Part shown: positions 1 to 64,000 of the stretch, piece after piece | Layout: every line of letters starts with the position of its first letter | Position numbering within the stretch: the stretch's first letter is position 1 | Assembly: GCA_904395805.1 (NCBI GenBank) | Contig: CAJFNV010000044.1 | Coordinates: 62,001-126,000, forward strand | DNA from: Candidatus Gallispira edinburgensis | GTDB lineage: Bacteria; Bacillota; Clostridia; Lachnospirales; CAG-274 | Length of the DNA: 64,000 bases | Reading direction: 5' to 3' | Program-made: the position numbers and the translations under genes | Notes under the pieces: model-generated | What the model saw: the letters and a program-made list of their open reading frames with translations, nothing else | Told to the model about the DNA's origin: nothing | The model's database searches: none

Positions 1-1
1 T

Positions 2-736
2 GTGGAATATACAATTCAGGCAGCCCTGTTAAAAAATACCGTTACTATTACACTTAACACATCAGGTCCTTCACTCCACAAGAGGGGCTACAGACACGGA
101 CAGGTCATTGCACCCCTTAAGGAAACTATGGCAGCAGGACTTATACAGTTAAGCTACTGGAAAAAAGACAGGATATTCCTTGACCCCTGCTGCGGTTCAG
201 GTACATTGCCCATTGAGGCAGCTTTAATAGGCAGAAATATTGCTCCTGGTTTAAGCCGTAAATTTGCAGCCGAGCTCTGGGACTTTATACCAAAGGAAGT
301 ATGGCAGGAGGAAAGAAAGGCAGCTTATTCGGCAATTGACTATGATGCAGAGCTTACAATATACGGCTCCGATATAAACGCCCACGCTGTTGAGATCGCA
401 AAGCAGAATGCTGAAAATGCAGGTGTGGATGACTGTATTGTTTTCAGACAGATACCTTTTAATAAACTTAAACTTCCGGGAGATTACGGAGTTTGTGTTT
501 CAAACCCGCCCTATGCAGAAAGAATGGGAAATCTTGATGATGTTGAAAGACTTTACAGAGATATGGGAAATTTATTCAGAAGCAATAAAACATGGTCAGC
601 CTATTTTATTACTTCCCATGAAGGCTTTGAAAAGCTCTACGGCAAAAGGGCAGACAAGAAGAGAAAGCTTTTCAACGGAAATGTTAAAACAGACTACTAT
701 CAGTATTTTGGTGAAAGACCGCCTAAAAAAATATAA
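2..736 (+). CDS. THUMP-type class I SAM-dependent rRNA/RNA methyltransferase, 5'-truncated by the window edge (RlmL/YpsC-like)
   Basis: The gene enters from outside the window, so the first visible codon is not the real start. The visible 244 residues begin just before the LHKRGYR segment that joins the THUMP RNA-binding part to the catalytic domain. A SAM-binding loop DPCCGSGTLP lies at about 61-70 and the N-methyltransferase motif NPPY at about 170-173. This arrangement matches the RlmL N-terminal half and Bacillus YpsC, which methylate guanine N2 in 23S rRNA. The substrate here is inferred from the family. It is convergent with the RND efflux genes, with a shared terminator between them. 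Confidence 0.85.
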   Translation: MEYTIQAALLKNTVTITLNTSGPSLHKRGYRHGQVIAPLKETMAAGLIQLSYWKKDRIFLDPCCGSGTLPIEAALIGRNIAPGLSRKFAAELWDFIPKEVWQEERKAAYSAIDYDAELTIYGSDINAHAVEIAKQNAENAGVDDCIVFRQIPFNKLKLPGDYGVCVSNPPYAERMGNLDDVERLYRDMGNLFRSNKTWSAYFITSHEGFEKLYGKRADKKRKLFNGNVKTDYYQYFGERPPKKI

Positions 737-740
737 ATTA

Positions 741-783
741 AAAAAATGTGACACAGGTATTTAGTACTTATGTCACATTTTTT
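741..783. terminator. Bidirectional intrinsic terminator
   Basis: A 13-bp stem (AAAAAATGTGACA paired with its exact complement) with A and T tracts on both sides lies between the convergent methyltransferase and RND permease genes. It can serve either strand. Confidence 0.8.
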
Positions 784-843
784 ATATACTATGTTAGATT
801 TATCTGCTGACTTAAATTTTATCTGTTTCTGAAATATATTGCA

Positions 844-3800
844 CTAATTATATTGCTTTCTGAATGCCAGATAAAAGACCAGAGGTACAAGCACAAGGTT
901 TACAAGCATTGCCGCAAACAAGCCTACAAGCATAAGCACAGCCATAGGTATAAACAATGTGTCCCCAAATAAGGCAAGGGGAAGAAGTCCCAGAACAGTA
1001 GTCATTGTACTCATCATTATAGGTCTTAATCTTGCACCGCCTGCACTCCTGCAAGCCTCATCAATAGGCAATCCGTTATTAAGTTCATTTGTAATGCAGT
1101 CAATAAGAACAATAGCATTTGCAAGAACACATCCTATAAGGCTTACACCACCGATAAGGGCAAACAAGCTTAATGGCTGTCCTGTTATTTTTAAAGCCAG
1201 GAATCCTGCTGCCAGACCAAATGGAACAGATATAAATACTATTCCCACTTTCTTAAATGAACCAAACTGTATAAGAAGTATAATAAGCATTGCGATTACC
1301 GCAACACCTGCAGCTATACCTATATTGTACAGAACATCCTCAAAGAAAGGCTTTTTCTTTCCTGAATTTTCAATGGTCACACTTTCAGGGAACTGATCTG
1401 CATTTTCCTCTATCATTTTTTCAAGAGCAGTCTGAACATCGATCTCACTTACCCTTGTACTTGTATAACAGCCTACAGTTCTTCCCCTTCTGCCGTCCAC
1501 TCTTGAAATTGATGTGATTTCAGGCTTTAAAGTAACATCTGCAAACTGTGCCACGCTGTATTTTGCATCCATAACAGATGATTTCACTTTGAATTCCTTT
1601 ATTTGCTCCCTTGAGTCAATGTTGCTGTTAAGAACAACATCATACTCCTTGTTTCCGCTTCTGTATGAAGATACATCTCTGCCCTGCATAGCTATGCTAA
1701 GCTCATTCTGAACCTCAGCTTCCATCAATCCCAGTGTATTAAGCTTCATACTGTCCATGTCTACATAGTAGTTATATGTTGCAAGCTCATTCTTATTCTG
1801 AATACCTTTTGTTCCGTCAAGCTGTGACATCATATCATTTACCATTTCAGATGCAGTGTTCAGATCATCAACATTATCTGAATAAAGCTTTACTTCCACA
1901 GGCTTTGTATTAAGTGTAAATATTCCAAGCTCATCAACTGTAATAGTTGCCCCTCCTACTCTGCTGTCAAGCTCACTCTGTAAAAAGTCGACCATGTCTG
2001 CAGTTTTCTTAAACCTGTCACCGTTTTTAAGGTTTGTTTTAACATATATATCCCCTAAGCTGTCCATATCTGATTTTGGCAGTATGGCATAATCATATCT
2101 CGGTATACTTGCCCCTACACCGCTTAGATAATACTCGGTTTCAGGCTGTTCATCAAGGACAGTTTCAATATTGTCAACAATTTCTCTTGTTCTTTCAATG
2201 CTGTCCTCATTATTGCTTGACACATCAATCGTAATTATATCATCATTTGCAGTAGGTACTATCTGCATATCAAGTGTAAGCACTGTTGAACCGCAAATAA
2301 GCATTATTACAACCGAAACAATTATTGTAGCAGCCTTATGTTTGAAGGCATGACTGAATGCCCGGTCATAAAGCCTTCTTGATACGGGCTTCTTATTATT
2401 AATACTTTCCTTGCTCCTTCTGAGCATTAAATAGCTCATCAACGGTGTAACACACATAGACACCAGATATGATGCCACAAGAGAAGTAATAATAACTATA
2501 GGGAATGAAATTGCAAGCTGTCTGTAAGCTCCCGGCAATACGAATATTGAACAGAAAGCAATTACAGTTGAAAGCATTGATACAAATACAGGCAGAGCAA
2601 CAGATGCAGCACCTTTGACTGCAGCTTCTTTTCTGTCCATTCCTGCATCTATATTTTTCTGTATAGCATCACTTACAACTACCGAATTATCTACAAGCAT
2701 ACCAAGCACAACTATAAGTGAAGCAAGTGATACAAAGTGAATTTCAAGTCCCATAATATGGTTGCACAGGAAATTAGCACATATAGCAAGAGGTATTGCA
2801 ACAGAAACAACAACGGCATTTCTGAAATTCATACCTATCATTATAACTATAATAACAAGTACAATAGATTCAAGGAGATTTAAAACAAAGTCGTTTATAG
2901 AATTTGAAACCTTGTCAGGCTGCATAAATATTTTGTTTACTGCTATACCCTCAGGCAATGTATCATTATAATCATCAATTACTTCATTGATCTCATCACC
3001 TAGACTTACTACATTTAACCCTTCTTCAAAGTATACAGCCAGAACAGTTGACCTTTTATCATCATAAAGGAAATATCCTTCATCATCAGGCACTTCCATT
3101 CTGACATCTGCTATATCCGAAAGCCTTGTTATAATATAGTCATCATTTGCGGAAACCACAATATTTTTGATATCATCTAAACTTTCAAACTGTCCCGATG
3201 AATTGACCTTAATTTCATTTCCCTCTACATTTACAGAACCTGTGGGCAATGTAGAGTTGTGATAGCCTATAATTTCCGCAAGCTCTGCAAGTGATACATT
3301 TGTATCGTTAAGCTTATCAATATTAACTGTAATTTTGACCTCTGAAGGCACATCACCGTGTATATCGACCTTCTTTACACCGTCAACAAGCCTGAGTTCA
3401 TCGGCTATTTCCTTGCTTCTCTGTGAAAGCTCATCATTTGATATATTATCCCCTGATACCGCAAGTATAAGTCCTGCAGTATCCATTACATCATCATTCA
3501 CAGTTATTGATGTGACACCTGAAGGCAAATCTGATTTAAGTGTTTCCAGCTTGTTTCTTAGGTCATCGAACTGGTCATCAACCTCTTCCTGTGATAAATC
3601 CATACTTAAATTTACACTTGTAACACTGTAGCTGTCACCTGCAGTAGTTTCGCACTTGTCAAAGCCATCAAGCTCCATACATACATGCTCAACCTTTTCT
3701 GATACAAGCTGTTCCATATCCTCGGCAGTAGCTCCTGGATAAATAACGGTTACAGTTGCAACAGGGAGAACAACTTTCGGAAATCTCTGCTTAGGCATTT

Positions 3801-3903
3801 GAAAGTAAGAAAATATACCCGCTACAAACACCATTATTATGATCATTATAATAAGTGTCTTTCTCTCAATGAGGCCCTTAAAGAATTTTTCTTTACCATT
3901 CAT
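844..3903 (-). CDS. Efflux RND transporter permease (AcrB/HAE1 superfamily)
   Basis: At 1019 residues it has the usual length of an RND pump. One N-terminal transmembrane helix (about 15-33) is followed by a large extracytoplasmic porter region, a helix bundle at about 335-530, a second porter loop, and a terminal helix bundle at about 865-1015, which is the duplicated RND plan. It would use the proton gradient to expel a drug, lipid or metabolite together with the adaptor encoded 4 bases upstream. The organism is Gram-positive in type and no outer-membrane channel gene is present, so export is probably across one membrane. The substrate is unknown. Transcription is likely controlled by the divergent TetR gene. 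Confidence 0.93.
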   Translation of the reverse strand: MNGKEKFFKGLIERKTLIIMIIIMVFVAGIFSYFQMPKQRFPKVVLPVATVTVIYPGATAEDMEQLVSEKVEHVCMELDGFDKCETTAGDSYSVTSVNLSMDLSQEEVDDQFDDLRNKLETLKSDLPSGVTSITVNDDVMDTAGLILAVSGDNISNDELSQRSKEIADELRLVDGVKKVDIHGDVPSEVKITVNIDKLNDTNVSLAELAEIIGYHNSTLPTGSVNVEGNEIKVNSSGQFESLDDIKNIVVSANDDYIITRLSDIADVRMEVPDDEGYFLYDDKRSTVLAVYFEEGLNVVSLGDEINEVIDDYNDTLPEGIAVNKIFMQPDKVSNSINDFVLNLLESIVLVIIVIMIGMNFRNAVVVSVAIPLAICANFLCNHIMGLEIHFVSLASLIVVLGMLVDNSVVVSDAIQKNIDAGMDRKEAAVKGAASVALPVFVSMLSTVIAFCSIFVLPGAYRQLAISFPIVIITSLVASYLVSMCVTPLMSYLMLRRSKESINNKKPVSRRLYDRAFSHAFKHKAATIIVSVVIMLICGSTVLTLDMQIVPTANDDIITIDVSSNNEDSIERTREIVDNIETVLDEQPETEYYLSGVGASIPRYDYAILPKSDMDSLGDIYVKTNLKNGDRFKKTADMVDFLQSELDSRVGGATITVDELGIFTLNTKPVEVKLYSDNVDDLNTASEMVNDMMSQLDGTKGIQNKNELATYNYYVDMDSMKLNTLGLMEAEVQNELSIAMQGRDVSSYRSGNKEYDVVLNSNIDSREQIKEFKVKSSVMDAKYSVAQFADVTLKPEITSISRVDGRRGRTVGCYTSTRVSEIDVQTALEKMIEENADQFPESVTIENSGKKKPFFEDVLYNIGIAAGVAVIAMLIILLIQFGSFKKVGIVFISVPFGLAAGFLALKITGQPLSLFALIGGVSLIGCVLANAIVLIDCITNELNNGLPIDEACRSAGGARLRPIMMSTMTTVLGLLPLALFGDTLFIPMAVLMLVGLFAAMLVNLVLVPLVFYLAFRKQYN

Positions 3904-3907
3904 ATTC

Positions 3908-5266
3908 TCAGCCCTCCATTGTTACAAGGTCATTTTCTCTCAGATTTTTAATTCCTTCTGTTACAACAACAGCAGAAGGATCATCTATCTGCACTTCAAC
4001 CTTATCTCCGTCAAAGTCCCCTAAAACGACCTGCTTTTTATAAACTCTGTTTTCGGAATTAACGGCATATACATAATCAACGCCTTCACTGTTAAACACA
4101 GCATCAATAGGTACATAGCAGCCGCTTACATTTCCTGTCACAATTTTCACATCCACGGTTTCGCCTATTGTATAATCTCCGTCAATAGCTATATCAACGG
4201 CATATGTTCTTGTTGTCTCATCGGGATACTGGGCAATTGTATCTATTTTCCCAACAGCTTTGCCGTTTATCAGGGCAACACCGCCAAGTTTTATATTCTT
4301 ATATTCACTGTCTGATGCCCCCACGGTAACAATAAGCTCACTGCTTTTTGATACAACAACAGGGTAGCCTGCTGACACAACCTCGCCCTCTTTAAAAGGA
4401 AGCTCCATTACATATCCGTCACTGTCTGCAGTTAAAACAGCGTCATTTATATTCTTTTCAACAATATCATTTGAAATCCCGGCACTGTCTACAGTAGCCT
4501 GAGCTGCTGCCACATCCTTTTCCTTTGATGTATAAAGATTTTCAAGTGTCTTTTCAGCTTCGCTTTTCTGTGCCTTTGAAGCCTCAAGCTCTGCTTTCTT
4601 GCTTTCAAGCTCTGCCTTGTTGCCCTCATGAGTCGCCTTTGCAGCTTCAAGTTCGGCTTCCTTTGTCTTATATGTACTCTCAAGTGACTGGAGATCCTTG
4701 TCTGCATATCCGCCTACAGCATTTATTTCCCTCGCCGCATCAAGTTCATCCTTAAGAGTGTCAAGGGCAGTCTGTCCTGCTTCAATATTCTTAACTTCTG
4801 CTTCAAGTCCTGTTTCAAGGGCTTCTATGCCCTTCTCACCTGCCGCAATAGCCTTATTTAGAGTTTCGATCTGTGACTTTGCATTGCTTATATTTGTGTC
4901 ATATGTACTTATAGTTTTTTCAAGAGTTGCCTCAGCCTGAGCTTTGGTATTCCTGCTTATGGAAGCATTGTACTCCATTGTGGTTGTATCAAGCTTTGCA
5001 AGCACATCACCTTTTTTGAACTCCTGACCTTTTTCTACACATATTTCCGCAATTTTTCCGCTTGCCAGAAATGAGTAGTTTTTTGTTTCCTTTGCCTTGA
5101 CGATTCCCAGATAACTGTATCCTGCCGTAACACTTTCCTCTGCCACTGCCTGAGTCTTAACGATCTTTGGAATTGCCTCTGCTGTTGCCGTTTCCTTATT
5201 ATCACACCCTGCCAAACCGCTTACAAAAGACAGAGCCAGTAAAACACAAAATAGCCTTTTTTTCAT
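3908..5266 (-). CDS. Efflux RND adaptor subunit (HlyD/MFP family lipoprotein)
   Basis: The 452-residue protein begins with a lipoprotein signal (lipobox LAGC, Cys at about residue 21), so it should be anchored outside the membrane. A lipoyl/barrel-sandwich half-motif comes next (around SGKIAEICVEKGQEFKKGD). A long Ala/Glu/Lys-rich alpha-helical hairpin of coiled-coil character covers about 105-275, then the second lipoyl half and beta-barrel. This is the membrane-fusion-protein plan. It is the first gene of a two-gene operon with the RND permease and has a good AGGAGG ribosome site. The hairpin is long for an adaptor, with several heptad-like Glu/Ala blocks. Confidence 0.92.
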   Translation of the reverse strand: MKKRLFCVLLALSFVSGLAGCDNKETATAEAIPKIVKTQAVAEESVTAGYSYLGIVKAKETKNYSFLASGKIAEICVEKGQEFKKGDVLAKLDTTTMEYNASISRNTKAQAEATLEKTISTYDTNISNAKSQIETLNKAIAAGEKGIEALETGLEAEVKNIEAGQTALDTLKDELDAAREINAVGGYADKDLQSLESTYKTKEAELEAAKATHEGNKAELESKKAELEASKAQKSEAEKTLENLYTSKEKDVAAAQATVDSAGISNDIVEKNINDAVLTADSDGYVMELPFKEGEVVSAGYPVVVSKSSELIVTVGASDSEYKNIKLGGVALINGKAVGKIDTIAQYPDETTRTYAVDIAIDGDYTIGETVDVKIVTGNVSGCYVPIDAVFNSEGVDYVYAVNSENRVYKKQVVLGDFDGDKVEVQIDDPSAVVVTEGIKNLRENDLVTMEG

Positions 5267-5345
5267 ATTTTTATGCCTCCTGTTTTTTATATCTTTAATT
5301 TTATTTTAATCTTTTGTTTGAAAAATTCAATGGTCAGTATGGAAC

Positions 5346-5373
5346 ATTATATAGATTAATATACACTTTTCAC
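5346..5373 (-). promoter_or_regulatory. Probable promoter of the RND efflux operon
   Basis: Read on the minus strand, a TATAAT -10 box (5346-5351) lies 16 bases downstream of a GTGAAA -35-like element. It sits in the divergent gap between the adaptor gene and the TetR gene. The -35 match is imperfect. No convincing operator palindrome could be assigned here. Confidence 0.4.
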
Positions 5374-5465
5374 TTTTATGGTACTTATTATAAAATATTT
5401 ATTGATAAAACTCCTGATATATTGTAAAATTAATAAAAACGGCCCGATTACATAAGGAGTACAGT

Positions 5466-6062
5466 ATGCCTAAGAAAACAGACCTGAGAGTTATAAAAAG
5501 CAAAAAAGCCATAAAAGATGCATTTCTGCAGCTGATAAAAGAAAAAAGCTATGGAAATATTACCATTACAGATATCGCAAAGAGAGCAATGATAAACCGC
5601 AAAACATTTTATATGCACTATGAAACAAAGGAAAATCTCTACAATGAGATCACAGATGAACTTTTGGAAGAGATCACACCTCCTATTGTATATGAAGGCA
5701 TACATTCTTTAAAGGGGAAAGACCAACGAGCAGCCGTGACCCACCTTCTCCTTAAAATAAAAGAAAACAAAGATGTTTTTGAAATTCTTATTAACGACAA
5801 TACAAATCAGGAGTTTATAACAAAGCTTAAGACAAAGCTTATTAACGAGCTCTTTTTCAGATCCCGCATTGACCTTACGGGAAAAGATACACTTTTTACA
5901 TTTGACCTTTTGTCCGAGGCATATTTTTCGATTTTTAAGGTTATTATTCAGTGGTGGGCTAATACGGAAGGCATATCCACAGACTATGTTATTGATATGA
6001 TACTTGAATTTTTCTCCAAAAAACCCCTTGAACTTCTGGGCATTGATTTTGACAGCAACTGA
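5466..6062 (+). CDS. TetR/AcrR family transcriptional regulator, divergent from the RND efflux operon
   Basis: The 198-residue protein has a typical N-terminal TetR helix-turn-helix (about 8-55; TITDIAKRAMINRKTFYMHYETKENL) and an all-helical C-terminal ligand or dimer domain of the TetR_C_8 type. The AAGGAG site just upstream supports the ATG start. It is divergent from the RND adaptor-permease pair with a 199-bp shared upstream region. That context suggests it represses or activates that pump, but this is inference from position only. Confidence 0.88.
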   Translation: MPKKTDLRVIKSKKAIKDAFLQLIKEKSYGNITITDIAKRAMINRKTFYMHYETKENLYNEITDELLEEITPPIVYEGIHSLKGKDQRAAVTHLLLKIKENKDVFEILINDNTNQEFITKLKTKLINELFFRSRIDLTGKDTLFTFDLLSEAYFSIFKVIIQWWANTEGISTDYVIDMILEFFSKKPLELLGIDFDSN

Positions 6063-6064
6063 AA

Positions 6065-6100
6065 ATACCGCCTTTTATGAACTCTCATAAAAGGCGGTAT
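6065..6100. terminator. Bidirectional terminator hairpin
   Basis: A 16-bp perfect stem (ATACCGCCTTTTATGA and its complement) with a 4-base loop lies between the convergent TetR and GNAT genes. Confidence 0.75.
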
Positions 6101-6118
6101 CAATATTAAAATATATTT

Positions 6119-6628
6119 TTATATTCCAAATTCCTCTGCATATGTCACAGCACCCCTTACGGCTTTTGCATCATCCCTTAATTTAACAGCCATAAAATTA
6201 TTTTCAGACATACCATAGGGAATTTCAATCCCAAACACCGATGCAGGCACATATCCCATACGGGGGTAATATGTCTCACTTCCAAGTACAATTGAATATC
6301 CATATTCCATCTGCCCTGCAATTTTATGTCCTTCTTTAATAAGGGCAGTTCCTATTCCCTGCTTCTGATATTCGGGAAGAACAGCAAGAGGGGCAAGAAC
6401 AAGAACCCTATCACTGCCGACCTTTCCTTCGGTAAATAAAATGTATCCTGCAAGCCTGCCGTCCTTTTCTGCAACCAGTGATAATTCAGGCACAAAAGCA
6501 CTGCCCTTTCTCAGTTCATTTACTAAGTCCTGTTCATTTCCGTCACTGTGTTCAGCATTTTCAAAAGCTCTTTTTACAACACTGTAAACTTCATCATGAT
6601 CCTTTTCTCTTTCCTGTCTTATGATCAT
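6119..6628 (-). CDS. GNAT family N-acetyltransferase
   Basis: The 169-residue protein has the GNAT fold, including the acetyl-CoA pyrophosphate-binding segment LPEYQKQGIGTALIKEG at about 87-103. The start MIIRQEREKDHDEVY is the usual N-terminal beta strand and acidic helix of the YhbS-like acetyltransferases. The substrate cannot be told from sequence. It stands 28 bases downstream of the tautomerase gene on the same strand and may be cotranscribed with it. Confidence 0.88.
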   Translation of the reverse strand: MIIRQEREKDHDEVYSVVKRAFENAEHSDGNEQDLVNELRKGSAFVPELSLVAEKDGRLAGYILFTEGKVGSDRVLVLAPLAVLPEYQKQGIGTALIKEGHKIAGQMEYGYSIVLGSETYYPRMGYVPASVFGIEIPYGMSENNFMAVKLRDDAKAVRGAVTYAEEFGI

Positions 6629-6656
6629 ATTTTATCCTCCGTTTTATTAAGCTCTG

Positions 6657-6878
6657 TCACATTTCATAGCCGGGCTTTATTATCAGATCATCATTTTCTC
6701 TTATTTCTCTGTCATAAACTTCTTCCTTCCATTTCTCCGGTTCAATATCACTTACACTTACAGAAACGGAAGAAGCTTTAATTCCGTTATTTTCAAGAAC
6801 CTTTAACAGTTCATTTGCAATTTTGATTTTTTCTTCTTTATTTCTTCCTTTATACATTTTAAGACTAATATGAGGCAT
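6657..6878 (-). CDS. 4-oxalocrotonate tautomerase-like protein (PptA type)
   Basis: The 73-residue protein starts MPHISLKMY. Pro-2 becomes the N-terminal catalytic base of tautomerases once Met is removed, and the MPHI start resembles E. coli PptA. The rest is the beta-alpha-beta unit of the family, and the length is normal for the short subfamily. The substrate is unknown. It lies upstream of the GNAT gene on the same strand. Confidence 0.8.
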   Translation of the reverse strand: MPHISLKMYKGRNKEEKIKIANELLKVLENNGIKASSVSVSVSDIEPEKWKEEVYDREIRENDDLIIKPGYEM

Positions 6879-6900
6879 GCCAATATTCCTTTCATTTGCA

Positions 6901-7692
6901 TTATTCTACTGTATATGTTCCGTCACTTTCAATTTTTATTTTTATTATATCACCTGCATTTACGCTGTTGCTTTCAACGCTGTATTTTCTCACGCCTCCC
7001 GGCACCCTGACCCTTACGTACTTATCTCCTCTGTCAACAACCTCCATATCCGTGTACTCTGAAGCTCGTCCGATCGTTTTTAGTGCCACGATCGTACTTC
7101 CGTTAACTATTGCAGTTATTTCATCGTCACTTGCAAGCTGTTCGTAACCTTCATAATAGGTTATACCCGCATCTGTTATAAATAAATTATCCCCAAGTTT
7201 ACTGTATTGATTTTTATCTGCATATATTTTAAGTTCCTGAGTTTTAAGCTTTTCCGTATTCATATCCTTTTCAAAAGCAATAACCCATATATTATAAGGT
7301 ATAGGTTTGTCCTTATCCTCCTGAGCATACTGAAGCTTGACCTTGTTGTCAGTTTTCATCTTATCAAGCAAAAACTGAGCTTGTCTTAATGTAAGGTACT
7401 CTTCAGGTGCAAAATGTGCCTCATCAACTCCTGCAATTAATCCTGCACTGAAAGCGGCATTTATGTATTTATCATACCACTTGCTTATATCGGTATCTTC
7501 AAATGTAATTTTTCTTTCCATTTTGTTTATTTCTTCAATATTATAGCTGTTAAGAGACATCATTCTCGCCGCTTCAGCCCTTGTTATAGGCTCATTTTCT
7601 CCTACAGTACCCATTTGTGTATTATTAACGGCTGTCTTTGTACAGCCGGATAAAGCTAATATCAGTATTAAAGCCAAAAATTTCCTGAACAT
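6901..7692 (-). CDS. S-layer-homology-like lipoprotein of unknown function
   Basis: The start is placed at MFRKFLALILILALSGC because an AGGAGG site precedes that ATG; a longer reading upstream lacks support. The lipobox ALSGC predicts a membrane-anchored lipoprotein of 263 residues. Residues about 30-115 look like one to two S-layer homology repeats (ITRAEAARMMSL and YLTLRQAQFLLDKM are the SLH-type helices). The C-terminal half is beta-rich and ends with a segment YVRVRVPGGVRKYSVESNSV. SLH modules usually bind secondary cell-wall polymers. The function of the rest is not recognised. Confidence 0.7.
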   Translation of the reverse strand: MFRKFLALILILALSGCTKTAVNNTQMGTVGENEPITRAEAARMMSLNSYNIEEINKMERKITFEDTDISKWYDKYINAAFSAGLIAGVDEAHFAPEEYLTLRQAQFLLDKMKTDNKVKLQYAQEDKDKPIPYNIWVIAFEKDMNTEKLKTQELKIYADKNQYSKLGDNLFITDAGITYYEGYEQLASDDEITAIVNGSTIVALKTIGRASEYTDMEVVDRGDKYVRVRVPGGVRKYSVESNSVNAGDIIKIKIESDGTYTVE

Positions 7693-7767
7693 ATATTTTC
7701 CTCCTCTGAAAGAAACGCTGATAATCATTCAACGTTTCCTTTAGTATATATGTCAGGAAATATAAAA

Positions 7768-9321
7768 TTATACCTTCTTTTTATTATTTAATGATTTTAA
7801 CACTCTTGGATACTGAGTTCCTGCTTCATTTACTGCAATATTTTCAAGTTCAATACTCATCCTGTAAGTCACAAGATTTTCTCCCCCGGGTATTACAAGT
7901 TCATAATAGCAGGTTTCTCCGTCTCCAAGAATGGCTCCGACTGTATAGTCCTCTGTATGAGGGCCTCTCAGTCCCATAAATGATGGTGTGTATTCGGTAA
8001 AGGGGCTTTCAGGTATCTTGTAAAATCTGTAGCTTTTGCACAGCATTACATGTTCCCTTAATAAGCCTGCTATAAAGGTATGAAACTCATTAAGAGGCAT
8101 ATTTTCTTTGATCTGTACATTGTAACAAATCTTTTCATTTTCCACAAAGGAAATTTTCAAATTATACACATTAAATTCCGGTTCATAAACCTCAAGTATT
8201 TTTCTTCTGTCTTCAATACTATCTTCAATGACGCCTTTCATAATATTTTCAATATTCATCTTTTCAAAAACGAAAGGCTTTCTGTCATTATATTCAATAT
8301 TAAAAAATTCAGCTCCGAGACATGAAGTTTTATATAATGTACAGGGTGCATAAAGAGCAGCATCTATAATTTCTTCTTCACCAAGGATCTCATATGTCTT
8401 TTCGGCATTTATAAGGTACATGATCTCGTCATAATAAGAGAATTCATACATATAAGTAGTATCAATAAATCTGAAATATCCGCTGAAAGGTGTAAGAAAC
8501 CATTTATCAAGAAGCAGACCTCTCAGATAAGTATTTGCGGTAAGAGCCATTTCCATTTTATCCATATCTTCAAAAGCCATAGCCATTGAAACATCAATTG
8601 AGAATTCCCCATATGCTTCTTCAAATATTTTGTCAACAGGACCGCCCTCAATAAGCCATTTCTTTATCATGCCGGCAGAAATATTATAACTTTCATCTAA
8701 AAAAGCATCACTTAAATATGAAGATGAAATTTTCACCGCACATTCAAAAAGTCTTGAAAGCAATTCTCTGTTATTTATATTATCAAGTTCTTTTATTTTG
8801 TCTGTTGTGCAATACATTTCTACGCCGACAGAAGGCATTTTTTCAATATACCCCATATCAATGCCAAGCATTATAAGGTAGGTGATATAATCCGGATCAC
8901 AGTTTATAACATTATTTATCGCTCTTGCCTCTTCAAACTCCATCTGCATTCTTTCATTGAGTGCAACGCCTCCTCTGAATCTTTCTACAAGACCCCTGAA
9001 GTCTATACATATAGGATGATTTTCAAGACTGTATTTCAAATTAATAAAATCAAAATTACCTATGCGGTTTATAGAACTTGTTCTTACAACAGGATATATA
9101 TTTTTACCATTACTCCCATACTCTGTGACCATAGCGGGAGTAATAACGGTATCTTCAATTAAAGCGGAGTAATACCATTTTCTGAACAATGAGGGAATGT
9201 ACTTTAAAATACGGCTTTTGCCCTGAATTTTAAGACTTCTGTACATATCGTCAAATTCATAGCGAAAACTGTCATTTAACCTGTCCATAATTTTATTTTC
9301 CGCAAACTCGTAATTAGTCAT
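7768..9321 (-). CDS. Hypothetical protein, 517 aa, possible pRiA4b ORF-3-like C-terminal domain
   Basis: The start is set at MTNYEFAENKIM, where a GAGGTG site precedes the ATG. There is no signal peptide or membrane segment, so it is probably cytoplasmic. Residues 1-360 are acidic and mostly helical and match nothing I recognise. Residues about 380-505 (starting YNLKISFV, ending YYELVIPGGENLVTYRMSIELENI) have the strand order of the plasmid pRiA4b ORF-3-like domain, but the usual DFGDGWEH signature is not preserved (there is GDGETCYYELVIPG instead). It is divergent from nifJ and monocistronic. The domain call is tentative and no function is offered. Confidence 0.6.
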   Translation of the reverse strand: MTNYEFAENKIMDRLNDSFRYEFDDMYRSLKIQGKSRILKYIPSLFRKWYYSALIEDTVITPAMVTEYGSNGKNIYPVVRTSSINRIGNFDFINLKYSLENHPICIDFRGLVERFRGGVALNERMQMEFEEARAINNVINCDPDYITYLIMLGIDMGYIEKMPSVGVEMYCTTDKIKELDNINNRELLSRLFECAVKISSSYLSDAFLDESYNISAGMIKKWLIEGGPVDKIFEEAYGEFSIDVSMAMAFEDMDKMEMALTANTYLRGLLLDKWFLTPFSGYFRFIDTTYMYEFSYYDEIMYLINAEKTYEILGEEEIIDAALYAPCTLYKTSCLGAEFFNIEYNDRKPFVFEKMNIENIMKGVIEDSIEDRRKILEVYEPEFNVYNLKISFVENEKICYNVQIKENMPLNEFHTFIAGLLREHVMLCKSYRFYKIPESPFTEYTPSFMGLRGPHTEDYTVGAILGDGETCYYELVIPGGENLVTYRMSIELENIAVNEAGTQYPRVLKSLNNKKKV

Positions 9322-9516
9322 ACAACACCTCAAATTTATAAAAATGTTATGATTCAAAACTTGAACATTTAACAAACACACATACATTTATAATAACCAT
9401 TATTATAATATTATAAACTACTTTTCTTATGAAGTCAAATACTACATTAAACTTCACGCTTTCTCAGATTAATTTATTTTTAATAATAATTTTTTAAAAT
9501 TTTTTTGATTTTGTTG

Positions 9517-9545
9517 TTTACTATTTCACAAAAACTTGTTATAAT
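9517..9545 (+). promoter_or_regulatory. Promoter of nifJ (SigA-type)
   Basis: TTTACT (9517-9522), a 17-base spacer and TATAAT (9540-9545) lie in the 317-base AT-rich gap between the 517-aa gene and nifJ. The roughly 85-base leader holds a small AGGG/CCCT hairpin (around 9589-9603) and an AAGGAGG ribosome site. The rest of this gap shows only A/T runs. Confidence 0.75.
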
Positions 9546-9638
9546 ATTTGTAGAATATTTTGCAACCTGCATTATATTTATTCACTAAAGGGCTAACCAC
9601 CCTCAAATTAATTCTTAATTATTAAGGAGGATTTTAAA

Positions 9639-12600
9639 ATGGCAAAGGTTATGCAAACTATGGATGGTAACCAGGCTGCCGCTACAGTATCCTATGCGTT
9701 TACTGAAGTTGCAGGTATTTACCCTATTACACCATCCTCACCAATGGCTGAATACGTAGATGAATGGGCAGCCAGAGGCAAAAAGAACATTTTTGGTCAG
9801 ACAGTAAAAGTTGTTGAAATGCAGTCTGAAGCAGGTGCTGCAGGTACAGTACACGGTTCACTGGCATCCGGTGCTTTAACTACTACATATACTGCATCTC
9901 AGGGCTTACTTCTTATGATCCCTAATATGTATAAGATCGCAGGTGAGTTACTTCCATGTGTACTTCATGTAAGTGCTCGTTGTGTAGCAAGCCATGCACT
10001 TAACATTTTCGGTGATCATTCTGACGTTATGGCTTGTCGTCAGACAGGTTTTGCAATGTTAGCTTCATCATCTGTTCAGGAAGTTATGGATTTAGGTGCT
10101 GTTGCACACCTTTCAACTATTAAGGCAAAGGTTCCTTTCCTTCACTTCTTCGATGGTTTCAGAACTTCTCACGAGATCCAGAAGATCGAAGTTCTTGACT
10201 ACGATGATTTAGCTAAACTTGTTGATATGGACAAGGTTAAGGAATTTAAAGAGCATGCTCTTAATCCTGAGCACCCATGTACAAGAGGTACAGCTCAGAA
10301 CCCTGATATCTTCTTCCAGGCAAGAGAAGCTTGTAATCCATATTATGAAGCTGTTCCCGGTATCGTTGAAGAATATATGGCTGAAATCAGCAAGCTTACA
10401 GGAAGAGATTATAAGTTATTTAACTACTACGGTGCTCCTGATGCTGAAAAGGTTATTATTGCAATGGGTTCTATCTGCGACACAATTGCAGGTACTATTG
10501 ACTACCTTGCAGCTAAGGGCGAAAAGGTTGGTCTTGTAAACGTTCATTTATACAGACCATTTGTTCCTGAAAAATTATTAGAGGCTATCCCTGTTTCTGC
10601 TAAGAAGATCGCTGTTCTTGACAGAACTAAGGAACCTGGTTCTCTCGGTGAACCATTATACCAGGATGTATGTACTGCATTCTTTAACAGCGACAGATCA
10701 CCTGTTATCGTTGGCGGTAGATTTGGTCTTGGTTCAAAGGATACTACTCCTGCTGATATTATTGCAGTTTATGACAATCTTGATTTAGACGCTCCAAAGA
10801 ACGGCTTTACATTAGCTATCAACGATGATGTAACAGGTCATTCATTAAAGAGAGGCGAAGTTGTAGACGTAACTCCTGAGGGAACTACTAACTGCTTATT
10901 CTGGGGTCTCGGTTCAGACGGTACTGTAGGTGCCAACAAGAACTCTATCAAGATCATCGGTGACCACACTGATATGTATGCACAGGCATACTTTGCTTAT
11001 GACTCAAAGAAGTCAGGCGGTATCACTAATTCTCACTTAAGATTTGGTAAGAGCCCTATCCGTTCACCATATCTTATTGATACAGCTGACTTTGTTGCTT
11101 GTCATCAGCAGTCTTACTTAAACAAGTATGATATGACATCTAACTTAAAAGACGGCGGAAGCTTCTTATTAAACACTATCTGGTCAGATGAAGAGTTAGA
11201 TACTCATTTACCTGCTAATGTTAAGAGAGATCTTGCTAACAAGCACATTAATTTCTATACAATAAATGCCGTTGAGATCGGTGAAAAGATCGGATTAGGC
11301 AACAAGTTCAATATGGTATTACAGTCTGCATTCTTTATGATCACAGAGATCATTCCTAAGGATGATGCTATTAAGTACATGAAGGAATTCATCGTTAAGT
11401 CATATGGCAAGAAGGGTGAAAAGATCGTTAACATGAACTATGCTGCTGTTGATGAAGGTGCTGTAGGATACCACAAGGTAGAAGTTCCTGCAAGTTGGGC
11501 AGATGCTGTTGATACTGCTGCTGCAACTTCAGACAGACCTGACTTTATCAAGAATGTTGTTGACGTTATGAACGCTCAGAAGGGTGATACTCTTCCTGTA
11601 TCTGCATTCAAGGGTATTGAAGACGGTACATTTGAACATGGTACTGCTGCTTATGAAAAGCGTGGTATTGCTGTTCACGTTCCTACATGGGATCCAACAA
11701 GCTGTATCCAGTGTAACCAGTGTGCATTTGTATGTCCTCACGCTTGTATCAGACCTTTCCTTTTAACTGATGAAGAAGCTGCTAATGCTCCTGCTGCAGT
11801 TAAGGCTGTTCAGGGCAAGGGTAAGGAAGCTCAGTACAAGTATGTAATGCAGGTTGACATTATGGATTGTACAGGCTGTGGTAACTGTATAGCATCTTGT
11901 CCGTTAGCCGGCAAGTCTGATCCTCTTAAGATGGTTCCTATTGACGATGCAAGAGATCAGATCGAAGCTTGGGATTATGTAATTGATCTTCCTACTAAGG
12001 AAAATCCTGAAGATAAGTACACTGTTAAGGGTTCTCAGTTCGAGCAGCCATTACTTGAATTCTCAGGTTCATGCGGCGGCTGTGCTGAAACTGCTTACGC
12101 TAGATTGATAACTCAGTTATTTGGTGACAGAATGTATATTGCTAACGCAACAGGCTGTTCTTCAATCTGGGGCGGTTCTGCACCTTCTACACCATATACA
12201 ACTAACTCTAAGGGACAGGGTCCTGCTTGGTGTAACTCATTATTCGAGGACAACGCTGAATTTGGTTATGGTATGTATACAGGTGTTAAGCAGCAGAGAG
12301 AATTACTTGCTGAAAAGGTTACAGCTATTGCTGAATCTGCTCATGATGACAAGGTTAAGGAAGCTGCTAAGGCTTGGTTAGATACTATGAATGAAGGTGA
12401 AGCTTCTAAGGCTACATCTGCTGCATTAGTTGCTGCTATTGAAGAAGCAAAGGCTGACTGTGATAACTGTAAGTATGTTCTTGACCACAAGGATATGTTA
12501 GTTAAGAAGAGCCAGTGGATCTTCGGTGGTGACGGCTGGGCTTACGACATCGGCTTCGGCGGTGTTGACCATGTATTAGCATCCGGCGAAGATGTAAATA

Positions 12601-13133
12601 TCTTTGTATTTGATACAGAAGTTTACTCTAACACAGGTGGACAGGCTTCTAAGGCTACTCCTACTGCTGCAATCGCTAAGTTTGCCGCTTCAGGTAAGAG
12701 AGTACGTAAGAAGGATTTAGGTATGATAGCTAAGAGTTACGGCTATGTATACGTTGCTCAGGTTTGTATGGGTGCAGACAAGAATCAGTTAATGAAGGCT
12801 CTTAAGGAAGCTGAAGCTTACCATGGTCCATCATTAATTATTGCTTACTCACCATGTATTAACCACGGCTTAAGAACTAACTTCCATGTAGAAGCTAAGA
12901 AGGCTGTTGACTGCGGTTACTGGCAGTTATACAGATACAATCCTGTTGGTGAAGTATTCACATTAGACTCTAAGGAGCCTACTGCAGACTTCAAGGAATT
13001 CATCAAGGGCGAAGTAAGATATACTTCACTTGCTAAGTCATTCCCTGATGTTGCCGAAGAATTATTCGATAAGTGTGCAGAAGACGCTAAGAGAAGATAT
13101 GAAGGCTACAAGAAACTTGCCGCAAATGACTAA
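9639..13133 (+). CDS. nifJ: Pyruvate:ferredoxin (flavodoxin) oxidoreductase
   Basis: The 1164-residue single-chain PFOR oxidises pyruvate with CoA to acetyl-CoA and CO2 and passes electrons to ferredoxin; it is cytoplasmic. In order it carries the pyrimidine/substrate domain (YPITPSSPMAEYVDEW near the start), the transketolase-C-like and CoA domains, and two 4Fe-4S ferredoxin motifs (CIQCNQCAFVCPHAC at about 688 and CTGCGNCIASCP at about 745). A TPP-binding domain with GDGWAYDIGFGG lies at about 964. Length and motifs are complete. Codon use differs from its neighbours (strong preference for AAG lysine and GCT alanine), typical of a very highly expressed gene. A strong promoter and terminator make it monocistronic. 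Confidence 0.98.
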   Translation: MAKVMQTMDGNQAAATVSYAFTEVAGIYPITPSSPMAEYVDEWAARGKKNIFGQTVKVVEMQSEAGAAGTVHGSLASGALTTTYTASQGLLLMIPNMYKIAGELLPCVLHVSARCVASHALNIFGDHSDVMACRQTGFAMLASSSVQEVMDLGAVAHLSTIKAKVPFLHFFDGFRTSHEIQKIEVLDYDDLAKLVDMDKVKEFKEHALNPEHPCTRGTAQNPDIFFQAREACNPYYEAVPGIVEEYMAEISKLTGRDYKLFNYYGAPDAEKVIIAMGSICDTIAGTIDYLAAKGEKVGLVNVHLYRPFVPEKLLEAIPVSAKKIAVLDRTKEPGSLGEPLYQDVCTAFFNSDRSPVIVGGRFGLGSKDTTPADIIAVYDNLDLDAPKNGFTLAINDDVTGHSLKRGEVVDVTPEGTTNCLFWGLGSDGTVGANKNSIKIIGDHTDMYAQAYFAYDSKKSGGITNSHLRFGKSPIRSPYLIDTADFVACHQQSYLNKYDMTSNLKDGGSFLLNTIWSDEELDTHLPANVKRDLANKHINFYTINAVEIGEKIGLGNKFNMVLQSAFFMITEIIPKDDAIKYMKEFIVKSYGKKGEKIVNMNYAAVDEGAVGYHKVEVPASWADAVDTAAATSDRPDFIKNVVDVMNAQKGDTLPVSAFKGIEDGTFEHGTAAYEKRGIAVHVPTWDPTSCIQCNQCAFVCPHACIRPFLLTDEEAANAPAAVKAVQGKGKEAQYKYVMQVDIMDCTGCGNCIASCPLAGKSDPLKMVPIDDARDQIEAWDYVIDLPTKENPEDKYTVKGSQFEQPLLEFSGSCGGCAETAYARLITQLFGDRMYIANATGCSSIWGGSAPSTPYTTNSKGQGPAWCNSLFEDNAEFGYGMYTGVKQQRELLAEKVTAIAESAHDDKVKEAAKAWLDTMNEGEASKATSAALVAAIEEAKADCDNCKYVLDHKDMLVKKSQWIFGGDGWAYDIGFGGVDHVLASGEDVNIFVFDTEVYSNTGGQASKATPTAAIAKFAASGKRVRKKDLGMIAKSYGYVYVAQVCMGADKNQLMKALKEAEAYHGPSLIIAYSPCINHGLRTNFHVEAKKAVDCGYWQLYRYNPVGEVFTLDSKEPTADFKEFIKGEVRYTSLAKSFPDVAEELFDKCAEDAKRRYEGYKKLAAND

Positions 13134-13164
13134 TTAATTTATATAAATTATTATATATATAATG

Positions 13165-13192
13165 AGGAGCCCTTTATGGGCTCCTTATTTCT
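13165..13192 (+). terminator. nifJ intrinsic terminator
   Basis: The stem AGGAGCCC / GGGCTCCT with loop TTTAT is followed by TTATTTCTT, 31 bases after the nifJ stop. Confidence 0.85.
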
Positions 13193-13230
13193 TAAAAACC
13201 AATCTTTATTTCAAAGATATGCATTATTAT

Positions 13231-13257
13231 TTGTAGTGGCGATTATCAATCGCCCAC
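13231..13257. repeat. Short palindromic interspersed repeat (GGCGATT...AATCGCC), copy 1
   Basis: The core GGCGATTATCAATCGCC is an inverted repeat preceded by TTTGTAG. A nearly identical unit occurs at 51181-51207. Nothing else is seen between the nifJ terminator and the LysR gene. Confidence 0.7.
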
Positions 13258-13297
13258 AGTTTGTTCGTTTGCAAAAGACATTATAATCATATCCATT

Positions 13298-14188
13298 TTA
13301 TCTTTGCATTTCCTCCACAGCCTTCATAAAATCCAATATATACTCCTTCGGCTCCAAAGGATACATAAGTCCGTAAGGTATTTCATAATTCCACTTTACA
13401 GGAATAGTCACAAGAGAAGGATGCACATCCTCCCACATATCCAGTGTAAGAAGCACACTGTTCATCTGCTCACACCTGTTAAACACATTTATGTCATAAA
13501 AATACGGTGTATCATCAATAAATATTTGTGGATGATTTTTTTCAATTTCATCTCTTATCAAATCGTTTATAAAAGAGTCTCCTCTTTTTACCATCATAAG
13601 CTTTTCACCGTGTATGTCATCAAGACTTAAAACCTTCTTCTCTGCCAAGGGATGACTTCTTGCAACAGCAAAGCACATTTTGCATTTTCCTATTTCATAA
13701 AAACTGCATCTTTTTAACCACTGTGAAGAATCACAAACTCCCACTATAAAATCAAATTTATTCCCTATGTTTCCAATTACCGATATAATGTTTTCATTGT
13801 TATCTTCAAAGGGTATAATTTCTATTTTAAACTTTGAAAATTTATCATTTACACGGTTCCATATATCCATAAAAGGCTTACAAGGATTTAAAAGTGAAGT
13901 CCCTACCCTTATTTTATATTCCTCACTCTTTGCAAGTTTTCCTGCTCTTTTAACAGCTTTTTCATAATAATCCAGTATAAACTTACTATCCTTATAAAGT
14001 GCTTCTCCCGCCGTAGTAAGCTTTATTCCGTGATTGCTTCTTTTTATGATCTTAAAACCTAAATTATTTTCAAAATTATTCATATGTTTCATAACTGCAG
14101 TTGTTGTAATATAAAGCTTTTCCGCAGCCTTTGAAAAACTGCCTTCTTCTGCAGCAGCAACAAATACCTCAAGTTGATTATTATACAT
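13298..14188 (-). CDS. LysR family transcriptional regulator
   Basis: The 296-residue protein has the standard LysR winged helix-turn-helix at residues 1-60 (GSFSKAAEKLYITTTAVMKHMNNFENNLGFKII is the recognisable region). The periplasmic-binding-like effector domain covers about 90-290. It is divergent from the flavodoxin/aldo-keto reductase pair with a 111-bp shared upstream region containing a palindrome. The simplest inference is that it controls those redox genes. The effector is unknown. Confidence 0.92.
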   Translation of the reverse strand: MYNNQLEVFVAAAEEGSFSKAAEKLYITTTAVMKHMNNFENNLGFKIIKRSNHGIKLTTAGEALYKDSKFILDYYEKAVKRAGKLAKSEEYKIRVGTSLLNPCKPFMDIWNRVNDKFSKFKIEIIPFEDNNENIISVIGNIGNKFDFIVGVCDSSQWLKRCSFYEIGKCKMCFAVARSHPLAEKKVLSLDDIHGEKLMMVKRGDSFINDLIRDEIEKNHPQIFIDDTPYFYDINVFNRCEQMNSVLLTLDMWEDVHPSLVTIPVKWNYEIPYGLMYPLEPKEYILDFMKAVEEMQR

Positions 14189-14203
14189 AAAACCACCTCT
14201 GTA

Positions 14204-14218
14204 TAAACTTTTAGTTTA
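14204..14218. promoter_or_regulatory. Candidate LysR operator palindrome
   Basis: TAAACT-TTT-AGTTTA is a perfect 6+6 inverted repeat 16 bases upstream of the LysR start, in the divergent promoter region. Its size and AT-rich symmetric form fit LysR-type binding sites. Assignment to this regulator is by position only. Confidence 0.4.
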
Positions 14219-14299
14219 CACAATTATAACATTTTGGCTATTCACTGTCAATTAAATATACTGTATACTTAAATTACAACAAATGAAAGGAGGGTATAA

Positions 14300-14800
14300 A
14301 TGTCATCAATTATAGTATACTTTTCCCGTAAGGGTAATAATTACGTAAACGGCACAATAAAAAATCTTACAACAGGCAATGCCGAAGTCATTGCAAATAT
14401 GCTGCAGGAATTAACAAATGCCGATATATTCAAAATTGAGCCTGTCATTCCCTATTCTTCCGATTATTCAGAATGTATAGAAGAGGCAAAGGAAGATAAA
14501 AGACATAACGCAAGGCCTGAGCTTAAGTCATACCCAGAAAATATGGATAAATATGACACAATATATCTTGGCTATCCTAATTACTGGGGCACAATGCCAA
14601 TGGCAGTATTTACTTTTCTTGAAAAATATAATTTATCAGGTAAAACAATAAAGCCCTTCTGTACTCACGAGGGCAGCGGTATGGGTTCAAGTGAAAGTGA
14701 TATAAAGTCAGTATGTAATAACTCAGATGTAAAGCAAGGGCTACCTGTTCACGGAGCAAATATAACTAAAGCTCAGCTTGAAAAATGGATCAATTTATAA
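14300..14800 (+). CDS. Flavodoxin family protein
   Basis: The 166-residue protein has the flavodoxin fold. The FMN phosphate loop is near the start (VYFSRKGNNYVNG, with a stretched loop relative to the usual SxTGNT). The isoalloxazine-side loop LGYPNYWGTMP lies at about 94-104, followed by FCTHEGSGMGSSESDI, typical of the flavodoxin_4 group. It probably carries electrons or acts as a small quinone/flavin reductase. An AGGAGGG site precedes ATG. It is the first gene of a pair with an aldo/keto reductase 14 bases downstream. Confidence 0.9.
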   Translation: MSSIIVYFSRKGNNYVNGTIKNLTTGNAEVIANMLQELTNADIFKIEPVIPYSSDYSECIEEAKEDKRHNARPELKSYPENMDKYDTIYLGYPNYWGTMPMAVFTFLEKYNLSGKTIKPFCTHEGSGMGSSESDIKSVCNNSDVKQGLPVHGANITKAQLEKWINL

Positions 14801-14814
14801 ACGGAGGTATAAAT

Positions 14815-15660
14815 ATGGAATATATAACTTTGAACAATGGTGTAAAAATGCCTGTATTAGGCTATGGTGTATATCAGGTTCCCGATTTAGAGGAATGCGA
14901 AAGATGTGTTCTTGATGCTATAAGCATTGGTTACCGTTCTATAGATACGGCACAGGCTTACAATAATGAGGAAGCTGTAGGAAATGCTATAGTAAAATGC
15001 GGTGTACCAAGAGAAGAACTTTTTATTACAACTAAGGTATGGATTTCAAACGGAGGTTATGAAAAGGCGAAGGCTTCAATTGAAGAGTCTTTAAAGAAGC
15101 TTAAAACAGATTATATTGACCTTCTCCTGATCCATCAGCCATTTAATGATTATTACGGCACATATAAGGCAATGGAAGAAGCATATAAGGCTGGTAAAAT
15201 CAGAGCTATAGGAGTATCAAACTTCTATCCAGACAGACTTATTGACCTTTGTCAGTTTGTTGAGATCACTCCTGCTATCAATCAGGTAGAAACTCATGTA
15301 TTCCAGCAGCAGAAAGCCGCACATAAGATTATGGAAAAGTACAATGTACAGCACGAATCATGGGGACCATTTGCAGAAGGCAGAAAAGATTTCTTCTCAA
15401 ACCCTCTTTTAAATGAAATAGGTAAAAAATACGGAAAGTCAGCAGCACAGGTTGCCCTTAGATTTCTTATTCAGAATAATGTCGTTGTTATTCCTAAGTC
15501 AGTTCATAAGGACAGAATGGAACAGAACTTTAACGTATTTGATTTCAAATTAAATGATGAAGACATGAAGGCTATTTCAGCACTTGATGAAGAAGAAAGC
15601 GCATTCTTCTCACATTATGATCCTGAAACAGTTGAATTCTTAACAAGTCTTGGGAAATAA
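14815..15660 (+). CDS. Aldo/keto reductase
   Basis: The start is taken at MEYITLNNGVKMP, which follows GGAGGT; an earlier in-frame ATG overlaps the flavodoxin end and has no ribosome site. The 281-residue TIM-barrel enzyme has the AKR tetrad: Asp and Tyr in DTAQAYNNE (about 43-51), Lys in TTKVW (about 70) and His in LLLIHQPF (about 103). The C-terminal RFLIQNNVVVIPKSVHKDRM is the NADPH-binding signature. It reduces aldehydes or ketones with NAD(P)H. Pairing with a flavodoxin and a divergent LysR gene suggests a redox or electrophile response. Confidence 0.93.
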   Translation: MEYITLNNGVKMPVLGYGVYQVPDLEECERCVLDAISIGYRSIDTAQAYNNEEAVGNAIVKCGVPREELFITTKVWISNGGYEKAKASIEESLKKLKTDYIDLLLIHQPFNDYYGTYKAMEEAYKAGKIRAIGVSNFYPDRLIDLCQFVEITPAINQVETHVFQQQKAAHKIMEKYNVQHESWGPFAEGRKDFFSNPLLNEIGKKYGKSAAQVALRFLIQNNVVVIPKSVHKDRMEQNFNVFDFKLNDEDMKAISALDEEESAFFSHYDPETVEFLTSLGK

Positions 15661-15666
15661 TTTTAT

Positions 15667-15706
15667 ATATCAAAAAAGTACTGAATTATCAGTACTTTTT
15701 TGATAT
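15667..15706 (+). terminator. Terminator of the flavodoxin/aldo-keto reductase unit
   Basis: An 18-bp stem (ATATCAAAAAAGTACTGA with its exact complement) has a 4-base loop and a T6 tract within the 3' arm. It lies 6 bases after the stop codon and is symmetrical enough to work on both strands. Confidence 0.8.
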
Positions 15707-15715
15707 TGCATATTT

Positions 15716-16079
15716 TAGTTCAATAATTTTGAGTGTGGTCTATTTGATTATATCTGTTTACAGCTTCCCCACAGGCTCCCTTATAAGCAATGTCGTCAAC
15801 TTAACGGATTGGCGTAAACCTGACAGTTCAAAAAGGCGGCGTGCCCGCCCTCTTGGCTCCTTTGTAAAGGAGCTGTCAGCATTAGCTGACTGAGGATTTT
15901 CTTTCCTGACTGTTTCTAATTTAGCAAATGCTTGCATTTGCGGAGCATTGATTTTTCTTAAGTGGACAGCATTGCCTTTATAAGGGCTGGTCGCATTGCT
16001 ACGCAATGCTGCTCGCTTAAGCAACCAAGGAAGCCGGACTGAGGGTTTTCAGTTAAACCACAATATTTGATAAAGAACC
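15716..16079. mobile_element. MITE-like palindromic element, long copy
   Basis: This 364-base element has ends that are imperfect inverted repeats: left TAGTTCAATAATTTTGAGTGTGGT; right AAACCACAATATTTGATAAAGAAC. They match the ends of the shorter copy at 26582-26717. Inside are hairpin modules such as GGCTCCTTTGTAAAGGAGC (15855-15873), GTCAGCATTAGCTGAC and an AAAAAGGCGGCGTGCCCGCC block that recurs at 30576. An 88-codon open frame on the minus strand is simply this repeat and is not called. No transposase is encoded, so it would be non-autonomous. Confidence 0.6.
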
Positions 16080-16103
16080 CATATTTTCCAACAACCTTAT
16101 GAT

Positions 16104-16673
16104 CTATTTAGCTTCAGTTAAAGCCCCCACCTCAGCCTCAGCCTCAAGCCTTAACTGCTCCATATCAGCCTCAGTCACAGGCAGATTTTCAAGAGAACTG
16201 AAACCGAAATATCTTAAAAACTCATCAGTAGTACCAAATAAAATAGGTTTTCCCGGAGCATCAAGCCTTCCCATTTCAGTTACAAGACCGTATTCCACAA
16301 GTCTGTTTACTGCATGGTCTGCACTTACTCCTCTTATATCTTCTATCTGTCCCTTTGTCACAGGCTGTTTATAAGCTATTATAGCAAGGGTTTCAAGAAG
16401 AGTTGTAGAAAGAGTTTTTCTCACAGGTGCCTGATAAAGCTTCTTTATGTAGTCAAAATAGTCCTTATTGGTACACATCTGGTACCCTTCCCCAACCTGT
16501 ATTATTCTTATTCCCCTGTTTTCATATGTATATCTGTCAGCCATATTGCTTATAACAGACTTAACAGTCTTTTCATCCTGTTCTGTGGCAAAGGCAATGC
16601 TTTTAACACTTACCACTTCTCCCGAGGCAAACAATATGGCCTCTACAATTGACTCCAGCTCCTGTATAGTCAT
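16104..16673 (-). CDS. scpB: Segregation and condensation protein ScpB
   Basis: The start is placed at MTIQELESIVEAILFASGE, one base after the scpA stop codon, with GAGGAGG 9 bases upstream inside scpA. The 189-residue protein consists of two winged-helix domains. The ILFASGE start and the segment ETLAIIAYKQPVTKGQIEDIRGVSAD are hallmarks of ScpB. It forms the SMC-ScpA-ScpB condensin complex that organises the chromosome. It is last in the ylbF-mutS-mutL-(M50-like)-scpA-scpB run. Confidence 0.95.
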   Translation of the reverse strand: MTIQELESIVEAILFASGEVVSVKSIAFATEQDEKTVKSVISNMADRYTYENRGIRIIQVGEGYQMCTNKDYFDYIKKLYQAPVRKTLSTTLLETLAIIAYKQPVTKGQIEDIRGVSADHAVNRLVEYGLVTEMGRLDAPGKPILFGTTDEFLRYFGFSSLENLPVTEADMEQLRLEAEAEVGALTEAK

Positions 16674-16674
16674 A

Positions 16675-17436
16675 TCAGCATGCCTCCTCATAAGCTGTAA
16701 TAGTTATATCATCAAATATTTCTTCCTGAATAATAAATATTTGCTTTTCCTTTATGAGCTGCAGCATCGCAAGAAATGTCGTAACGATTTCATTTTTACT
16801 GCTTGTATTGTTAAAAATCTTAAAAAAGCTGAATCTTCTTTTTGATTTTATAAGGCTTGTAAGCTGTTCAACCTTTTCTTCAAGAGTAAACTCATCATGC
16901 TTTACGGAATTAAAACCGCTCCTTATTTTATCTGTCCTCAGTTCCTGCCTTCTTAAGACCTCCTGAAAGGCTCTGAAAAGCATCTCGCCTGTTGCTCCCT
17001 TTAAAATATCAGATATTTCCTTTGGAACATCTTTTCTTATTTCCTTTAAAAGTGCCTTGTCACTTTCCTTGTAATAGGTGTATCCTGCACTTTTCTGCTT
17101 AACATCAAATTCCTCTGCAATCCCCTTAAATCTCTTATATTCAATAAGCCTCTGAACAAGCTCCTCTCTAGGGTCGATTTCCTCATTGTTTTCATCAACC
17201 TCCTTAGGCAAAAGAAGCCTAGACTTTATTTCTATAAGAGTTGCACCCATTATGAGAAATTCGCTTATATTTTCCATATTATACTTTCCCATAGCATTGA
17301 TATAGTCAAGGTACTGTTCTGTTATAAGTGCAATGGGTATGTCATAAATATCTATTTTATTTTTAACTATCAGGCTGTATAAAAGATCCATCGGACCTTC
17401 AAACTTTTCTAGCTTGATTTCCATATCAATATGCAT
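16675..17436 (-). CDS. scpA: Segregation and condensation protein ScpA
   Basis: The 253-residue kleisin starts MHIDMEIKLEKFEGPMDLLYSLI; the FEGPMDLLY motif is the ScpA signature. Its N- and C-terminal domains bridge the SMC head and neck, with the middle acidic segment expected to bind ScpB. AAGGGAAGG lies 6 bases before the ATG. The gene follows the site-2-protease-like gene by 14 bases, so the two are probably cotranscribed. Confidence 0.95.
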   Translation of the reverse strand: MHIDMEIKLEKFEGPMDLLYSLIVKNKIDIYDIPIALITEQYLDYINAMGKYNMENISEFLIMGATLIEIKSRLLLPKEVDENNEEIDPREELVQRLIEYKRFKGIAEEFDVKQKSAGYTYYKESDKALLKEIRKDVPKEISDILKGATGEMLFRAFQEVLRRQELRTDKIRSGFNSVKHDEFTLEEKVEQLTSLIKSKRRFSFFKIFNNTSSKNEIVTTFLAMLQLIKEKQIFIIQEEIFDDITITAYEEAC

Positions 17437-17450
17437 ATTTAACCTTCCCT

Positions 17451-18038
17451 TTAAACAATGAAATTAACGATAGGGTCAAGTACAGATGAAAGCAATCCCA
17501 GCACAAGAAGAAACATAACGATTATCTGCAAAGGCTTTTCATACTGAGCGTATTTAATTGCCTGATTTGGATTTAAAATACACCTTATAAGCCAGCTTCC
17601 GCTCATAGGGTAAACAGGGATAATATTAAATACGGCAACAGCAGCCAAATTTCTTGACAAATAGGCCAGAAATACATTTAAATACATCATAGCACCATTA
17701 TTTGCAACCATTACAATATTCATAATTATTTTTATTAAAACAGCAAGGATAATAAAAACAATAATAGGCACAAGATATGTTATTATTGTACCTGTCTTTT
17801 TATCCTTGTAGTTTCTGCTTGATGTTTCAACAGGGTTAGCCCAGCCATATCCCGAATACAGAAAAAGCAGAAAGCCGATAGGCTCAAAATGCTTTACAGG
17901 GTTAAGCGTCAGCTTACCCATGCTCTTAGGAACAGTATCCCCCTGTATAGTTGAAAGGAAAGCCTTCATGTATTCAAACAATGTAGTAACAATAATTATT
18001 GTTATAGCTTCAAGCACAAAGTAAATCAATGTGTCCAT
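17451..18038 (-). CDS. Site-2-protease-family membrane protein lacking the zinc motifs (probable pseudoprotease)
   Basis: The 195-residue protein has about five hydrophobic segments and clear family landmarks of the small M50 site-2 proteases: GKLTLNPVKHFEPIG at about 41-55, YGWANPVETSSRNY at about 63-76, and LAAVAVFNIIPVYPMSGS at about 133-150. The usual HExxH at the start of the first core helix is replaced by FEYMK (about 21-25), so both zinc-binding histidines are gone. The usual LDG/PLDGS aspartate is serine (YPMSGS). It should not cleave peptides. A scaffolding or binding role is inference. Position between mutL and scpA in an apparently intact operon argues that it is maintained. Confidence 0.8.
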   Translation of the reverse strand: MDTLIYFVLEAITIIIVTTLFEYMKAFLSTIQGDTVPKSMGKLTLNPVKHFEPIGFLLFLYSGYGWANPVETSSRNYKDKKTGTIITYLVPIIVFIILAVLIKIIMNIVMVANNGAMMYLNVFLAYLSRNLAAVAVFNIIPVYPMSGSWLIRCILNPNQAIKYAQYEKPLQIIVMFLLVLGLLSSVLDPIVNFIV

Positions 18039-18070
18039 ATAATCGCTCCCATCATTTATTTATGTTGATC

Positions 18071-20020
18071 TCAGTCCTGAATACGCTTGAACTTCTTTTC
18101 AAGTTCATATCTTGTCATTTCAATTATTGTAGGTCTGCCGTGAGGGCATGTAAAAGGATTTTCAAGTTTAAGAAGCCTTTGTATAAGTTCCTGTGCTTCA
18201 CTGTAGCTAAGCCTGTCATTACCTTTTACAGCAGCCTTACAGCTCATAGTTGCTATTGCATCCTCCTTCGTGTCATAGATGCTTTTCATATTTTTATCTG
18301 CAAGCATATCTATAATATCCACAAAAAAGCTCACATTGCTTGGAGCATTGAAAACATAGGGAACAGCCCTTACAGCATATGTCCTTGCGCCAAACTCCTC
18401 TATTTCAAAGCCGAAGCTTTCCAGCAGCTCTCTGTTTTCTTCAACAATGACTTTTTCACTTTCGCTTAAATTTACTGCCACAGGCTGCAAAAGCTGCTGA
18501 CTTGATATTTTTGAAGTCTTAAACTTTTCTATGAAGTCTTCATAAAGTGCTCTTTCATGAGCAGCATGCTGGTCAATAAGATACATACAGTTGTTTTGTT
18601 CAATTATCCAGTATGTACCGAAAATCTGTCCTATGATCCTGTAGTTGTTAAAGAATGGCTTCTTTGCACTTTCTTCTTTGTTTTCGGTCAAAACAGGCTT
18701 GTTAATAACTTCTTCTGTATGTCCTGTATCAGTAATTACTTCCCTTTTTATTTCTTTTGTATTTTTATCATTATTTTCATTATATATACCTGCATCGCTG
18801 CCATAAAGTTTATCCATAGTACTTAACACAGGATTTTTGGCATTCTCTTTTTTCTGTTCTTCTTTAAAATCGGATTTTTCGGCAAGACTATCTGCCGCAC
18901 TGTAGCTTTTACTTACAGGCTCGGCATCGTATTTAAAATCACTTTCAGGCTTTTTAATATCCCCAATTACTCCCTGCACATAGTCTGACTTTACCTTTTT
19001 AGGCTTGTCCCACTCAACAACAGGTATAAGCTCTGTCTGCTTTAAAGCCTTTGTAACTGCATTGTACATAATATCATATATAAGATTTTCATCGGAAAAC
19101 CTCACTTCAAGCTTTGTGGGATGCACATTTACATCTACTGTATTTGCAGGCACCTTAAGATTTAACACAAACACAGGAAATTTTCCTACCATAAGCTTGC
19201 CCTTGTAGGCATCTTCAACAGCATTCTGCACAACAGTACTTTTAATATACCTTCCGTTAATAAAGAAGTTTTCATAATTCCTGTTTCCTCTTGAAAGCTC
19301 AGGCTTTGCGGCATAGCCCTCTACAGTAAAGCCCTCTTTACTGTAGCTTGTTTCAAGCATCTGTGAAGCTATCTGTTTGCCGTATATATATAATATGGCA
19401 GCTCTCAAGTCACCGCCGCCGTTAGTCTGCATAATTGTATTGCCGTTATTTATATATTTAACTGCAATTTCAGGATGTCCGAGAGCTATTCTGTTTACAA
19501 TTTCAGAAACATAGCCCCCTTCCGTAGCAGGCTTCTTTAAAAACTTCCTTCTTGCAGGAGTGTTGTAAAAAAGATTTTTCATTGTAAAAACAGTGCCTTC
19601 GTTTGCCGCAGCCTCTTCCTCTTTTTCAACTATCCCGCCGTTTATTACTATTCTTGTGCCTGTAGAGCTGTCCTTTGTTTTTGTCACCATTTCAACCTGA
19701 GCAACAGATGCAATACTTGAAAGAGCCTCACCTCTGAAGCCTAAAGTCATTATATCCTCCAAGTCCTCAATACTTGTAAGCTTGCTTGTAGCATGACGGA
19801 GAAAGGCAGTTTTGACTTCATCCTTAGGTATTCCTCTGCCGTTGTCGGTTATTCTGATCATACCTATGCCCCCCTCATTTACTTCAACAGTAATTGAAGT
19901 TGCACCGGCATCTATAGAATTTTCCATTAATTCCTTTACAACAGAGGCAGGTCTTTCAACGACCTCCCCTGCAGCAATTTTATTTATAAGGCTGTTATCA
20001 AGTAAATGTATACTTCCCAT
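18071..20020 (-). CDS. mutL: DNA mismatch repair endonuclease MutL
   Basis: The 649-residue protein has the GHKL ATPase N-domain (NSIDAGATSI, DNGRGIP and GFRGEALSSI in the first 100 residues), a charged linker of about 330-445, and a C-terminal dimerisation domain. That domain carries the endonuclease motif DQHAAHERALYE at about 475-486. The motif means strand nicking by MutL itself, as in bacteria without MutH. It follows mutS by 9 bases. The linker is rich in Lys, Glu and Asn and poorly conserved in character. Confidence 0.97.
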   Translation of the reverse strand: MGSIHLLDNSLINKIAAGEVVERPASVVKELMENSIDAGATSITVEVNEGGIGMIRITDNGRGIPKDEVKTAFLRHATSKLTSIEDLEDIMTLGFRGEALSSIASVAQVEMVTKTKDSSTGTRIVINGGIVEKEEEAAANEGTVFTMKNLFYNTPARRKFLKKPATEGGYVSEIVNRIALGHPEIAVKYINNGNTIMQTNGGGDLRAAILYIYGKQIASQMLETSYSKEGFTVEGYAAKPELSRGNRNYENFFINGRYIKSTVVQNAVEDAYKGKLMVGKFPVFVLNLKVPANTVDVNVHPTKLEVRFSDENLIYDIMYNAVTKALKQTELIPVVEWDKPKKVKSDYVQGVIGDIKKPESDFKYDAEPVSKSYSAADSLAEKSDFKEEQKKENAKNPVLSTMDKLYGSDAGIYNENNDKNTKEIKREVITDTGHTEEVINKPVLTENKEESAKKPFFNNYRIIGQIFGTYWIIEQNNCMYLIDQHAAHERALYEDFIEKFKTSKISSQQLLQPVAVNLSESEKVIVEENRELLESFGFEIEEFGARTYAVRAVPYVFNAPSNVSFFVDIIDMLADKNMKSIYDTKEDAIATMSCKAAVKGNDRLSYSEAQELIQRLLKLENPFTCPHGRPTIIEMTRYELEKKFKRIQD

Positions 20021-20029
20021 ATATTTCCT

Positions 20030-22630
20030 CTATTCTTCATCATTTACAACACTTTTTAACTTTTCCTTTAAGTCATAGAGCTTTTTCATTGCATCAAAAG
20101 GCGTTATATTATTCAGATCCATATTATTGAAATCTTCTGATATCTCATTTAATATTTCAGCCTTTCTGTAAATAGGCTCATCATCATATTTAAAATCATA
20201 ATCTGTGTCCACATTTACAGACTTGTCCTCACTTCCCAGAAGTTTTAATATACTGTTTGCCCTTTTCACAACACTTTTGGGCACTCCCGCAAGCTTGGCA
20301 ACATGTACACCGTAACTTCTGTCTGTGCCCCCTTCAACTATTTTTCTAAGGAAAATTATGTCCTCTCCCTGCTCCTTTACACTTACGCAGTAGTTTTTAA
20401 CTCCTTTCACCTTGCCTTCAAGCTCTGTAAGCTCGTGATAGTGGGTTGCAAAAAGTGTTCTTGCACCTATCTTGTTTGCAATGTATTCAAGGACTGACCA
20501 TGCAATGCTAAGTCCGTCAAATGTTGAAGTTCCTCTTCCTATTTCGTCAAGTATAAGAAGGCTGTCTTTTGTAGCATTGTTAAGTATGTTTGCAACTTCA
20601 ACCATCTCAACCATAAATGTAGACTGTCCCGTTGCCAGATCATCGGAAGCCCCGACTCTTGTGAATATTCTGTCGGTAATGCCTATTTCAGCACTTTCGG
20701 CAGGAACAAAGCTGCCTATCTGTGCCATAAGCACAAGAAGTGCTGTCTGTCTCATATATGTAGATTTACCTGCCATATTGGGACCTGTTATTACCGCAAG
20801 AGATTCATTTCTGTCAAGATATGTATCATTTGGTATAAAAGGTTCTCTGCTTACTCTTTCTACAACAGGGTGTCTGCCTGCCTTTATATCAATTGTTCCG
20901 CTGTTGTTTACAACAGGCTTTACATATCCGTTTTTGTCTGCCACTTCTCCCAGTGACTGGAGCACATCTATAACAGAAATTGCATAAGCCGTATTCTGTA
21001 TTCTTTCCACCTTCTGTGCAATTCTGTTTCTTATATCACTGAAAAGGTCATATTCAAGGGCAACGACCTTTTCATCGGCACCAAGTATTGTATCCTCTAT
21101 TTCCTTAAGTTCGGGAGTAATATATCTTTCAGCATTTGTTAAAGTCTGTTTTCTTATATATCTTTCAGGGACCTTGTCCTTGTATGAATTTGTCACTTCA
21201 ATGTAGTAACCGAAAACCTTGTTATATTTGATCCTGAGCTTAGGTATACCCGTTTCTTCCTTTTCCTTTGCTTCAAGCTCCATAAGCCATGTAGAGCCCT
21301 CGTCTTTAGCACTTCTGAGCTTATCAACTTCTTCATTATAGCCTTTTTTAATAAGTCCTCCCTCTCTCACACTGAAAGGAGGTTCTTCTGCTATACTTTC
21401 ATCTATAAGCTCATATATATCCTCAAGGCAGTCAAAACTGTTATATATTTCATTTATGTATTCGGACTCAAATCCGGCAATATTATCTTTGATCTGAGGC
21501 AGATATTTAAATGAATTTTTAAGTGCAGCCAGATCTCTTGCATTAGCCGTAGCATACACGACCTTGCTCATTAAACGTTCAATATCATAAACCGTATTAA
21601 GCATTTCCTTTAAGTCCTCTCTGCCGAAAGGATCGTTCTTAAAATCTTCAACAGCATCAAGTCTTTTGTCAATTTCATCAACGTCTATAAGAGGCTGTTC
21701 AAGCCACTTTCTCAAAAGCCTTGCACCCATAGCAGTCTTTGTTCTGTCAAGCACCCACAAAAGAGAGCCTTTTTTTGACTTGTCCCTTATTGTCTGTGTA
21801 AGTTCCAGATTTCTTCTTGAACTCATATCCAGAACCATATATTTATTTGAAGCATATTTCTTTATTGCAGAAATATGAGAAAGATTATTCTTCTGTGTTT
21901 CTATTAAATACTGCAAAAGAGCTCCTGCCGCACACACACAGGGTCTGTCGTCCTCAAGTCCGAAACCTGCAAGATTAAGTGTCTTAAAATGATTGCAAAG
22001 ACATATATTGGCATTCTGATAGTCAAAAGCCCAGTCACTGTATTGATTAAGCTTTACGTCAAATATTTTATTTATCTGCTCGCCCAAATCAACAGATTTA
22101 CTGCATATTATTTCAGATGGAGTAAATCTTGCAATTTCATCAATAACCTTGTTTTCAAGTCCATCTCCTATTGCCGTTACCTGAAATTCTCCTGTGGACA
22201 CATCACAGCTTGCAACCCCGTATCCGTCTGTGTTTTTAAATATACACATAATATAGTTATTCTTGCTTTCATCAAGCACATTTGTATCAAGAACGGTACC
22301 GGGAGTTACAATTCTTATAACCTCTCTTTTTACAATGCCCTTAGCCTTTTTGGGATTCTCGGTCTGCTCGCATATAGCAACCTTATACCCCTTTTCAATA
22401 AGCTTTGCAATATATCCGTCTGCAGAATGAAATGGGACACCACACATGGGCGCCCTTTCCTCCATTCCGCAGTCCTTGCCTGTCAGTGTAATGTCAAGTT
22501 CCTTTGAAGCAATAACGGCATCATCAAAGAAAAGCTCATAAAAATCGCCTAATCTATAAAAGAGCAGGCAATATTTATAATTTTCTTTGATCTGCATATA
22601 CTGCTCCATCATAGGTGTCAGCTTAGCCAT
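20030..22630 (-). CDS. mutS: DNA mismatch repair protein MutS
   Basis: The 866-residue protein is full length. The mismatch-contact motif GDFYELF lies at about 28-34. The Walker A segment is ITGPNMAGKSTYMRQ at about 616-630, with Walker B LLILDEIGRGTSTFDG downstream and the helix-turn-helix and C-terminal tail present. MutS recognises mispairs and recruits MutL, encoded immediately downstream. The gene follows ylbF by 19 bases. Confidence 0.98.
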   Translation of the reverse strand: MAKLTPMMEQYMQIKENYKYCLLFYRLGDFYELFFDDAVIASKELDITLTGKDCGMEERAPMCGVPFHSADGYIAKLIEKGYKVAICEQTENPKKAKGIVKREVIRIVTPGTVLDTNVLDESKNNYIMCIFKNTDGYGVASCDVSTGEFQVTAIGDGLENKVIDEIARFTPSEIICSKSVDLGEQINKIFDVKLNQYSDWAFDYQNANICLCNHFKTLNLAGFGLEDDRPCVCAAGALLQYLIETQKNNLSHISAIKKYASNKYMVLDMSSRRNLELTQTIRDKSKKGSLLWVLDRTKTAMGARLLRKWLEQPLIDVDEIDKRLDAVEDFKNDPFGREDLKEMLNTVYDIERLMSKVVYATANARDLAALKNSFKYLPQIKDNIAGFESEYINEIYNSFDCLEDIYELIDESIAEEPPFSVREGGLIKKGYNEEVDKLRSAKDEGSTWLMELEAKEKEETGIPKLRIKYNKVFGYYIEVTNSYKDKVPERYIRKQTLTNAERYITPELKEIEDTILGADEKVVALEYDLFSDIRNRIAQKVERIQNTAYAISVIDVLQSLGEVADKNGYVKPVVNNSGTIDIKAGRHPVVERVSREPFIPNDTYLDRNESLAVITGPNMAGKSTYMRQTALLVLMAQIGSFVPAESAEIGITDRIFTRVGASDDLATGQSTFMVEMVEVANILNNATKDSLLILDEIGRGTSTFDGLSIAWSVLEYIANKIGARTLFATHYHELTELEGKVKGVKNYCVSVKEQGEDIIFLRKIVEGGTDRSYGVHVAKLAGVPKSVVKRANSILKLLGSEDKSVNVDTDYDFKYDDEPIYRKAEILNEISEDFNNMDLNNITPFDAMKKLYDLKEKLKSVVNDEE

Positions 22631-22649
22631 AGTTCACACATCCTTATTC

Positions 22650-23051
22650 TCAGTGACAGCCGCTGCAGCTGCTGCAGCTTCCTGTACAGCCACATTCCTC
22701 ATCATCGCATTCACCTGTTATTGTAGACTGGAATATTGTCATAACTCTGTTTATCACGGCATTAAATTCACCTTCGGCCTGTACCATATCGTTTATGATA
22801 CTGTTCTTTTTAAGTTCAGCGATCATCTGGCTTAATTTACTGCCTTCTGCCTTCAGCTCTTCTTCTGATATGCTGCCTTCCTGAACTCTCATGTTTACAG
22901 CTTCTCTGTATGTGTTATAGTCTAAAAGCTTCTGTCTTGCTTCCTCATTGTTGTCAAATATATATCTTGTTTCGGCAACTTTTTTGCCTTCATCAGATGA
23001 GAGCACAGCATAAGCAAGCTCTCTTGCCATTTCATAAATAGAATTTTCCAT
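22650..23051 (-). CDS. YlbF/YmcA family regulator with Cys-rich tail
   Basis: The 133-residue helical protein belongs to the YlbF/YmcA (RicF/RicA) family, whose Bacillus members act with YaaT to promote RNase Y-dependent RNA maturation and developmental switches. The body is a four-helix unit of about 1-112. The tail CDDEECGCTGSCSSCSGCH contains six closely spaced cysteines and a terminal His, in keeping with Fe-S binding reported for the Ric complex. It is the first gene of the mismatch-repair/condensin run. The metal-binding role here is inference. Confidence 0.85.
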   Translation of the reverse strand: MENSIYEMARELAYAVLSSDEGKKVAETRYIFDNNEEARQKLLDYNTYREAVNMRVQEGSISEEELKAEGSKLSQMIAELKKNSIINDMVQAEGEFNAVINRVMTIFQSTITGECDDEECGCTGSCSSCSGCH

Positions 23052-23191
23052 ATTTGTTCTGCCTTTCTTGTATATTAATATGATTTTTATTACAACATAG
23101 CAATATATATTATACCATAAAATGAGCTTCTTTTCAAACCAATTTTACATTATTTTAACCATATTTTAAAACCATTTTAAAACCCACCAAA

Positions 23192-23545
23192 CTATTTCTC
23201 TTTGGGATCAAATACACATGCCATTACAAAGGCAGATACAATAGCCGCAGTTATTCCCCCTGCTGCTGCCTTCAATCCTCCTGTCAGTATTCCCATAAAG
23301 CCGGCTTTATCCACCTCGCTCATTACACCTCTTGCAAGATTGTTACCAAAGCCCAGCAAAGGCACACTTGCCCCTGCACCGGCAAACTCCACAAGTTTCT
23401 GATACCACCCAAGACCTCCAAGAATACAGCCCGATACAACAAAAAGCACCAGTATTCTTGCAGAGGTAAGCTTAGTCTTGTCAATTAAGATCTGTCCTAT
23501 TACGCATATAAACCCGCCTACGCAAAAAGCCTTTATATAATCCAA
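23192..23545 (-). CDS. spoVAE: Stage V sporulation protein AE
   Basis: Start codon: a TTG at 23545 preceded by GAGGTGG gives MDYIKAFCVGGFICVIGQIL, the usual SpoVAE N-terminus; a longer reading would begin inside spoVAD. The 117-residue membrane protein has about four hydrophobic segments and the conserved GFGNNLARGVMSEVDKAGFMG. It belongs to the forespore inner-membrane SpoVA channel that moves dipicolinic acid during spore formation and germination. It is last in the spoVAA-AB-AC-AD-AE operon. Confidence 0.92.
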   Translation of the reverse strand: MDYIKAFCVGGFICVIGQILIDKTKLTSARILVLFVVSGCILGGLGWYQKLVEFAGAGASVPLLGFGNNLARGVMSEVDKAGFMGILTGGLKAAAGGITAAIVSAFVMACVFDPKEK

Positions 23546-23555
23546 TATTACCACC

Positions 23556-24563
23556 TCAATTCTCAATACCCACACAATGGGCGATTCCCGCTATACTTTC
23601 ACCCTGCTGCACACTTGTAGGGCTCATTAAGGCTCCTGTAGGTACAAAAAGCAGCTTATTTATATTCTTATGCCTTAATTTATTATAGAGCATTCCCGCA
23701 AAGGTTACAGCAGAACAGGCGCATCCGCTTCCTCCGCAGTGGGTGTCCTGGAGTTCTCTATCAAATATTTCAATGCCGCAGTCTATATGATTTTTGCTTA
23801 TGTCAATACCCTTATCTTTAAGCAGATCAATAAGTAATTTCTGCCCCACATAGCCCAGATCCCCTGTGGCAATTACATCATAATAATCAGGCTTGAATCC
23901 AAAATCAGCAAAATGCTGATATATTGCATCGGCGGCAGCAGGCGCCATAGCCGCTCCCATATTATTTGCATCTGTTATACCCATATCAATTATTTTACCC
24001 GTCGTAATTCTCTTTATATATGGGTGTTCATTTTTTATTCCAAGTACTACCGCACCATCTCCTGTAACAGTCCATGAAGCAGTGGGTGTTCTCTGTGTCC
24101 CCAGGTCCATTGGAAATCTGAACTGTTTTTCGGCAGATGCAAAATGGCTAGATGCTCCGCACAGAACATACTTTGCACCTCCGCTTTCAAGGAGCACCGC
24201 CCCCAGTCCCATAGATTCCCCCATTGTGGAGCAGGCACCAAAGACACCGAAAAATGGTATTTTAAGACTTCTTACCCCGAATGTAGAACCGCAGCACTGA
24301 TTAAGCAAATCTCCTGTCACAACATAACTTATATCGGAAGGATTAAGTCCTGCCTTATTTACAGCAAGCTTTAAATTGTCCGATGCTATCTTGCTTTCTG
24401 CTTTTTCCCAGCTTTCCTGCCCCATTAAATTGTCGGTAAGTATAACATCAAAATACTCCCTTAAAGGGCCTTTTCCTTCCTTTGTACCTACAGTGGAAGC
24501 TGTAGCTATAACAGAAATATCCTTTTCAAATTCCATTGATTGTTTTCCTACATGTCTTGCCAT
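23556..24563 (-). CDS. spoVAD: Stage V sporulation protein AD
   Basis: The 335-residue protein has a thiolase-like fold related to beta-ketoacyl synthase III. SpoVAD binds dipicolinic acid at the membrane face of the SpoVA channel. Diagnostic segments are GKGPLREYFDVILTDNLMGQ, CCGSTFGVRSL, and the C-terminal ALMSPTSVQQGESIAGIAH. It has normal length and lies between spoVAC and spoVAE with tight spacing. Confidence 0.96.
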   Translation of the reverse strand: MARHVGKQSMEFEKDISVIATASTVGTKEGKGPLREYFDVILTDNLMGQESWEKAESKIASDNLKLAVNKAGLNPSDISYVVTGDLLNQCCGSTFGVRSLKIPFFGVFGACSTMGESMGLGAVLLESGGAKYVLCGASSHFASAEKQFRFPMDLGTQRTPTASWTVTGDGAVVLGIKNEHPYIKRITTGKIIDMGITDANNMGAAMAPAAADAIYQHFADFGFKPDYYDVIATGDLGYVGQKLLIDLLKDKGIDISKNHIDCGIEIFDRELQDTHCGGSGCACSAVTFAGMLYNKLRHKNINKLLFVPTGALMSPTSVQQGESIAGIAHCVGIEN

Positions 24564-24571
24564 ATTTCCTC

Positions 24572-25015
24572 CTAAGATACAAAATAATATATTATTCCCA
24601 CAACAATTGAAGTAAGAACTCCATAAAGAATAACAGGTCCTGCAACTATAAATATTTTAGCGCCCAGTCCCATAATAAAGCCTTCTTTTTTAAATTCAAT
24701 TGCAGGTGCAGTTACGGAATTTGAAAAACCTGTAATCGGTACAACAGAACCTGCACCCGCAAATTTTCCAAGCTTACTGTACAGCCCAAGCCCTGTAAGA
24801 AGTGACGCTGTAACTACCAGTATAACCGATGTACAGGTAGTACTTTCCTCCGTACTCATTCCAAACACACTGCACCAGTTCATTATAAACTGCCCGATAC
24901 AGCATATTATGCCCCCCACAATAAAAGCATGTATACAGTTTTTTATTATTGGGCTGTCAGGGGACGCCTTTTTTACCATATTGCTGTATTGTTCCTTTGT
25001 CATTTCCTTTCCCAT
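24572..25015 (-). CDS. spoVAC: Stage V sporulation protein AC
   Basis: The 147-residue membrane protein carries the family landmarks HAFIVGGIICCIGQ at about 29-42 and GAGSVVPITGFSNSVTAPAIEFKKEG at about 88-113. It has about four helices. SpoVAC is a mechanosensitive, channel-forming component for dipicolinate in the forespore membrane. The gene lies 14 bases after spoVAB. SpoVAC and SpoVAE are paralogues, which explains their shared GGxICxIGQ segment. Confidence 0.96.
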   Translation of the reverse strand: MGKEMTKEQYSNMVKKASPDSPIIKNCIHAFIVGGIICCIGQFIMNWCSVFGMSTEESTTCTSVILVVTASLLTGLGLYSKLGKFAGAGSVVPITGFSNSVTAPAIEFKKEGFIMGLGAKIFIVAGPVILYGVLTSIVVGIIYYFVS

Positions 25016-25029
25016 TAAAACACCTCACT

Positions 25030-25467
25030 TTAAATACTGTAAAATCCATCAGCAAAATAATAGAGCATTGCACCTATTGCCTTTCCCAATGCAAGGGCAA
25101 TAATAAAGTATTTTATACCTCTGTACAGCATAGTTCGCCTTGAAAGTATCGGTATAACATTTAACACTTCTGCAAGAGAAACCGCAAGACATCCGTAAAA
25201 GATACCTATAAGCAAACCAAATATAATTGCAGGAATTACACCTATAGGTATATAATAATCAACAAATATTGTAAAGGCACCAAATATACCTCCTGCAATT
25301 ATTGCATTCTCATAAAACACAATGTGACTTGTTGTTTTTGTTTTCTCCGCAAGTCTGGGAACAACGCCGATAATGGTTATAAATGCAAAAACCGCTCCGG
25401 ATATTACAGTTCCTCCCCCAATACCTAAAATGATCAATATTAATTTTTTAAGTATTGTTACTGCCAT
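25030..25467 (-). CDS. spoVAB: Stage V sporulation protein AB
   Basis: The 145-residue protein is almost entirely transmembrane (about five helices). It has the SpoVAB pattern GGGTVISGAVFAFITIIGVVPRL near the N-terminus and YGCLAVSLAEVLNVIPILSRR at about 95-115. It overlaps the end of spoVAA by 20 bases, which suggests translational coupling. Confidence 0.93.
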   Translation of the reverse strand: MAVTILKKLILIILGIGGGTVISGAVFAFITIIGVVPRLAEKTKTTSHIVFYENAIIAGGIFGAFTIFVDYYIPIGVIPAIIFGLLIGIFYGCLAVSLAEVLNVIPILSRRTMLYRGIKYFIIALALGKAIGAMLYYFADGFYSI

Positions 25468-26071
25468 TATTTTTCTCCTTATTCAACGTATCAATAATAT
25501 TTGTATTAACATCGTCCTCATATACGGACATCTCAACTTCAATAGGTGTCGGGTCGCTTGTAAGCTTTTTATTTCCAAGATGATTAAAGAATACAACTAT
25601 GCCTGCCGCAAGACCTATAGCATAAGGCAGATCTATTATTGCGGGATTTTCGATCCTCTCACCAAAGAAAATATAGTAATAGTTTTCAAAAACAGTTGCC
25701 ATCTGTGCATCGGAATGAAAACTCATTATAGCCGTAGCAGAACCTGCAAAAAGAACAAGTGCCACAAATATGATTTTTGTATAAAGCCATATTTTGTTTT
25801 TCTTTCTGGGCTTTTCATATTCCACAATTGTGTCCATTTCTCCTACATTGCTTATAGTATTCCCCGGTAAAGCCCTGTCTATTGCATTTATAATATCTAT
25901 TACGGATATAAGATAACATTTGTTTTTCTCTTCCTTTATCTCCATTATCTTTATATTTTCAGCCTTTTTTCTTAAAGTGCTTTCCGAATAGATTTCAGCA
26001 ATATCCTTAATGTGTACTGTTCCTGCTTTCTGGAACTTGATTTTTTTCTCAGGCTTAATATATATGTCCAT
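25448..26071 (-). CDS. spoVAA: Stage V sporulation protein AA
   Basis: The 207-residue protein has a soluble N-terminal domain (about 1-85; starts MDIYIKPEKKIKF) and two C-terminal transmembrane helices at about 98-118 and 145-165, followed by a charged tail. This is the SpoVAA plan. It is the first gene of the operon, with GAGGTGA before the ATG. A sporulation sigma-G promoter is expected upstream but no convincing one could be picked out. Confidence 0.92.
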   Translation of the reverse strand: MDIYIKPEKKIKFQKAGTVHIKDIAEIYSESTLRKKAENIKIMEIKEEKNKCYLISVIDIINAIDRALPGNTISNVGEMDTIVEYEKPRKKNKIWLYTKIIFVALVLFAGSATAIMSFHSDAQMATVFENYYYIFFGERIENPAIIDLPYAIGLAAGIVVFFNHLGNKKLTSDPTPIEVEMSVYEDDVNTNIIDTLNKEKNNGSNNT

Positions 26072-26082
26072 GATCTCACCTC

Positions 26083-26113
26083 TTAAAATAAAAAAACTGT
26101 ATGCTTTCGCATA
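26083..26113 (-). terminator. Terminator after the cupin gene
   Basis: Read on the minus strand, ACTGTATGC-GAAA-GCATACAGT is followed by TTTTTTATTTTA. It separates the cupin gene from the spoVA operon. Confidence 0.85.
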
Positions 26114-26156
26114 CAGTATTGTTTGTAAAAAATTGTTTATTTATTCATTTATAATT

Positions 26157-26486
26157 TTAATGCTCGGGAACAACGGCAAAAAATTTCAAATCTCCCTCGC
26201 TGTCATTTATAAGGCTGTGCTCCTGACCCATAGGGCAGTAATGTACATCTCCTGCTTTTAAGGCTATGTAATCCCCGTTATAGAGAACCTTTCCCTTGCC
26301 TTCAAGTATAAGTATGATTTCGCTGTTGCCTTCATGAGTATGAAGCCCTATTGAAGCGCCCGGAGCTAATCTGCCCTTCATTATTTTATTGTTCTCATCC
26401 GTAAACATTTTAACATTGTATTCTTTTTCCCCGCCTTTAAAATTAGGGATAGCTTCTTCCTTCATATTGTTAAAATCAATTATCAT
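26157..26486 (-). CDS. Small cupin-domain protein
   Basis: The 109-residue single cupin barrel has motif 1 (GLHTHEGNSEIILILEGKG at about 47-65, with metal-ligand His, His and Glu) and motif 2 (HYCPMGQEHSLIN at about 82-94). The enzymatic or binding function cannot be told. AGGAGG precedes the ATG. It is monocistronic, with its own terminator. Confidence 0.88.
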   Translation of the reverse strand: MIIDFNNMKEEAIPNFKGGEKEYNVKMFTDENNKIMKGRLAPGASIGLHTHEGNSEIILILEGKGKVLYNGDYIALKAGDVHYCPMGQEHSLINDSEGDLKFFAVVPEH

Positions 26487-26542
26487 TTTTATTCCTCCTG
26501 TAAAAAACTGACCATTTCAATTTTTCATATCTAAAATTCACA

Positions 26543-26569
26543 AAATGCCGAAACTCTTGTTCCGGCATT
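26543..26569 (-). terminator. Candidate terminator downstream of the icd gene
   Basis: Read on the minus strand, AATGCCGG...TTTCGGCATTTTG forms a 7- to 8-bp stem. It lies beyond the MITE-like insertion that follows the isocitrate dehydrogenase gene. The T tract is short. Confidence 0.45.
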
Positions 26570-26581
26570 CCGCAAATTACA

Positions 26582-26717
26582 TAGTTCGACAATTTTTAAT
26601 GTGGTTAATTTTGTTGCACATGTTCCAGGCTTCCGTTCAGGCTCCCTTGTAAGGGAGCTGTCAGCGTAGCTGACTGAGGGTTTTCCGTATTAAACCACAT
26701 TATTTGACAAAGAACTA
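26582..26717. mobile_element. MITE-like palindromic element, short copy
   Basis: A 136-base unit lies just 3' of the isocitrate dehydrogenase gene. Left end TAGTTCGACAATTTTTAATG and right end CATTATTTGACAAAGAACTA are imperfect inverted repeats, each ending in TA. The interior has two nested hairpins, GGCTCCCTTGTAAGGGAGC and GTCAGCGTAGCTGAC. It shares ends and core with the element at 15716-16079. No coding capacity. Confidence 0.65.
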
Positions 26718-26727
26718 TTTACATTTA

Positions 26728-27882
26728 TTATAAAGTTTTAATAGTATCCATAATATAATCTGCAAGTTCAGCACTTGTACATCCGTCTTCATGACCTGTG
26801 ATCTTGATCTTCTTTTCAGTCTGAGTACAGATATCAAGAGCCTTGTCAAGCTTTTCAGCCTTGTCACCATATCCTATATGTGCAAGGAGCATACTAGCAG
26901 CTCTTATAATTGAACATGGGTCTGCATATTTATCTCTGCCCTCTTCTACCATTCTTGGAGCAGAACCGTGAATTGCCTCAAACATAGCATATTTCTTACC
27001 CATGTTAATTGAGCCTGCTGTACCAACACCGCCCTGGAATTCAGCTGCCTCATCAGTAATAATATCACCGTAAAGATTAGGAAGAACAACTACCTTAAAG
27101 TTCTTTCTTCTCTTAGGATCAATTAACTTGGCTGTCATAATATCAATATACCAGTCATCGGTTTCAATGTCAGGGTATTCTTTAGCAATTTCCTTAAATG
27201 TGTTAAGGAACTTACCATCGGTTGTCTTTATAATATTAGCCTTAGTTACACATGTAACCTTACCCTTGTTATTCTTCTTTGCATAGTCAAAGGCTGCTCT
27301 TATTATTCTTTCCGTACCGTCACTTGTTGCAACTGTAAAGTCAAAGGCTAAATCATCATCAACCTCAAAGCCCTTTGAACCTAAAGTATAAGAACCCTCA
27401 GTATTTTCTCTGTAGAAAGTCCAGTCAATACCTTCTTCAGGAATTCTTACAGGTCTTACATTTGCAAAAAGGTCAAGTTCTTTTCTCATTGCTACATTTG
27501 CTGATTCAATATTGACCTTATCTCCTGCTCTCGGAGTAGTAGTTGGTCCCTTTAATATAACAGGACATTCCTTTAACTCAGCCAGAACATCATCTGGAAT
27601 AGCCTTTCCTGCTGCAATTCTATTTTCAATAGTAAGTCCGTCTATAACCTTAAATTCAACCTTACCTGACTTAACTTCATCAGCTAAAAGAAATTCAAGT
27701 ATTCTCTGTGCCTGAGCAGTAATTGCAGGACCGATCCCGTCACCGCCGCAGATACCTATTTTAATTACAGGCAGCTTAGAAAAGTCAATAAAATCCTTAT
27801 CACCCTTCATTTTTTCAACTCTTGCAAGCTGTTCTTCAACTAATTTACCGAATTTTTCCTTAGCAATTTCTATTTTGTTCAT
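26728..27882 (-). CDS. icd: Isocitrate dehydrogenase, isocitrate/isopropylmalate family
   Basis: The start is set at MNKIEIAKEKFGKL, preceded by AGGAG; an upstream in-frame ATG lacks a site. The 384-residue enzyme has GDGIGPAIT, the substrate loop ELDLFANVRPVR, and YRENTEGSYTLGSKG. The signature NLYGDIITDEAAEFQGGVGTAGSINMG and the helix HGSAPRMVEEGRDKYADP also belong to this family. It converts isocitrate to 2-oxoglutarate, probably with NAD. The adjacent Re-citrate synthase gene makes isocitrate a better substrate guess than isopropylmalate. The citrate-to-isocitrate step (aconitase) is not in the window. Confidence 0.88.
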   Translation of the reverse strand: MNKIEIAKEKFGKLVEEQLARVEKMKGDKDFIDFSKLPVIKIGICGGDGIGPAITAQAQRILEFLLADEVKSGKVEFKVIDGLTIENRIAAGKAIPDDVLAELKECPVILKGPTTTPRAGDKVNIESANVAMRKELDLFANVRPVRIPEEGIDWTFYRENTEGSYTLGSKGFEVDDDLAFDFTVATSDGTERIIRAAFDYAKKNNKGKVTCVTKANIIKTTDGKFLNTFKEIAKEYPDIETDDWYIDIMTAKLIDPKRRKNFKVVVLPNLYGDIITDEAAEFQGGVGTAGSINMGKKYAMFEAIHGSAPRMVEEGRDKYADPCSIIRAASMLLAHIGYGDKAEKLDKALDICTQTEKKIKITGHEDGCTSAELADYIMDTIKTL

Positions 27883-27990
27883 CTTGTTTCTCCTTAATAT
27901 GTATAAATTTAAAATAAAGTTATGCATTGTTAGCCATTTTCAGCTATTCTGAATATGACTGCTTGTGCATTATAAATTATGCATTATGCA

Positions 27991-29364
27991 TTATTCCTGC
28001 ATATACTTCTCCATTGCAGTATTTGCAAGCTTTGCAAGTTCCATATCACTTATCTGTGTAACTCTGCCCTCATCATACTGCTTATCGACCCATTCCTTTA
28101 TTTTAACAACTACAGGGTGCTGCTTGCCAAGTTTTTTATCACCCTCAAGCTTAAAATAGCTGTTTATCCAGTGAGCAATACCTGCAAGTCCCGAAGTCTT
28201 TCCGACAGCGATCTTAACAGGACGATTAAGAAGGAGTTCTGTGTTAAATATATTGTATATTTCTTCGTTTTTAAGTATACCGTCTGCATGAATACCGGCT
28301 CTTGTAAGATTAAAGTTTTCTCCCACAAAAGGCGTCATAGGCGGTATATCATAGCCTATTTCCTTACGGTAATAATCTGCAAGTTCTGTAATAACGGTAG
28401 TATTCATACCGTCAAGAGTACCCCTTAACTGAGCATATTCAAATACCATGGCTTCAAGGGGCGTATTTCCCGTTCTTTCACCTATACCGAAAAGTGAAGT
28501 ATTGACACCGCAGCAGCCGTATAACCAGGCTGTTGTAGCATTTGTAACTGCCCTGTAAAAATCATTGTGACCGTGCCATTCGAGAAGATGACTTGGTACT
28601 CCCGCATAATGGTGCAGACCATATATGATTCCCGGAACACTTCTCGGCATTACTACACCTGGAGTATCTATACCATACCCCATTGTATCACAGGCTCTTA
28701 TTTTAATAGGAACACCCGTTTCTTCATAAAGCTTCATAAGTTCGGAAGCAAAAGGAACAACAAAGCCATAGAAATCAGCCCTTGTAATATCTTCAAAGTG
28801 ACATCTCGGCTTGATACCAGTTTCAATGCACTGACGTATTATTGAAAGGTAATGCTCCATTATCTCACTTCTCTTCATATTCATTTTATAAAAAATATGA
28901 TAATCGGAGCAGCTTACAAGTATACCTGTTTCCTTAACACCGATAGACTTTACAAGTTCAAAATCCTTTTTATTCGCTCTTATCCAGGTGGTAACCTCAG
29001 GAAATCTGTAATCCATTTCCATACATTTATATACAGCATCCTGATCTTTTTTAGAGTAGACAAAAAATTCACTCTGTCTTATGATCCCTTTAGGTCCTCC
29101 CAGTCTGTGAAGCTGCTTATAAATATGTGCGATCTGTTTAACAGTATACGGCTCTCTTGACTGCTGACCATCTCTGAATGTAGTATCTGTTATCCATATT
29201 TCATCCGGTACATCCATTGGTACAATTCTATGGTTAAAAGCTATTTTGGGAACTTCATCATAGCTATATAAATTATCATACAGATTCGGTTTATCCACAT
29301 CCTGCAATGGATAAACCGATTCCCGTCTTTCTATAACATTTGTCTTTGGATTAAAAATAAACAT
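27991..29364 (-). CDS. Re-citrate synthase (homocitrate/isopropylmalate synthase family)
   Basis: The 457-residue DRE-TIM enzyme starts with a roughly 45-residue leader (MFIFNPKTNVIERRESVYPL) typical of the clostridial Re-citrate synthases. The active-site strand is ITDTTFRDGQQSREPYT at about 57-73, the metal site HGHNDFYRAVTNATTAWLYG at about 262-281, and NTPLEAMVFEY follows. It condenses acetyl-CoA and oxaloacetate with Re stereochemistry and replaces the ordinary Si-citrate synthase in some anaerobes. It sits 108 bases upstream of icd on the same strand, giving a glutamate-forming half-TCA unit. A 2-isopropylmalate or homocitrate synthase role is the alternative. Confidence 0.85.
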   Translation of the reverse strand: MFIFNPKTNVIERRESVYPLQDVDKPNLYDNLYSYDEVPKIAFNHRIVPMDVPDEIWITDTTFRDGQQSREPYTVKQIAHIYKQLHRLGGPKGIIRQSEFFVYSKKDQDAVYKCMEMDYRFPEVTTWIRANKKDFELVKSIGVKETGILVSCSDYHIFYKMNMKRSEIMEHYLSIIRQCIETGIKPRCHFEDITRADFYGFVVPFASELMKLYEETGVPIKIRACDTMGYGIDTPGVVMPRSVPGIIYGLHHYAGVPSHLLEWHGHNDFYRAVTNATTAWLYGCCGVNTSLFGIGERTGNTPLEAMVFEYAQLRGTLDGMNTTVITELADYYRKEIGYDIPPMTPFVGENFNLTRAGIHADGILKNEEIYNIFNTELLLNRPVKIAVGKTSGLAGIAHWINSYFKLEGDKKLGKQHPVVVKIKEWVDKQYDEGRVTQISDMELAKLANTAMEKYMQE

Positions 29365-29536
29365 ACCGGCTCCACCTCCATACTATTAATAATAACACAT
29401 TTAGGAGAAATGTCAACCTTTAGAAGCCAATTTTTGCATAATTTATTTAAATAATTGCAAATTTTCATATTTTTTAACGTATTTTACACCATCAATATTT
29501 ATTTTGTGAATTTTTTTGCTGTCATTCCTTCATTTT

Positions 29537-29800
29537 TTAAAGTCCCGCAATCCTTAAAAGCATCTTGACCTGCTTTTTTTCATTTTCGTTCATATTTTCC
29601 ATAACAGCATCGATCATAGCTATCTTTTCTTCCCTTGTAAATGTTATCCCTCTAGGTAAGGACTGTATAAATGCAATGATCATAGCTATTTTTTCATCAA
29701 AGGGCTTATTCTCAATATTCTTGCTTAAATTCATAAAAGCCTTCTTTGTATTATAGTCCATGCAGTCAAAAGCTTTATTATTTAAAATATTATTATTCAT
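29537..29800 (-). CDS. Hypothetical protein, 87 aa
   Basis: This is a small, all-helical, soluble protein with no recognised domain. It has the helix MNLSKNIENKPFDEKIAMII and a second EEKIAMIDAVMENMNE unit (two similar EKIAMI helices at about 38 and 60), which hints at an internal duplication. Its start overlaps the end of the next gene upstream by 8 bases, so the two are translationally coupled. Function unknown. Confidence 0.7.
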   Translation of the reverse strand: MNNNILNNKAFDCMDYNTKKAFMNLSKNIENKPFDEKIAMIIAFIQSLPRGITFTREEKIAMIDAVMENMNENEKKQVKMLLRIAGL

Positions 29801-30230
29801 TGTTATTAAGCCCCTCCATTATATCACCGATTTCCATAACCCTTACAAAAACATCAACCATTTTTTGTTTTCTGTTGTCAAGTTCAGGTCTTATTGCCAT
29901 AAGCATCTGTCTTTTAAGTTTGTTATTATGTTCCCCCGATACAGACATTGCCCTGAAATTATTTACAAGCTTGTCAATTTCCATTATCTTTACCATAAGC
30001 CCGATATTTCTCTGATAAGGCATATCAAGAAATGGTATTGCTTCCTTTATTCGCTTTAAGGCAGTTCCTCCGTCCATTTTTTCAACCACTTCATTACTTG
30101 GCAGATTTTTGCTCTCTGTAACTTCATCATTATCGGACTTATTATTAATACTGTTCATATTGTTCATAAGTTTGACTACGGACAATATTTTTTCGATCTG
30201 ATTTGGGTCTATATTCATATTATCTTCCAT
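29793..30230 (-). CDS. Hypothetical protein, 145 aa
   Basis: The start is MEDNMNIDPNQIEKIL, preceded by GAGGTG at a 6-base spacing; a GTG three codons earlier is the alternative. It is helical and soluble, with an Asn/Ser/Asp-rich linker at about 25-50 and a conserved-looking helix block, IKEAIPFLDMPYQRNIGLMVKIMEIDKL. No recognised family. It forms a two-gene unit with the 87-aa gene. Confidence 0.7.
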   Translation of the reverse strand: MEDNMNIDPNQIEKILSVVKLMNNMNSINNKSDNDEVTESKNLPSNEVVEKMDGGTALKRIKEAIPFLDMPYQRNIGLMVKIMEIDKLVNNFRAMSVSGEHNNKLKRQMLMAIRPELDNRKQKMVDVFVRVMEIGDIMEGLNNNE

Positions 30231-30330
30231 TTTGATCACCTCAGAAGATTATATGCCTATATATTAAATTTAATAACTAATTTTAAAACAGTACTATGGA
30301 TTTTTATAAATTCCGGTTTAACGCATCAAT

Positions 30331-30692
30331 AAAACCCTCAGTCACCTGCGGTGACAGCTCCCTTAAAAAGGAGCCTTGTGTTTACCGTTCTTAACACATA
30401 TAGCTTTATGAAAAAGACAATATTCAGCCTCCTTTGTAAAGGAGGGGGACCGCGTCAGCGGTGGAGGATTTCAAGGAGCTGTCCGAAGGACTGAGGATTT
30501 TAAGGCTCACGTTCAGGCTCCCTTCTAAGGACAATACTGTCAATTTAAAGGATCAGCATAAAACTATCTGTTCAAAAAGGCGGCGTGTCCGCCCCCTTGG
30601 CTCCTTTTGTAAGGGAGCTGTCCGAAGGACTGAGGGTTTTCAACTTCTCACTCCTCATTCCTAACTCTTTCAGCTCCTCACTCCTAACTCTC
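30331..30692. repeat. Mosaic of interspersed palindromic repeat modules
   Basis: No gene is present in 30231-30799 apart from these repeats. An inverted module (CCCTCAGTCACCTGCGGTGA) comes first, followed by CAGCCTCCTTTGTAAAGGAGG at about 30428 and CTGTCCGAAGGACTGAGG twice. AAAAAGGCGGCGTGTCCGCC at about 30576 is shared with 15831, and GGCTCCTTTTGTAAGGGAGC comes next. The block ends in ACTCCTCATTCCTAACT-type text (30650-30692) that recurs at 52059-52075. The 68-codon frame through it is not a gene. Confidence 0.65.
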
Positions 30693-30737
30693 TTAAATTC
30701 CTGTTTAGAGTAGCACCCCCGCTCCCAAAATTATCAT

Positions 30738-30764
30738 AAAAAAGAGAGCGGCTGTGCCGCTCCC
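30738..30764 (-). terminator. Terminator after the secreted protein / 48-aa ORF unit
   Basis: On the minus strand, GAGCGGC-ACA-GCCGCTC is followed by TCTTTTTTAT, 36 bases after the small ORF's stop. Confidence 0.85.
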
Positions 30765-30799
30765 CATTTAACAACCTCTAACAACTTCAGATAAAAATA

Positions 30800-30946
30800 T
30801 CAGAAATTAATTCCGTTTCCGCCAAATACTTCTGAATAATTTCTTGACTTAAATTCTCTCTGAACTGTTCCGCTTAATAACATAATATTATTTTCAGCCT
30901 CATAAGAGGTAATAATTACTTCCGGTCTTGTATATTCTTTTTTCAT
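30800..30946 (-). CDS. Short peptide gene, 48 aa, downstream of the secreted protein
   Basis: ATG at 30946 follows GGGGAGG at good spacing, and the stop is TGA at 30800-30802. The peptide starts MKKEYTRPEVIITSYEAENN, then IMLLSG, and ends VFGGNGINF. It resembles the many short clostridial and Bacteroidetes peptides of form MKKxYxxPxV followed by a short acidic or hydrophobic segment, whose role is unknown. It begins 20 bases after the secreted-protein stop and is followed by a strong terminator, so it is the last gene of that transcript. It has no signal peptide and no Cys. Confidence 0.6.
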   Translation of the reverse strand: MKKEYTRPEVIITSYEAENNIMLLSGTVQREFKSRNYSEVFGGNGINF

Positions 30947-30965
30947 GATTATTTACCTCCCCTTA

Positions 30966-32759
30966 TTAATTGTTTTCATTTGACAGAACAGTTGTTATAC
31001 CACTCTGAATATTGCTTATAACTGTTTCTGCATCAGTTGCGTTATCATTTGCAATTATACTTGCAAATAAATAATCATCTTCATTTGCATTATCATAAAA
31101 GTCAGTAGCTGTATAAATGCTGCCACCTATTTCAATACTCTCATATACTGTATCAGTTGCATTTACATTACCACCTGTTGTTAATGCCTGATTAAGAGTA
31201 TTAAAAAGTTCTGCATTTTCTCTTGTAACGATAGATACAACGTAATTATTTGTGCCATCAGTTAATACTGCAACACCGTCACCTGTAGTAGTCTTAGTAA
31301 TTACAGGACCAGAAGCAGCCTCAGTTGTAATTGTAACTGAAGGAATAGTTAAAGCTCTGTCATTACCAGAAGTTACATTGCCGCTACCATTAGTTATAAA
31401 TATAATATTGTTTATACTATCTTCACCTAATTCAACGTCTGTAAATGTTTGAGTTATATCTCCATTTATAATAGTACCTGATGCAGTCTTTGCATCTAAA
31501 TCTACAGTAACTTCATATGTAACTGTTTTATTGCCAATTGCACCGGCATTCACATCATAACTTGCATCATTATTAGATGCTAATACAACATTTTTATTCT
31601 TATCAGTAGTTACAGATACACATCCCAAATCAACCAACATCCACTTGCTACCGGTTCCGTTTGTTGGAGTAACACTACCTGAAACTGTAACCTTACCGCT
31701 TGTAGCAGTGTAAGGAATAACAAGCATAGTAGAAGCACTAGATGAATCATCGTATAACTTAGCACCTTTAGTGTCTAATATTACATAACAGTCATTATCA
31801 GTTCCGTTTTTTCCTCCAAAATCTGCATAAGCAGTTGAGTCAGACTTAGATGTATCATTTACTGATACAAGATACTTTTCTGAATCGTCAGACTGAACAA
31901 AATTATAAACTTTAGTATTACCGCTTACACTAGGTTCAATAGAAACATAGGTTTTAGGTGCAACAGCATTAAACCATTCATCAGTTGGCTTAACAGTTAC
32001 ATTTGTTCCAACAACAGTTACACCTGTTGTTGCATCACTTATATTTTCATATTCAGCCTTTAATTCATAACCACTTCCACTGTAGCTTAATGTATTGTTT
32101 AAAGTTGTAGTTGTACCACTTCCTAATGCAAGTCCATCAGCAGGTACATCTGTTAACCCTGTTATATCAAGTGTCCAATTGTATGTTGTTACCTCGCCAA
32201 ATGAAAAATCGTCATCAAGTGTAATTCTTATTAAACCAATTTTACACTCTCCACCTGCAGCTGTAAGTGTAATACCGCCTGATGAAGTTGCTGCTGCTGT
32301 AAAAGTAGCTGAATTGCCTGTTGTACTAGTATTCATAATTAAAGTTTTTGTTTCAGTTCCGTCTTCAAATGAAACATTTCTCTCCTCATTACCGGATGTA
32401 GCTTGAATATAAATTGTACCTGTACTGTTAGCAGGAACAGGGATACTAAATGCGCCATCTGGCTGTATTGATAAACAATTATCTCCGCTGGCACGCTTTA
32501 AACTATTAGCTTTGCTACCTGTTGCAGTAATAGTTATACTGCCATTAATCGTATCCCCTGTAACAAGATTCTGATTTGAATTTCCGCTAGGCATATTAGT
32601 TGTAAATCCCCACTCCTTAACAGTTTCACTTGTTTGCGTAACTGTTCCGTATTCATAATCCGCTGCCATAGCACTTGTTGCCATTCCTATAGTCATGCCC
32701 GCAACAGCCATAACTGTAGCTAAAGCACCACTAAGGAATCTTTTAAAACCTTTTTTCAT
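30966..32759 (-). CDS. Secreted Thr/Ser/Asn-rich beta-structured surface protein, 597 aa
   Basis: A clear Sec signal peptide (MKKGFKRFLSGALATVMAVAG, then cleavage near SAMA-ADYEY at about 33) leads into a long, low-lysine, Thr/Ser/Gly/Asn-rich chain with alternating beta pattern. Residues 40-185 look like a carbohydrate-binding-type beta sandwich (SIPVPANSTGTIYIQATSGN, then IGLIRITLDDDF). A second similar unit covers about 290-480. The C-terminal 100 residues are acidic and helical. No catalytic motif, LPxTG or SLH anchor was seen. It is probably a secreted or wall-associated binding protein, but no function can be assigned. Confidence 0.75.
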   Translation of the reverse strand: MKKGFKRFLSGALATVMAVAGMTIGMATSAMAADYEYGTVTQTSETVKEWGFTTNMPSGNSNQNLVTGDTINGSITITATGSKANSLKRASGDNCLSIQPDGAFSIPVPANSTGTIYIQATSGNEERNVSFEDGTETKTLIMNTSTTGNSATFTAAATSSGGITLTAAGGECKIGLIRITLDDDFSFGEVTTYNWTLDITGLTDVPADGLALGSGTTTTLNNTLSYSGSGYELKAEYENISDATTGVTVVGTNVTVKPTDEWFNAVAPKTYVSIEPSVSGNTKVYNFVQSDDSEKYLVSVNDTSKSDSTAYADFGGKNGTDNDCYVILDTKGAKLYDDSSSASTMLVIPYTATSGKVTVSGSVTPTNGTGSKWMLVDLGCVSVTTDKNKNVVLASNNDASYDVNAGAIGNKTVTYEVTVDLDAKTASGTIINGDITQTFTDVELGEDSINNIIFITNGSGNVTSGNDRALTIPSVTITTEAASGPVITKTTTGDGVAVLTDGTNNYVVSIVTRENAELFNTLNQALTTGGNVNATDTVYESIEIGGSIYTATDFYDNANEDDYLFASIIANDNATDAETVISNIQSGITTVLSNENN

Positions 32760-32953
32760 TTAAATATCCTCCTTTATAGATATATTTAACAGGCTTCCCT
32801 GTTTACTAAACAAATTTATTATACTAAATTTTAATAAAAAATTCAATATTTAGTACAAAAAGTTATAACTTTTGTGAATTTTTACCAATTTTATACTAAA
32901 AAATAAACAAATAAATCATTATAATTTGTTAATTTTTATTAATTGATATATTT

Positions 32954-33541
32954 TTAATCATTCACGATTTCTTCAATTATTGTCCAAAGCTCATCTCTTC
33001 CGTCCTTTGTTTCACTGCTGAAAGGTATAAGAGTGTCCTCCTGTGCAAGTCCGAGAGATTTTCTGAGCATAGCCGTATTCTTCTGCAGCTGACTTCTCTT
33101 AAGCTTGTCCGATTTTGTGGCAACTATAATTATTCTGTAGCCATAGTGCTTGAGCCACTCATACATAAGCCTGTCATTTTCCCCGGGCTCATGCCTTATA
33201 TCTATAAGAAGTATTATTGCTCTGAGCTCCTGTCTTTTAAGAAGATAATTTTCGATCATCTTCCCCCACTTGGCAATTTCTGTTTTTGGTGCCTTTGCAT
33301 ATCCGTATCCCGGAAGATCCACAAAATAAAGTTTATCTTCTACATTATAAAAGTTTATTGTCCTTGTTTTGCCTGGATTTTGACTTGTTCTTGCAATTGC
33401 CTTTCTGTAAACCATAGAATTTATAAGAGAACTTTTGCCCACATTAGACTTGCCCGCAAAAGCAATTTCCGCCTTACCGTCTTTCGGATACTGATCAGCC
33501 TTTACAGCCACTGCATCCAGTGATACATTGTTTACCTTCAT
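32954..33541 (-). CDS. engB: Ribosome-biogenesis GTP-binding protein YihA/YsxC/EngB
   Basis: The 195-residue GTPase has G1 GKSNVGKSS at about 30-38, a switch-I segment NPGKTRTINF, G3 DLPGYGYAKAP at about 75-85 and G4 TKSDK at about 141-145. The short length and the SNVGKSSLIN context identify EngB, needed for 50S subunit assembly. Here it is monocistronic, with no lon or clpX neighbour. Confidence 0.96.
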   Translation of the reverse strand: MKVNNVSLDAVAVKADQYPKDGKAEIAFAGKSNVGKSSLINSMVYRKAIARTSQNPGKTRTINFYNVEDKLYFVDLPGYGYAKAPKTEIAKWGKMIENYLLKRQELRAIILLIDIRHEPGENDRLMYEWLKHYGYRIIIVATKSDKLKRSQLQKNTAMLRKSLGLAQEDTLIPFSSETKDGRDELWTIIEEIVND

Positions 33542-33700
33542 TATTATTCCTCCTGCTGTTTTCCTGCATAATGTTATCTTATTTATTTTCTTATGTTTAA
33601 TTTACTATACATTTTAAACCTTGTCAAGTTTTGGATAATTTTAGAAGTTTTAATAAAATTCTAATTCCAAATTCATACTTTATTAACATTTATGTTGTAT

Positions 33701-33800
33701 TATAATATTGTGGTTGAGGTTTTTGCCCCTAATTCTTTCCTCAGCCTATAATGCCGGAGTCTTTTGTAACTCCTCTTTTGTGGCTCCGGCAGCTTTTTAT
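33701..33800 (+). ncRNA. Candidate free-standing small RNA with C-rich loops
   Basis: On the plus strand a TATAAT box (33701-33706) precedes a transcript that would start near 33712 and run about 90 bases. Hairpin 1 pairs GGTTGAGG (33712-33719) with CCTCAGCC (33739-33746) and exposes TTGCCCCTAA. Hairpin 2 pairs GCCGGAG (33753-33759) with CTCCGGC (33784-33790), followed by AGCTTTTTAT, an intrinsic terminator; its loop carries ACTCCTC. No open frame and no plus-strand gene follows for 900 bases. The -35 box is weak. The rest of the 321-base gap to engB shows only A/T-rich DNA. Confidence 0.5.
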
Positions 33801-33834
33801 AATTTTTTTATAATTTAATTTTCCTTTTGTAAAT

Positions 33835-33867
33835 AAAAAAATGACTGTTTATCAGTCATTTTTTTAT
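33835..33867. terminator. Bidirectional terminator of the sensor-like gene
   Basis: AAAAAAATGACTG-TTTAT-CAGTCATTTTTTT overlaps the stop codon of the minus-strand membrane gene. Confidence 0.8.
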
Positions 33868-34490
33868 GCCTCTGTATAATCTGCTTTTCTGCATACAATA
33901 AAAGCAAAAAATATAATCACAAAACAATTAAAAATATACAGAAATATATCGGTCATCATATATTTTTTGTAATTTGATATTTCAAGCACGGTATTTAAAG
34001 GTATTGCTATGCCAACCACATAATCTTTGTTATTCTTTCTGACACTTCTCCATGATATAATTTCTTTTCCGGTCTGATTTGTTTTCTGTACATAAGCTGT
34101 ACCTGAATCCTTAAACAAAATACTTCTTATGTTTTTAGCATTACTTGTGCCGCTTGCCTGAGCATAGTCATTAAACAGTTCTCTTGCAGTTGAATTTCTG
34201 TATTTCTCGGTTGTTTGCATATCTCTTTCATACACAACAATATTATCTCTGTATACAAAGCCATAGGTATATTCAAGATTAAAAATTTTACTTATCTGTT
34301 CCGGATCTTCAATATATTCATCGGGCAGATCTTCAAAACTCACTTTAATGTAATCCAAAAGCTCATTTTGATATGACTTGTAAAATTCAATCAAATTTTT
34401 AATTTTATCTGCATTAGTTAAATAATTAATTGCCCCTCCGACAAATACATATAAAATACATACCAGAATCATTACACGCTTTAGTATCAT
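33864..34490 (-). CDS. Membrane protein with extracytoplasmic sensor-like (Cache-type) domain and no output domain
   Basis: This 208-residue protein has a transmembrane helix at about 5-22, an extracytoplasmic domain of about 25-175 and a second helix at about 180-200. It then ends in a short CRKADYTEA tail. The external part has the long first helix and the FVYRDNIVVYERD and ISWRSVRKNNKDYVVGIAIPL strands reminiscent of Cache or PAS-like sensor domains of kinases and chemoreceptors. No HAMP, kinase or methyl-accepting part follows. It may be a free-standing ligand-binding protein, a partner of another membrane kinase, or a cut-down receptor. Family assignment is tentative. Confidence 0.6.
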   Translation of the reverse strand: MILKRVMILVCILYVFVGGAINYLTNADKIKNLIEFYKSYQNELLDYIKVSFEDLPDEYIEDPEQISKIFNLEYTYGFVYRDNIVVYERDMQTTEKYRNSTARELFNDYAQASGTSNAKNIRSILFKDSGTAYVQKTNQTGKEIISWRSVRKNNKDYVVGIAIPLNTVLEISNYKKYMMTDIFLYIFNCFVIIFFAFIVCRKADYTEA

Positions 34491-34683
34491 ATTTCACCTC
34501 TGTAAATCAAAGTCTCTTATATATAAAATGAATGATATTATTATATAAAATTTCAAAGAATTTGTAAAGTAAAAAAATGAATTTTTTGTTAATTTATAAA
34601 ATAAAATATTTCATTTATATATAATTTATAACTACATTTTGATTTATATATAGTTATTGTAAACCAATTTTATATTTCATAAG

Positions 34684-34712
34684 TTGACAATTAAATTTCT
34701 CTGTGGTATACT
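34684..34712 (+). promoter_or_regulatory. Promoter of bioY
   Basis: A consensus TTGACA, a 17-base spacer and TATACT lie only 22 bases before the ATG, so the leader is about 15 bases and holds only the AGGAGG ribosome site. There is no room for a riboswitch. A BirA-type operator was not evident. Confidence 0.8.
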
Positions 34713-34733
34713 TTGACATAGGAGGTTGATACA

Positions 34734-35273
34734 ATGAAATTAACAACCAGAGAAATGGTGCTTACAGCCCTGTTTGCGGCTATATTCTGTATTCTGGGGC
34801 CAATATCTGTCCCTATAGGACCGATTCCCGTATCCCTTACAAATTTTGTAATATACATATCTGTTTATATGCTGTCTGCCCGTAATGCAACGGTAAGTTA
34901 TCTTATTTATCTGCTTATAGGTGCAGCAGGTCTTCCTGTATTTTCGGGCTATGCAGGCGGAGCAGGAAAGCTCTTCGGTGTCACAGGCGGCTATCTTATA
35001 GGCTTTATATTTACAGCTGTTATAAGCGGTATTGTTGTAAATAAATTCTATAAAAATAAATTAATTTCAATATTGGGAATGCTTACTGGTCTTGCTGTTA
35101 CATATGCCTTTGGCACGGCATGGTTTGCCTTCTTAAACGGTGATAAGTCCGTATATGAAATACTTAAGCTCTGTGTGATCCCATTTATACTTATTGATTT
35201 TATCAAAATAATTATTGCATCAATAATCGGTCCTATACTTAAAAACAAAATTAATTCAGCTGCGAATCCGTAA
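34734..35273 (+). CDS. bioY: Biotin transporter BioY (ECF S component)
   Basis: The 179-residue membrane protein has six hydrophobic helices and the BioY hallmarks: PIGPIPVSLTNFVIY at about 27-41 and GLPVFSGYAGGAGKLFGVTGGYLIGF at about 65-90. It captures biotin for the energy-coupling-factor module encoded elsewhere. No biotin synthesis gene is in the window. A strong consensus promoter and own terminator make it monocistronic. Confidence 0.95.
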   Translation: MKLTTREMVLTALFAAIFCILGPISVPIGPIPVSLTNFVIYISVYMLSARNATVSYLIYLLIGAAGLPVFSGYAGGAGKLFGVTGGYLIGFIFTAVISGIVVNKFYKNKLISILGMLTGLAVTYAFGTAWFAFLNGDKSVYEILKLCVIPFILIDFIKIIIASIIGPILKNKINSAANP

Positions 35274-35309
35274 CATAAAAAATCCGACAAAGTCGGATTT
35301 TTTATGTTA
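35271..35309. terminator. Bidirectional terminator between bioY and the ABC exporter
   Basis: An 18-bp perfect stem (TAACATAAAAAATCCGAC with its complement) has loop AAA. The bioY stop codon lies inside the 5' arm. Confidence 0.88.
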
Positions 35310-35323
35310 CGGAGATCATTATA

Positions 35324-37060
35324 TTAATTTTTTATAGTCCACTCCTGACTCTCTGTCTGCAATTTCACCATTCTTGCAAAAATTCCGTTCCTCTTTTTGA
35401 GTTCTTCGGCATTTCCTTCTTCTGTTACTCTTCCTTCGGAAAGAACAACTATTTTATCGGCATCCATTACCGTTCTCATTCTGTGAGCTATTACCATAAC
35501 AGTCTTATCTTTTATGAGCTTTGAAAGAGCCGATTGTATAAGTGTTTCATTTTCTACATCAAGGGATGATGTTGCCTCATCCATAAGTATTATGGGCGCG
35601 TTTTTCAGAAAAGCCCTCGCTATTGATATTCTCTGTCTTTCTCCTCCTGAAAGTTCACATCCGTTTTCACCTATCATTGTATCATATCCTTCGGGAAGCT
35701 TTTCAGCAAATTCATCGCAGTTGGCAAGCTTTGCAGCCTTTATTACCTCTTCATCTGTGGCGTCTTTTCTGCCTATTCTTATATTTTCCATAATTGTGTT
35801 GTTAAACAGAGTTACATCCTGAAACACAATTGAATAAAGAGAAAGGAGAGTTTCAGGAGCTATTTTTGATACATCCATACCACCTACTGTTATTTTACCT
35901 TTATCAGCATCCCAGAATCGTGAGGCAAGTCTTGAAACTGTTGTCTTACCCCCTCCCGAAGGACCTACAAGAGCAGTAACCTCTCCCTGCTTTGCAGTAA
36001 ATGAAACATTGTCTAATACTGTTTCCCCGTTGTTATAGGCAAAACCGACATTTTCAAATTTTATGTCATAGCCATTGTTAGAAAGTTTATCTGCTCCCTC
36101 CTGCACAGGGTGATAAAGTATTTCATTCATTCGCGCAATATTTGTTCTTGCGGATATTATTGCAGCCAGATTCTGCAGTGCACTCTGCAAAGGATCATAT
36201 ATTCTTGATACGACAAGAAGAAACATAAAGAAAGTGAGTACATCCACAGAGCCATTTATTAAAAGTACAGAACCTGCAAGGGCCACAGTCGCAATACCAA
36301 GCTTTAATATTAATTCTGCCGATACAACAAAAGCTGCTGTACCAAATTCTGAAATTATAGCTCTCTTTTCAACATTCTTAATTTTTTCAGTCAAACCAAC
36401 CATATAGTTGTTTTCTGCATTATTTGCTCTCAAATCTCTTACGGTTTCTATACATTCCTGGATACCGTCGGCACAAGCCATTTTAGCATTCATTTCACGG
36501 CTTTTTAAAATATCCTGTACTTTTGTTGAAAGTGCTACAACAATAAAGGATACAGGAAGCACCCACAGAGCTGCCAAAGCAAGTCTCCAGTCAAAAAAGA
36601 AAAGACACACAGCAATAATGGTTGTAGATATTACGGAACCCGCCAGCTCAGGTATAAAATGTGAAAATGCAGTTTCTAAAAATGCACAGTCTGCCATCAC
36701 AGTACTCGTTAAATCTGCCAGATCCTTTTTACCAAAATATGATAAAGGAATTTTTCTAAGCTTTTCAGCCAGAGTAATTCTTCTCACTCCGCTCTCGATA
36801 TATGTATTGAAATAAACTGCATTATACTGGAAATATGTAGCTATCAGTATAAAAGCAACGCATAATGCACAGCCTGCACCATAAAATATACCCTTACCTT
36901 CCGGTATACCCCCATTCATTAGATCCTTCACAAGAAAGTAAAGCGAACTGACAGGCACCATAAAGGATATATTCTGAAAAACACATGCAATACAGCTTTT
37001 GATCAGATTTACCGCACCCTGTCTTGACAAGGCATACTTTCTCTGTAATTTTTCTATCAT
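35324..37060 (-). CDS. ABC exporter half-transporter B (permease-ATPase fusion)
   Basis: In this 578-residue protein a six-helix type-1 exporter membrane domain (about 1-310) is fused to an ATPase with Walker A GPSGGGKTT at about 367-375. The signature is LSGGERQR, Walker B is IILMDEATSSLD and the switch His lies in AHRMRT. Its ATG overlaps the stop of the preceding ABC gene by 4 bases (ATGA), so the two are made together and probably form a heterodimer. The substrate (drug, peptide or lipid) is unknown. Confidence 0.93.
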   Translation of the reverse strand: MIEKLQRKYALSRQGAVNLIKSCIACVFQNISFMVPVSSLYFLVKDLMNGGIPEGKGIFYGAGCALCVAFILIATYFQYNAVYFNTYIESGVRRITLAEKLRKIPLSYFGKKDLADLTSTVMADCAFLETAFSHFIPELAGSVISTTIIAVCLFFFDWRLALAALWVLPVSFIVVALSTKVQDILKSREMNAKMACADGIQECIETVRDLRANNAENNYMVGLTEKIKNVEKRAIISEFGTAAFVVSAELILKLGIATVALAGSVLLINGSVDVLTFFMFLLVVSRIYDPLQSALQNLAAIISARTNIARMNEILYHPVQEGADKLSNNGYDIKFENVGFAYNNGETVLDNVSFTAKQGEVTALVGPSGGGKTTVSRLASRFWDADKGKITVGGMDVSKIAPETLLSLYSIVFQDVTLFNNTIMENIRIGRKDATDEEVIKAAKLANCDEFAEKLPEGYDTMIGENGCELSGGERQRISIARAFLKNAPIILMDEATSSLDVENETLIQSALSKLIKDKTVMVIAHRMRTVMDADKIVVLSEGRVTEEGNAEELKKRNGIFARMVKLQTESQEWTIKN

Positions 37061-38835
37061 GCTATAGTTCCCTCCTTTTTAACCTTCCAGTTTACGGAAG
37101 TCTTGTACTGCTGCCACATTGAATTATAAAGTCCCTTCTTTTCAAGAAGTTCATTGTGTGTGCCTTCTTCTGCAATACTGCCCTCTTTAAGCACAAATAT
37201 TTTATCAGCATTTATAACTGTTGAAAGTCTGTGAGCGATCATAATAACAGTTTTCCCCTTTGCAAGCCTTGAAAATGCTTCCTGCACTCTGCTCTCATTG
37301 TCAGGGTCCGCAAAGGCTGTAGCCTCATCTAAAATAATGATCGGTGAATTTTTAAGGAGTACTCTTGCTATTGCAATTCTCTGCTGTTCTCCCCCTGATA
37401 AATATACACCCTTTGTTCCTATTACCGTATCAATGCCATCAGGAAGCTTTTCAATTATGTCCATACACTGGGCAGCCTCAAGAGCTTTCATAACTTCGTT
37501 TCTGTCTGCATCAGGCTTTCCTATACGCACATTTTCAAGTATAGATGCTTTTATAAGCTTACTATTTTGGAAGACAAAAGAAATCTGATTCATAAGCTCG
37601 TTTTTTTCAATTTCACGAATATCTACACCCCCTATTTTAATATTTCCCTGCTGCGGGTCAAAGAACCTTGAAACAACACTTGCAAGTGTTGTCTTTCCTC
37701 CTCCCGACGGACCTACAAAGGCAACTGTTTCTCCTGCATTTATTTTAAGGGAAATATTGTTTAAAGCATTCTTTTCACCGTCATAACTGTAGCTCACATT
37801 TTCAAGCTCTATAGATGAATTATTCGGTACCCTAGGATTTGCAGACTGTGGAAGGGGTTTTAAATCATGTACGCTGTCTATTCGCTTAATAGCATCATCA
37901 ACGATCATTGCATCCTCACTCTGGAACATAATTCTTGTCAGTGTAACAGAAATTATTGGCGTAATAATAATATAAAACATAAGATTTAGAAGAAATTCAC
38001 TAGTCACACCATTCCTTGTCAGTAATAACGCTCCTGCAATAAGAAATACAAATACACCGTTTACTGCCGCCGTGTAAAGCATCATAGGTGTTCGCAGATC
38101 CTTTGTGTATGCTATTACCCATTTACCGTAATTATCTATAGTTGCCTTAAACCTTTTAAATGAGAATATAGTCTGTCCGAATGTTTTCACAACAGGTATA
38201 CCTCTTACATATTCCACTGCCTCATTTGACATATCTGCCAAAGCATTCTGATACTCTGTCATCTTTTCCTGCATGCTCTTCCCTGTCATTTTCATCATTA
38301 CAAGAAATCCCAATACAACAGGGCAAAGGCTTAAAAGTCCCAGCCTCCAGTCGAAAACAAGGAGAAGAATTAAAAGACCTATAGGTGTTGCAATTGCATT
38401 TGCTGTATCAGGAAGTCTATGAGCAAGATATGTTTCCGTAGCGGCACTGGAGTCATTTACAATTTTCCTCAGCTTTCCGCTCCCAAAACTCTCCACAAAG
38501 CCCAATGGCAGTTTAACAATGTGGTTCATTAACTCAATACGCAGATTTGCCGCAATTCTGAAAGCTGCCAGATGAGAACACATAAGCCCTGCAATATAAA
38601 CAAGCACAGAAACTACAGAATATATTACTGCCATTATACCATTGTGTACAAGATTTTCTGCTCTGCTGAAATTTGGTGCAACATTAAGCACTTCCTGAAT
38701 GATCTTCCATATGTACCAGAAAGGTACAAGAGCTATAAAAGCACTTGCTGCCGAAAGTATCCATGACCCTATTGTCAGATACTTGTGCTTTCCTGCATAG
38801 CCGAGAAGTCGTTTTAAATTTGATTCTTTTTTCAC
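37057..38835 (-). CDS. ABC exporter half-transporter A (permease-ATPase fusion)
   Basis: The 592-residue protein has the same architecture as its partner: membrane domain at about 15-310 and ATPase with GPSGGGKTT at about 378-386, LSGGEQQR, IIILDEAT and AHRLST. It lies upstream of, and translationally coupled to, the second half-transporter. A TetR regulator gene 84 bases upstream on the same strand probably controls the operon. An AGGAGG site precedes the start. Confidence 0.93.
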   Translation of the reverse strand: MKKESNLKRLLGYAGKHKYLTIGSWILSAASAFIALVPFWYIWKIIQEVLNVAPNFSRAENLVHNGIMAVIYSVVSVLVYIAGLMCSHLAAFRIAANLRIELMNHIVKLPLGFVESFGSGKLRKIVNDSSAATETYLAHRLPDTANAIATPIGLLILLLVFDWRLGLLSLCPVVLGFLVMMKMTGKSMQEKMTEYQNALADMSNEAVEYVRGIPVVKTFGQTIFSFKRFKATIDNYGKWVIAYTKDLRTPMMLYTAAVNGVFVFLIAGALLLTRNGVTSEFLLNLMFYIIITPIISVTLTRIMFQSEDAMIVDDAIKRIDSVHDLKPLPQSANPRVPNNSSIELENVSYSYDGEKNALNNISLKINAGETVAFVGPSGGGKTTLASVVSRFFDPQQGNIKIGGVDIREIEKNELMNQISFVFQNSKLIKASILENVRIGKPDADRNEVMKALEAAQCMDIIEKLPDGIDTVIGTKGVYLSGGEQQRIAIARVLLKNSPIIILDEATAFADPDNESRVQEAFSRLAKGKTVIMIAHRLSTVINADKIFVLKEGSIAEEGTHNELLEKKGLYNSMWQQYKTSVNWKVKKEGTIA

Positions 38836-38919
38836 ACATATTCCTCCTTATAAATTTTACATTAGCTTAAGCTTATTTTATTAGCAGAAGCTAACTCTTA
38901 TTGCAAAAATTACAGAGCA

Positions 38920-39537
38920 TTAAAGCTCCATAATTTCTTTCCATCCCGAAGTATGAAAATCCTTTAATATTCTTACATACTCCACTGCCCTGTCATATTC
39001 CATATCGTGTATCACGATTTCAAAAAAGCCTGAAAACATTCCGCTTGCAATTATATGTATAAGCTGTGGATCTATATTTCTGACCTTGTGTCCCATACTT
39101 TTCAGTACCTTTATAAAATCATATGTTGCTTCAACCTCAATTTCAACTATATCGTGTACAAAATTTTCATATTTTGTTCCCGCCGAACAGCACAATATAA
39201 GCTTAAAAGCATCTTTATTATCATAAATATAGTCTATCATCCAGTCAATACAGTCACCCGATATTTTACCCATATGATCAGGCTGGACCTCCGGAGGCAG
39301 TTCTGCAAAAGTATTCTGTGCTTCCACAAATTTTTCCATAAATTTTTCTGCAGGTTCACCAACAAGGGCATCAAAAAGCTCTTCCTTGCTTTTGTAGTAC
39401 CCGTAAAAAGCACCTGTGGTAACTCCTGCATTTTTAACAATGTTTCTAAGGGAAGCACCTCTGAATCCCTTTTCCAGAAATTCATTTTTTCCTGCCTCTA
39501 AAATATTCTTTTTTGTCACAGTTTCATTTTCGCCCAA
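38920..39537 (-). CDS. TetR/AcrR family regulator of the ABC exporter operon
   Basis: The 205-residue protein starts at a TTG codon preceded by GAGGTGA; the nearby ATG is out of frame. The helix-turn-helix covers about 10-55 (SLRNIVKNAGVTTGAFYGYYKSKEELFDAL) and the ligand-binding helices follow. It is the first gene of a likely regulator-exporter-exporter operon. A perfect 30-bp palindrome overlaps its own promoter 13 bases upstream, which points to autorepression. Confidence 0.9.
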   Translation of the reverse strand: MGENETVTKKNILEAGKNEFLEKGFRGASLRNIVKNAGVTTGAFYGYYKSKEELFDALVGEPAEKFMEKFVEAQNTFAELPPEVQPDHMGKISGDCIDWMIDYIYDNKDAFKLILCCSAGTKYENFVHDIVEIEVEATYDFIKVLKSMGHKVRNIDPQLIHIIASGMFSGFFEIVIHDMEYDRAVEYVRILKDFHTSGWKEIMEL

Positions 39538-39550
39538 CCAATCACCTCTG

Positions 39551-39580
39551 ATATAACAGTGTTATATAACACTGTTATAT
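39551..39580. promoter_or_regulatory. TetR operator: perfect 30-bp palindrome
   Basis: Half-site ATATAACAGTGTTAT followed by its exact reverse complement, with no spacer. It lies 13 bases upstream of the TetR start and overlaps the -10 region of the promoter. Its symmetric AACAGTGTTATATAACACTG core is typical of a TetR-family site. Confidence 0.8.
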
Positions 39581-39605
39581 TATCATATATTATATCTTAT
39601 GTCAA
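39577..39605 (-). promoter_or_regulatory. Promoter of the tetR-ABC operon
   Basis: On the minus strand, TTGACA (39600-39605), 17 bases and TAATAT (39577-39582). The -10 overlaps the operator palindrome, so binding would block transcription. Confidence 0.6.
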
Positions 39606-39695
39606 TATCCTATTTATATTTTTAATCAGATTTTTTTACATCGTTAAAAATTTGATGCTCAACCATCAGATTTGCTCTTTCGGTTCACACTATAA

Positions 39696-39726
39696 AAGGA
39701 CACAAATAATTCATATCTGTGTCCTT
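39696..39726 (-). terminator. Terminator of the amidase gene
   Basis: On the minus strand, AAGGACACA...TGTGTCCTTTTATAG forms a 9-bp stem just after the amidase stop codon. Confidence 0.7.
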
Positions 39727-39748
39727 GTCAGTAAAAAAATATGTTAAA

Positions 39749-41251
39749 TTATCTTACAGGCGGATATGTATTAAAGAGATTTACAACTCCCTCATAAATA
39801 GCCTGTCCCACTTTATTTATTCCTTCCTGGCTGCCCATAATGGAGGCATCACCTGAGTTTGAAATAAATCCTATTTCAATTAATGTTGCGGGAACGGCAG
39901 ACTGTCTTAAAACGATCCAGTTTTCACTTTTAACCTTCCTGTTTACTGTCCCAAGCTTATCAAGGAGCTGATTAAGCATTTCCTCTGCCAGTCTGTAGCT
40001 CGTAAGCCCGTTACCCTGATCATTTGCATATAAACTGTAGGTTTCAGTACCGCTTGCGGATGTATTTGTAGCTGAATTTATATGTATTGATATAAAAGCA
40101 TCACCAACTTCATTTGCAAGATTTGTTCTGTCATCAAAGCTGGGGTACACATCCGTAGCTCTTGTTACATAGCACTTTATATCACTCTTGTCGAAAAGTT
40201 CCTTTGCTGCCAGAAGCATCTTAAGAGTCAGGTCCTTTTCAACAAGATTGTTTGCTGATGCTCCCGGATCACTTCCGCCATGACCTGCATCAAGTACTAT
40301 AATTTTTGAATACTTTTCCTTAGGCAGAACAGGTTTTATATACACAAAACCGTCAGACTTTGTAATATCCATTGCCATGATCTGAGTTTCATTAAATGTA
40401 ATAGTTGTCTTATCTGCAGCTACAGAAACATTCACACCGCTTATACCCGCAGCAGTTGAAGTAAAATTGCCGCTGGATAGTAAATTCTGATAATTGCCGT
40501 TTAACACAAGTGAATATGTAAGATTATAGTAATCATCGTAATGCACAAAATCATTTACATTTATAACATTGGCACTGTCCTTGATATAAAAATATCCTGC
40601 ACTGCTGTCAAAACCATAATCATTACTGTAAGAAGTATTGTATGATACAGTAGTTACAACAGGTGCCTGAGTCGTCGCCTCGGTTATTATTTCCGCTGTT
40701 GTTGCCTGAGTTGTTGCTTCGGTAGTTGTTGTAGTCGTGGTGGTTGTGGTTGTAGTGGTTGTCTGTTTTTTTGTTACAATGTTTGCGATCCTCGTTGTCT
40801 TGTCCCACTCAATGTCAAAGCCTAAAGCAGTTGTCACAAACCTCAGAGGTATCATTGTCTTGTTATTGATTATTTTAGCCTCTGTCTGCAATGTTTCTGA
40901 CACACCGTTTACATAAGCCTTTGAACTGTTAACAGGAATAACAACAAGAGTATCATCATATTTAACATAAACCTGCTCCAGATCCTTTTTCCATTCAACA
41001 TTTGCCCCTACACCCTCAAAGACTTCCCTTGCAGGTACAAGAGTATATCCGTTTAATATTATAGGCGGCATAGTTAAACCCGTTAATTTTACATCGTCTA
41101 TTGCTACAAAAACCTCTTCGGCATTATATTTATGGTCAGCATAGTCATATCTAAGTGTCAAATTAATATATCTGTTTGCAGCATTTGCGCTCACTGCCGT
41201 TAACATTGCAATAAGCAGTACAAATAATATTATATGCGATTTTATTCGCAA
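39749..41251 (-). CDS. N-acetylmuramoyl-L-alanine amidase with stalk domain, Thr-rich linker and AMIN-like domain
   Basis: A TTG start at 41251 (giving MRIKSHIILFVLLIAML) is preferred because AGGGGTG lies just upstream; an ATG six codons earlier has no site. After the signal peptide come a copper-amine-oxidase-N-type stalk domain (about 30-155) and a linker with 13 consecutive threonines plus EATTQATT units (about 160-195). An AMIN-like domain (about 210-310) and Amidase_3 follow (about 320-500; LDAGHGGSDPGAS, VEKDLTLK and SIHINSA carry the zinc and catalytic residues). It cleaves the amide between MurNAc and L-Ala in peptidoglycan. A two-component operon lies directly upstream. Confidence 0.93.
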   Translation of the reverse strand: MRIKSHIILFVLLIAMLTAVSANAANRYINLTLRYDYADHKYNAEEVFVAIDDVKLTGLTMPPIILNGYTLVPAREVFEGVGANVEWKKDLEQVYVKYDDTLVVIPVNSSKAYVNGVSETLQTEAKIINNKTMIPLRFVTTALGFDIEWDKTTRIANIVTKKQTTTTTTTTTTTTTTEATTQATTAEIITEATTQAPVVTTVSYNTSYSNDYGFDSSAGYFYIKDSANVINVNDFVHYDDYYNLTYSLVLNGNYQNLLSSGNFTSTAAGISGVNVSVAADKTTITFNETQIMAMDITKSDGFVYIKPVLPKEKYSKIIVLDAGHGGSDPGASANNLVEKDLTLKMLLAAKELFDKSDIKCYVTRATDVYPSFDDRTNLANEVGDAFISIHINSATNTSASGTETYSLYANDQGNGLTSYRLAEEMLNQLLDKLGTVNRKVKSENWIVLRQSAVPATLIEIGFISNSGDASIMGSQEGINKVGQAIYEGVVNLFNTYPPVR

Positions 41252-41287
41252 AACTCTCACCCCTTTCATAATAATAGCAGTAAATTA

Positions 41288-41359
41288 GGGAACCGTTGAT
41301 TGCATTTGATCAGTCAACGCTTCCCTTGATTATACCACATTTAAAAACTTTTGTAACAA
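41288..41359 (-). promoter_or_regulatory. Promoter and 5' stem-loop of the amidase gene
   Basis: On the minus strand, TTGTTA (41354-41359), 19 bases and TATAAT (41329-41334). The transcript would begin almost directly with an inverted repeat, GGGAAGCGTTGA / TCAACGGTTCCC (41288-41325). That repeat could stabilise the mRNA or end transcription from the upstream kinase gene, but it lacks a T tract. Confidence 0.55.
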
Positions 41360-41387
41360 ATTTCGGGGCATTGTAATAAAAACGTAA

Positions 41388-42791
41388 TCATTCACATTTT
41401 TTAAATATTACAGTAAATGTACTGCCCTCACCTACTACCGAATTGACCTCAATACGTGCATCAAGCTGTCTTACTATAGCCTTTGCAATGGACAATCCCA
41501 ATCCGTTTCCTTCAATTTTTTTATTTCTGGACTCATCATATCTGTAAAATCTGTCAAATATCTTATTTAATGCCGACTCCTCTATTCCTATACCATTGTC
41601 GGTTACGGAAAAGTATGGCTCATCATTTTTGTATCCTACCTTTATAGTAAGATGACACTGCTTGTCCCCGGAATATTTGATACCATTTTCGGCAAATATC
41701 CATATAAGCTGTTTAAGCAGATGGTTATCAGCCTCTACAATAATATCATCATTTGCCTCATTTTCAAATGTAGTCACAATATCAGGATTTGATACCTCAA
41801 TTTCCTTTGTAACATCTTCGGCAATTTCATATAGAGATACCTGCTCAATATTGATCTGATTTTTACCCTGTGTATCTCTTGCCAGATATAAGAGCTGCTG
41901 AATAAGCTTATTCATATGCTCTGTTTCCGATTTAATTGAATCAATCGACTCATTTAATATTTCGGGATCATCTTTACCCCACCTGTCGATCATATTAATA
42001 TACCCCTGTATAATTGCAATAGGAGTTTTCAGTTCATGAGAAGCATCTGAAATAAACTGATTTTCTTTGTTAAAATTCTCCTGAAGTCTGTCGATCATAT
42101 CGTTAAATGTTATTACAAGAGTATGGATCTCGTCCTTTGTTTCGGGAACGGCAATTCTCTGTGACAGATCATAAAGGCTTATACTTTCTGCCGCCTCCGT
42201 TATTTCCCTTATAGGCGAAAGCATTTTTTTGCTTATATATTTACCTATTAAAACAGCTACAAGTATTGAGATCAGATTTGTTATTACAACAATTGTAAGA
42301 CATAAATACAATGCCTTGTTTTCAAGCTGATTTTTTCTGAATATGAGTATCTCATAGGTATCACCGTCATATTCAAAAACCCTGTGCATAAACATATAGG
42401 GAATATCATCCACATTGTTTCTGCCGTAAAAATCTCCTTCCTTGTTATCAATGTCGTCAACTCTCGGAAATCTTTCGGGATTATTCATTGTGCCTATGTT
42501 GCCGCCGGGTCTTTTACTTTTGTTCAGTATTATTGCGTCGATATAAGGATTATCTATTACCGCTTCAATTTTAGTCTTATCAAGAGGATTCCCCTCACAT
42601 ATGTAGCTTTCAATTCTGTCTGCAGCTGCATTTATTTCATTTTTGGACATGCTGTTATAGGATATCCACATATTAAATAGTGCTATAACAGAAACAATAA
42701 CTATCATAAGCATAAATACAGAGGTATATATGAGTGTGATCTTCCCTGAAATTGTCAGTTTATTATATTTTCCCTTTAGCTTATTCGTCAT
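41388..42791 (-). CDS. Sensor histidine kinase (HAMP, HisKA, HATPase)
   Basis: The start is uncertain: ATG at 42791 (MTNKLKGKYNKL) is chosen, with a GTG seven codons upstream as an alternative. Two membrane helices (about 17-40 and 165-185) flank an extracellular sensor domain. HAMP comes next (KKMLSPIREITEAAESIS), then the phosphoacceptor SDASHELKTPIAI at about 250. ATPase boxes N (IFAENGIKYS), G1 (DNGIGIE) and G2 (GNGLGLSIA) complete it. It overlaps the response-regulator gene by 11 bases. The signal is unknown. The cell-wall amidase gene next door suggests envelope sensing, by position only. Confidence 0.93.
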   Translation of the reverse strand: MTNKLKGKYNKLTISGKITLIYTSVFMLMIVIVSVIALFNMWISYNSMSKNEINAAADRIESYICEGNPLDKTKIEAVIDNPYIDAIILNKSKRPGGNIGTMNNPERFPRVDDIDNKEGDFYGRNNVDDIPYMFMHRVFEYDGDTYEILIFRKNQLENKALYLCLTIVVITNLISILVAVLIGKYISKKMLSPIREITEAAESISLYDLSQRIAVPETKDEIHTLVITFNDMIDRLQENFNKENQFISDASHELKTPIAIIQGYINMIDRWGKDDPEILNESIDSIKSETEHMNKLIQQLLYLARDTQGKNQINIEQVSLYEIAEDVTKEIEVSNPDIVTTFENEANDDIIVEADNHLLKQLIWIFAENGIKYSGDKQCHLTIKVGYKNDEPYFSVTDNGIGIEESALNKIFDRFYRYDESRNKKIEGNGLGLSIAKAIVRQLDARIEVNSVVGEGSTFTVIFKKCE

Positions 42792-43476
42792 CTTTAACAA
42801 AATATCCAACACCTCTTATAGTATGAATAAGTTTAACACCGAATTTATCATCAATTTTAGTTCTCAGGTATCTTACATATACATCAACTACATTTGTTTC
42901 TCCAATATAATCATATCCCCATACCTGATTTAATATCTGCTCTCTTGATATAACAATATTTTTGTTTTTTACAAGATAAGTGAGCAGTTCAAATTCTCTC
43001 TTTGTCAGTTCCACTTCATTGTCTTTATAATATACCATTCTTCTGGATATATCGATTTTAAGATCATGCAATGTCAGAACATTGCCGTTGTTATCATTTG
43101 AGTTTGCACTTCTTCTCAGAGCGACCCTCATCCTTGCAAAAAGCTCTTCAATTGCAAAAGGCTTTGTAATATAATCATCTGCCCCGCTGTCAAGGCCTGC
43201 AATTTTATCCATTGTTTCACCTTTGGCTGTAAGCATTATAATGGGAACATCAGATTCCTTTCTTAATCTCCTGCAAACCTCGATACCGTTTAATTCAGGG
43301 AGCATTAAATCCAGAAGTATAATATCCGGTTCTTCTTCATAAAACTTTTCTATCCCTACTCTGCCGTCCTCTGCCAGAACAACATCATAACCTTCATGTC
43401 GCAATTCAAGTTCAATAAAACGTGCTAATTTACTTTCATCTTCTACAACAAGAACTTTTCCCAGTGATTTTTCCAT
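42781..43476 (-). CDS. OmpR-family response regulator
   Basis: The 231-residue protein has a receiver domain (acidic pair EDE near 13; phospho-acceptor Asp in IILLDLMLP at about 55; Lys in ITKPF at about 105) and a C-terminal winged helix (LTKREFELLTYLVKNKN through VVDVYVRYLRTKI). It is the first gene of the two-component operon. Confidence 0.95.
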   Translation of the reverse strand: MEKSLGKVLVVEDESKLARFIELELRHEGYDVVLAEDGRVGIEKFYEEEPDIILLDLMLPELNGIEVCRRLRKESDVPIIMLTAKGETMDKIAGLDSGADDYITKPFAIEELFARMRVALRRSANSNDNNGNVLTLHDLKIDISRRMVYYKDNEVELTKREFELLTYLVKNKNIVISREQILNQVWGYDYIGETNVVDVYVRYLRTKIDDKFGVKLIHTIRGVGYFVKDDE

Positions 43477-43526
43477 TTTAATACTCCTCTCGTTAATATG
43501 TATATTTAATAAATTTCATATAGACA

Positions 43527-43554
43527 AATACGGACGTATATTACCGTCCGTATT
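43527..43554 (-). terminator. Weak terminator after the cyclophilin gene
   Basis: A 10-bp stem AATACGGACG / CGTCCGTATT lies between cyclophilin and the response regulator. The T run on the minus strand is poor. Confidence 0.45.
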
Positions 43555-43616
43555 ACAATTTACAGTATTCTACTTAAAACTGCCTTAATAAAAGATTAAA
43601 TTTTAATTAAAATATA

Positions 43617-44138
43617 TTACATAGTTTCAGGCTCTGGATATTCAACTCCGTCTGTATCAACAGTAACTGTTTTAATAACAACATCCATAACAGGTCTGTC
43701 TGAAAAATCTGTAGGAACATTTGCAATATCATTCACAACATCCATACCTTCAATAACCTTTCCGAAAGCGGCATACTGTCCGTCAAGATGAGGTGAAGTC
43801 TTATGCATTATAAAAAACTGTGAGCCTGCTGAATCCGGATGCATTGCTCTTGCCATAGAAAGAACACCTTCCGTATGCTTCAGGTCATTTTTAAATCCGT
43901 TTGATGTAAATTCACCCTTTATACTGTATCCCGGACCACCTGTGCCTGTTCCGTTAGGGCATCCTCCCTGGATCATAAATTCGGGAATAACTCTGTGAAA
44001 TGTTAATCCGTCATAAAAATTATGATTAATTAAGCTTATAAAATTATTTACCGTATTTGGTGCAATTTCAGGATAAAGCTCTGCTATGATTTTTGCACCG
44101 TCTTCAAATTCAAATGTAACAATAGGATTTTTAGCCAT
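43617..44138 (-). CDS. Peptidyl-prolyl cis-trans isomerase, cyclophilin type
   Basis: The 173-residue cytoplasmic cyclophilin has no signal peptide. It has [30 protein letters not shown] (positions about 42-71), including the catalytic Arg of FHRV and the Gln of MIQGG, and [24 protein letters not shown] further on. It catalyses proline isomerisation in protein folding. It is the last gene of a three-gene run with the alarmone synthetase and a phosphoesterase. Confidence 0.95.
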
Positions 44139-44151
44139 TTTATCATTCTCC

Positions 44152-44847
44152 TTAAATTATTTTTATTGGTTTAAATTTCAGATAATCAGCCGATACAAGG
44201 AAGTATTCTATTCCCTTTACTTCACCTTCAAGGCTGTTATTATATTTAGAGGCACCGTGAAGGTGTCCGTAAATAACACGTTTTATTTTATATTCATTAA
44301 ACAATTCCGTAAACAAGGAATTTTCACAGCTGTCATTTGTCGGGGGATAATGCATTGCAACTATGATATTTTCGCCCTTATACCCTGCCTTAACAGCCAT
44401 TTCAACCGATGATCTCAGTCTGCCCGCTTCTCTTAAATAAATTTTATTATCATGGTCTGTATACCTTGTATCTCCCGGGCAAAGCCAGCCTCTGGCTCCG
44501 CACACAGCAAAATTTTCATAAGCAGTAAAATTATTTTTAAGAAAAAACATATTGTCGTAAAGAGTATTAAGCTTTGCTGTAGAATTCCAGAAATAATCGT
44601 GATTTCCCTGAACAATAATTTTTCTGCCTTTCAGATCACTTATAAAGTCCAGGTCAGGCTTGACCTCCTCCATTGTCATTCCCCATGACAGATCTCCGTT
44701 TACAATTACAGTATCCTCATCAGATACGATATTATTCCAGTTATTGTATATTTTCTCCGTATGGTTATGCCACACCTCGTCAAATATATCCATAGGCTTT
44801 TCCTTATAATGACTTAAATGCAAGTCTGACATAGCGTATAATGCCAT
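44152..44847 (-). CDS. Calcineurin-like metallophosphoesterase
   Basis: The 231-residue protein has the full metal-site set: SDLHLSH at about 7-13, NGDLSWGM at about 50-57, GNHDYFW at about 81-87, AMHYPPTND near 165 and YGHLHGA near 196. This is the YkuE/YfcE-like cytosolic class; the substrate is unknown. It lies one base after the (p)ppGpp synthetase gene, so coupling of synthesis and a hydrolase is possible, but nothing in the sequence proves alarmone hydrolysis. Confidence 0.92.
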
Positions 44848-44848
44848 T

Positions 44849-45643
44849 TTACTCTCCTATATCCTTAAGCAGTGTTTCAAGCTCGGCGTTAAATTCTCTC
44901 AGCTTATCTATATTTCCTTCCTGATAAAGGTTTATAAACTGATAGTTATACTCATTCTTATTTTTAACATTGGGGCTGTTATACAATTCATGTATATTAT
45001 GTATTATTTTATTAATAAGCTGCTCCCTGCTCTCCATAAACTGCTGTGATTCCATTAACTCATCTTTGATCTTGTCCATTTCTTCATCCAGCTTATAAGC
45101 AGCCTCGGCACACACCTTAAGCCTGTTTTTTATTTCAGACGGAACATTTCTGTCAAATTTATATCTCAGGGAATGTTCAATAGTTGCCCAGAAATTCATA
45201 GCAAGTGTTCTTATCTGAAGCTCACACTTGATTTTTTTATATTCGCCCTGCACAAACATAGGATAGCTTATGGTTATGTGGTAACTTCTGTATCCGCTTG
45301 TCTTTGTATTTGTTATGTAATCTTCTTCTTCAAGGATTTCCATATCCTTGCCGTCTCTTTTTCGTATTAACTCAATTACTTCCTGTATATCATCAACAAA
45401 CCTGCATATTATTCTTATACCTGCAATATCCTCCAGAACATCAAGAGCCTTGTCAAGAGGAATGTTGCGTCTGTTTGCTTTTTCGATAATGCTTGCAACT
45501 GTTTTGACACGGCCTGTAACATCTTCTATTGGGGAAATCATGTTAGCAGTGTAATATTCTCTCTTTATCCCCTTAAACTTAATTACAAGCTCGTCAACTG
45601 CCTGTTCATAGGGAAGCAATGCCTGTTTCCAGTCTAACAACAT
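44849..45643 (-). CDS. Small alarmone synthetase (RelA/SpoT-domain GTP pyrophosphokinase, YjbM/YwaC-like)
   Basis: The start is MLLDWKQALLPYEQAV, chosen because GGAGGTG lies 8 bases before that ATG. The 264-residue protein has only the synthetase domain: ISPIEDVTGRVKTVASIIEKA, EDIAGIRIICRFVDDI at about 85-100 and the ELQIRTLAMNFWATIEHSLRYK motif at about 150-171. A helical tail of about 190-264 probably forms the oligomer. It lacks HD hydrolase, TGS and ACT domains. It makes ppGpp or related alarmones from GTP/GDP and ATP. Confidence 0.93.
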   Translation of the reverse strand: MLLDWKQALLPYEQAVDELVIKFKGIKREYYTANMISPIEDVTGRVKTVASIIEKANRRNIPLDKALDVLEDIAGIRIICRFVDDIQEVIELIRKRDGKDMEILEEEDYITNTKTSGYRSYHITISYPMFVQGEYKKIKCELQIRTLAMNFWATIEHSLRYKFDRNVPSEIKNRLKVCAEAAYKLDEEMDKIKDELMESQQFMESREQLINKIIHNIHELYNSPNVKNKNEYNYQFINLYQEGNIDKLREFNAELETLLKDIGE

Positions 45644-45801
45644 ATTCACTACACCTCCATATATATATTACCATAAACAGGTTTGCTTTTCAATGTAATT
45701 AAATCATTTATGCCGACTTTTTATAAATAGTCTTCCAATGGGTCAAACAGTCAGATCATGTCATAAATTTTGTAATATTGTTAAATAATTTGTAAACTGT
45801 C

Positions 45802-45830
45802 TTGATTTTTTTTAACAATTACTATATAAT
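45802..45830 (+). promoter_or_regulatory. Promoter of the 77-aa gene
   Basis: TTGATT, a 17-base spacer and TATAAT. Transcription would start near 45837, leaving a leader of about 135 bases before the ATG. The rest of the 329-base gap from the alarmone synthetase is A/T rich without other signals. Confidence 0.7.
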
Positions 45831-45972
45831 ATAGTTAATGAAGAACACTATGAAAGCTTACTTTCAATTTTATACGAAATTTATTTCTAAGCTGCGATAA
45901 ATATGCATTATAAAATGTGTAATATTTTTTCAAATGTATTAAATTTATAGTCAATCTAACGGAGGTGTTTTT

Positions 45973-46206
45973 ATGATAGATACGGCAAAGAAGATTTTCA
46001 GCAGAGTTTATCAGTCTTATTTAATGGGCGGAGATATGTATACTTATTATTATAAGGCAAATAATGAAAATGAATTACACAATATTCTGGAAGCGCTTAA
46101 AGAGCTTGAAGAAAGCGGTCTTATTGACATTATCCACCTTGGCAACAAAAAAGCCCGTATGTGTATTACTTCTGAAGGTATAACATATGGAAGCAATAAT
46201 TACTGA
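45973..46206 (+). CDS. Small winged-helix-like hypothetical protein, 77 aa
   Basis: GGAGGTG precedes the ATG and a terminator follows, so this looks like a real monocistronic gene. The sequence has three helices and a beta hairpin (NELHNILEALKELEESGLIDII, then KARMCITSEGITYG), the pattern of a small winged-helix domain. A DNA-binding role is possible but not shown. It is unlike anything I can name. Confidence 0.7.
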   Translation: MIDTAKKIFSRVYQSYLMGGDMYTYYYKANNENELHNILEALKELEESGLIDIIHLGNKKARMCITSEGITYGSNNY

Positions 46207-46225
46207 TATTTTTTAATAAACTTAC

Positions 46226-46259
46226 GACTGATAGATATAATATCTGTCAGTTTTTTTTA
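46226..46259 (+). terminator. Terminator of the 77-aa gene
   Basis: ACTGATAGATAT / ATATCTGTCAGT stem (one wobble pair) followed by eight T residues. Confidence 0.85.
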
Positions 46260-46308
46260 TCAACCAAATAGTGTAATCAAACTTTTAATTACCAAAGTTC
46301 TAATTGTA

Positions 46309-46340
46309 AAAAATGCCGAAATTCAAAAATCCCGGCATTT
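46309..46340 (-). terminator. Terminator of the aspS-gatCAB operon
   Basis: On the minus strand, AAATGCCGG...TTTCGGCATTTTTTAC: a stem of about 8 bp with a T6 tract, 13 bases after the gatB stop. Confidence 0.8.
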
Positions 46341-46352
46341 ACACATTTCTGT

Positions 46353-47789
46353 TTATAATATTTCACTTAATTTTTCATCCAGCACCTTATTTACTGTCTG
46401 TGGATTAGCTTTACCCTTAAGAGCCTTCATTGTCTGACCAACAAGGAAACCTCTTGCCTTAGCCTTTCCTGCTTTTAAGTCCTCAATAGACTTAGGATTA
46501 TCGGCAATAACTTTAGTAACAATAGCCTCAACCTCATCAGAGTTGTCAACCATAGCAAGGTCATGCTCTTCAATGTACTTTTCAGGCTCTACATTTTCCT
46601 TAAATACAGCCTCAAATACTTCCTTAGCTGCAGTTCTGTTGATCTTACCGTCAGCAACAAGCTCTATTATTTCAGCTATCTTCTTAGGATCCATTTCAAG
46701 TTCCTCTGCAAGAGTGCCTGTTTCGCTCATAAGTCTCATAAGTTCGCCCATTACATAATTGCAGACTTCCTTAGGTTTACCGCATATAGCAGTAGCGTCT
46801 TCAAATATATATGCGATCTGTCTTTCGGCAGTAATAACAGAGGCGTCATATTCAGACAAACCGAATTCAGACATATATCTTGCTCTCTTAGCCTCAGGCA
46901 ATTCAGGCATATTGTCCTTTGCCTGCTGTATCCACTCGTCGCTTATTTCAATCGGAAGAAGGTCAGGCTCAGGGAAATATCTGTAGTCCTGTGCATTTTC
47001 CTTGCTTCTCATAGCAAAGCTGGCATCCTTATTGTCATCCCATCTTCTTGTTTCCTGGGTAACAGCACCGCCGGCCTCAAGAATTTCTATCTGTCGCTGT
47101 GCCTCATAGTTAATAGCCTTGTAAATAGCCTTAAAGGAGTTCATATTCTTCATTTCTGTACGGGTACCGAACTTAGTTGAACCCATAGGCATTACGGAAA
47201 TATTTACATCGGCTCTCATGGAACCCTCCTGCATCTTACAGTCAGATACGCCAAGGTACATCATTGTTTCTCTTAACTTTGTAAGGTAAGCAATAACTTC
47301 ATCGGCACTTCTGAAATCAGGCTCAGATACTATTTCCAGAAGAGGAACACCGCATCTGTTGTAGTCAACAAGTGTACAGTCATCCCAAGGGTCATGTACA
47401 AGTTTACCTGCATCCTCTTCCATATGAATTTCATGAATACCTATATATTTCTTTTCGCCGTTTACTTCAATTTCAACCTTACCGTTTCTGCATATAGGCA
47501 GGTATAACTGACTCACCTGATAAGCCTTTGGAAGGTCGGGATAGAAATAATTCTTTCTGTCAAATTTATTATATCTTGTAATTTCACAGTTAGTTGCAAT
47601 ACCTGCCCTTATGGCATAGTCAACAACCTTTTTGTTTAATACAGGAAGTACCCCGGGCATACCTGAACAAACAGGACAAACATGAGTATTAGGTTCTCCG
47701 CCGAACTCAGTAGTACAGCTGCAGAAAATCTTTGACTTGGTAGACAACTCAACGTGTACTTCCAAACCTACTACCATCTGATAATTCAT
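46353..47789 (-). CDS. gatB: Asp-tRNA(Asn)/Glu-tRNA(Gln) amidotransferase subunit B
   Basis: The 478-residue protein begins MNYQMVVGLEVHVELSTKSK with the CSC...CPVCSG zinc-type cysteines. DRKNYFYPDLPKAYQVSQLY and the signature LVDYNRCGVPLLEIVSEPD follow, and the C-terminal YqeY-like tail (about 330-478) contacts tRNA. GatB activates the misacylated aminoacyl-tRNA with ATP before amidation. Its start overlaps the gatA stop (TAATG). It is last in the operon. Confidence 0.97.
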   Translation of the reverse strand: MNYQMVVGLEVHVELSTKSKIFCSCTTEFGGEPNTHVCPVCSGMPGVLPVLNKKVVDYAIRAGIATNCEITRYNKFDRKNYFYPDLPKAYQVSQLYLPICRNGKVEIEVNGEKKYIGIHEIHMEEDAGKLVHDPWDDCTLVDYNRCGVPLLEIVSEPDFRSADEVIAYLTKLRETMMYLGVSDCKMQEGSMRADVNISVMPMGSTKFGTRTEMKNMNSFKAIYKAINYEAQRQIEILEAGGAVTQETRRWDDNKDASFAMRSKENAQDYRYFPEPDLLPIEISDEWIQQAKDNMPELPEAKRARYMSEFGLSEYDASVITAERQIAYIFEDATAICGKPKEVCNYVMGELMRLMSETGTLAEELEMDPKKIAEIIELVADGKINRTAAKEVFEAVFKENVEPEKYIEEHDLAMVDNSDEVEAIVTKVIADNPKSIEDLKAGKAKARGFLVGQTMKALKGKANPQTVNKVLDEKLSEIL

Positions 47790-49273
47790 TAGTTATTTCC
47801 TCCTTTCACTTCAACCATTTCAGGCTTTTTAGTGTGGAAATCTGTTTCCTTCTGGAAAGCATAAGCAGCTCTCACAAGCTTAGGTTCGTCAAAAGCGTTA
47901 CCTATTAACTGCATACCTACAGGCATACCGTTGGCACCAAAGCCACAAGGAACAGATACGGCAGGAATACCTGCAAGATTTACAGATACTGTATAAATAT
48001 CACCTAAATACATTTTAAGAGGATCAGAAGAATTTTCACCTATCTTGTATGCTGTTGTAGGAGCAACAGGTGACAATATCATATCATACTTTTCAAAGGC
48101 TTCATCAAAGCTCTTTTTAATAAGTCCCCTTACCTTTAAGCTCTTGTTGTAATATGCGTCATAATATCCTGAACTTAACACAAAGGAACCAAGCATAATT
48201 CTTCTCTTAACTTCCATACCAAAGCCTTCGCTTCTTGAAGTTAAGTAAACCTCCATTAAGTCCTCACAATCTCTGTTTCTGTAGCCGTACTTTATACCGT
48301 CATATCTTGAAAGGTTAGAGCTGGCTTCGGCACATGCAAGAACGTAATAAGTAGGAATAGCATAGTCCACAATGTTCATTTCAAATTCTTCAATTTCAGC
48401 ACCAAGTTTCTTTAATGTTTCGGCAGCCTCAAGAACAGGCTTTTTAACATCCTCATCAAGACCTTCGCCGAAATAGTTTGTTGGGATTCCTATTTTCATT
48501 CCCTTTAAATCAGTGTTAAAGCAGCTTGAAAAATCAAATACAGGTCTTTTAACTGATGTGGAATCCTTAGGGTCATGACCGCTTATTACAGAAAGCACCT
48601 CTGCACAGTCCTTGATATCTCTTCCTACAGGTCCTATCTGGTCAAGGGAAGATGCAAAGGCAACAAGTCCGTATCTGGAAACTGCACCGTAAGTAGGCTT
48701 AATACCGCTTACACCGCAGAATGAACAAGGCTGTCTTATAGATCCACCTGTATCTGAACCCAGAGCATAAGTGACTTCCTGAGCAGCTACAGCAGCAGCA
48801 CTTCCGCCTGATGAACCTCCCGGAACTCTTTCTGTATCCCATGGATTTCCTGTCGCACCAAAATATGATGTTTCAGTTGAACCACCCATTGCAAACTCAT
48901 CCATATTAAGCTTACCAAGTACAACTGCACCTGCCTCTTCAAGCTTATCTGTTACAGTTGCGTTGTAGGGGGGCTTAAAGTTATAAAGCATTTTTGAACC
49001 GCATGTAGTAAGTCTGTCCTTTGTACAGATATTATCCTTAATACCCATAGGAACACCTGCAAGAGGAGAAGTAAGCTCCCCTGAATCGATTTTTGCCTGT
49101 ACTTCTTCAGCCTGCTTTACAGCCTCTTCCTCAAATACAGTAACAAAGGCATTGACCTTTTCATCTCTGCTTTTGATATTGCTAAGCATTTCCTTAGTAA
49201 CCTCAACAGAGGATACTTCTTTATTTTTGATCATCTGACCTATTTCAAGGGCAGTTTTATTTTTTAATTCCAT
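47789..49273 (-). CDS. gatA: Asp-tRNA(Asn)/Glu-tRNA(Gln) amidotransferase subunit A
   Basis: The 494-residue amidase-signature enzyme has its catalytic Lys in GIKDNICTKD at about 78 and the Ser-cis-Ser-nucleophile region GGSSGGSAAAVAAQEV at about 151-166, with GSDTGGSIRQP following. It hydrolyses glutamine (or asparagine) and channels ammonia to GatB. It lies between gatC and gatB in the same transcript. Confidence 0.97.
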   Translation of the reverse strand: MELKNKTALEIGQMIKNKEVSSVEVTKEMLSNIKSRDEKVNAFVTVFEEEAVKQAEEVQAKIDSGELTSPLAGVPMGIKDNICTKDRLTTCGSKMLYNFKPPYNATVTDKLEEAGAVVLGKLNMDEFAMGGSTETSYFGATGNPWDTERVPGGSSGGSAAAVAAQEVTYALGSDTGGSIRQPCSFCGVSGIKPTYGAVSRYGLVAFASSLDQIGPVGRDIKDCAEVLSVISGHDPKDSTSVKRPVFDFSSCFNTDLKGMKIGIPTNYFGEGLDEDVKKPVLEAAETLKKLGAEIEEFEMNIVDYAIPTYYVLACAEASSNLSRYDGIKYGYRNRDCEDLMEVYLTSRSEGFGMEVKRRIMLGSFVLSSGYYDAYYNKSLKVRGLIKKSFDEAFEKYDMILSPVAPTTAYKIGENSSDPLKMYLGDIYTVSVNLAGIPAVSVPCGFGANGMPVGMQLIGNAFDEPKLVRAAYAFQKETDFHTKKPEMVEVKGGNN

Positions 49274-49286
49274 TATAATATCCTCC

Positions 49287-49748
49287 CTATTCTACGGTCG
49301 TAGGCACCTTAAAGCAGCCGTCTTTCTGCTGAGGTGCATTCTTTAATATTAATTCTCTGTCTGTAGACGCCTTACACTCATCCTCTCTGAAGTTGTTAGT
49401 ATAAGGGAACGGATGACTCATAGCTTCTACGTCTGTTGTATCAAGTTCATTTAACATATCAATGTAGCCAAGTATCTTGGTAAGCTCATCCTTTGCTCTT
49501 TCCTCTTCTTCGTGAGTAAGTCTGAGCCTTGAAAGCTCCTCAAGATACTTTATAAGATTATCATCAATACCTGTTTCAGCAACATTTACAACTTTGTTTT
49601 CTGCTGCAGCACCCTCACCTGTCTCGCTATAACCGATAAGGTCAAGGATCATATCAAATCTTACCTTAACATCCTCAAGCATTGCTTCAGTCAGTTCAAT
49701 ACCTGTATTTTCAATAAGGCAAGCAATTAACTTTTCCTGAATAGTCAT
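49287..49748 (-). CDS. gatC: Amidotransferase subunit C with an N-terminal extension
   Basis: The 153-residue protein is about 55-60 residues longer than usual GatC (about 95). The GatC core lies at about 58-153, with LIKYLEELSRLRLTHEEEERAKDELTKILGYIDMLNELDTTDVE, then HPFPYTNNFREDE and the C-terminal NAPQQKDGCFKVPTTVE. The extra part is helical (starts MTIQEKLIACLIENTGIELT) and joined by an Ala/Glu/Asn-rich linker. Ribosome site and ATG are clear at the long start, so the extension is probably real. GatC bridges GatA and GatB. Confidence 0.92.
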   Translation of the reverse strand: MTIQEKLIACLIENTGIELTEAMLEDVKVRFDMILDLIGYSETGEGAAAENKVVNVAETGIDDNLIKYLEELSRLRLTHEEEERAKDELTKILGYIDMLNELDTTDVEAMSHPFPYTNNFREDECKASTDRELILKNAPQQKDGCFKVPTTVE

Positions 49749-49759
49749 AATTTACCTCC

Positions 49760-51094
49760 TTATGGATTCAGTCTTGTTGTATCTCTTGGGAACATAGATG
49801 TTGCTCTTATGTTCTTTTCGTCAAGTAACTTCATTACAAGTCTTTCAAGTCCCATACCCAGACCACCATGGGGAGGACAACCGTACTTGTGGAGCATTAA
49901 ATAGCTTTCAAAATCTTCGGGATACAGCCCCTTGAATATCATTTTCTTGACCTGTTCATCATAGTCATGAATTCTCTGACCGCCTGTAGTGATTTCCATA
50001 CCCTTGAACAGAAGGTCAAAGCTCAGTGTATATTTTGGATCCTCAGGATCATCCATAGCATAGAAAGGTCTTTTCTTAACAGGATAGTGTGTTACGAAAA
50101 CAAAATCACTGCCGTAGTCCTCCTTAAAGAGTTCACCGATAAGTCTTTCTTCCTCAGGCTCAAGGTCATATGGATCCTTTATCTTTCTGCCGTACTTCTT
50201 TGCAACCATTTCCTTTGCATCTCTGAACTTAACACAAGGAATAGTATCGATCTTAGGAAGCTCACAGCCTAATTTCTTTAACACAAGGTCATAGTTTTCC
50301 TCAAGGTATTTAAAGCAGTATTTAAGCATACCTGTTTCCATATTGATAACATCATAAAAACTGTTTATAAAGCCCATTTCAAAGTCAACTGAAACATATT
50401 CGTTAAGATGTCTTGCGGTATCGTGCTTTTCAGCTCTGAATACAGGAGCAATTTCAAACACTCTTTCATATACAGGTATCAATGTCTGCTTGTATGTCTG
50501 GGGTGACTGGGCAAGATATGCTTTTTTACCGAAGTAATCAAGCTTGAATATGTTTGCACCGCCCTCGGCACCTGCAGCAATGATCTTAGGAGAAAAGATC
50601 TCAGTAAATCCATTGTCCTCAAGGTATCTTCTGAAGCCTCTTACAATACCTTCCTGAAGCTTGAATACACTTCTTCTCTGCTCGTTTCTGAGAGTAACAG
50701 GTCTTATTTCTATCTCGTTTTCAAGAGCAATGTTAAGCTTTCTCTTGCTTACATTTAAAGGAAGTTCTTCTTTAGGTGATGATAAAACTTCCAGCTTGTC
50801 AATAACAATTTCAAAGCCGTTTACAGCTCTTTCCTCATCTCTTACTTCGCCTGTAACTCTTATACTGGTTTCATCCTGAAAAAGGTGTCTGTCCTCTTCT
50901 GTTATCTTCTTGTCATAAAAGCACTGAACAAGACCGCCTATTTTTCTGATAATAATAAAGGCAAAATCACCCATATCTCTAACATTGTAAATAACGCCAT
51001 GAGTTGTTACACACTTTTTTTCTTCTGGACTAAGTGACTTAAGCTCATCAATTGATAAGTCCATTATAGTCCTTTCGCCTGTAGCATTAACCAT
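49760..51094 (-). CDS. aspS: Aspartate--tRNA(Asp/Asn) ligase, archaeal type, probably non-discriminating
   Basis: The 444-residue enzyme lacks the bacterial GAD insertion and has the archaeal/eukaryotic AspRS layout: an OB-fold anticodon domain at about 30-125, class II motif 2 (FRAEKHDTARHLNEY near 220) and motif 3 (GLGMGLERLVMKLL near 420). Its place in an operon with gatCAB strongly suggests it charges tRNA(Asn) with Asp for amidation to Asn. A second good start is the ATG ten codons in (MDLSIDELK, preceded by AAAGGA). A T-box leader controls the operon. Confidence 0.92.
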   Translation of the reverse strand: MVNATGERTIMDLSIDELKSLSPEEKKCVTTHGVIYNVRDMGDFAFIIIRKIGGLVQCFYDKKITEEDRHLFQDETSIRVTGEVRDEERAVNGFEIVIDKLEVLSSPKEELPLNVSKRKLNIALENEIEIRPVTLRNEQRRSVFKLQEGIVRGFRRYLEDNGFTEIFSPKIIAAGAEGGANIFKLDYFGKKAYLAQSPQTYKQTLIPVYERVFEIAPVFRAEKHDTARHLNEYVSVDFEMGFINSFYDVINMETGMLKYCFKYLEENYDLVLKKLGCELPKIDTIPCVKFRDAKEMVAKKYGRKIKDPYDLEPEEERLIGELFKEDYGSDFVFVTHYPVKKRPFYAMDDPEDPKYTLSFDLLFKGMEITTGGQRIHDYDEQVKKMIFKGLYPEDFESYLMLHKYGCPPHGGLGMGLERLVMKLLDEKNIRATSMFPRDTTRLNP

Positions 51095-51180
51095 TTTTTC
51101 TCACCTTTCCTGTGTAGTCCTTTTCGCTATGATCAAAAAGTAATAACATATATTATTCAACGACTAAATAACCTTATAAT

Positions 51181-51207
51181 TTGTAGGGGCGATTATTAAT
51201 CGCCCGT
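51181..51207. repeat. Short palindromic interspersed repeat (GGGCGATT...AATCGCCC), copy 2
   Basis: TTTGTAGGGGCGATTATTAA followed by TCGCCCG; the same unit is at 13231-13257. This copy lies inside the transcribed leader of aspS, between the T-box terminator and the ribosome site. Confidence 0.7.
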
Positions 51208-51282
51208 TACTTTACCTGCATTTCGGAACAAAAATCCCAAAAGCTGACAACTATCTATACAAAGAAATACCTTTATATATTA

Positions 51283-51530
51283 AAAAACGCCCTGAAGCCC
51301 TAAAGCCTCAGGACGGAATTAACCGCGGTACCACCTGTATTGACAAAATTGTCCTCTCAAGGGTATTTAACGCATACCAGACGTATCCCACTACTTGGCA
51401 GCGGTGCAGCAGCCTTTTGCAGAATAAGCTCCGAAGTGTTCTTTCATAAAGGAGTGTCAGATTGATGCTCTCAATCCATGGCATCAAATCCCTGTCAGTC
51501 TTACCTAAATTACTTTTCTTCATCACAGCA
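51283..51530 (-). promoter_or_regulatory. T-box riboswitch controlling aspS-gatCAB, probable Asn specifier
   Basis: On the minus strand the T-box sequence AGGTGGTACCGCGG (about 51322-51335) precedes a terminator stem CCTGAGGC / GGCTTCAGG and a T6 tract (51283-51312). At the 5' end GAAG (51518-51521) can pair with CTTC (51433-51436) to form the stem I base. AGTAA (51510-51514) sits in the 5' side of the specifier loop, facing AAC-A on the 3' side (AAC at 51438-51440). AAC would read tRNA(Asn), fitting the amidation pathway. A GAC (Asp) triplet also occurs higher in stem I, so the codon is not certain. Confidence 0.9.
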
Positions 51531-51550
51531 ATTCATAATTCATAGTGCCT

Positions 51551-51579
51551 ATTTTAACACATTTCATTCCCCATTTCAA
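51551..51579 (-). promoter_or_regulatory. Promoter of the T-box/aspS-gatCAB operon
   Basis: On the minus strand, TTGAAA (51574-51579), 17 bases and TAAAAT (51551-51556), just upstream of the T-box stem I. Confidence 0.7.
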
Positions 51580-51644
51580 GGACTTTTAAACTATTTTTAA
51601 CATTTTTTTGCACCTTTTTTTGCAGGTATACATCAAATAAATAT

Positions 51645-51824
51645 CTATCTGTTTTCTTCAAACATAATTTCCGAATTATATTTCATACGGTTTATTTTTT
51701 CTTTCTCTTTAATTACTTTCTCTACGTCAATATTATAGCAGTTTGCAATAGCCAGTGCATAATAAATAACATCCCATATTTCTTCATCAACTGTACCTTT
51801 TATATTATGTGAATTATCGTCCAT
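51645..51824 (-). pseudogene. MazG-like nucleotide pyrophosphohydrolase remnant, 59 aa
   Basis: An ATG-started frame (MDDNSHNIKGTVDEEIWDVI) carries the second half of a MazG-like domain: the metal-binding DEEIWDVIYYALAIAN, IDVEKVIKEKEKINRMKY and a short tail. Members normally have another 40-50 residues with the first EExxE helix before this. Here that part is missing and the upstream DNA is repeat-derived (51846 onward). It is called a 5'-truncated remnant; a genuinely short protein cannot be excluded. Confidence 0.55.
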
Positions 51825-51870
51825 ATTTAAAAACTTCCTGTTAATGTTGATTTATCCTACACAATTTTCA

Positions 51871-51888
51871 GCTAAATTCCAATTTAGC
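51871..51888. repeat. Small perfect hairpin GCTAAATT-CC-AATTTAGC
   Basis: An isolated 8-bp inverted repeat in the gene-free stretch 51825-52184, without a T tract. Role unknown. Confidence 0.4.
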
Positions 51889-51947
51889 GAAGTTCGGAAT
51901 TAGAAATGAGGTGTTAGGAATTCAAATTACCTTTCAAATCTGCAAAA

Positions 51948-52150
51948 CAAGGGCTCCCTTGCCTAAAAAACATACATTATTTCACAACTAACTAAGCCTC
52001 CCTTGCCTAAAGGGAGGTGTCAAACCTTTCTAGGTTTGACGGAGGGATTCAACTCATCACTCCTCATTCCTAACTGGTTATGGTGTGTTTTCAAACTGCC
52101 CTTCGGGCGATCATGCTTCCACCGTGTCGGTGTTCCACCTTTGACGGCAC
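51948..52150. repeat. Degenerate interspersed repeat modules
   Basis: GGGCTCCCTTGCCTAAA twice, with GCCTCCCTTGCCTAAAGGGAGG forming a hairpin, then CAAACCTTTCTAGGTTTG. ACTCCTCATTCCTAACT, shared with 30652, follows, then GCCCTTCGGGC and ACCGTGTCGGT hairpins. The block fills the gap between the MazG remnant and the HAD gene and is the same class of DNA as at 15716-16079 and 30331-30692. Confidence 0.55.
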
Positions 52151-52154
52151 ACAA

Positions 52155-52181
52155 GGAGTTTTAAAACATTACGAAAACTCC
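52155..52181 (-). terminator. Possible terminator hairpin after the HAD gene
   Basis: GGAGTTTT / AAAACTCC stem with an 11-base loop, directly beyond the in-frame end of the frameshifted HAD gene (stop at 52185). No strong T tract. Confidence 0.4.
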
Positions 52182-52184
52182 GAT

Positions 52185-52674
52185 TTACCTCAATATCCCG
52201 ATTATCTTCCCAGCATCAGACAAAGTCAAGCCCATCTCATTATTTGTCATAAACTGATGCTTCCTTACTTCCTCATTATTCAAATCCAGATCATCTATAA
52301 CAAGCCACTTTTTAACATCCTTATGTTCTTTAAGCCAATAAAGTATTTCCTTTGCTTTTACAAGACTAACTTTTTAGTTCCCTGATTTCCTCTGTAGAAA
52401 AATCAGGTGTGACATCATAAATTTCAATACCGTACTTTCCAAAAATCTCAGCAAGAAATTTCGATTCTTTTCTCGTCGGCTTAATATCATTATCAAACCA
52501 GAATTTCCAGCCTGAATGTAAAACAACAACTGCACCTGTTTTTATAAGTATCTCCTTTAATAATTTCACCTTATCCTCATCAATTAATACCCCTCTTTTG
52601 ATTTCTTCCTTGTGATTTTCATTCCAACTCTTTGAATTAAGCACACCATCTATATCTAAAAATATAATCTTCAT
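52185..52674 (-). pseudogene. HAD-like hydrolase (HAD_SAK-type), split by a +1 frameshift
   Basis: The first frame (52366-52674, 102 codons) starts MKIIFLDIDGVLNSKSWNEN with the HAD nucleophile motif DIDGVLN and continues to VVVLHSGWKFWF (motif II). It stops at ...IRELKS. Removing one A from an A5 run at about 52371 restores a frame reading KVSLVKAKEILYWLKEHKDV. That frame then has VKKWLVIDDLDLNNEE (acidic motif IV) and ends at 52185, giving about 163 residues, the usual family length. The relatives I have in mind are the HAD domains of Swiss-army-knife RNA-repair proteins. It is a real frameshift, a sequencing error or programmed slippage. The start overlaps the NUDIX stop (ATGA). Confidence 0.7.
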
Positions 52675-53117
52675 ATTTCATTACTCTCGATGTTATAATT
52701 TTCTATAGCATATTTAATCATAATCGGTTGTATATCGGGATAAGTCATATTCAAAGGCAGCTTATCAAAAAGAAATACCTTTTCGATTTCACTATGCAGT
52801 TCCTTTTCAAAGCTGAAAATTTCCGCATAATACAGCATACCGAAGGTTTCCTCATTTTTTGATATAACCTCATTTTTACCTGTCACCGAATAAACACACA
52901 AAGGTCTAATTTCATAGTCAACCGCTCCGGTTTCTTCTGTAAGCTCCCTGACAGCTGTATCATCTATTTTCTCACCCTTTTCCCTGTGCCCGCCGGGAAT
53001 TTCATATGTATTCCTTTCCCTGTGTTTACATAAGACCCATTTCCCCTTTGATTTTGAAATAATAACTGCAAATTTAAGAAAATTATCATTTACTTTATCA
53101 TAAAATTTTACAACCAT
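52671..53117 (-). CDS. NUDIX hydrolase
   Basis: The 148-residue protein has an intact Nudix box GGHREKGEKIDDTAVRELTEETGA at about 42-65 (G, E, REL, EE and G all in place). The N-terminal strand FAVIISKSKGKWVLCKH and the start resemble MutT/YtkD-like clostridial proteins. It hydrolyses a nucleoside diphosphate linked to another moiety; the substrate is unknown. It lies 19 bases after the HTH-PurM gene and overlaps the HAD gene by 4 bases, so the three form an operon. Confidence 0.93.
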   Translation of the reverse strand: MVVKFYDKVNDNFLKFAVIISKSKGKWVLCKHRERNTYEIPGGHREKGEKIDDTAVRELTEETGAVDYEIRPLCVYSVTGKNEVISKNEETFGMLYYAEIFSFEKELHSEIEKVFLFDKLPLNMTYPDIQPIMIKYAIENYNIESNEI

Positions 53118-53136
53118 ATTTATTAAACCTTTCCAA

Positions 53137-54402
53137 TCAATTCATATAAGCCTTACTTTTCCAGTTAAGATTATTTATAAATTCGACCCTACTATTTCCC
53201 TTTTTTATTTTACCTATTTCATAACAATCATAATATTTTGAAATATGTTCTTTTACATAATTTTTATTCCTCTCATTTACAATTATAATTAATCCGACTC
53301 CGCAGTTAAATGTGTGGAGCATTTCCTCATCACTGATATTCCCCGCATTTTTAATATATTTAAAAATATTAAGTATACGCACTTTAGACAAGTCTATTTC
53401 AGCAGACAGTCCATCAGGTATTATTCTGGATAAATTATCCCTTATCCCGCCTCCTGTAATATGTGCCATACCATGAATACAGCTTTTATTTAACAGACCC
53501 TTTATAGCCTTATAATAAGGAGTATGTGGTTTCATAATATTTTCAATAAAAGTTACACCGTCAATTTTATCAAGCTTGATTTGCGGTATTTTATCCATCA
53601 GAAGTCTTGCCAGAGTATATCCGTTTGTGTGTAACCCATTTGAGGCAACAGCAAGAATGGCATCATTTTCCTGAATTTTCGCCCCATCAATAACATTCTT
53701 TTTATCAGCTATTCCGACAATGCTTGATGTCAGTATGTAAGTTCCCTTATTTAATACCATAGGCTGTATTGAAGTTTCACCACCCACAAGAGAACACTCA
53801 TTCTCAAAACAAGCTTCTGCAATTCCGCTGACAATACTCTTTATAGTGTCCTTTTCCGCATTACCGCAAATAATTGTATCGAGGACTGCAAGAGGTTTCG
53901 CTCCCATAACAGCTATGTCATTAACCAAATGATTTATCATATCATAACATATTGATTTTGTATATCCATATTCTATAGCCAGCTTCTGTTTTGAACCCGG
54001 TTCTTCTGCCTTCATAACAAGTACAGGTTCTTTAATGCCGGGAAAACCGATGTCGTATAATGATGCAAAATCTCCAAGACTATTGAGCACTCGTTTATCG
54101 CCTGATGCAAGTATTTTTGACATATCCCTTTTAATAGAGTCTGTATAATCAATATCAATTCCCGCCTTGCTGTAGGAAAAGACTTCTTTCTTTTCATTCC
54201 CAGAAAGTATTTCATCAACAGTTACTCCAAGAATTTCCGCTAAATCACATATTATATCAATGTTAGGATAAGCCTGTCCCGTTTCCCATTTTGATATTGC
54301 CTGAAAAGATATGTTAAGCCTGTCAGCCAATTGCTGCTGTGTCATACCCTGCTGCTTTCTTTTGTTCATAATAAAAGTACCAACTTTAATACTGTTTAAC
54401 AT
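53137..54402 (-). CDS. XRE-type helix-turn-helix fused to a PurM (AIR synthase)-like domain
   Basis: Residues about 8-65 are a canonical Cro/CI helix-turn-helix (MTQQQLADRLNISFQAISKW). Residues about 75-415 are a complete PurM-like two-domain fold: AGIDIDYTDSIKRDM, VNDIAVMGAKPLAVLDTI, SLVGGET, DAILAVASNGLHTNGYTLAR, HGMAHITGGGIRDNLSRIIP, EEMLHTFNCGVGLIIIV. Two sites differ from PurM enzymes. The ATP-loop TDGVGTKL is AEEPGSKQ, and the GGETAEMPG loop is GGETSIQPM. It may be a nucleotide-sensing regulator instead of a purine biosynthetic enzyme. It heads an operon with NUDIX and HAD genes. No other pur gene is nearby. Confidence 0.85.
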   Translation of the reverse strand: MLNSIKVGTFIMNKRKQQGMTQQQLADRLNISFQAISKWETGQAYPNIDIICDLAEILGVTVDEILSGNEKKEVFSYSKAGIDIDYTDSIKRDMSKILASGDKRVLNSLGDFASLYDIGFPGIKEPVLVMKAEEPGSKQKLAIEYGYTKSICYDMINHLVNDIAVMGAKPLAVLDTIICGNAEKDTIKSIVSGIAEACFENECSLVGGETSIQPMVLNKGTYILTSSIVGIADKKNVIDGAKIQENDAILAVASNGLHTNGYTLARLLMDKIPQIKLDKIDGVTFIENIMKPHTPYYKAIKGLLNKSCIHGMAHITGGGIRDNLSRIIPDGLSAEIDLSKVRILNIFKYIKNAGNISDEEMLHTFNCGVGLIIIVNERNKNYVKEHISKYYDCYEIGKIKKGNSRVEFINNLNWKSKAYMN

Positions 54403-54426
54403 TTCATATACCTCCGTTTTTCTTTT

Positions 54427-54456
54427 ATTATAAATTCATATTCAGGTATATTTCAA
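54427..54456 (-). promoter_or_regulatory. Promoter of the HTH-PurM/NUDIX/HAD operon
   Basis: On the minus strand, TTGAAA (54451-54456), 18 bases and TATAAT (54427-54432), 25 bases before the start. The remainder of the 352-base gap (54403-54754) is A/T rich, with the sigE terminator at its far end. Confidence 0.65.
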
Positions 54457-54699
54457 TAATAGGAAAGTAGAAATTTTTGTTTATATTCTATCAGCAGTAG
54501 AATACATTGAGCATAACTGTAAATCAAATATTTATTATGTCACATCAATATTCAACACACATCATATAAATCGTTTACTATATAATCAAGCTTTTCAAAT
54601 TCTATTATAGTACAGAGAATTTATAAAATTATCTTATTCCAATATATCGACAAATCACTTACATCTATTATACTATTTACAAATCATTACTGCAACTAA

Positions 54700-54745
54700 A
54701 AAAGACCGCTTATCAATTAATTTCTTAATCAACAAACAGTCCTTA
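54700..54745 (-). terminator. Terminator of spoIIGA-sigE
   Basis: On the minus strand, AGGACTG...(C)GGTCTTTTTTAG with an inner TTGATTAAG / AATTAATTGAT pairing; imperfect stem with a T6 tract. Confidence 0.65.
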
Positions 54746-54754
54746 ATTATTAAT

Positions 54755-55465
54755 CTACACCAGCTTCATTATCTCCTTCCTGAGCCGCCCTATTATCTTT
54801 TTTTCAAGCCTTGATATATATGACTGGCTTATTCCCAGTATATCTGCAACTTCCTTCTGAGTTTTTTCTTCACCGCCGTTTCTTCCGATACCAAACCTCA
54901 GCTCAATTATTTCCTTTTCTCTTCCGCTCAGTTTCTGTATAGCTGCCCTCAAAAGCTGTTTATCCACTTCCTCCTCAATACCTCTGTATATAATGTCAAC
55001 ATCAGTTCCCAGTATATCCGATAAAAGAAGTTCATTGCCCTCCCAGTCTACATTTAGCGGCTCATCAATTGACACTTCTGTTTTTGTTTTTGTTGTTCTT
55101 CTTAAGTGCATTAATATCTCGTTTTCAATACATCTTGAAGCGTATGTAGCAAGCTTTATATTTTTTTCTGGCTTAAAAGTATTTATTGCCTTAATCAGTC
55201 CTATTGTACCTATTGAGATAAGATCCTCCACATTTATTCCCGTATTTTCAAATTTTCTGGCTATGTATACAACTAATCTTAAATTTCTTTCTATAAGTAC
55301 ATCCCTTGCATTCTCGTCATTTTTTTCCGTAAGTTTTTTAAGCAGATCATACTCTTCGTCACTGCTCAGAGGTTCAGGCAGTACATCATTGCCGCCTATA
55401 TAAAATATCTGTCCCGTTTCGGCAAATTTACGGAAAAATCTCTCCAAACAACCCTTTCCATTCAT
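54755..55465 (-). CDS. sigE: Sporulation sigma factor SigE (pro-sigma-E)
   Basis: The 236-residue sigma-70-family protein has an N-terminal pro-sequence ([14 protein letters not shown] through [13 protein letters not shown], about 1-35) removed by SpoIIGA. Region 2 is [20 protein letters not shown] and [16 protein letters not shown]; region 4 is [22 protein letters not shown]. It directs early mother-cell transcription. Its ATG follows the spoIIGA TAA with no gap, and its AGGAGG site lies inside the spoIIGA end. The sigG gene that often follows sigE is absent here; a terminator comes instead. Confidence 0.97.
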
Positions 55466-56308
55466 TTAAATACCTCCTAAATGTTTTGGACTTATCAACG
55501 CACTATACAACCCGTTTCTGCTCAGACTGAATCTGCATATACCTATTACAGGTTTATTTATAACATTATCCTTTATTCTCACACTGTCAGCCACAAAGCC
55601 GATCATCATCCCCTTTTCCTTCCCTACGCTCTTAAAGGGAATAATTCTCATATTGCTTCTGAAATTATCTTCGGATATTGCGGATATTATTTCCATCAGA
55701 TTACTTTCCCTTTTCTTTTCATATATCTCCACAAGTCTTTCCGGAAGCACTTCTCTTAATGCACTGTATTCGGCTACTATAACAGGCTTGTTGCTCAATG
55801 GCTCCACAAGGGAATTTCCTGTGTCCACAAGGGCATTTATATTTATAATTTTATTGCACCATTTTATGTCAATAGGATAATATGTAAGCTTTTTATTTAA
55901 TATATTTATAAACACATAGGACAAATATGTCAGTCCGAAGCTTGCCATAAGTATGGCATAATTAAATTTGTCCTTAATATAACTGTTAATAAGAAGCATA
56001 CAGCCGTTTGTACTTAAAGCGGCAAACTTAAAAACTATGCTGTACTTTACACACTGCAAAAAACTTTTCGGTTTAAACAATATTATAAGCTCCAGCGTAT
56101 TCAATATCAGTATGGTAAACATATTAATATAAACTCTCAAATCCGAAATAACAAATAAAGTATATATAACAGAAACCACAAATCCTGCAATACTTTCTTT
56201 AAGAAGGGAAACTCTTTCTCTCAAAAGTCTTTTTGTCATTTCAATAATTAAAATATTTGCCATAAAATTAATTAAAATCATTTCATCAGCATAAATATTT
56301 ACTGTCAT
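55466..56308 (-). CDS. spoIIGA: Sigma-E processing peptidase SpoIIGA
   Basis: The 280-residue protein has about five N-terminal membrane helices (residues 10-150) and a C-terminal aspartic-protease-like domain with the catalytic Asp in NALVDTGNSLVEPL at about 158-171. Placed directly upstream of sigE, it cleaves the pro-sequence of SigE at the septum in response to forespore signals. GTGGTGAATTT precedes the ATG. Confidence 0.95.
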   Translation of the reverse strand: MTVNIYADEMILINFMANILIIEMTKRLLRERVSLLKESIAGFVVSVIYTLFVISDLRVYINMFTILILNTLELIILFKPKSFLQCVKYSIVFKFAALSTNGCMLLINSYIKDKFNYAILMASFGLTYLSYVFINILNKKLTYYPIDIKWCNKIININALVDTGNSLVEPLSNKPVIVAEYSALREVLPERLVEIYEKKRESNLMEIISAISEDNFRSNMRIIPFKSVGKEKGMMIGFVADSVRIKDNVINKPVIGICRFSLSRNGLYSALISPKHLGGI

Positions 56309-56424
56309 AAATTCACCACCTGAAGCAATATAAAAATAAAAGCATATTTTTTATTTCTCCTATAATTATAAATGGCATAGCTGTATTTTTTTGTATAATT
56401 TGATATTATGCTTTCCTAAAAAAT

Positions 56425-56431
56425 TGCGACA
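56425..56431 (-). promoter_or_regulatory. Possible Spo0A box upstream of spoIIGA
   Basis: On the minus strand TGTCGCA differs by one base from the TGTCGAA 0A-box. It lies about 120 bases upstream of spoIIGA, whose Bacillus homologue is Spo0A-activated; a TATAAT-like box (around 56358-56364) lies downstream. A single seven-base match is weak evidence. Confidence 0.3.
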
Positions 56432-56467
56432 GTAACCTGTTTTTAATCCCAATTAAACATAAAAACA

Positions 56468-56497
56468 CCCCGAAAAGGCTTATATTCCTCTTCGGGG
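56468..56497 (-). terminator. Terminator of the stalk-domain protein gene
   Basis: On the minus strand, CCCCGAAGAGG / CCTTTTCGGGG (one wobble region) followed by TGTTTTTAT, 16 bases after the stop. Confidence 0.85.
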
Positions 56498-56513
56498 CAA
56501 AATCTGTTATTTA

Positions 56514-57527
56514 TTATATTGTAATTGTAATAACTCTCTCTGTACCATTCCATTCCACATCAGCACCTAAAGCTTCGGATATAAACCTTAAAGGTACCAT
56601 CGTTGTCTGATTTTCATTTACAAAAGGAGCTTCATTCAAAATATTTGTCCTGCCGTTTACAATAGCTTCTGTGGAGTTTACAGTAAGCTTTATAGCTCTG
56701 CTTCCTCTTGTTGCCGTTACAGACTTTGTTGCTCCGTCCCAGTTTACATTTGAATCAAGGGCTTCAAATATATCTCTCATAGGCACCATTGTTGTTCCGT
56801 TTATTATAACAGGAGCATTGTCGGTTTTAAGTTCATCACCATTAATATATATTCTTATAATGCTGCTGTCCTTGTCTCTTTTTGCTTCATTTATGGCATC
56901 TATAATGTCCTCTGCCTTATCCATTTCTATTCTGGGCACATACTCAAACATATTTCCGGTTCCGGTTCTGTCCTTGAAATCCATATACTGCTTCATGGTG
57001 GCGTCATATACACTTTTGTTTACAACAGTGTTATCAACCATATATCTTGCGTTTAAATCAGCACTGTCATATCTTGTCTTTATCTTGCTTTCCATGGAAT
57101 TACCGTTTTTATACAGAAAGTCATGTTCTTCCCATGGATCACTTCCGCCGACACCCGTCATAATAACAGCATACACTGTACCGTCATTACCCTTAGTAAT
57201 GCCTATATCTGCATTGATATTTGAGCTGTATACATCATAATCACTGTAATCATATATTTTAACAGCCTTGTTGTCCTCAAGTGTATAGATATATACCCCG
57301 TTCTGATCGTTTCCGGCATCTTTAACAGCCATTTCAGGTATACCGTCATTATCCATATCAATAATTTTGACCCTGTCCTCAATATCATCAAGCCCCATTA
57401 TGATTTCCTCGTAGGCTTTGATACCCTCAATGTCGGTATTGTCAAATGCCGTTGATGCTGAAACAATTGCTCCTGATGCTGTGACTATCACTCCTGCCAG
57501 CACTACCCCAAAAACTTTCTTAAGCAT
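56514..57527 (-). CDS. Secreted protein with C-terminal copper-amine-oxidase-N (stalk) repeats
   Basis: The start is MLKKVFGVVLAGVIV, preceded by GAGGTG. After the signal peptide (cleavage near SAS at about 25) there is a region of about 30-200 that resembles clostridial proteins with VCBS-like MDNDGIPEMAV text. Two stalk-domain halves follow at about 225-337 (VPMRDIFEALDSNVNWDG and VPLRFISEALGADVEWNG). Stalk domains are common in clostridial surface proteins, and one also occurs in the amidase at 39749. Function unknown. Confidence 0.78.
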   Translation of the reverse strand: MLKKVFGVVLAGVIVTASGAIVSASTAFDNTDIEGIKAYEEIIMGLDDIEDRVKIIDMDNDGIPEMAVKDAGNDQNGVYIYTLEDNKAVKIYDYSDYDVYSSNINADIGITKGNDGTVYAVIMTGVGGSDPWEEHDFLYKNGNSMESKIKTRYDSADLNARYMVDNTVVNKSVYDATMKQYMDFKDRTGTGNMFEYVPRIEMDKAEDIIDAINEAKRDKDSSIIRIYINGDELKTDNAPVIINGTTMVPMRDIFEALDSNVNWDGATKSVTATRGSRAIKLTVNSTEAIVNGRTNILNEAPFVNENQTTMVPLRFISEALGADVEWNGTERVITITI

Positions 57528-57604
57528 AAAAATACACCTCACTTTAAATTTATATATAACTTTATATCTATATTTTAACATTTGACTGTATAAAAATCTA
57601 CATG

Positions 57605-58651
57605 TTATTTATAATTTTCCTTATACCAGTTTATAAAATATTCATCGGCAATTTCAACACCACTGTGATTTAAATGGGCATCATCTCTGAAATTCTCTGT
57701 TGCAAACAATGTCTTATCTTTATTTACAATATTGTAGTCAAGATATTTAATACCGTTTTCATCTGCAATATTCTGTATATAATCATGAATTACATCATAA
57801 TTCTTAATATAATCAAGAGAAACATTTGCAACAGGAGCAGTCACAAATGTAAGTCTTATGCCATTTTCTTTGCATAGCTCTATAATTTTATTTAAATATT
57901 TAAGCTGGGCTTCTTTCGGCTCCCATTCCTTACCGTCAGTATTCTTAAACTGATTTGTCTTGTCAAATTCATCAGGCAGCATATTGTAATTGCAGTAGGT
58001 ATAGCCCTTTGAACGGTATTGTTCTATACCCTCCTGCTTTTCTGTCTGTGGAGTAAACACACCGAAATTATTTTCAATTTTTTCCTTTAGCTTTGAATTT
58101 CTGTAAGCAAAATAATCTGCCTGGTATCTGAATATATTTATATTATACTTTACTTTTTCACTTAATGGAAATACTTCTTTAATATATTCCTTTTCAAGGT
58201 CCTTGTTTTTCATTACCTGAAACAAATATCCTGCCTGTGTAAGTTCAAATTCATCATCAAGCATATCCCAGTACACTTCAAGAACAACATCCTCAGGCTG
58301 CTGATAATTAAGTACCTCTCTCAGAGTGTAATATGTTGAATCAAGGTGCTGCAGGGGCATACCAAGCTGATAACTGTTTGTACCAAGTCCCTCATCTATA
58401 ATAAGAGGGTCAAATGTACAGTATGAGTGGGAAGAACCTAAAAACACCATATCAATACTGTTTTCAGGCTGGGCATAAAACTCATCCCATCTGCTCTGAT
58501 TATAACTGTTCACCAAATTTTCTGTAGATGCCACAGAATACTTGTTGCCGATAAAATATATAACAGGCAATGCACAGACTATAAAAATTATTGTCTTTAA
58601 TATAAACAATATATTTTCTTTAAAACTGGAAGTATATAAATTGTCCTCCAC
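57605..58651 (-). CDS. Membrane-anchored SGNH-type protein partnered with MBOAT (AlgJ/AlgX- or DltD-like)
   Basis: The 348-residue protein starts at a GTG that overlaps the MBOAT gene by 32 bases. A single N-terminal helix lies at about 15-33 and the rest is outside the cell. The nucleophile Ser appears in DMVFLGSSHSYCTFDP at about 67-82, and the Asp-His pair in FRDDAHLNHSG at about 322-332, the SGNH arrangement. It probably takes acyl groups passed across the membrane by the MBOAT partner and transfers them to a surface polymer. The polymer is unknown. Confidence 0.8.
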   Translation of the reverse strand: MEDNLYTSSFKENILFILKTIIFIVCALPVIYFIGNKYSVASTENLVNSYNQSRWDEFYAQPENSIDMVFLGSSHSYCTFDPLIIDEGLGTNSYQLGMPLQHLDSTYYTLREVLNYQQPEDVVLEVYWDMLDDEFELTQAGYLFQVMKNKDLEKEYIKEVFPLSEKVKYNINIFRYQADYFAYRNSKLKEKIENNFGVFTPQTEKQEGIEQYRSKGYTYCNYNMLPDEFDKTNQFKNTDGKEWEPKEAQLKYLNKIIELCKENGIRLTFVTAPVANVSLDYIKNYDVIHDYIQNIADENGIKYLDYNIVNKDKTLFATENFRDDAHLNHSGVEIADEYFINWYKENYK

Positions 58652-60062
58652 CGGAAAACACCCCTATTCCAAATATAATTATCACAAGAACATAGTAATA
58701 TGCAAATCTGAACACAAAAGGAACCTTGTCCATAAATTTGTCAATATCCTCGCTCTTATAGCTTATCATTTCACTTAACATAAGTATCAGTATTGCACCT
58801 GCAACAAGCAATATTTCAAAAAGCTGCAATCCGAAATTATTGAACATTTCGTAAATATACTGAGCATCGGTTATTCTGCCAATATCATTAAACAAATGCC
58901 CAACTATATAAAAAGCATCGCTTATGGTATTTGCCCTGAAGAATATCCATGCAAAGGCAACAAGAAGAAATGTTATTATAATTCGGAAAAAATTCACAAC
59001 AAAGTTGTCCATTCTAGGCATAAACGTGTTTTTTATATCACCTATAACCTGGAACATTCCGTGAATACCTCCCCAGAGCACATATGTCCAGTTTGCTCCG
59101 TGCCACAGTCCGCTTGCAAGGAATGTCACCATAAGATTAAAATACTTTCTTTCTCTTGAACATCTGCTTCCTCCCAGAGGAATGTAAATATAGTCCCTTA
59201 TCCATGTGGAGAGAGAAATATGCCATCTTCTCCAGAATTCCTTAATGCTCTTTGAAAAATAAGGCTTGTCAAAATTATACATAAGGTCAATTCCGAGTAT
59301 TTTTGCACATCCTCTTGCTATATCACTGTATCCGCTGAAATCACCGTAAATCTGGAAGGAAAAAAACAATGCAGCAATTATAAATGCCATTCCGTTATAC
59401 TCTCTGCAGTTGTTAAATACAGTATCTACAAGCATTGCCGCCCTGTCGGCTATAACGATTTTTTTGAAATAGCCCATTATCATAAGCTTTATGCCTTCCG
59501 TGAAATTATTTACATTTATCTTTTTAACTGTAAATAGCTGTCCCAAGAGCCTGTCCGCTCTTTCTATAGGTCCCGCAACAAGCTGAGGGAAGAATGTTAT
59601 AAACAGCGTAAATTTAAAATAATTTTTCTCGGGCTTATAACCGTCCCAGTAAATATCGATCGTATAGCTTGCCGCCTGAAAGGTATAGAATGAAATTCCC
59701 ATAGGCAGAATTATATTAAAGTCATTTATAGGATATTCCCAGCCAAAATAATTGTATATATCCATAAATGTATGATTAATAAACATCATATATTTAAACA
59801 CAAACAAAAGCCCGAAATTGATTATTAAACTCAGTATCAAAAGCCCTTTTGCTTTATCTCTATGCTTGTCAATAAGCAGAGAAATACCCCAGTTTACAAA
59901 TGTGGAGAATAAAAGGAGCAATATAAGCTCAGGTCGCCAGCACATATAAAATATGCAGCTTGCAATAAGAAGCATTATCCATCTGAATTTATGAGGCAGT
60001 GTATAATGCAGAAACACTACAATTATAAAAAATATTATAAAATCAAAGGAATTAAATATCAT
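58620..60062 (-). CDS. MBOAT family O-acyltransferase
   Basis: The start is MIFNSFDFIIFFIIVVFLHY (GGGAGA site upstream). The 480-residue polytopic protein carries LPMGISFYTFQAASYTIDIYWDG at about 120-142 and the PYFSKSIKEFWRRWHISLSTWIRDYIYIPLGGSR block. The catalytic His is in ASGLWHGANWTYVLWG at about 305-320. It belongs to the AlgI/DltB-like group that moves acyl groups over the membrane. It forms a pair with the SGNH protein, probably acylating a cell-surface glycan. Confidence 0.93.
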   Translation of the reverse strand: MIFNSFDFIIFFIIVVFLHYTLPHKFRWIMLLIASCIFYMCWRPELILLLLFSTFVNWGISLLIDKHRDKAKGLLILSLIINFGLLFVFKYMMFINHTFMDIYNYFGWEYPINDFNIILPMGISFYTFQAASYTIDIYWDGYKPEKNYFKFTLFITFFPQLVAGPIERADRLLGQLFTVKKINVNNFTEGIKLMIMGYFKKIVIADRAAMLVDTVFNNCREYNGMAFIIAALFFSFQIYGDFSGYSDIARGCAKILGIDLMYNFDKPYFSKSIKEFWRRWHISLSTWIRDYIYIPLGGSRCSRERKYFNLMVTFLASGLWHGANWTYVLWGGIHGMFQVIGDIKNTFMPRMDNFVVNFFRIIITFLLVAFAWIFFRANTISDAFYIVGHLFNDIGRITDAQYIYEMFNNFGLQLFEILLVAGAILILMLSEMISYKSEDIDKFMDKVPFVFRFAYYYVLVIIIFGIGVFSGGGQFIYFQF

Positions 60063-60206
60063 TGTCTTTCTCCCATATTTGAAATCATTTATATTATTAT
60101 AAATTATTTCCCAATATATTTCAACAAAAGACTTGAAAAGAATAACATTTTCAATTAAAATATTATTCAGGCTACATAAAACCATAATCGGAGGGGAAAT
60201 AATCAA

Positions 60207-60665
60207 ATGAAAATAGTAAATGGTTGTATGTATTTACAAGAAATAAAAAATCTTATTATTGAATATACAACTTCCCTTAACCGTAATTTAGCATTTCAGC
60301 ACATAGAGGAAGAGCTTAATTCACTTGAAGCAAAATATACCGGAGAAAATGGTAAAATTCTGGCAGCTGTTTCAGATAAAGGCAATGTTATAGGCTGTGT
60401 TGCCTTTCATGCGCTCAGCAACAGACGCTGCGAAATGAAAAGGCTGTATGTAAAACCTGCCTACAGAAATTTAAAAACAGGCGAAAAACTCGTAAATTCT
60501 ATCATATCTCTTGCAAGGCAGGACGGCTATGAAGAAATGGTTCTTGATACAATAAAGCCCTTGAAAAGTGCCATATACTTATATAAAAAATATGGCTTTG
60601 AGGAAACAGATGCTTATTATGACAATCCAATGGAGGATGTAATATATATGAAACTAAAATTATAA
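60207..60665 (+). CDS. GNAT family N-acetyltransferase
   Basis: The 152-residue protein has the GNAT core: CEMKRLYVKPAYRNLKTGEKLVNSII at about 72-97 (acetyl-CoA site, here RNLKTGEKL) and the C-terminal LYKKYGFEETDAYYDNPMEDVIYMKL. It is close in style to clostridial acetyltransferases of the YjdJ/PhnO sort; the substrate is unknown. It is divergent from the MBOAT gene and first in a run with DUF4321 and maf. Confidence 0.9.
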   Translation: MKIVNGCMYLQEIKNLIIEYTTSLNRNLAFQHIEEELNSLEAKYTGENGKILAAVSDKGNVIGCVAFHALSNRRCEMKRLYVKPAYRNLKTGEKLVNSIISLARQDGYEEMVLDTIKPLKSAIYLYKKYGFEETDAYYDNPMEDVIYMKLKL

Positions 60666-60683
60666 AAAGAAAGGAATATACCG

Positions 60684-60941
60684 ATGAAAAACAAATCAAA
60701 CATTGTATTTTTACTTGTTTTAATTTCAGGCTTGATCATAGGAAGCTTTTTAGGCACCCTTACATCAAAAGCTCCCGAATGGCTTTCATGGCTTAACTAC
60801 GGCAAGACAATAGGTCTTACACAGCCCTTTGTCCTTGATTTAAGCTTTGTTTATCTCCAGTTCGGTTTTCACTTAAACTTTACAATTGCAGGCATTATAG
60901 GTATGCTTATTGCAGGAATAATTTATAAGAAGTGCTTTTAG
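60684..60941 (+). CDS. DUF4321 family small membrane protein
   Basis: The 85-residue protein has hydrophobic segments at about 7-27 and 62-82 and the family features GLIIGSFLGTL and VYLQFGFHLNFTIAGIIGM. This family is often found next to maf in Clostridia, as here (11 bases from maf). Function unknown; possibly tied to cell shape or division through that neighbourhood. Confidence 0.85.
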   Translation: MKNKSNIVFLLVLISGLIIGSFLGTLTSKAPEWLSWLNYGKTIGLTQPFVLDLSFVYLQFGFHLNFTIAGIIGMLIAGIIYKKCF

Positions 60942-60952
60942 GAGGAAATAAA

Positions 60953-61534
60953 ATGGATATTATATTAGCATCCGGCTCTCCCAGACGTTCGGATTTAATG
61001 AAGCAGGTAGGACTTGATTTCAGAGTTTCAACATGCAACACAGATGAAAGCTATGACAGCAGCTTAAGCCCTGCCGATATAGTTATGGAATTATCCTTAA
61101 GAAAAGCAGACGCTGTCTTTGACAAGGAAATGCCAGAAAAAGATACGGTAGTTGTGGCTGCCGATACAATAGTTGTCCTCGACAATGAAATTTTAGGCAA
61201 GCCAAAGGACAGAAACGATGCCGTAAGAATGCTTACTGAACTTTCAGGCAGAAAGCATCAGGTGTATACAGGTGTTGCCCTTTACTATTATGTTGGAGGC
61301 AGAGTTTTTATTGAAAATTTTGCAGACTGTGCAGATGTCTATTTCAGAGAATTGTCACAGGACATGATAAATGAGTATGTGGATAGCTGGGAACCTATGG
61401 ATAAGGCAGGCGCATATGGCATACAGGGGCTTGGTGCAGTTCTTGTTGATAAAATAGACGGAGATTATTACACAATAGTAGGTATCCCTATTTCAAAGGT
61501 ATATCACTCAATCAGAACCAATTCAAAAAAATAA
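60953..61534 (+). CDS. maf: Maf family nucleotide pyrophosphatase
   Basis: The start is MDIILASGSPRRSDLM, preceded by AGGAGG; an earlier in-frame ATG lies inside DUF4321. The 193-residue protein has the Maf signature ASGSPRR at about 5-11, catalytic VVAADTIVVLDNEILGKPKD at about 67-86 and HQVYTGVAL. Maf hydrolyses non-canonical or pyrimidine nucleoside triphosphates and is linked to septum control. Confidence 0.96.
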   Translation: MDIILASGSPRRSDLMKQVGLDFRVSTCNTDESYDSSLSPADIVMELSLRKADAVFDKEMPEKDTVVVAADTIVVLDNEILGKPKDRNDAVRMLTELSGRKHQVYTGVALYYYVGGRVFIENFADCADVYFRELSQDMINEYVDSWEPMDKAGAYGIQGLGAVLVDKIDGDYYTIVGIPISKVYHSIRTNSKK

Positions 61535-61542
61535 TTTATTAC

Positions 61543-61572
61543 AACGGACCGGGTCTTAGCCCGGTCCGATCT
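61543..61572. terminator. Strong hairpin between maf and cstA
   Basis: CGGACCGGG-TCTTAG-CCCGGTCCG, a 9-bp GC-rich stem, lies between convergent genes. The T tract after it is weak (TCTGC), so termination efficiency is uncertain. Confidence 0.55.
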
Positions 61573-61593
61573 GCTATCAGAATATTTTGTTAT

Positions 61594-63294
61594 TTATTTG
61601 CTTACAGCAGCCGCTTTATTCTTTTTTACTACAGAAATAATGGTTTCAGCCGCAACAAGTATTGAAAGAATAATAAGCACAAGAGAAACAACAGGGATAG
61701 CCTGATTTCCCTCCTTAAGAACCCAGCCCTGATATACACCAAGACAAAGTGCCCAGTTTGACATTATAAACATAAATATTGCCGGAAGCAGAGTAACAAG
61801 CCATACCTTGGAATTTTTTCTTGTACTGTAAAGCCATATTGTTACACCTATAAGCGCAAGGGCAGCCAGCAGCTGATTGGATGCACCAAAGGTATTCCAA
61901 AATGTCTGCCATGCATACTGTACCTGACCGCTTTCATCAGCCTTAGTCTGGAAGATAAAGAAAATCGGAACTCCAACCGTAAGAACAGTACCAAGAATTT
62001 TACCCTTTGTGTCTTTCCAGCCTGTAATCTCTTCAATTATATATCTGCCAAGACGTGTACATACATCAAGTGTATCATATACAAAAGTAGTAAATGCCAT
62101 AAGGCCAAAACTTATACCAAAAGATGCAGGTATGCCTATAAGCTCCATAAAGCTTCCGATGCCTGAAGCATAAATAAAGTTAGGCGCCTTTGTAACCATT
62201 TCATCATCTGAACTTAAAATCATAACGCAAACTATAGAAACAACTGCAACCATACCCTCAAGAAGCATAGCACCGTATCCTACAGGTTTAGCATCTGTTT
62301 CTTTATAAAGCTGTTTACTTGTTGTACCTGACGAAACCAGTGCGTGGAATCCCGAACAGGCTCCGCATGCTATAGTAATAAACAATATAGGGAACAGACT
62401 GTTTGTAGGAGATGGATTATCTGGAAGCTTAAAAGCAGGGAATTCAACCTGATAACCGCCAAAAACCACACCAATTGCTGCTACAACAAGAGCTATGTAA
62501 AGGAAATATCCGCCCAATGCGCCTCTTGGCTGAAGCAGAAGCCACATAGGTACCATAGCTGCTATCAGACAATAAGCAAGTATAAGAACACCCCAAATTT
62601 TTTGAGCCATTACAGGATCTGCCACAGGAAGCTCAACAGGGATATATTTTCCTGCCCATATAGCAATTGCTACAAGGGGAATAAAAATAATTATAGCGAT
62701 TCCTTCTTTAAGCTTTGCATATCTTATAAGCAAGCCCATAATAATAGGCAATATAAGGTACATAATTGATGAGCTTGCTATAGCTGCGCCTGCAACTTCC
62801 TCTCCGTTTTCAAGTGTAACGATTCCCTGGAATGATGTTGCGGTAGTATCGGTAAAAGCTACTATAACATATACTATTGTTATCCATATAAATGCCATAA
62901 AAAGTCCCCATGCTCTCGGAGAAACATAATCTCTTACAACCTCGGAAATTGATTTAGCCTTGTGTCTTATGGATGCAACAAGGGTACCCATATCATGAAC
63001 ACCGCCCACAAAAACCGAACCTATAAGTACCCATACCAAAGCGGGAACCCAACCGAAAAGTATAGCCGCCTGAATAGGGCCTGTAATAGGGCCTGCTGCT
63101 GCAATTGCTGAAAAATGCTGACCCAAAAGCATGCCTTTCTTTGCAGGCACATAATCCACACCGTCATTCATCTCCTGTGAGGGCACCGGATTTTTATCGT
63201 CAAGTTCAAAAACCTTATCCGAAAGGAAACGCCCATAGGTCAGATAACCTATTCCCAGAAACAGAGCACATCCGACTACGATCAATAATACCAT
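61594..63294 (-). CDS. Carbon starvation CstA family transporter
   Basis: The 566-residue protein is nearly all transmembrane (about 15 helices). It begins with the family region GYLTYGRFLSDKVFELDD and DGVDYVPAKKGMLLGQHFSAIAAAGPITGPI at about 47-77. It also has WVLIGSVFVGGVHDMGTLVASIRHKAKSISEVV at about 88-120. CstA proteins take up pyruvate or peptides in other bacteria. It is short-form (about 560 residues) as usual in Clostridia. AGGAGG precedes the ATG, and it is monocistronic. Confidence 0.93.
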   Translation of the reverse strand: MVLLIVVGCALFLGIGYLTYGRFLSDKVFELDDKNPVPSQEMNDGVDYVPAKKGMLLGQHFSAIAAAGPITGPIQAAILFGWVPALVWVLIGSVFVGGVHDMGTLVASIRHKAKSISEVVRDYVSPRAWGLFMAFIWITIVYVIVAFTDTTATSFQGIVTLENGEEVAGAAIASSSIMYLILPIIMGLLIRYAKLKEGIAIIIFIPLVAIAIWAGKYIPVELPVADPVMAQKIWGVLILAYCLIAAMVPMWLLLQPRGALGGYFLYIALVVAAIGVVFGGYQVEFPAFKLPDNPSPTNSLFPILFITIACGACSGFHALVSSGTTSKQLYKETDAKPVGYGAMLLEGMVAVVSIVCVMILSSDDEMVTKAPNFIYASGIGSFMELIGIPASFGISFGLMAFTTFVYDTLDVCTRLGRYIIEEITGWKDTKGKILGTVLTVGVPIFFIFQTKADESGQVQYAWQTFWNTFGASNQLLAALALIGVTIWLYSTRKNSKVWLVTLLPAIFMFIMSNWALCLGVYQGWVLKEGNQAIPVVSLVLIILSILVAAETIISVVKKNKAAAVSK

Positions 63295-63522
63295 AATATA
63301 AAACCTCCTTTATATATAGTGCTGAATTTATTGCTTTTATGTAACGCGGCTGATTTCAAAAGCAAATATTCAGCTATCTTGTTAGATTATAGCAAATACA
63401 ATATAGCATTACAACGTAAAAAATTAACTAAATTTTAATAAAAAATTTATTAAATATTTCGTTTTGCCTGTAATAATAAATAATCCATATTAACAAATAT
63501 AAGGAGAAACCCGGGAAACAGC

Positions 63523-63894
63523 TCATTTCCCTGTATAATATTCACTTGATATTCTATTTGTATCTATAAGTACAGAATTTTGATTTAAAGTGTCAATAAC
63601 TTCATCTGCTATTTGGTATACAGTATTTATATCTGTGTGATCAAAATAACAAATAATTGTATTTTCATTTGTTTTGATGCCTTTTTCATCTGTCCATCTT
63701 CCGTAACCCATCTGAATAGTATACCCATCCAGATACTTTAAACAAATTTCATCAAGTATATCTATTGCCTGTTCAGTAGAAATCAACTGCGTGTATGTGT
63801 CTTTATCATTTGTGCCCACATACATAACATATTGTTCCGTTTCATTGCCCTTCCAGTCAATTTCTGTAACATCACCTGCAAGAGAAAACCGCAC
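63523..63894 (-). CDS. DUF3574-like hypothetical protein, 123 aa
   Basis: It begins at a GTG (an in-frame stop lies six codons upstream); the ribosome site is weak, so the start is doubtful. The central part YVMYVGTNDKDTYTQLIS through LDGYTIQMGYGRWTDEKGIK resembles DUF3574 domains (a ferredoxin-like alpha/beta fold). No signal peptide. It may be the end of a larger gene disturbed near 63900. The 200-base gap to cstA shows only A/T-rich DNA. Confidence 0.55.
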   Translation of the reverse strand: MRFSLAGDVTEIDWKGNETEQYVMYVGTNDKDTYTQLISTEQAIDILDEICLKYLDGYTIQMGYGRWTDEKGIKTNENTIICYFDHTDINTVYQIADEVIDTLNQNSVLIDTNRISSEYYTGK

Positions 63895-63929
63895 AGCTCT
63901 TTGATGAAATTACAGACAAAAGCTAAAAA

Positions 63930-63961
63930 TTTTCCCACTAATTAATACATTAGTGGGAAAA
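63930..63961 (-). terminator. Hairpin with repeated AGTGGGAAAAT units
   Basis: TTTTCCCACTAAT / ATTAGTGGGAAAA is a perfect 13-bp inverted repeat, followed on the minus strand by TTTTTAGC. A further AGTGGGAAAAT copy lies at about 63962-63972. It may terminate a minus-strand gene that lies beyond the window. Confidence 0.5.
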
Positions 63962-64000
63962 TAGTGGGAAAATAAAATAATTTATTTATAAATATATCAG

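Follow-up and report, generated by a model that had tools for sequence, protein, structure and literature searches.

A PurM domain fused to an XRE helix-turn-helix, a candidate autoregulated enzyme-regulator in Clostridia

On the reverse strand of the window, the 64-kb stretch of DNA analysed here, there is a 421-aa open reading frame with an ATG start that joins an XRE helix-turn-helix (HTH) to a complete PurM domain (Table 1). The HTH_3 domain has an intact recognition helix and is followed by the two Pfam domains of the enzyme, AIRS (aa 147-231, E=2.7e-17) and AIRS_C (aa 244-403, E=1.7e-22). With the NCBIfam purM model (TIGR00878) the protein scores about 271 bits over aa 76-401, which passes the cut-off of 236, and it stays below the curated cut-offs for ThiL (45 of 184 bits), HypE (42 of 252) and SelD (39 of 125). 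The AlphaFold model has a mean pLDDT of 89.6, and its top fold matches are the solved PurM structures 5vk4 and 1cli, with a TM-score of 0.91 (target length) and E-values of about 1e-35. A preliminary description of this DNA had read one uninterrupted frame with an HTH and then a full PurM fold, and the open reading frame, Pfam, NCBIfam and AlphaFold all bear this out. The motifs it quoted are also right: AEEPGSKQ stands in place of TDGVGTKL and GGETSIQPM in place of GGETAEMPG, and VNDIAVMGAKP, NGLHTNGY and HITGGG are retained.

Table 1. Features of the fusion locus, with positions in the window
Feature	Position	Strand	Basis or remark
HTH-PurM fusion gene	53137..54402	(-)	ORF, Pfam, NCBIfam, AlphaFold, fold match
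XRE/HTH_3 DNA-binding domain, aa 11-65, recognition helix SFQAISKWE	54208..54372	(-)	Pfam PF01381, E=3e-17
PurM-type domain, aa 76-401	53200..54177	(-)	TIGR00878; alignment with 62 canonical PurMs
AEEPGSKQ loop, aa 132-139, replaces TDGVGTKL	53986..54009	(-)	alignment
GGETSIQPM loop, aa 207-215; E144, otherwise invariant in PurM, is I212 here	53758..53784	(-)	alignment
Ribosome-binding site GGAGG of the fusion gene	54411..54415	(-)	sequence
-10 element TATAAT, family-conserved spacing	54427..54432	(-)	promoter alignment
Putative operator O2, TTTCTACTTTCCTATTATTG, overlaps the -35 (about -43)	54454..54473	(-)	family consensus approximately TTCnA-N7-GTTATTG
Putative operator O1, palindrome ATTCTAC-TGCTG-ATAGAAT, centre about -74 from the inferred transcription start	54485..54503	(-)	motif search
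NUDIX hydrolase gene, 19 bp after the fusion gene	52671..53117	(-)	association not conserved in relatives
HAD_SAK_2 domain protein gene, overlaps the NUDIX gene	52366..52674	(-)	association not conserved in relatives

The fusion gene lies behind sigE and spoIIGA and is followed by the NUDIX and HAD_SAK_2 genes, away from purN and the canonical purM. The NUDIX gene and the short HAD_SAK_2 gene (52366-53117) are apparently co-transcribed with it. When the neighbourhoods of relatives were compared, no conserved operon partner of the fusion clade was found, and no neighbour indicates a pathway. A role in defence was also considered and rejected, as PADLOC gave weak HTH matches only. The window's genome, which is 98% complete, encodes a separate canonical PurM of 339 aa with the TDGVGTKL loop, directly upstream of purN; with the purM family model this protein scores 462 bits, compared to about 272 for the fusion. 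The case which the preliminary description had set against its own reading, a fused copy with an inert HTH as the only purM of the genome, is therefore absent here, and a canonical purM was found in every fusion genome that was searched whole.

HTH-fused relatives that are 58-73% identical to the window's fusion (group F) are encoded in 17 genomes besides the window's own, mostly Lachnospiraceae-like MAGs, and two further genomes (L052 and L068) hold fusion copies that are broken in the assembly, so that chance or a chimeric assembly can be ruled out as the origin of the fusion. Relatives without an HTH (group S) are 47-56% identical and occur in Paenibacillus, Cohnella, Treponema, assorted Clostridia and on two viral contigs. 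A third group (lineage D) is again HTH-fused, is 32-35% identical and comes from four genomes that belong to the same family as the window. In the PurM tree, group F and the HTH-less L036 form one clade, with support of 100/100, that is nested in group S. Lineage D sits on a very long branch, which makes its position in the tree unsure. The HTH of lineage D is 47-54% identical to that of the window, and by sequence the HTHs of D and F are compatible with a single fusion event, which is not a proof of one. In the unsaturated pairs of group F, dN/dS was 0.04-0.16 for the HTH and 0.05-0.09 for PurM, and in those of lineage D it was 0.05-0.13 and 0.17-0.20, respectively. The HTH is therefore maintained in the measurable pairs, lineage D included.

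Plasmid and phage records gave no match above 60% identity, the best among the matches listed being a PurM without HTH, and the viral contigs searched for the fusion held HTH-less relatives only. These are two contigs of 195 kb (L168:5010-6026) and 83 kb (L169:5013-6008), with a variant PurM in which residue E144 is kept; in L168 a NAD synthetase-like gene lies a short way upstream of it. In two deep-branching MAGs (L059 and L067) the variant PurM is located close downstream of a SAM hydrolase-like (DUF62-type) gene.

An expectation-maximisation motif search was run on the upstream regions of group F, with mononucleotide shuffles as controls. It detected a 19-bp palindrome, ATTCAAC-N5-GTTGAAT, with a log-likelihood of 105.8 (26-34 in the shuffles), and a GTTATTG element with a log-likelihood of 77.7 (31-40 in the shuffles). 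The resulting bipartite element, ATTCWAC-N5-GTWGAAT plus a GTTATTG overlapping the -35, is present in the window and at the fusion promoters of 15 other genomes, and O1 is the best-scoring palindrome within the whole window. Measured between their starts, palindrome and GTTATTG are 39 bp apart in the window and in 14 further genomes; the exception is L035, where GTTATTG and the -10 both lie about 10 bp nearer to the palindrome, roughly one helical turn. A -10-like hexamer is found at a constant position in the fusion promoters, and the alignment columns reveal TTCnA before GTTA, a second, half-palindromic site against the -35. With 15 promoters aligned on the palindrome, its arms are 70% and 78% identical and CGGTTATTG is 86% identical, compared to 26-28% in three other stretches: the palindrome spacer, the 40 bp that precede the palindrome, and the DNA between -35 and -10. 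Since the surrounding DNA is only 26-28% identical, kinship of the fusions cannot account for the conserved element. The upstream evidence is weak at L044 and absent at L034 and L039, whose contigs end close by.

The upstream regions of the HTH-less relatives are without the palindrome, with a top score of 7.3 versus 13.9-21.8 in the fusions. One region in the control set of 75 upstream sequences scored 18.9, for which the likely source is the fusion loci that this set still held, such as L002, L004, L050 and L052. From the conserved operator-like element at its own promoter and the purifying selection, we conclude that the HTH is probably functional. To this extent the preliminary description, which had a ligand of the PurM part control a working DNA-binding domain, holds up; the control by a ligand keeps the standing of a supposition. 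The region it had proposed for footprinting, 54403-54460, needs to be shifted, since most of the stretch with the likely binding sites (54454-54503) is located immediately upstream of it.

A search tolerating up to 3 mismatches located a single composite site in the window's genome, the one at the fusion gene, and the control pattern is absent from this genome. Most fusion genomes likewise have the composite site at the fusion gene only. Matches with 3 mismatches away from the fusion were mostly treated as chance, because the control pattern is comparably frequent in several genomes. Two other good matches in fusion genomes are found in front of an XRE-methyltransferase gene (L141) and in front of its decayed copy (L142). 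The decayed gene (L142:182-535, in the genome of L042) still has the operator in front and is followed by a HAD hydrolase gene.

At L141, the XRE-methyltransferase gene is followed by purC, and a canonical purC is encoded elsewhere in that genome, next to purF. A second purC was found in 2 of the 23 genomes searched, both of which also encode the fusion, and in both it carries the bipartite element; in one of them, G1151, it follows an XRE-methyltransferase gene with the same element at a spacing shifted by 1 bp. The conserved motifs of the second purC under the element are apparently intact. The arrangement of an XRE-methyltransferase (TehB/TPMT-like), then a second purC, with a bipartite operator, is seen at L147:3705-5439 and L157:1302-3101 in fusion-bearing genomes. 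Beyond G1148 and G1151 no purine genes were found under the operator. Because the second purCs of two genomes carry it, the element appears to be linked to alternative purine enzymes.

D94, H247, T249 and R259 form the proposed active site of PurM (PMC5919458). The E. coli residues D94, H190, N192, H247, T249 and R259 correspond to D162, H258, N260, H314, T316 and R326 of the fusion and are all retained. Together with N256 and N299, they are retained in every aligned sequence of groups F and S, and the TGGG motif is present in all group F fusions but one. Compared with 62 canonical PurMs, groups F and S share the signature D65E, G66E, V67P, T69S, L71Q, A143S, M145Q and T226H. The EEPGSKQ loop is common to all fusion proteins and HTH-less relatives, and the GGETS-QP loop is found in HTH-less proteins as well. 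With AEEPGSKQ and I212, the fusion fails the signature of all canonical PurMs sampled, which is the TDGVGTK loop plus E144. The only strongly conserved canonical residues that are kept in most HTH-less proteins serving as sole PurM and are absent from group F are T64, E144 and L223. E144 is invariant in canonical PurM, is retained by 10 of the 11 HTH-less proteins that serve as sole PurM (the exception being L036) and is Ile or Val in all of group F. As it is lost in every fusion, catalysis or ligand specificity of the fusion may be altered. Four Paenibacillus proteins of group S (L053-L056) also have Ile for E144; these have no HTH, and canonical PurM is present in the same genomes.

In seven genomes (G108, G239, G473, G802, G843, G1169 and G1170) PurD and a FGAR-amidotransferase domain are encoded and the HTH-less variant is the only PurM above the cut-off; the listed completeness is 89-96% for five of the seven. 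The variant is likewise the sole PurM in G965, but there the FGAR-amidotransferase match is weak and partial, and in G266, a genome that is only 70% complete. At L036, L037, L038, L061-L063, L071, L088 and L090 an EEPGSKQ-type PurM is encoded, which apparently replaces canonical PurM in several genomes. From these genomes, the HTH-less group S is likely to be a functional PurM. Its members carry the altered loops and yet are the sole PurM in FGAM-making genomes, which suggests that AIR synthesis is possible with such loops; the loop changes therefore cannot serve as proof of lost catalysis. The preliminary description had taken them as a feature of the fusion and a mark of its conversion from an enzyme into a sensor. 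This argument does not hold: those sole PurMs have the EEPGSKQ and GGETS-QP loops too, all four proposed catalytic residues are retained in the fusion, and what distinguishes the fusion from its HTH-less relatives is the loss of E144.

On balance we lean towards the fusion being an autoregulated, PurM-derived protein that is both enzyme and regulator, in the style of BirA and PutA. A purine enzyme, or a former one, probably controls its own gene here, and it probably senses a purine intermediate, which it would have to bind. PurM dimerisation would present two HTH domains as a dimer, which would bind O1 (centre about -74) and O2 (over the -35, about -43). The ligands of the PurM domain would be ATP plus either FGAM or a closely related compound, which may or may not be turned over. 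The presence of FGAM, ATP or both in the pocket would act as the signal, and occupancy would alter DNA binding. Lambda CI, with its domain of the HTH_3 class, binds tandem sites at PRM, the proximal one against the -35, and activates this promoter. The tandem sites of the fusion are alike, whereas its other part is a PurM fold, and from the spacing the DNA-bound protein would activate its own promoter in the same way. Self-activation is favoured over simple repression because the fixed spacing and position resemble those of lambda CI at PRM. The variant PurM would then be made when a pathway intermediate or the nucleotide state calls for it. Lineage D, with its catalytic site decayed and its HTH retained, looks like a pure regulator coupled to an ABC exporter. 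A more specific version, in which the protein is a PurM-fold transcription factor and a FGAM/ATP-responsive activator of itself and, in some genomes, of the second purC, is put forward tentatively.

We regard it as rather unlikely that the fusion is a working alternative PurM isoenzyme, for instance a stress-induced back-up or inhibitor-insensitive one, with an HTH that merely autoregulates its synthesis and a PurM domain that serves mainly for catalysis and does not act as a sensor. The retained catalytic residues, the HTH-less members, which are the sole PurM of seven or more genomes that make FGAM and are also carried by two viral contigs, and, in two genomes, the apparently intact second purC under this element would all fit such an enzyme, but E144 is lost in all fusions and a canonical purM is present wherever a whole fusion genome was searched.

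We give a low probability to a pure ligand sensor, whose PurM domain has a purine intermediate or nucleotide as its ligand and no longer converts it, as the preliminary description proposed. The loss of E144 would agree with it, and so would the persistence of lineage D (L006-L009), in which the active site is destroyed: D94, H190, N192, H247, T249, R259 and the TGGG motif are all gone. In all four loci the gene runs into that of an ABC exporter, with an overlap of about 28-46 nt. However, these same six residues and TGGG are kept in nearly all fusions, and such conservation is unusual for a non-catalytic protein.

The XRE-methyltransferases preceded by the element have the recognition helix SFQAVSKWE, and therefore another XRE protein could read it, with the fusion as one target and its own HTH weak or idle; we consider this very improbable, since neither the window's genome nor most fusion genomes have the element anywhere but at the fusion gene, and the HTH of the fusion is under purifying selection where measurable.

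For an autoregulated enzyme-regulator, the general design has precedents. In the trigger enzymes BirA, PutA and NadR, an enzyme and a DNA-binding domain are combined in one chain that acts on its own pathway or promoter. The fusion has the same one-chain design and putative sites at its own promoter, whereas the folds and reactions are unrelated, and in the fusion both DNA binding and catalysis are putative. BirA is a bifunctional enzyme-regulator (PMC6391492). Enzyme-regulator chimeras are thus already known, but a search of the openly accessible literature turned up neither PurM as the enzyme part nor any bacterial PurM as a transcription regulator. The human Zincore complex, SEPHS1:QRICH1 on DNA (PDB 9hjt), is described as having a PurM-superfamily fold, a selenophosphate synthetase paralogue, in a DNA-bound transcription complex; it differs from the fusion in the absence of an HTH fusion and is a remote fold match only.

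PurM/AIR synthetase itself (TIGR00878; 1cli of E. coli, 5vk4 of N. gonorrhoeae) shares the fold, about 33% identity over the domain, D94/H247/T249/R259 and the dimer and ATP-side motifs. Unlike this enzyme, the fusion has an XRE HTH, the EEPGSKQ loop, no E144 and a putative operator of its own, and it lies outside the purine operon with a canonical purM also in the genome. The closest kin of its PurM part is the HTH-less EEPGSKQ-type PurM, with the identity given above and the same altered loops, which differs in having no HTH and no operator, in being the sole PurM of several genomes and in mostly keeping E144.

These comparisons also concern annotation, as assignment of purM by TIGR00878 can mask an enzyme-regulator, and an EEPGSKQ-type variant PurM appears to stand in for the canonical enzyme in some genomes. 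If the proposed reading is true, the HTH-less enzyme, the fusion that keeps the catalytic residues and the catalytically inactive HTH-PurM next to an exporter gene would represent three steps on the way to a regulator, in which the change from enzyme to regulator could be watched, and purine synthesis would own an internal sensor built from one of its enzymes.
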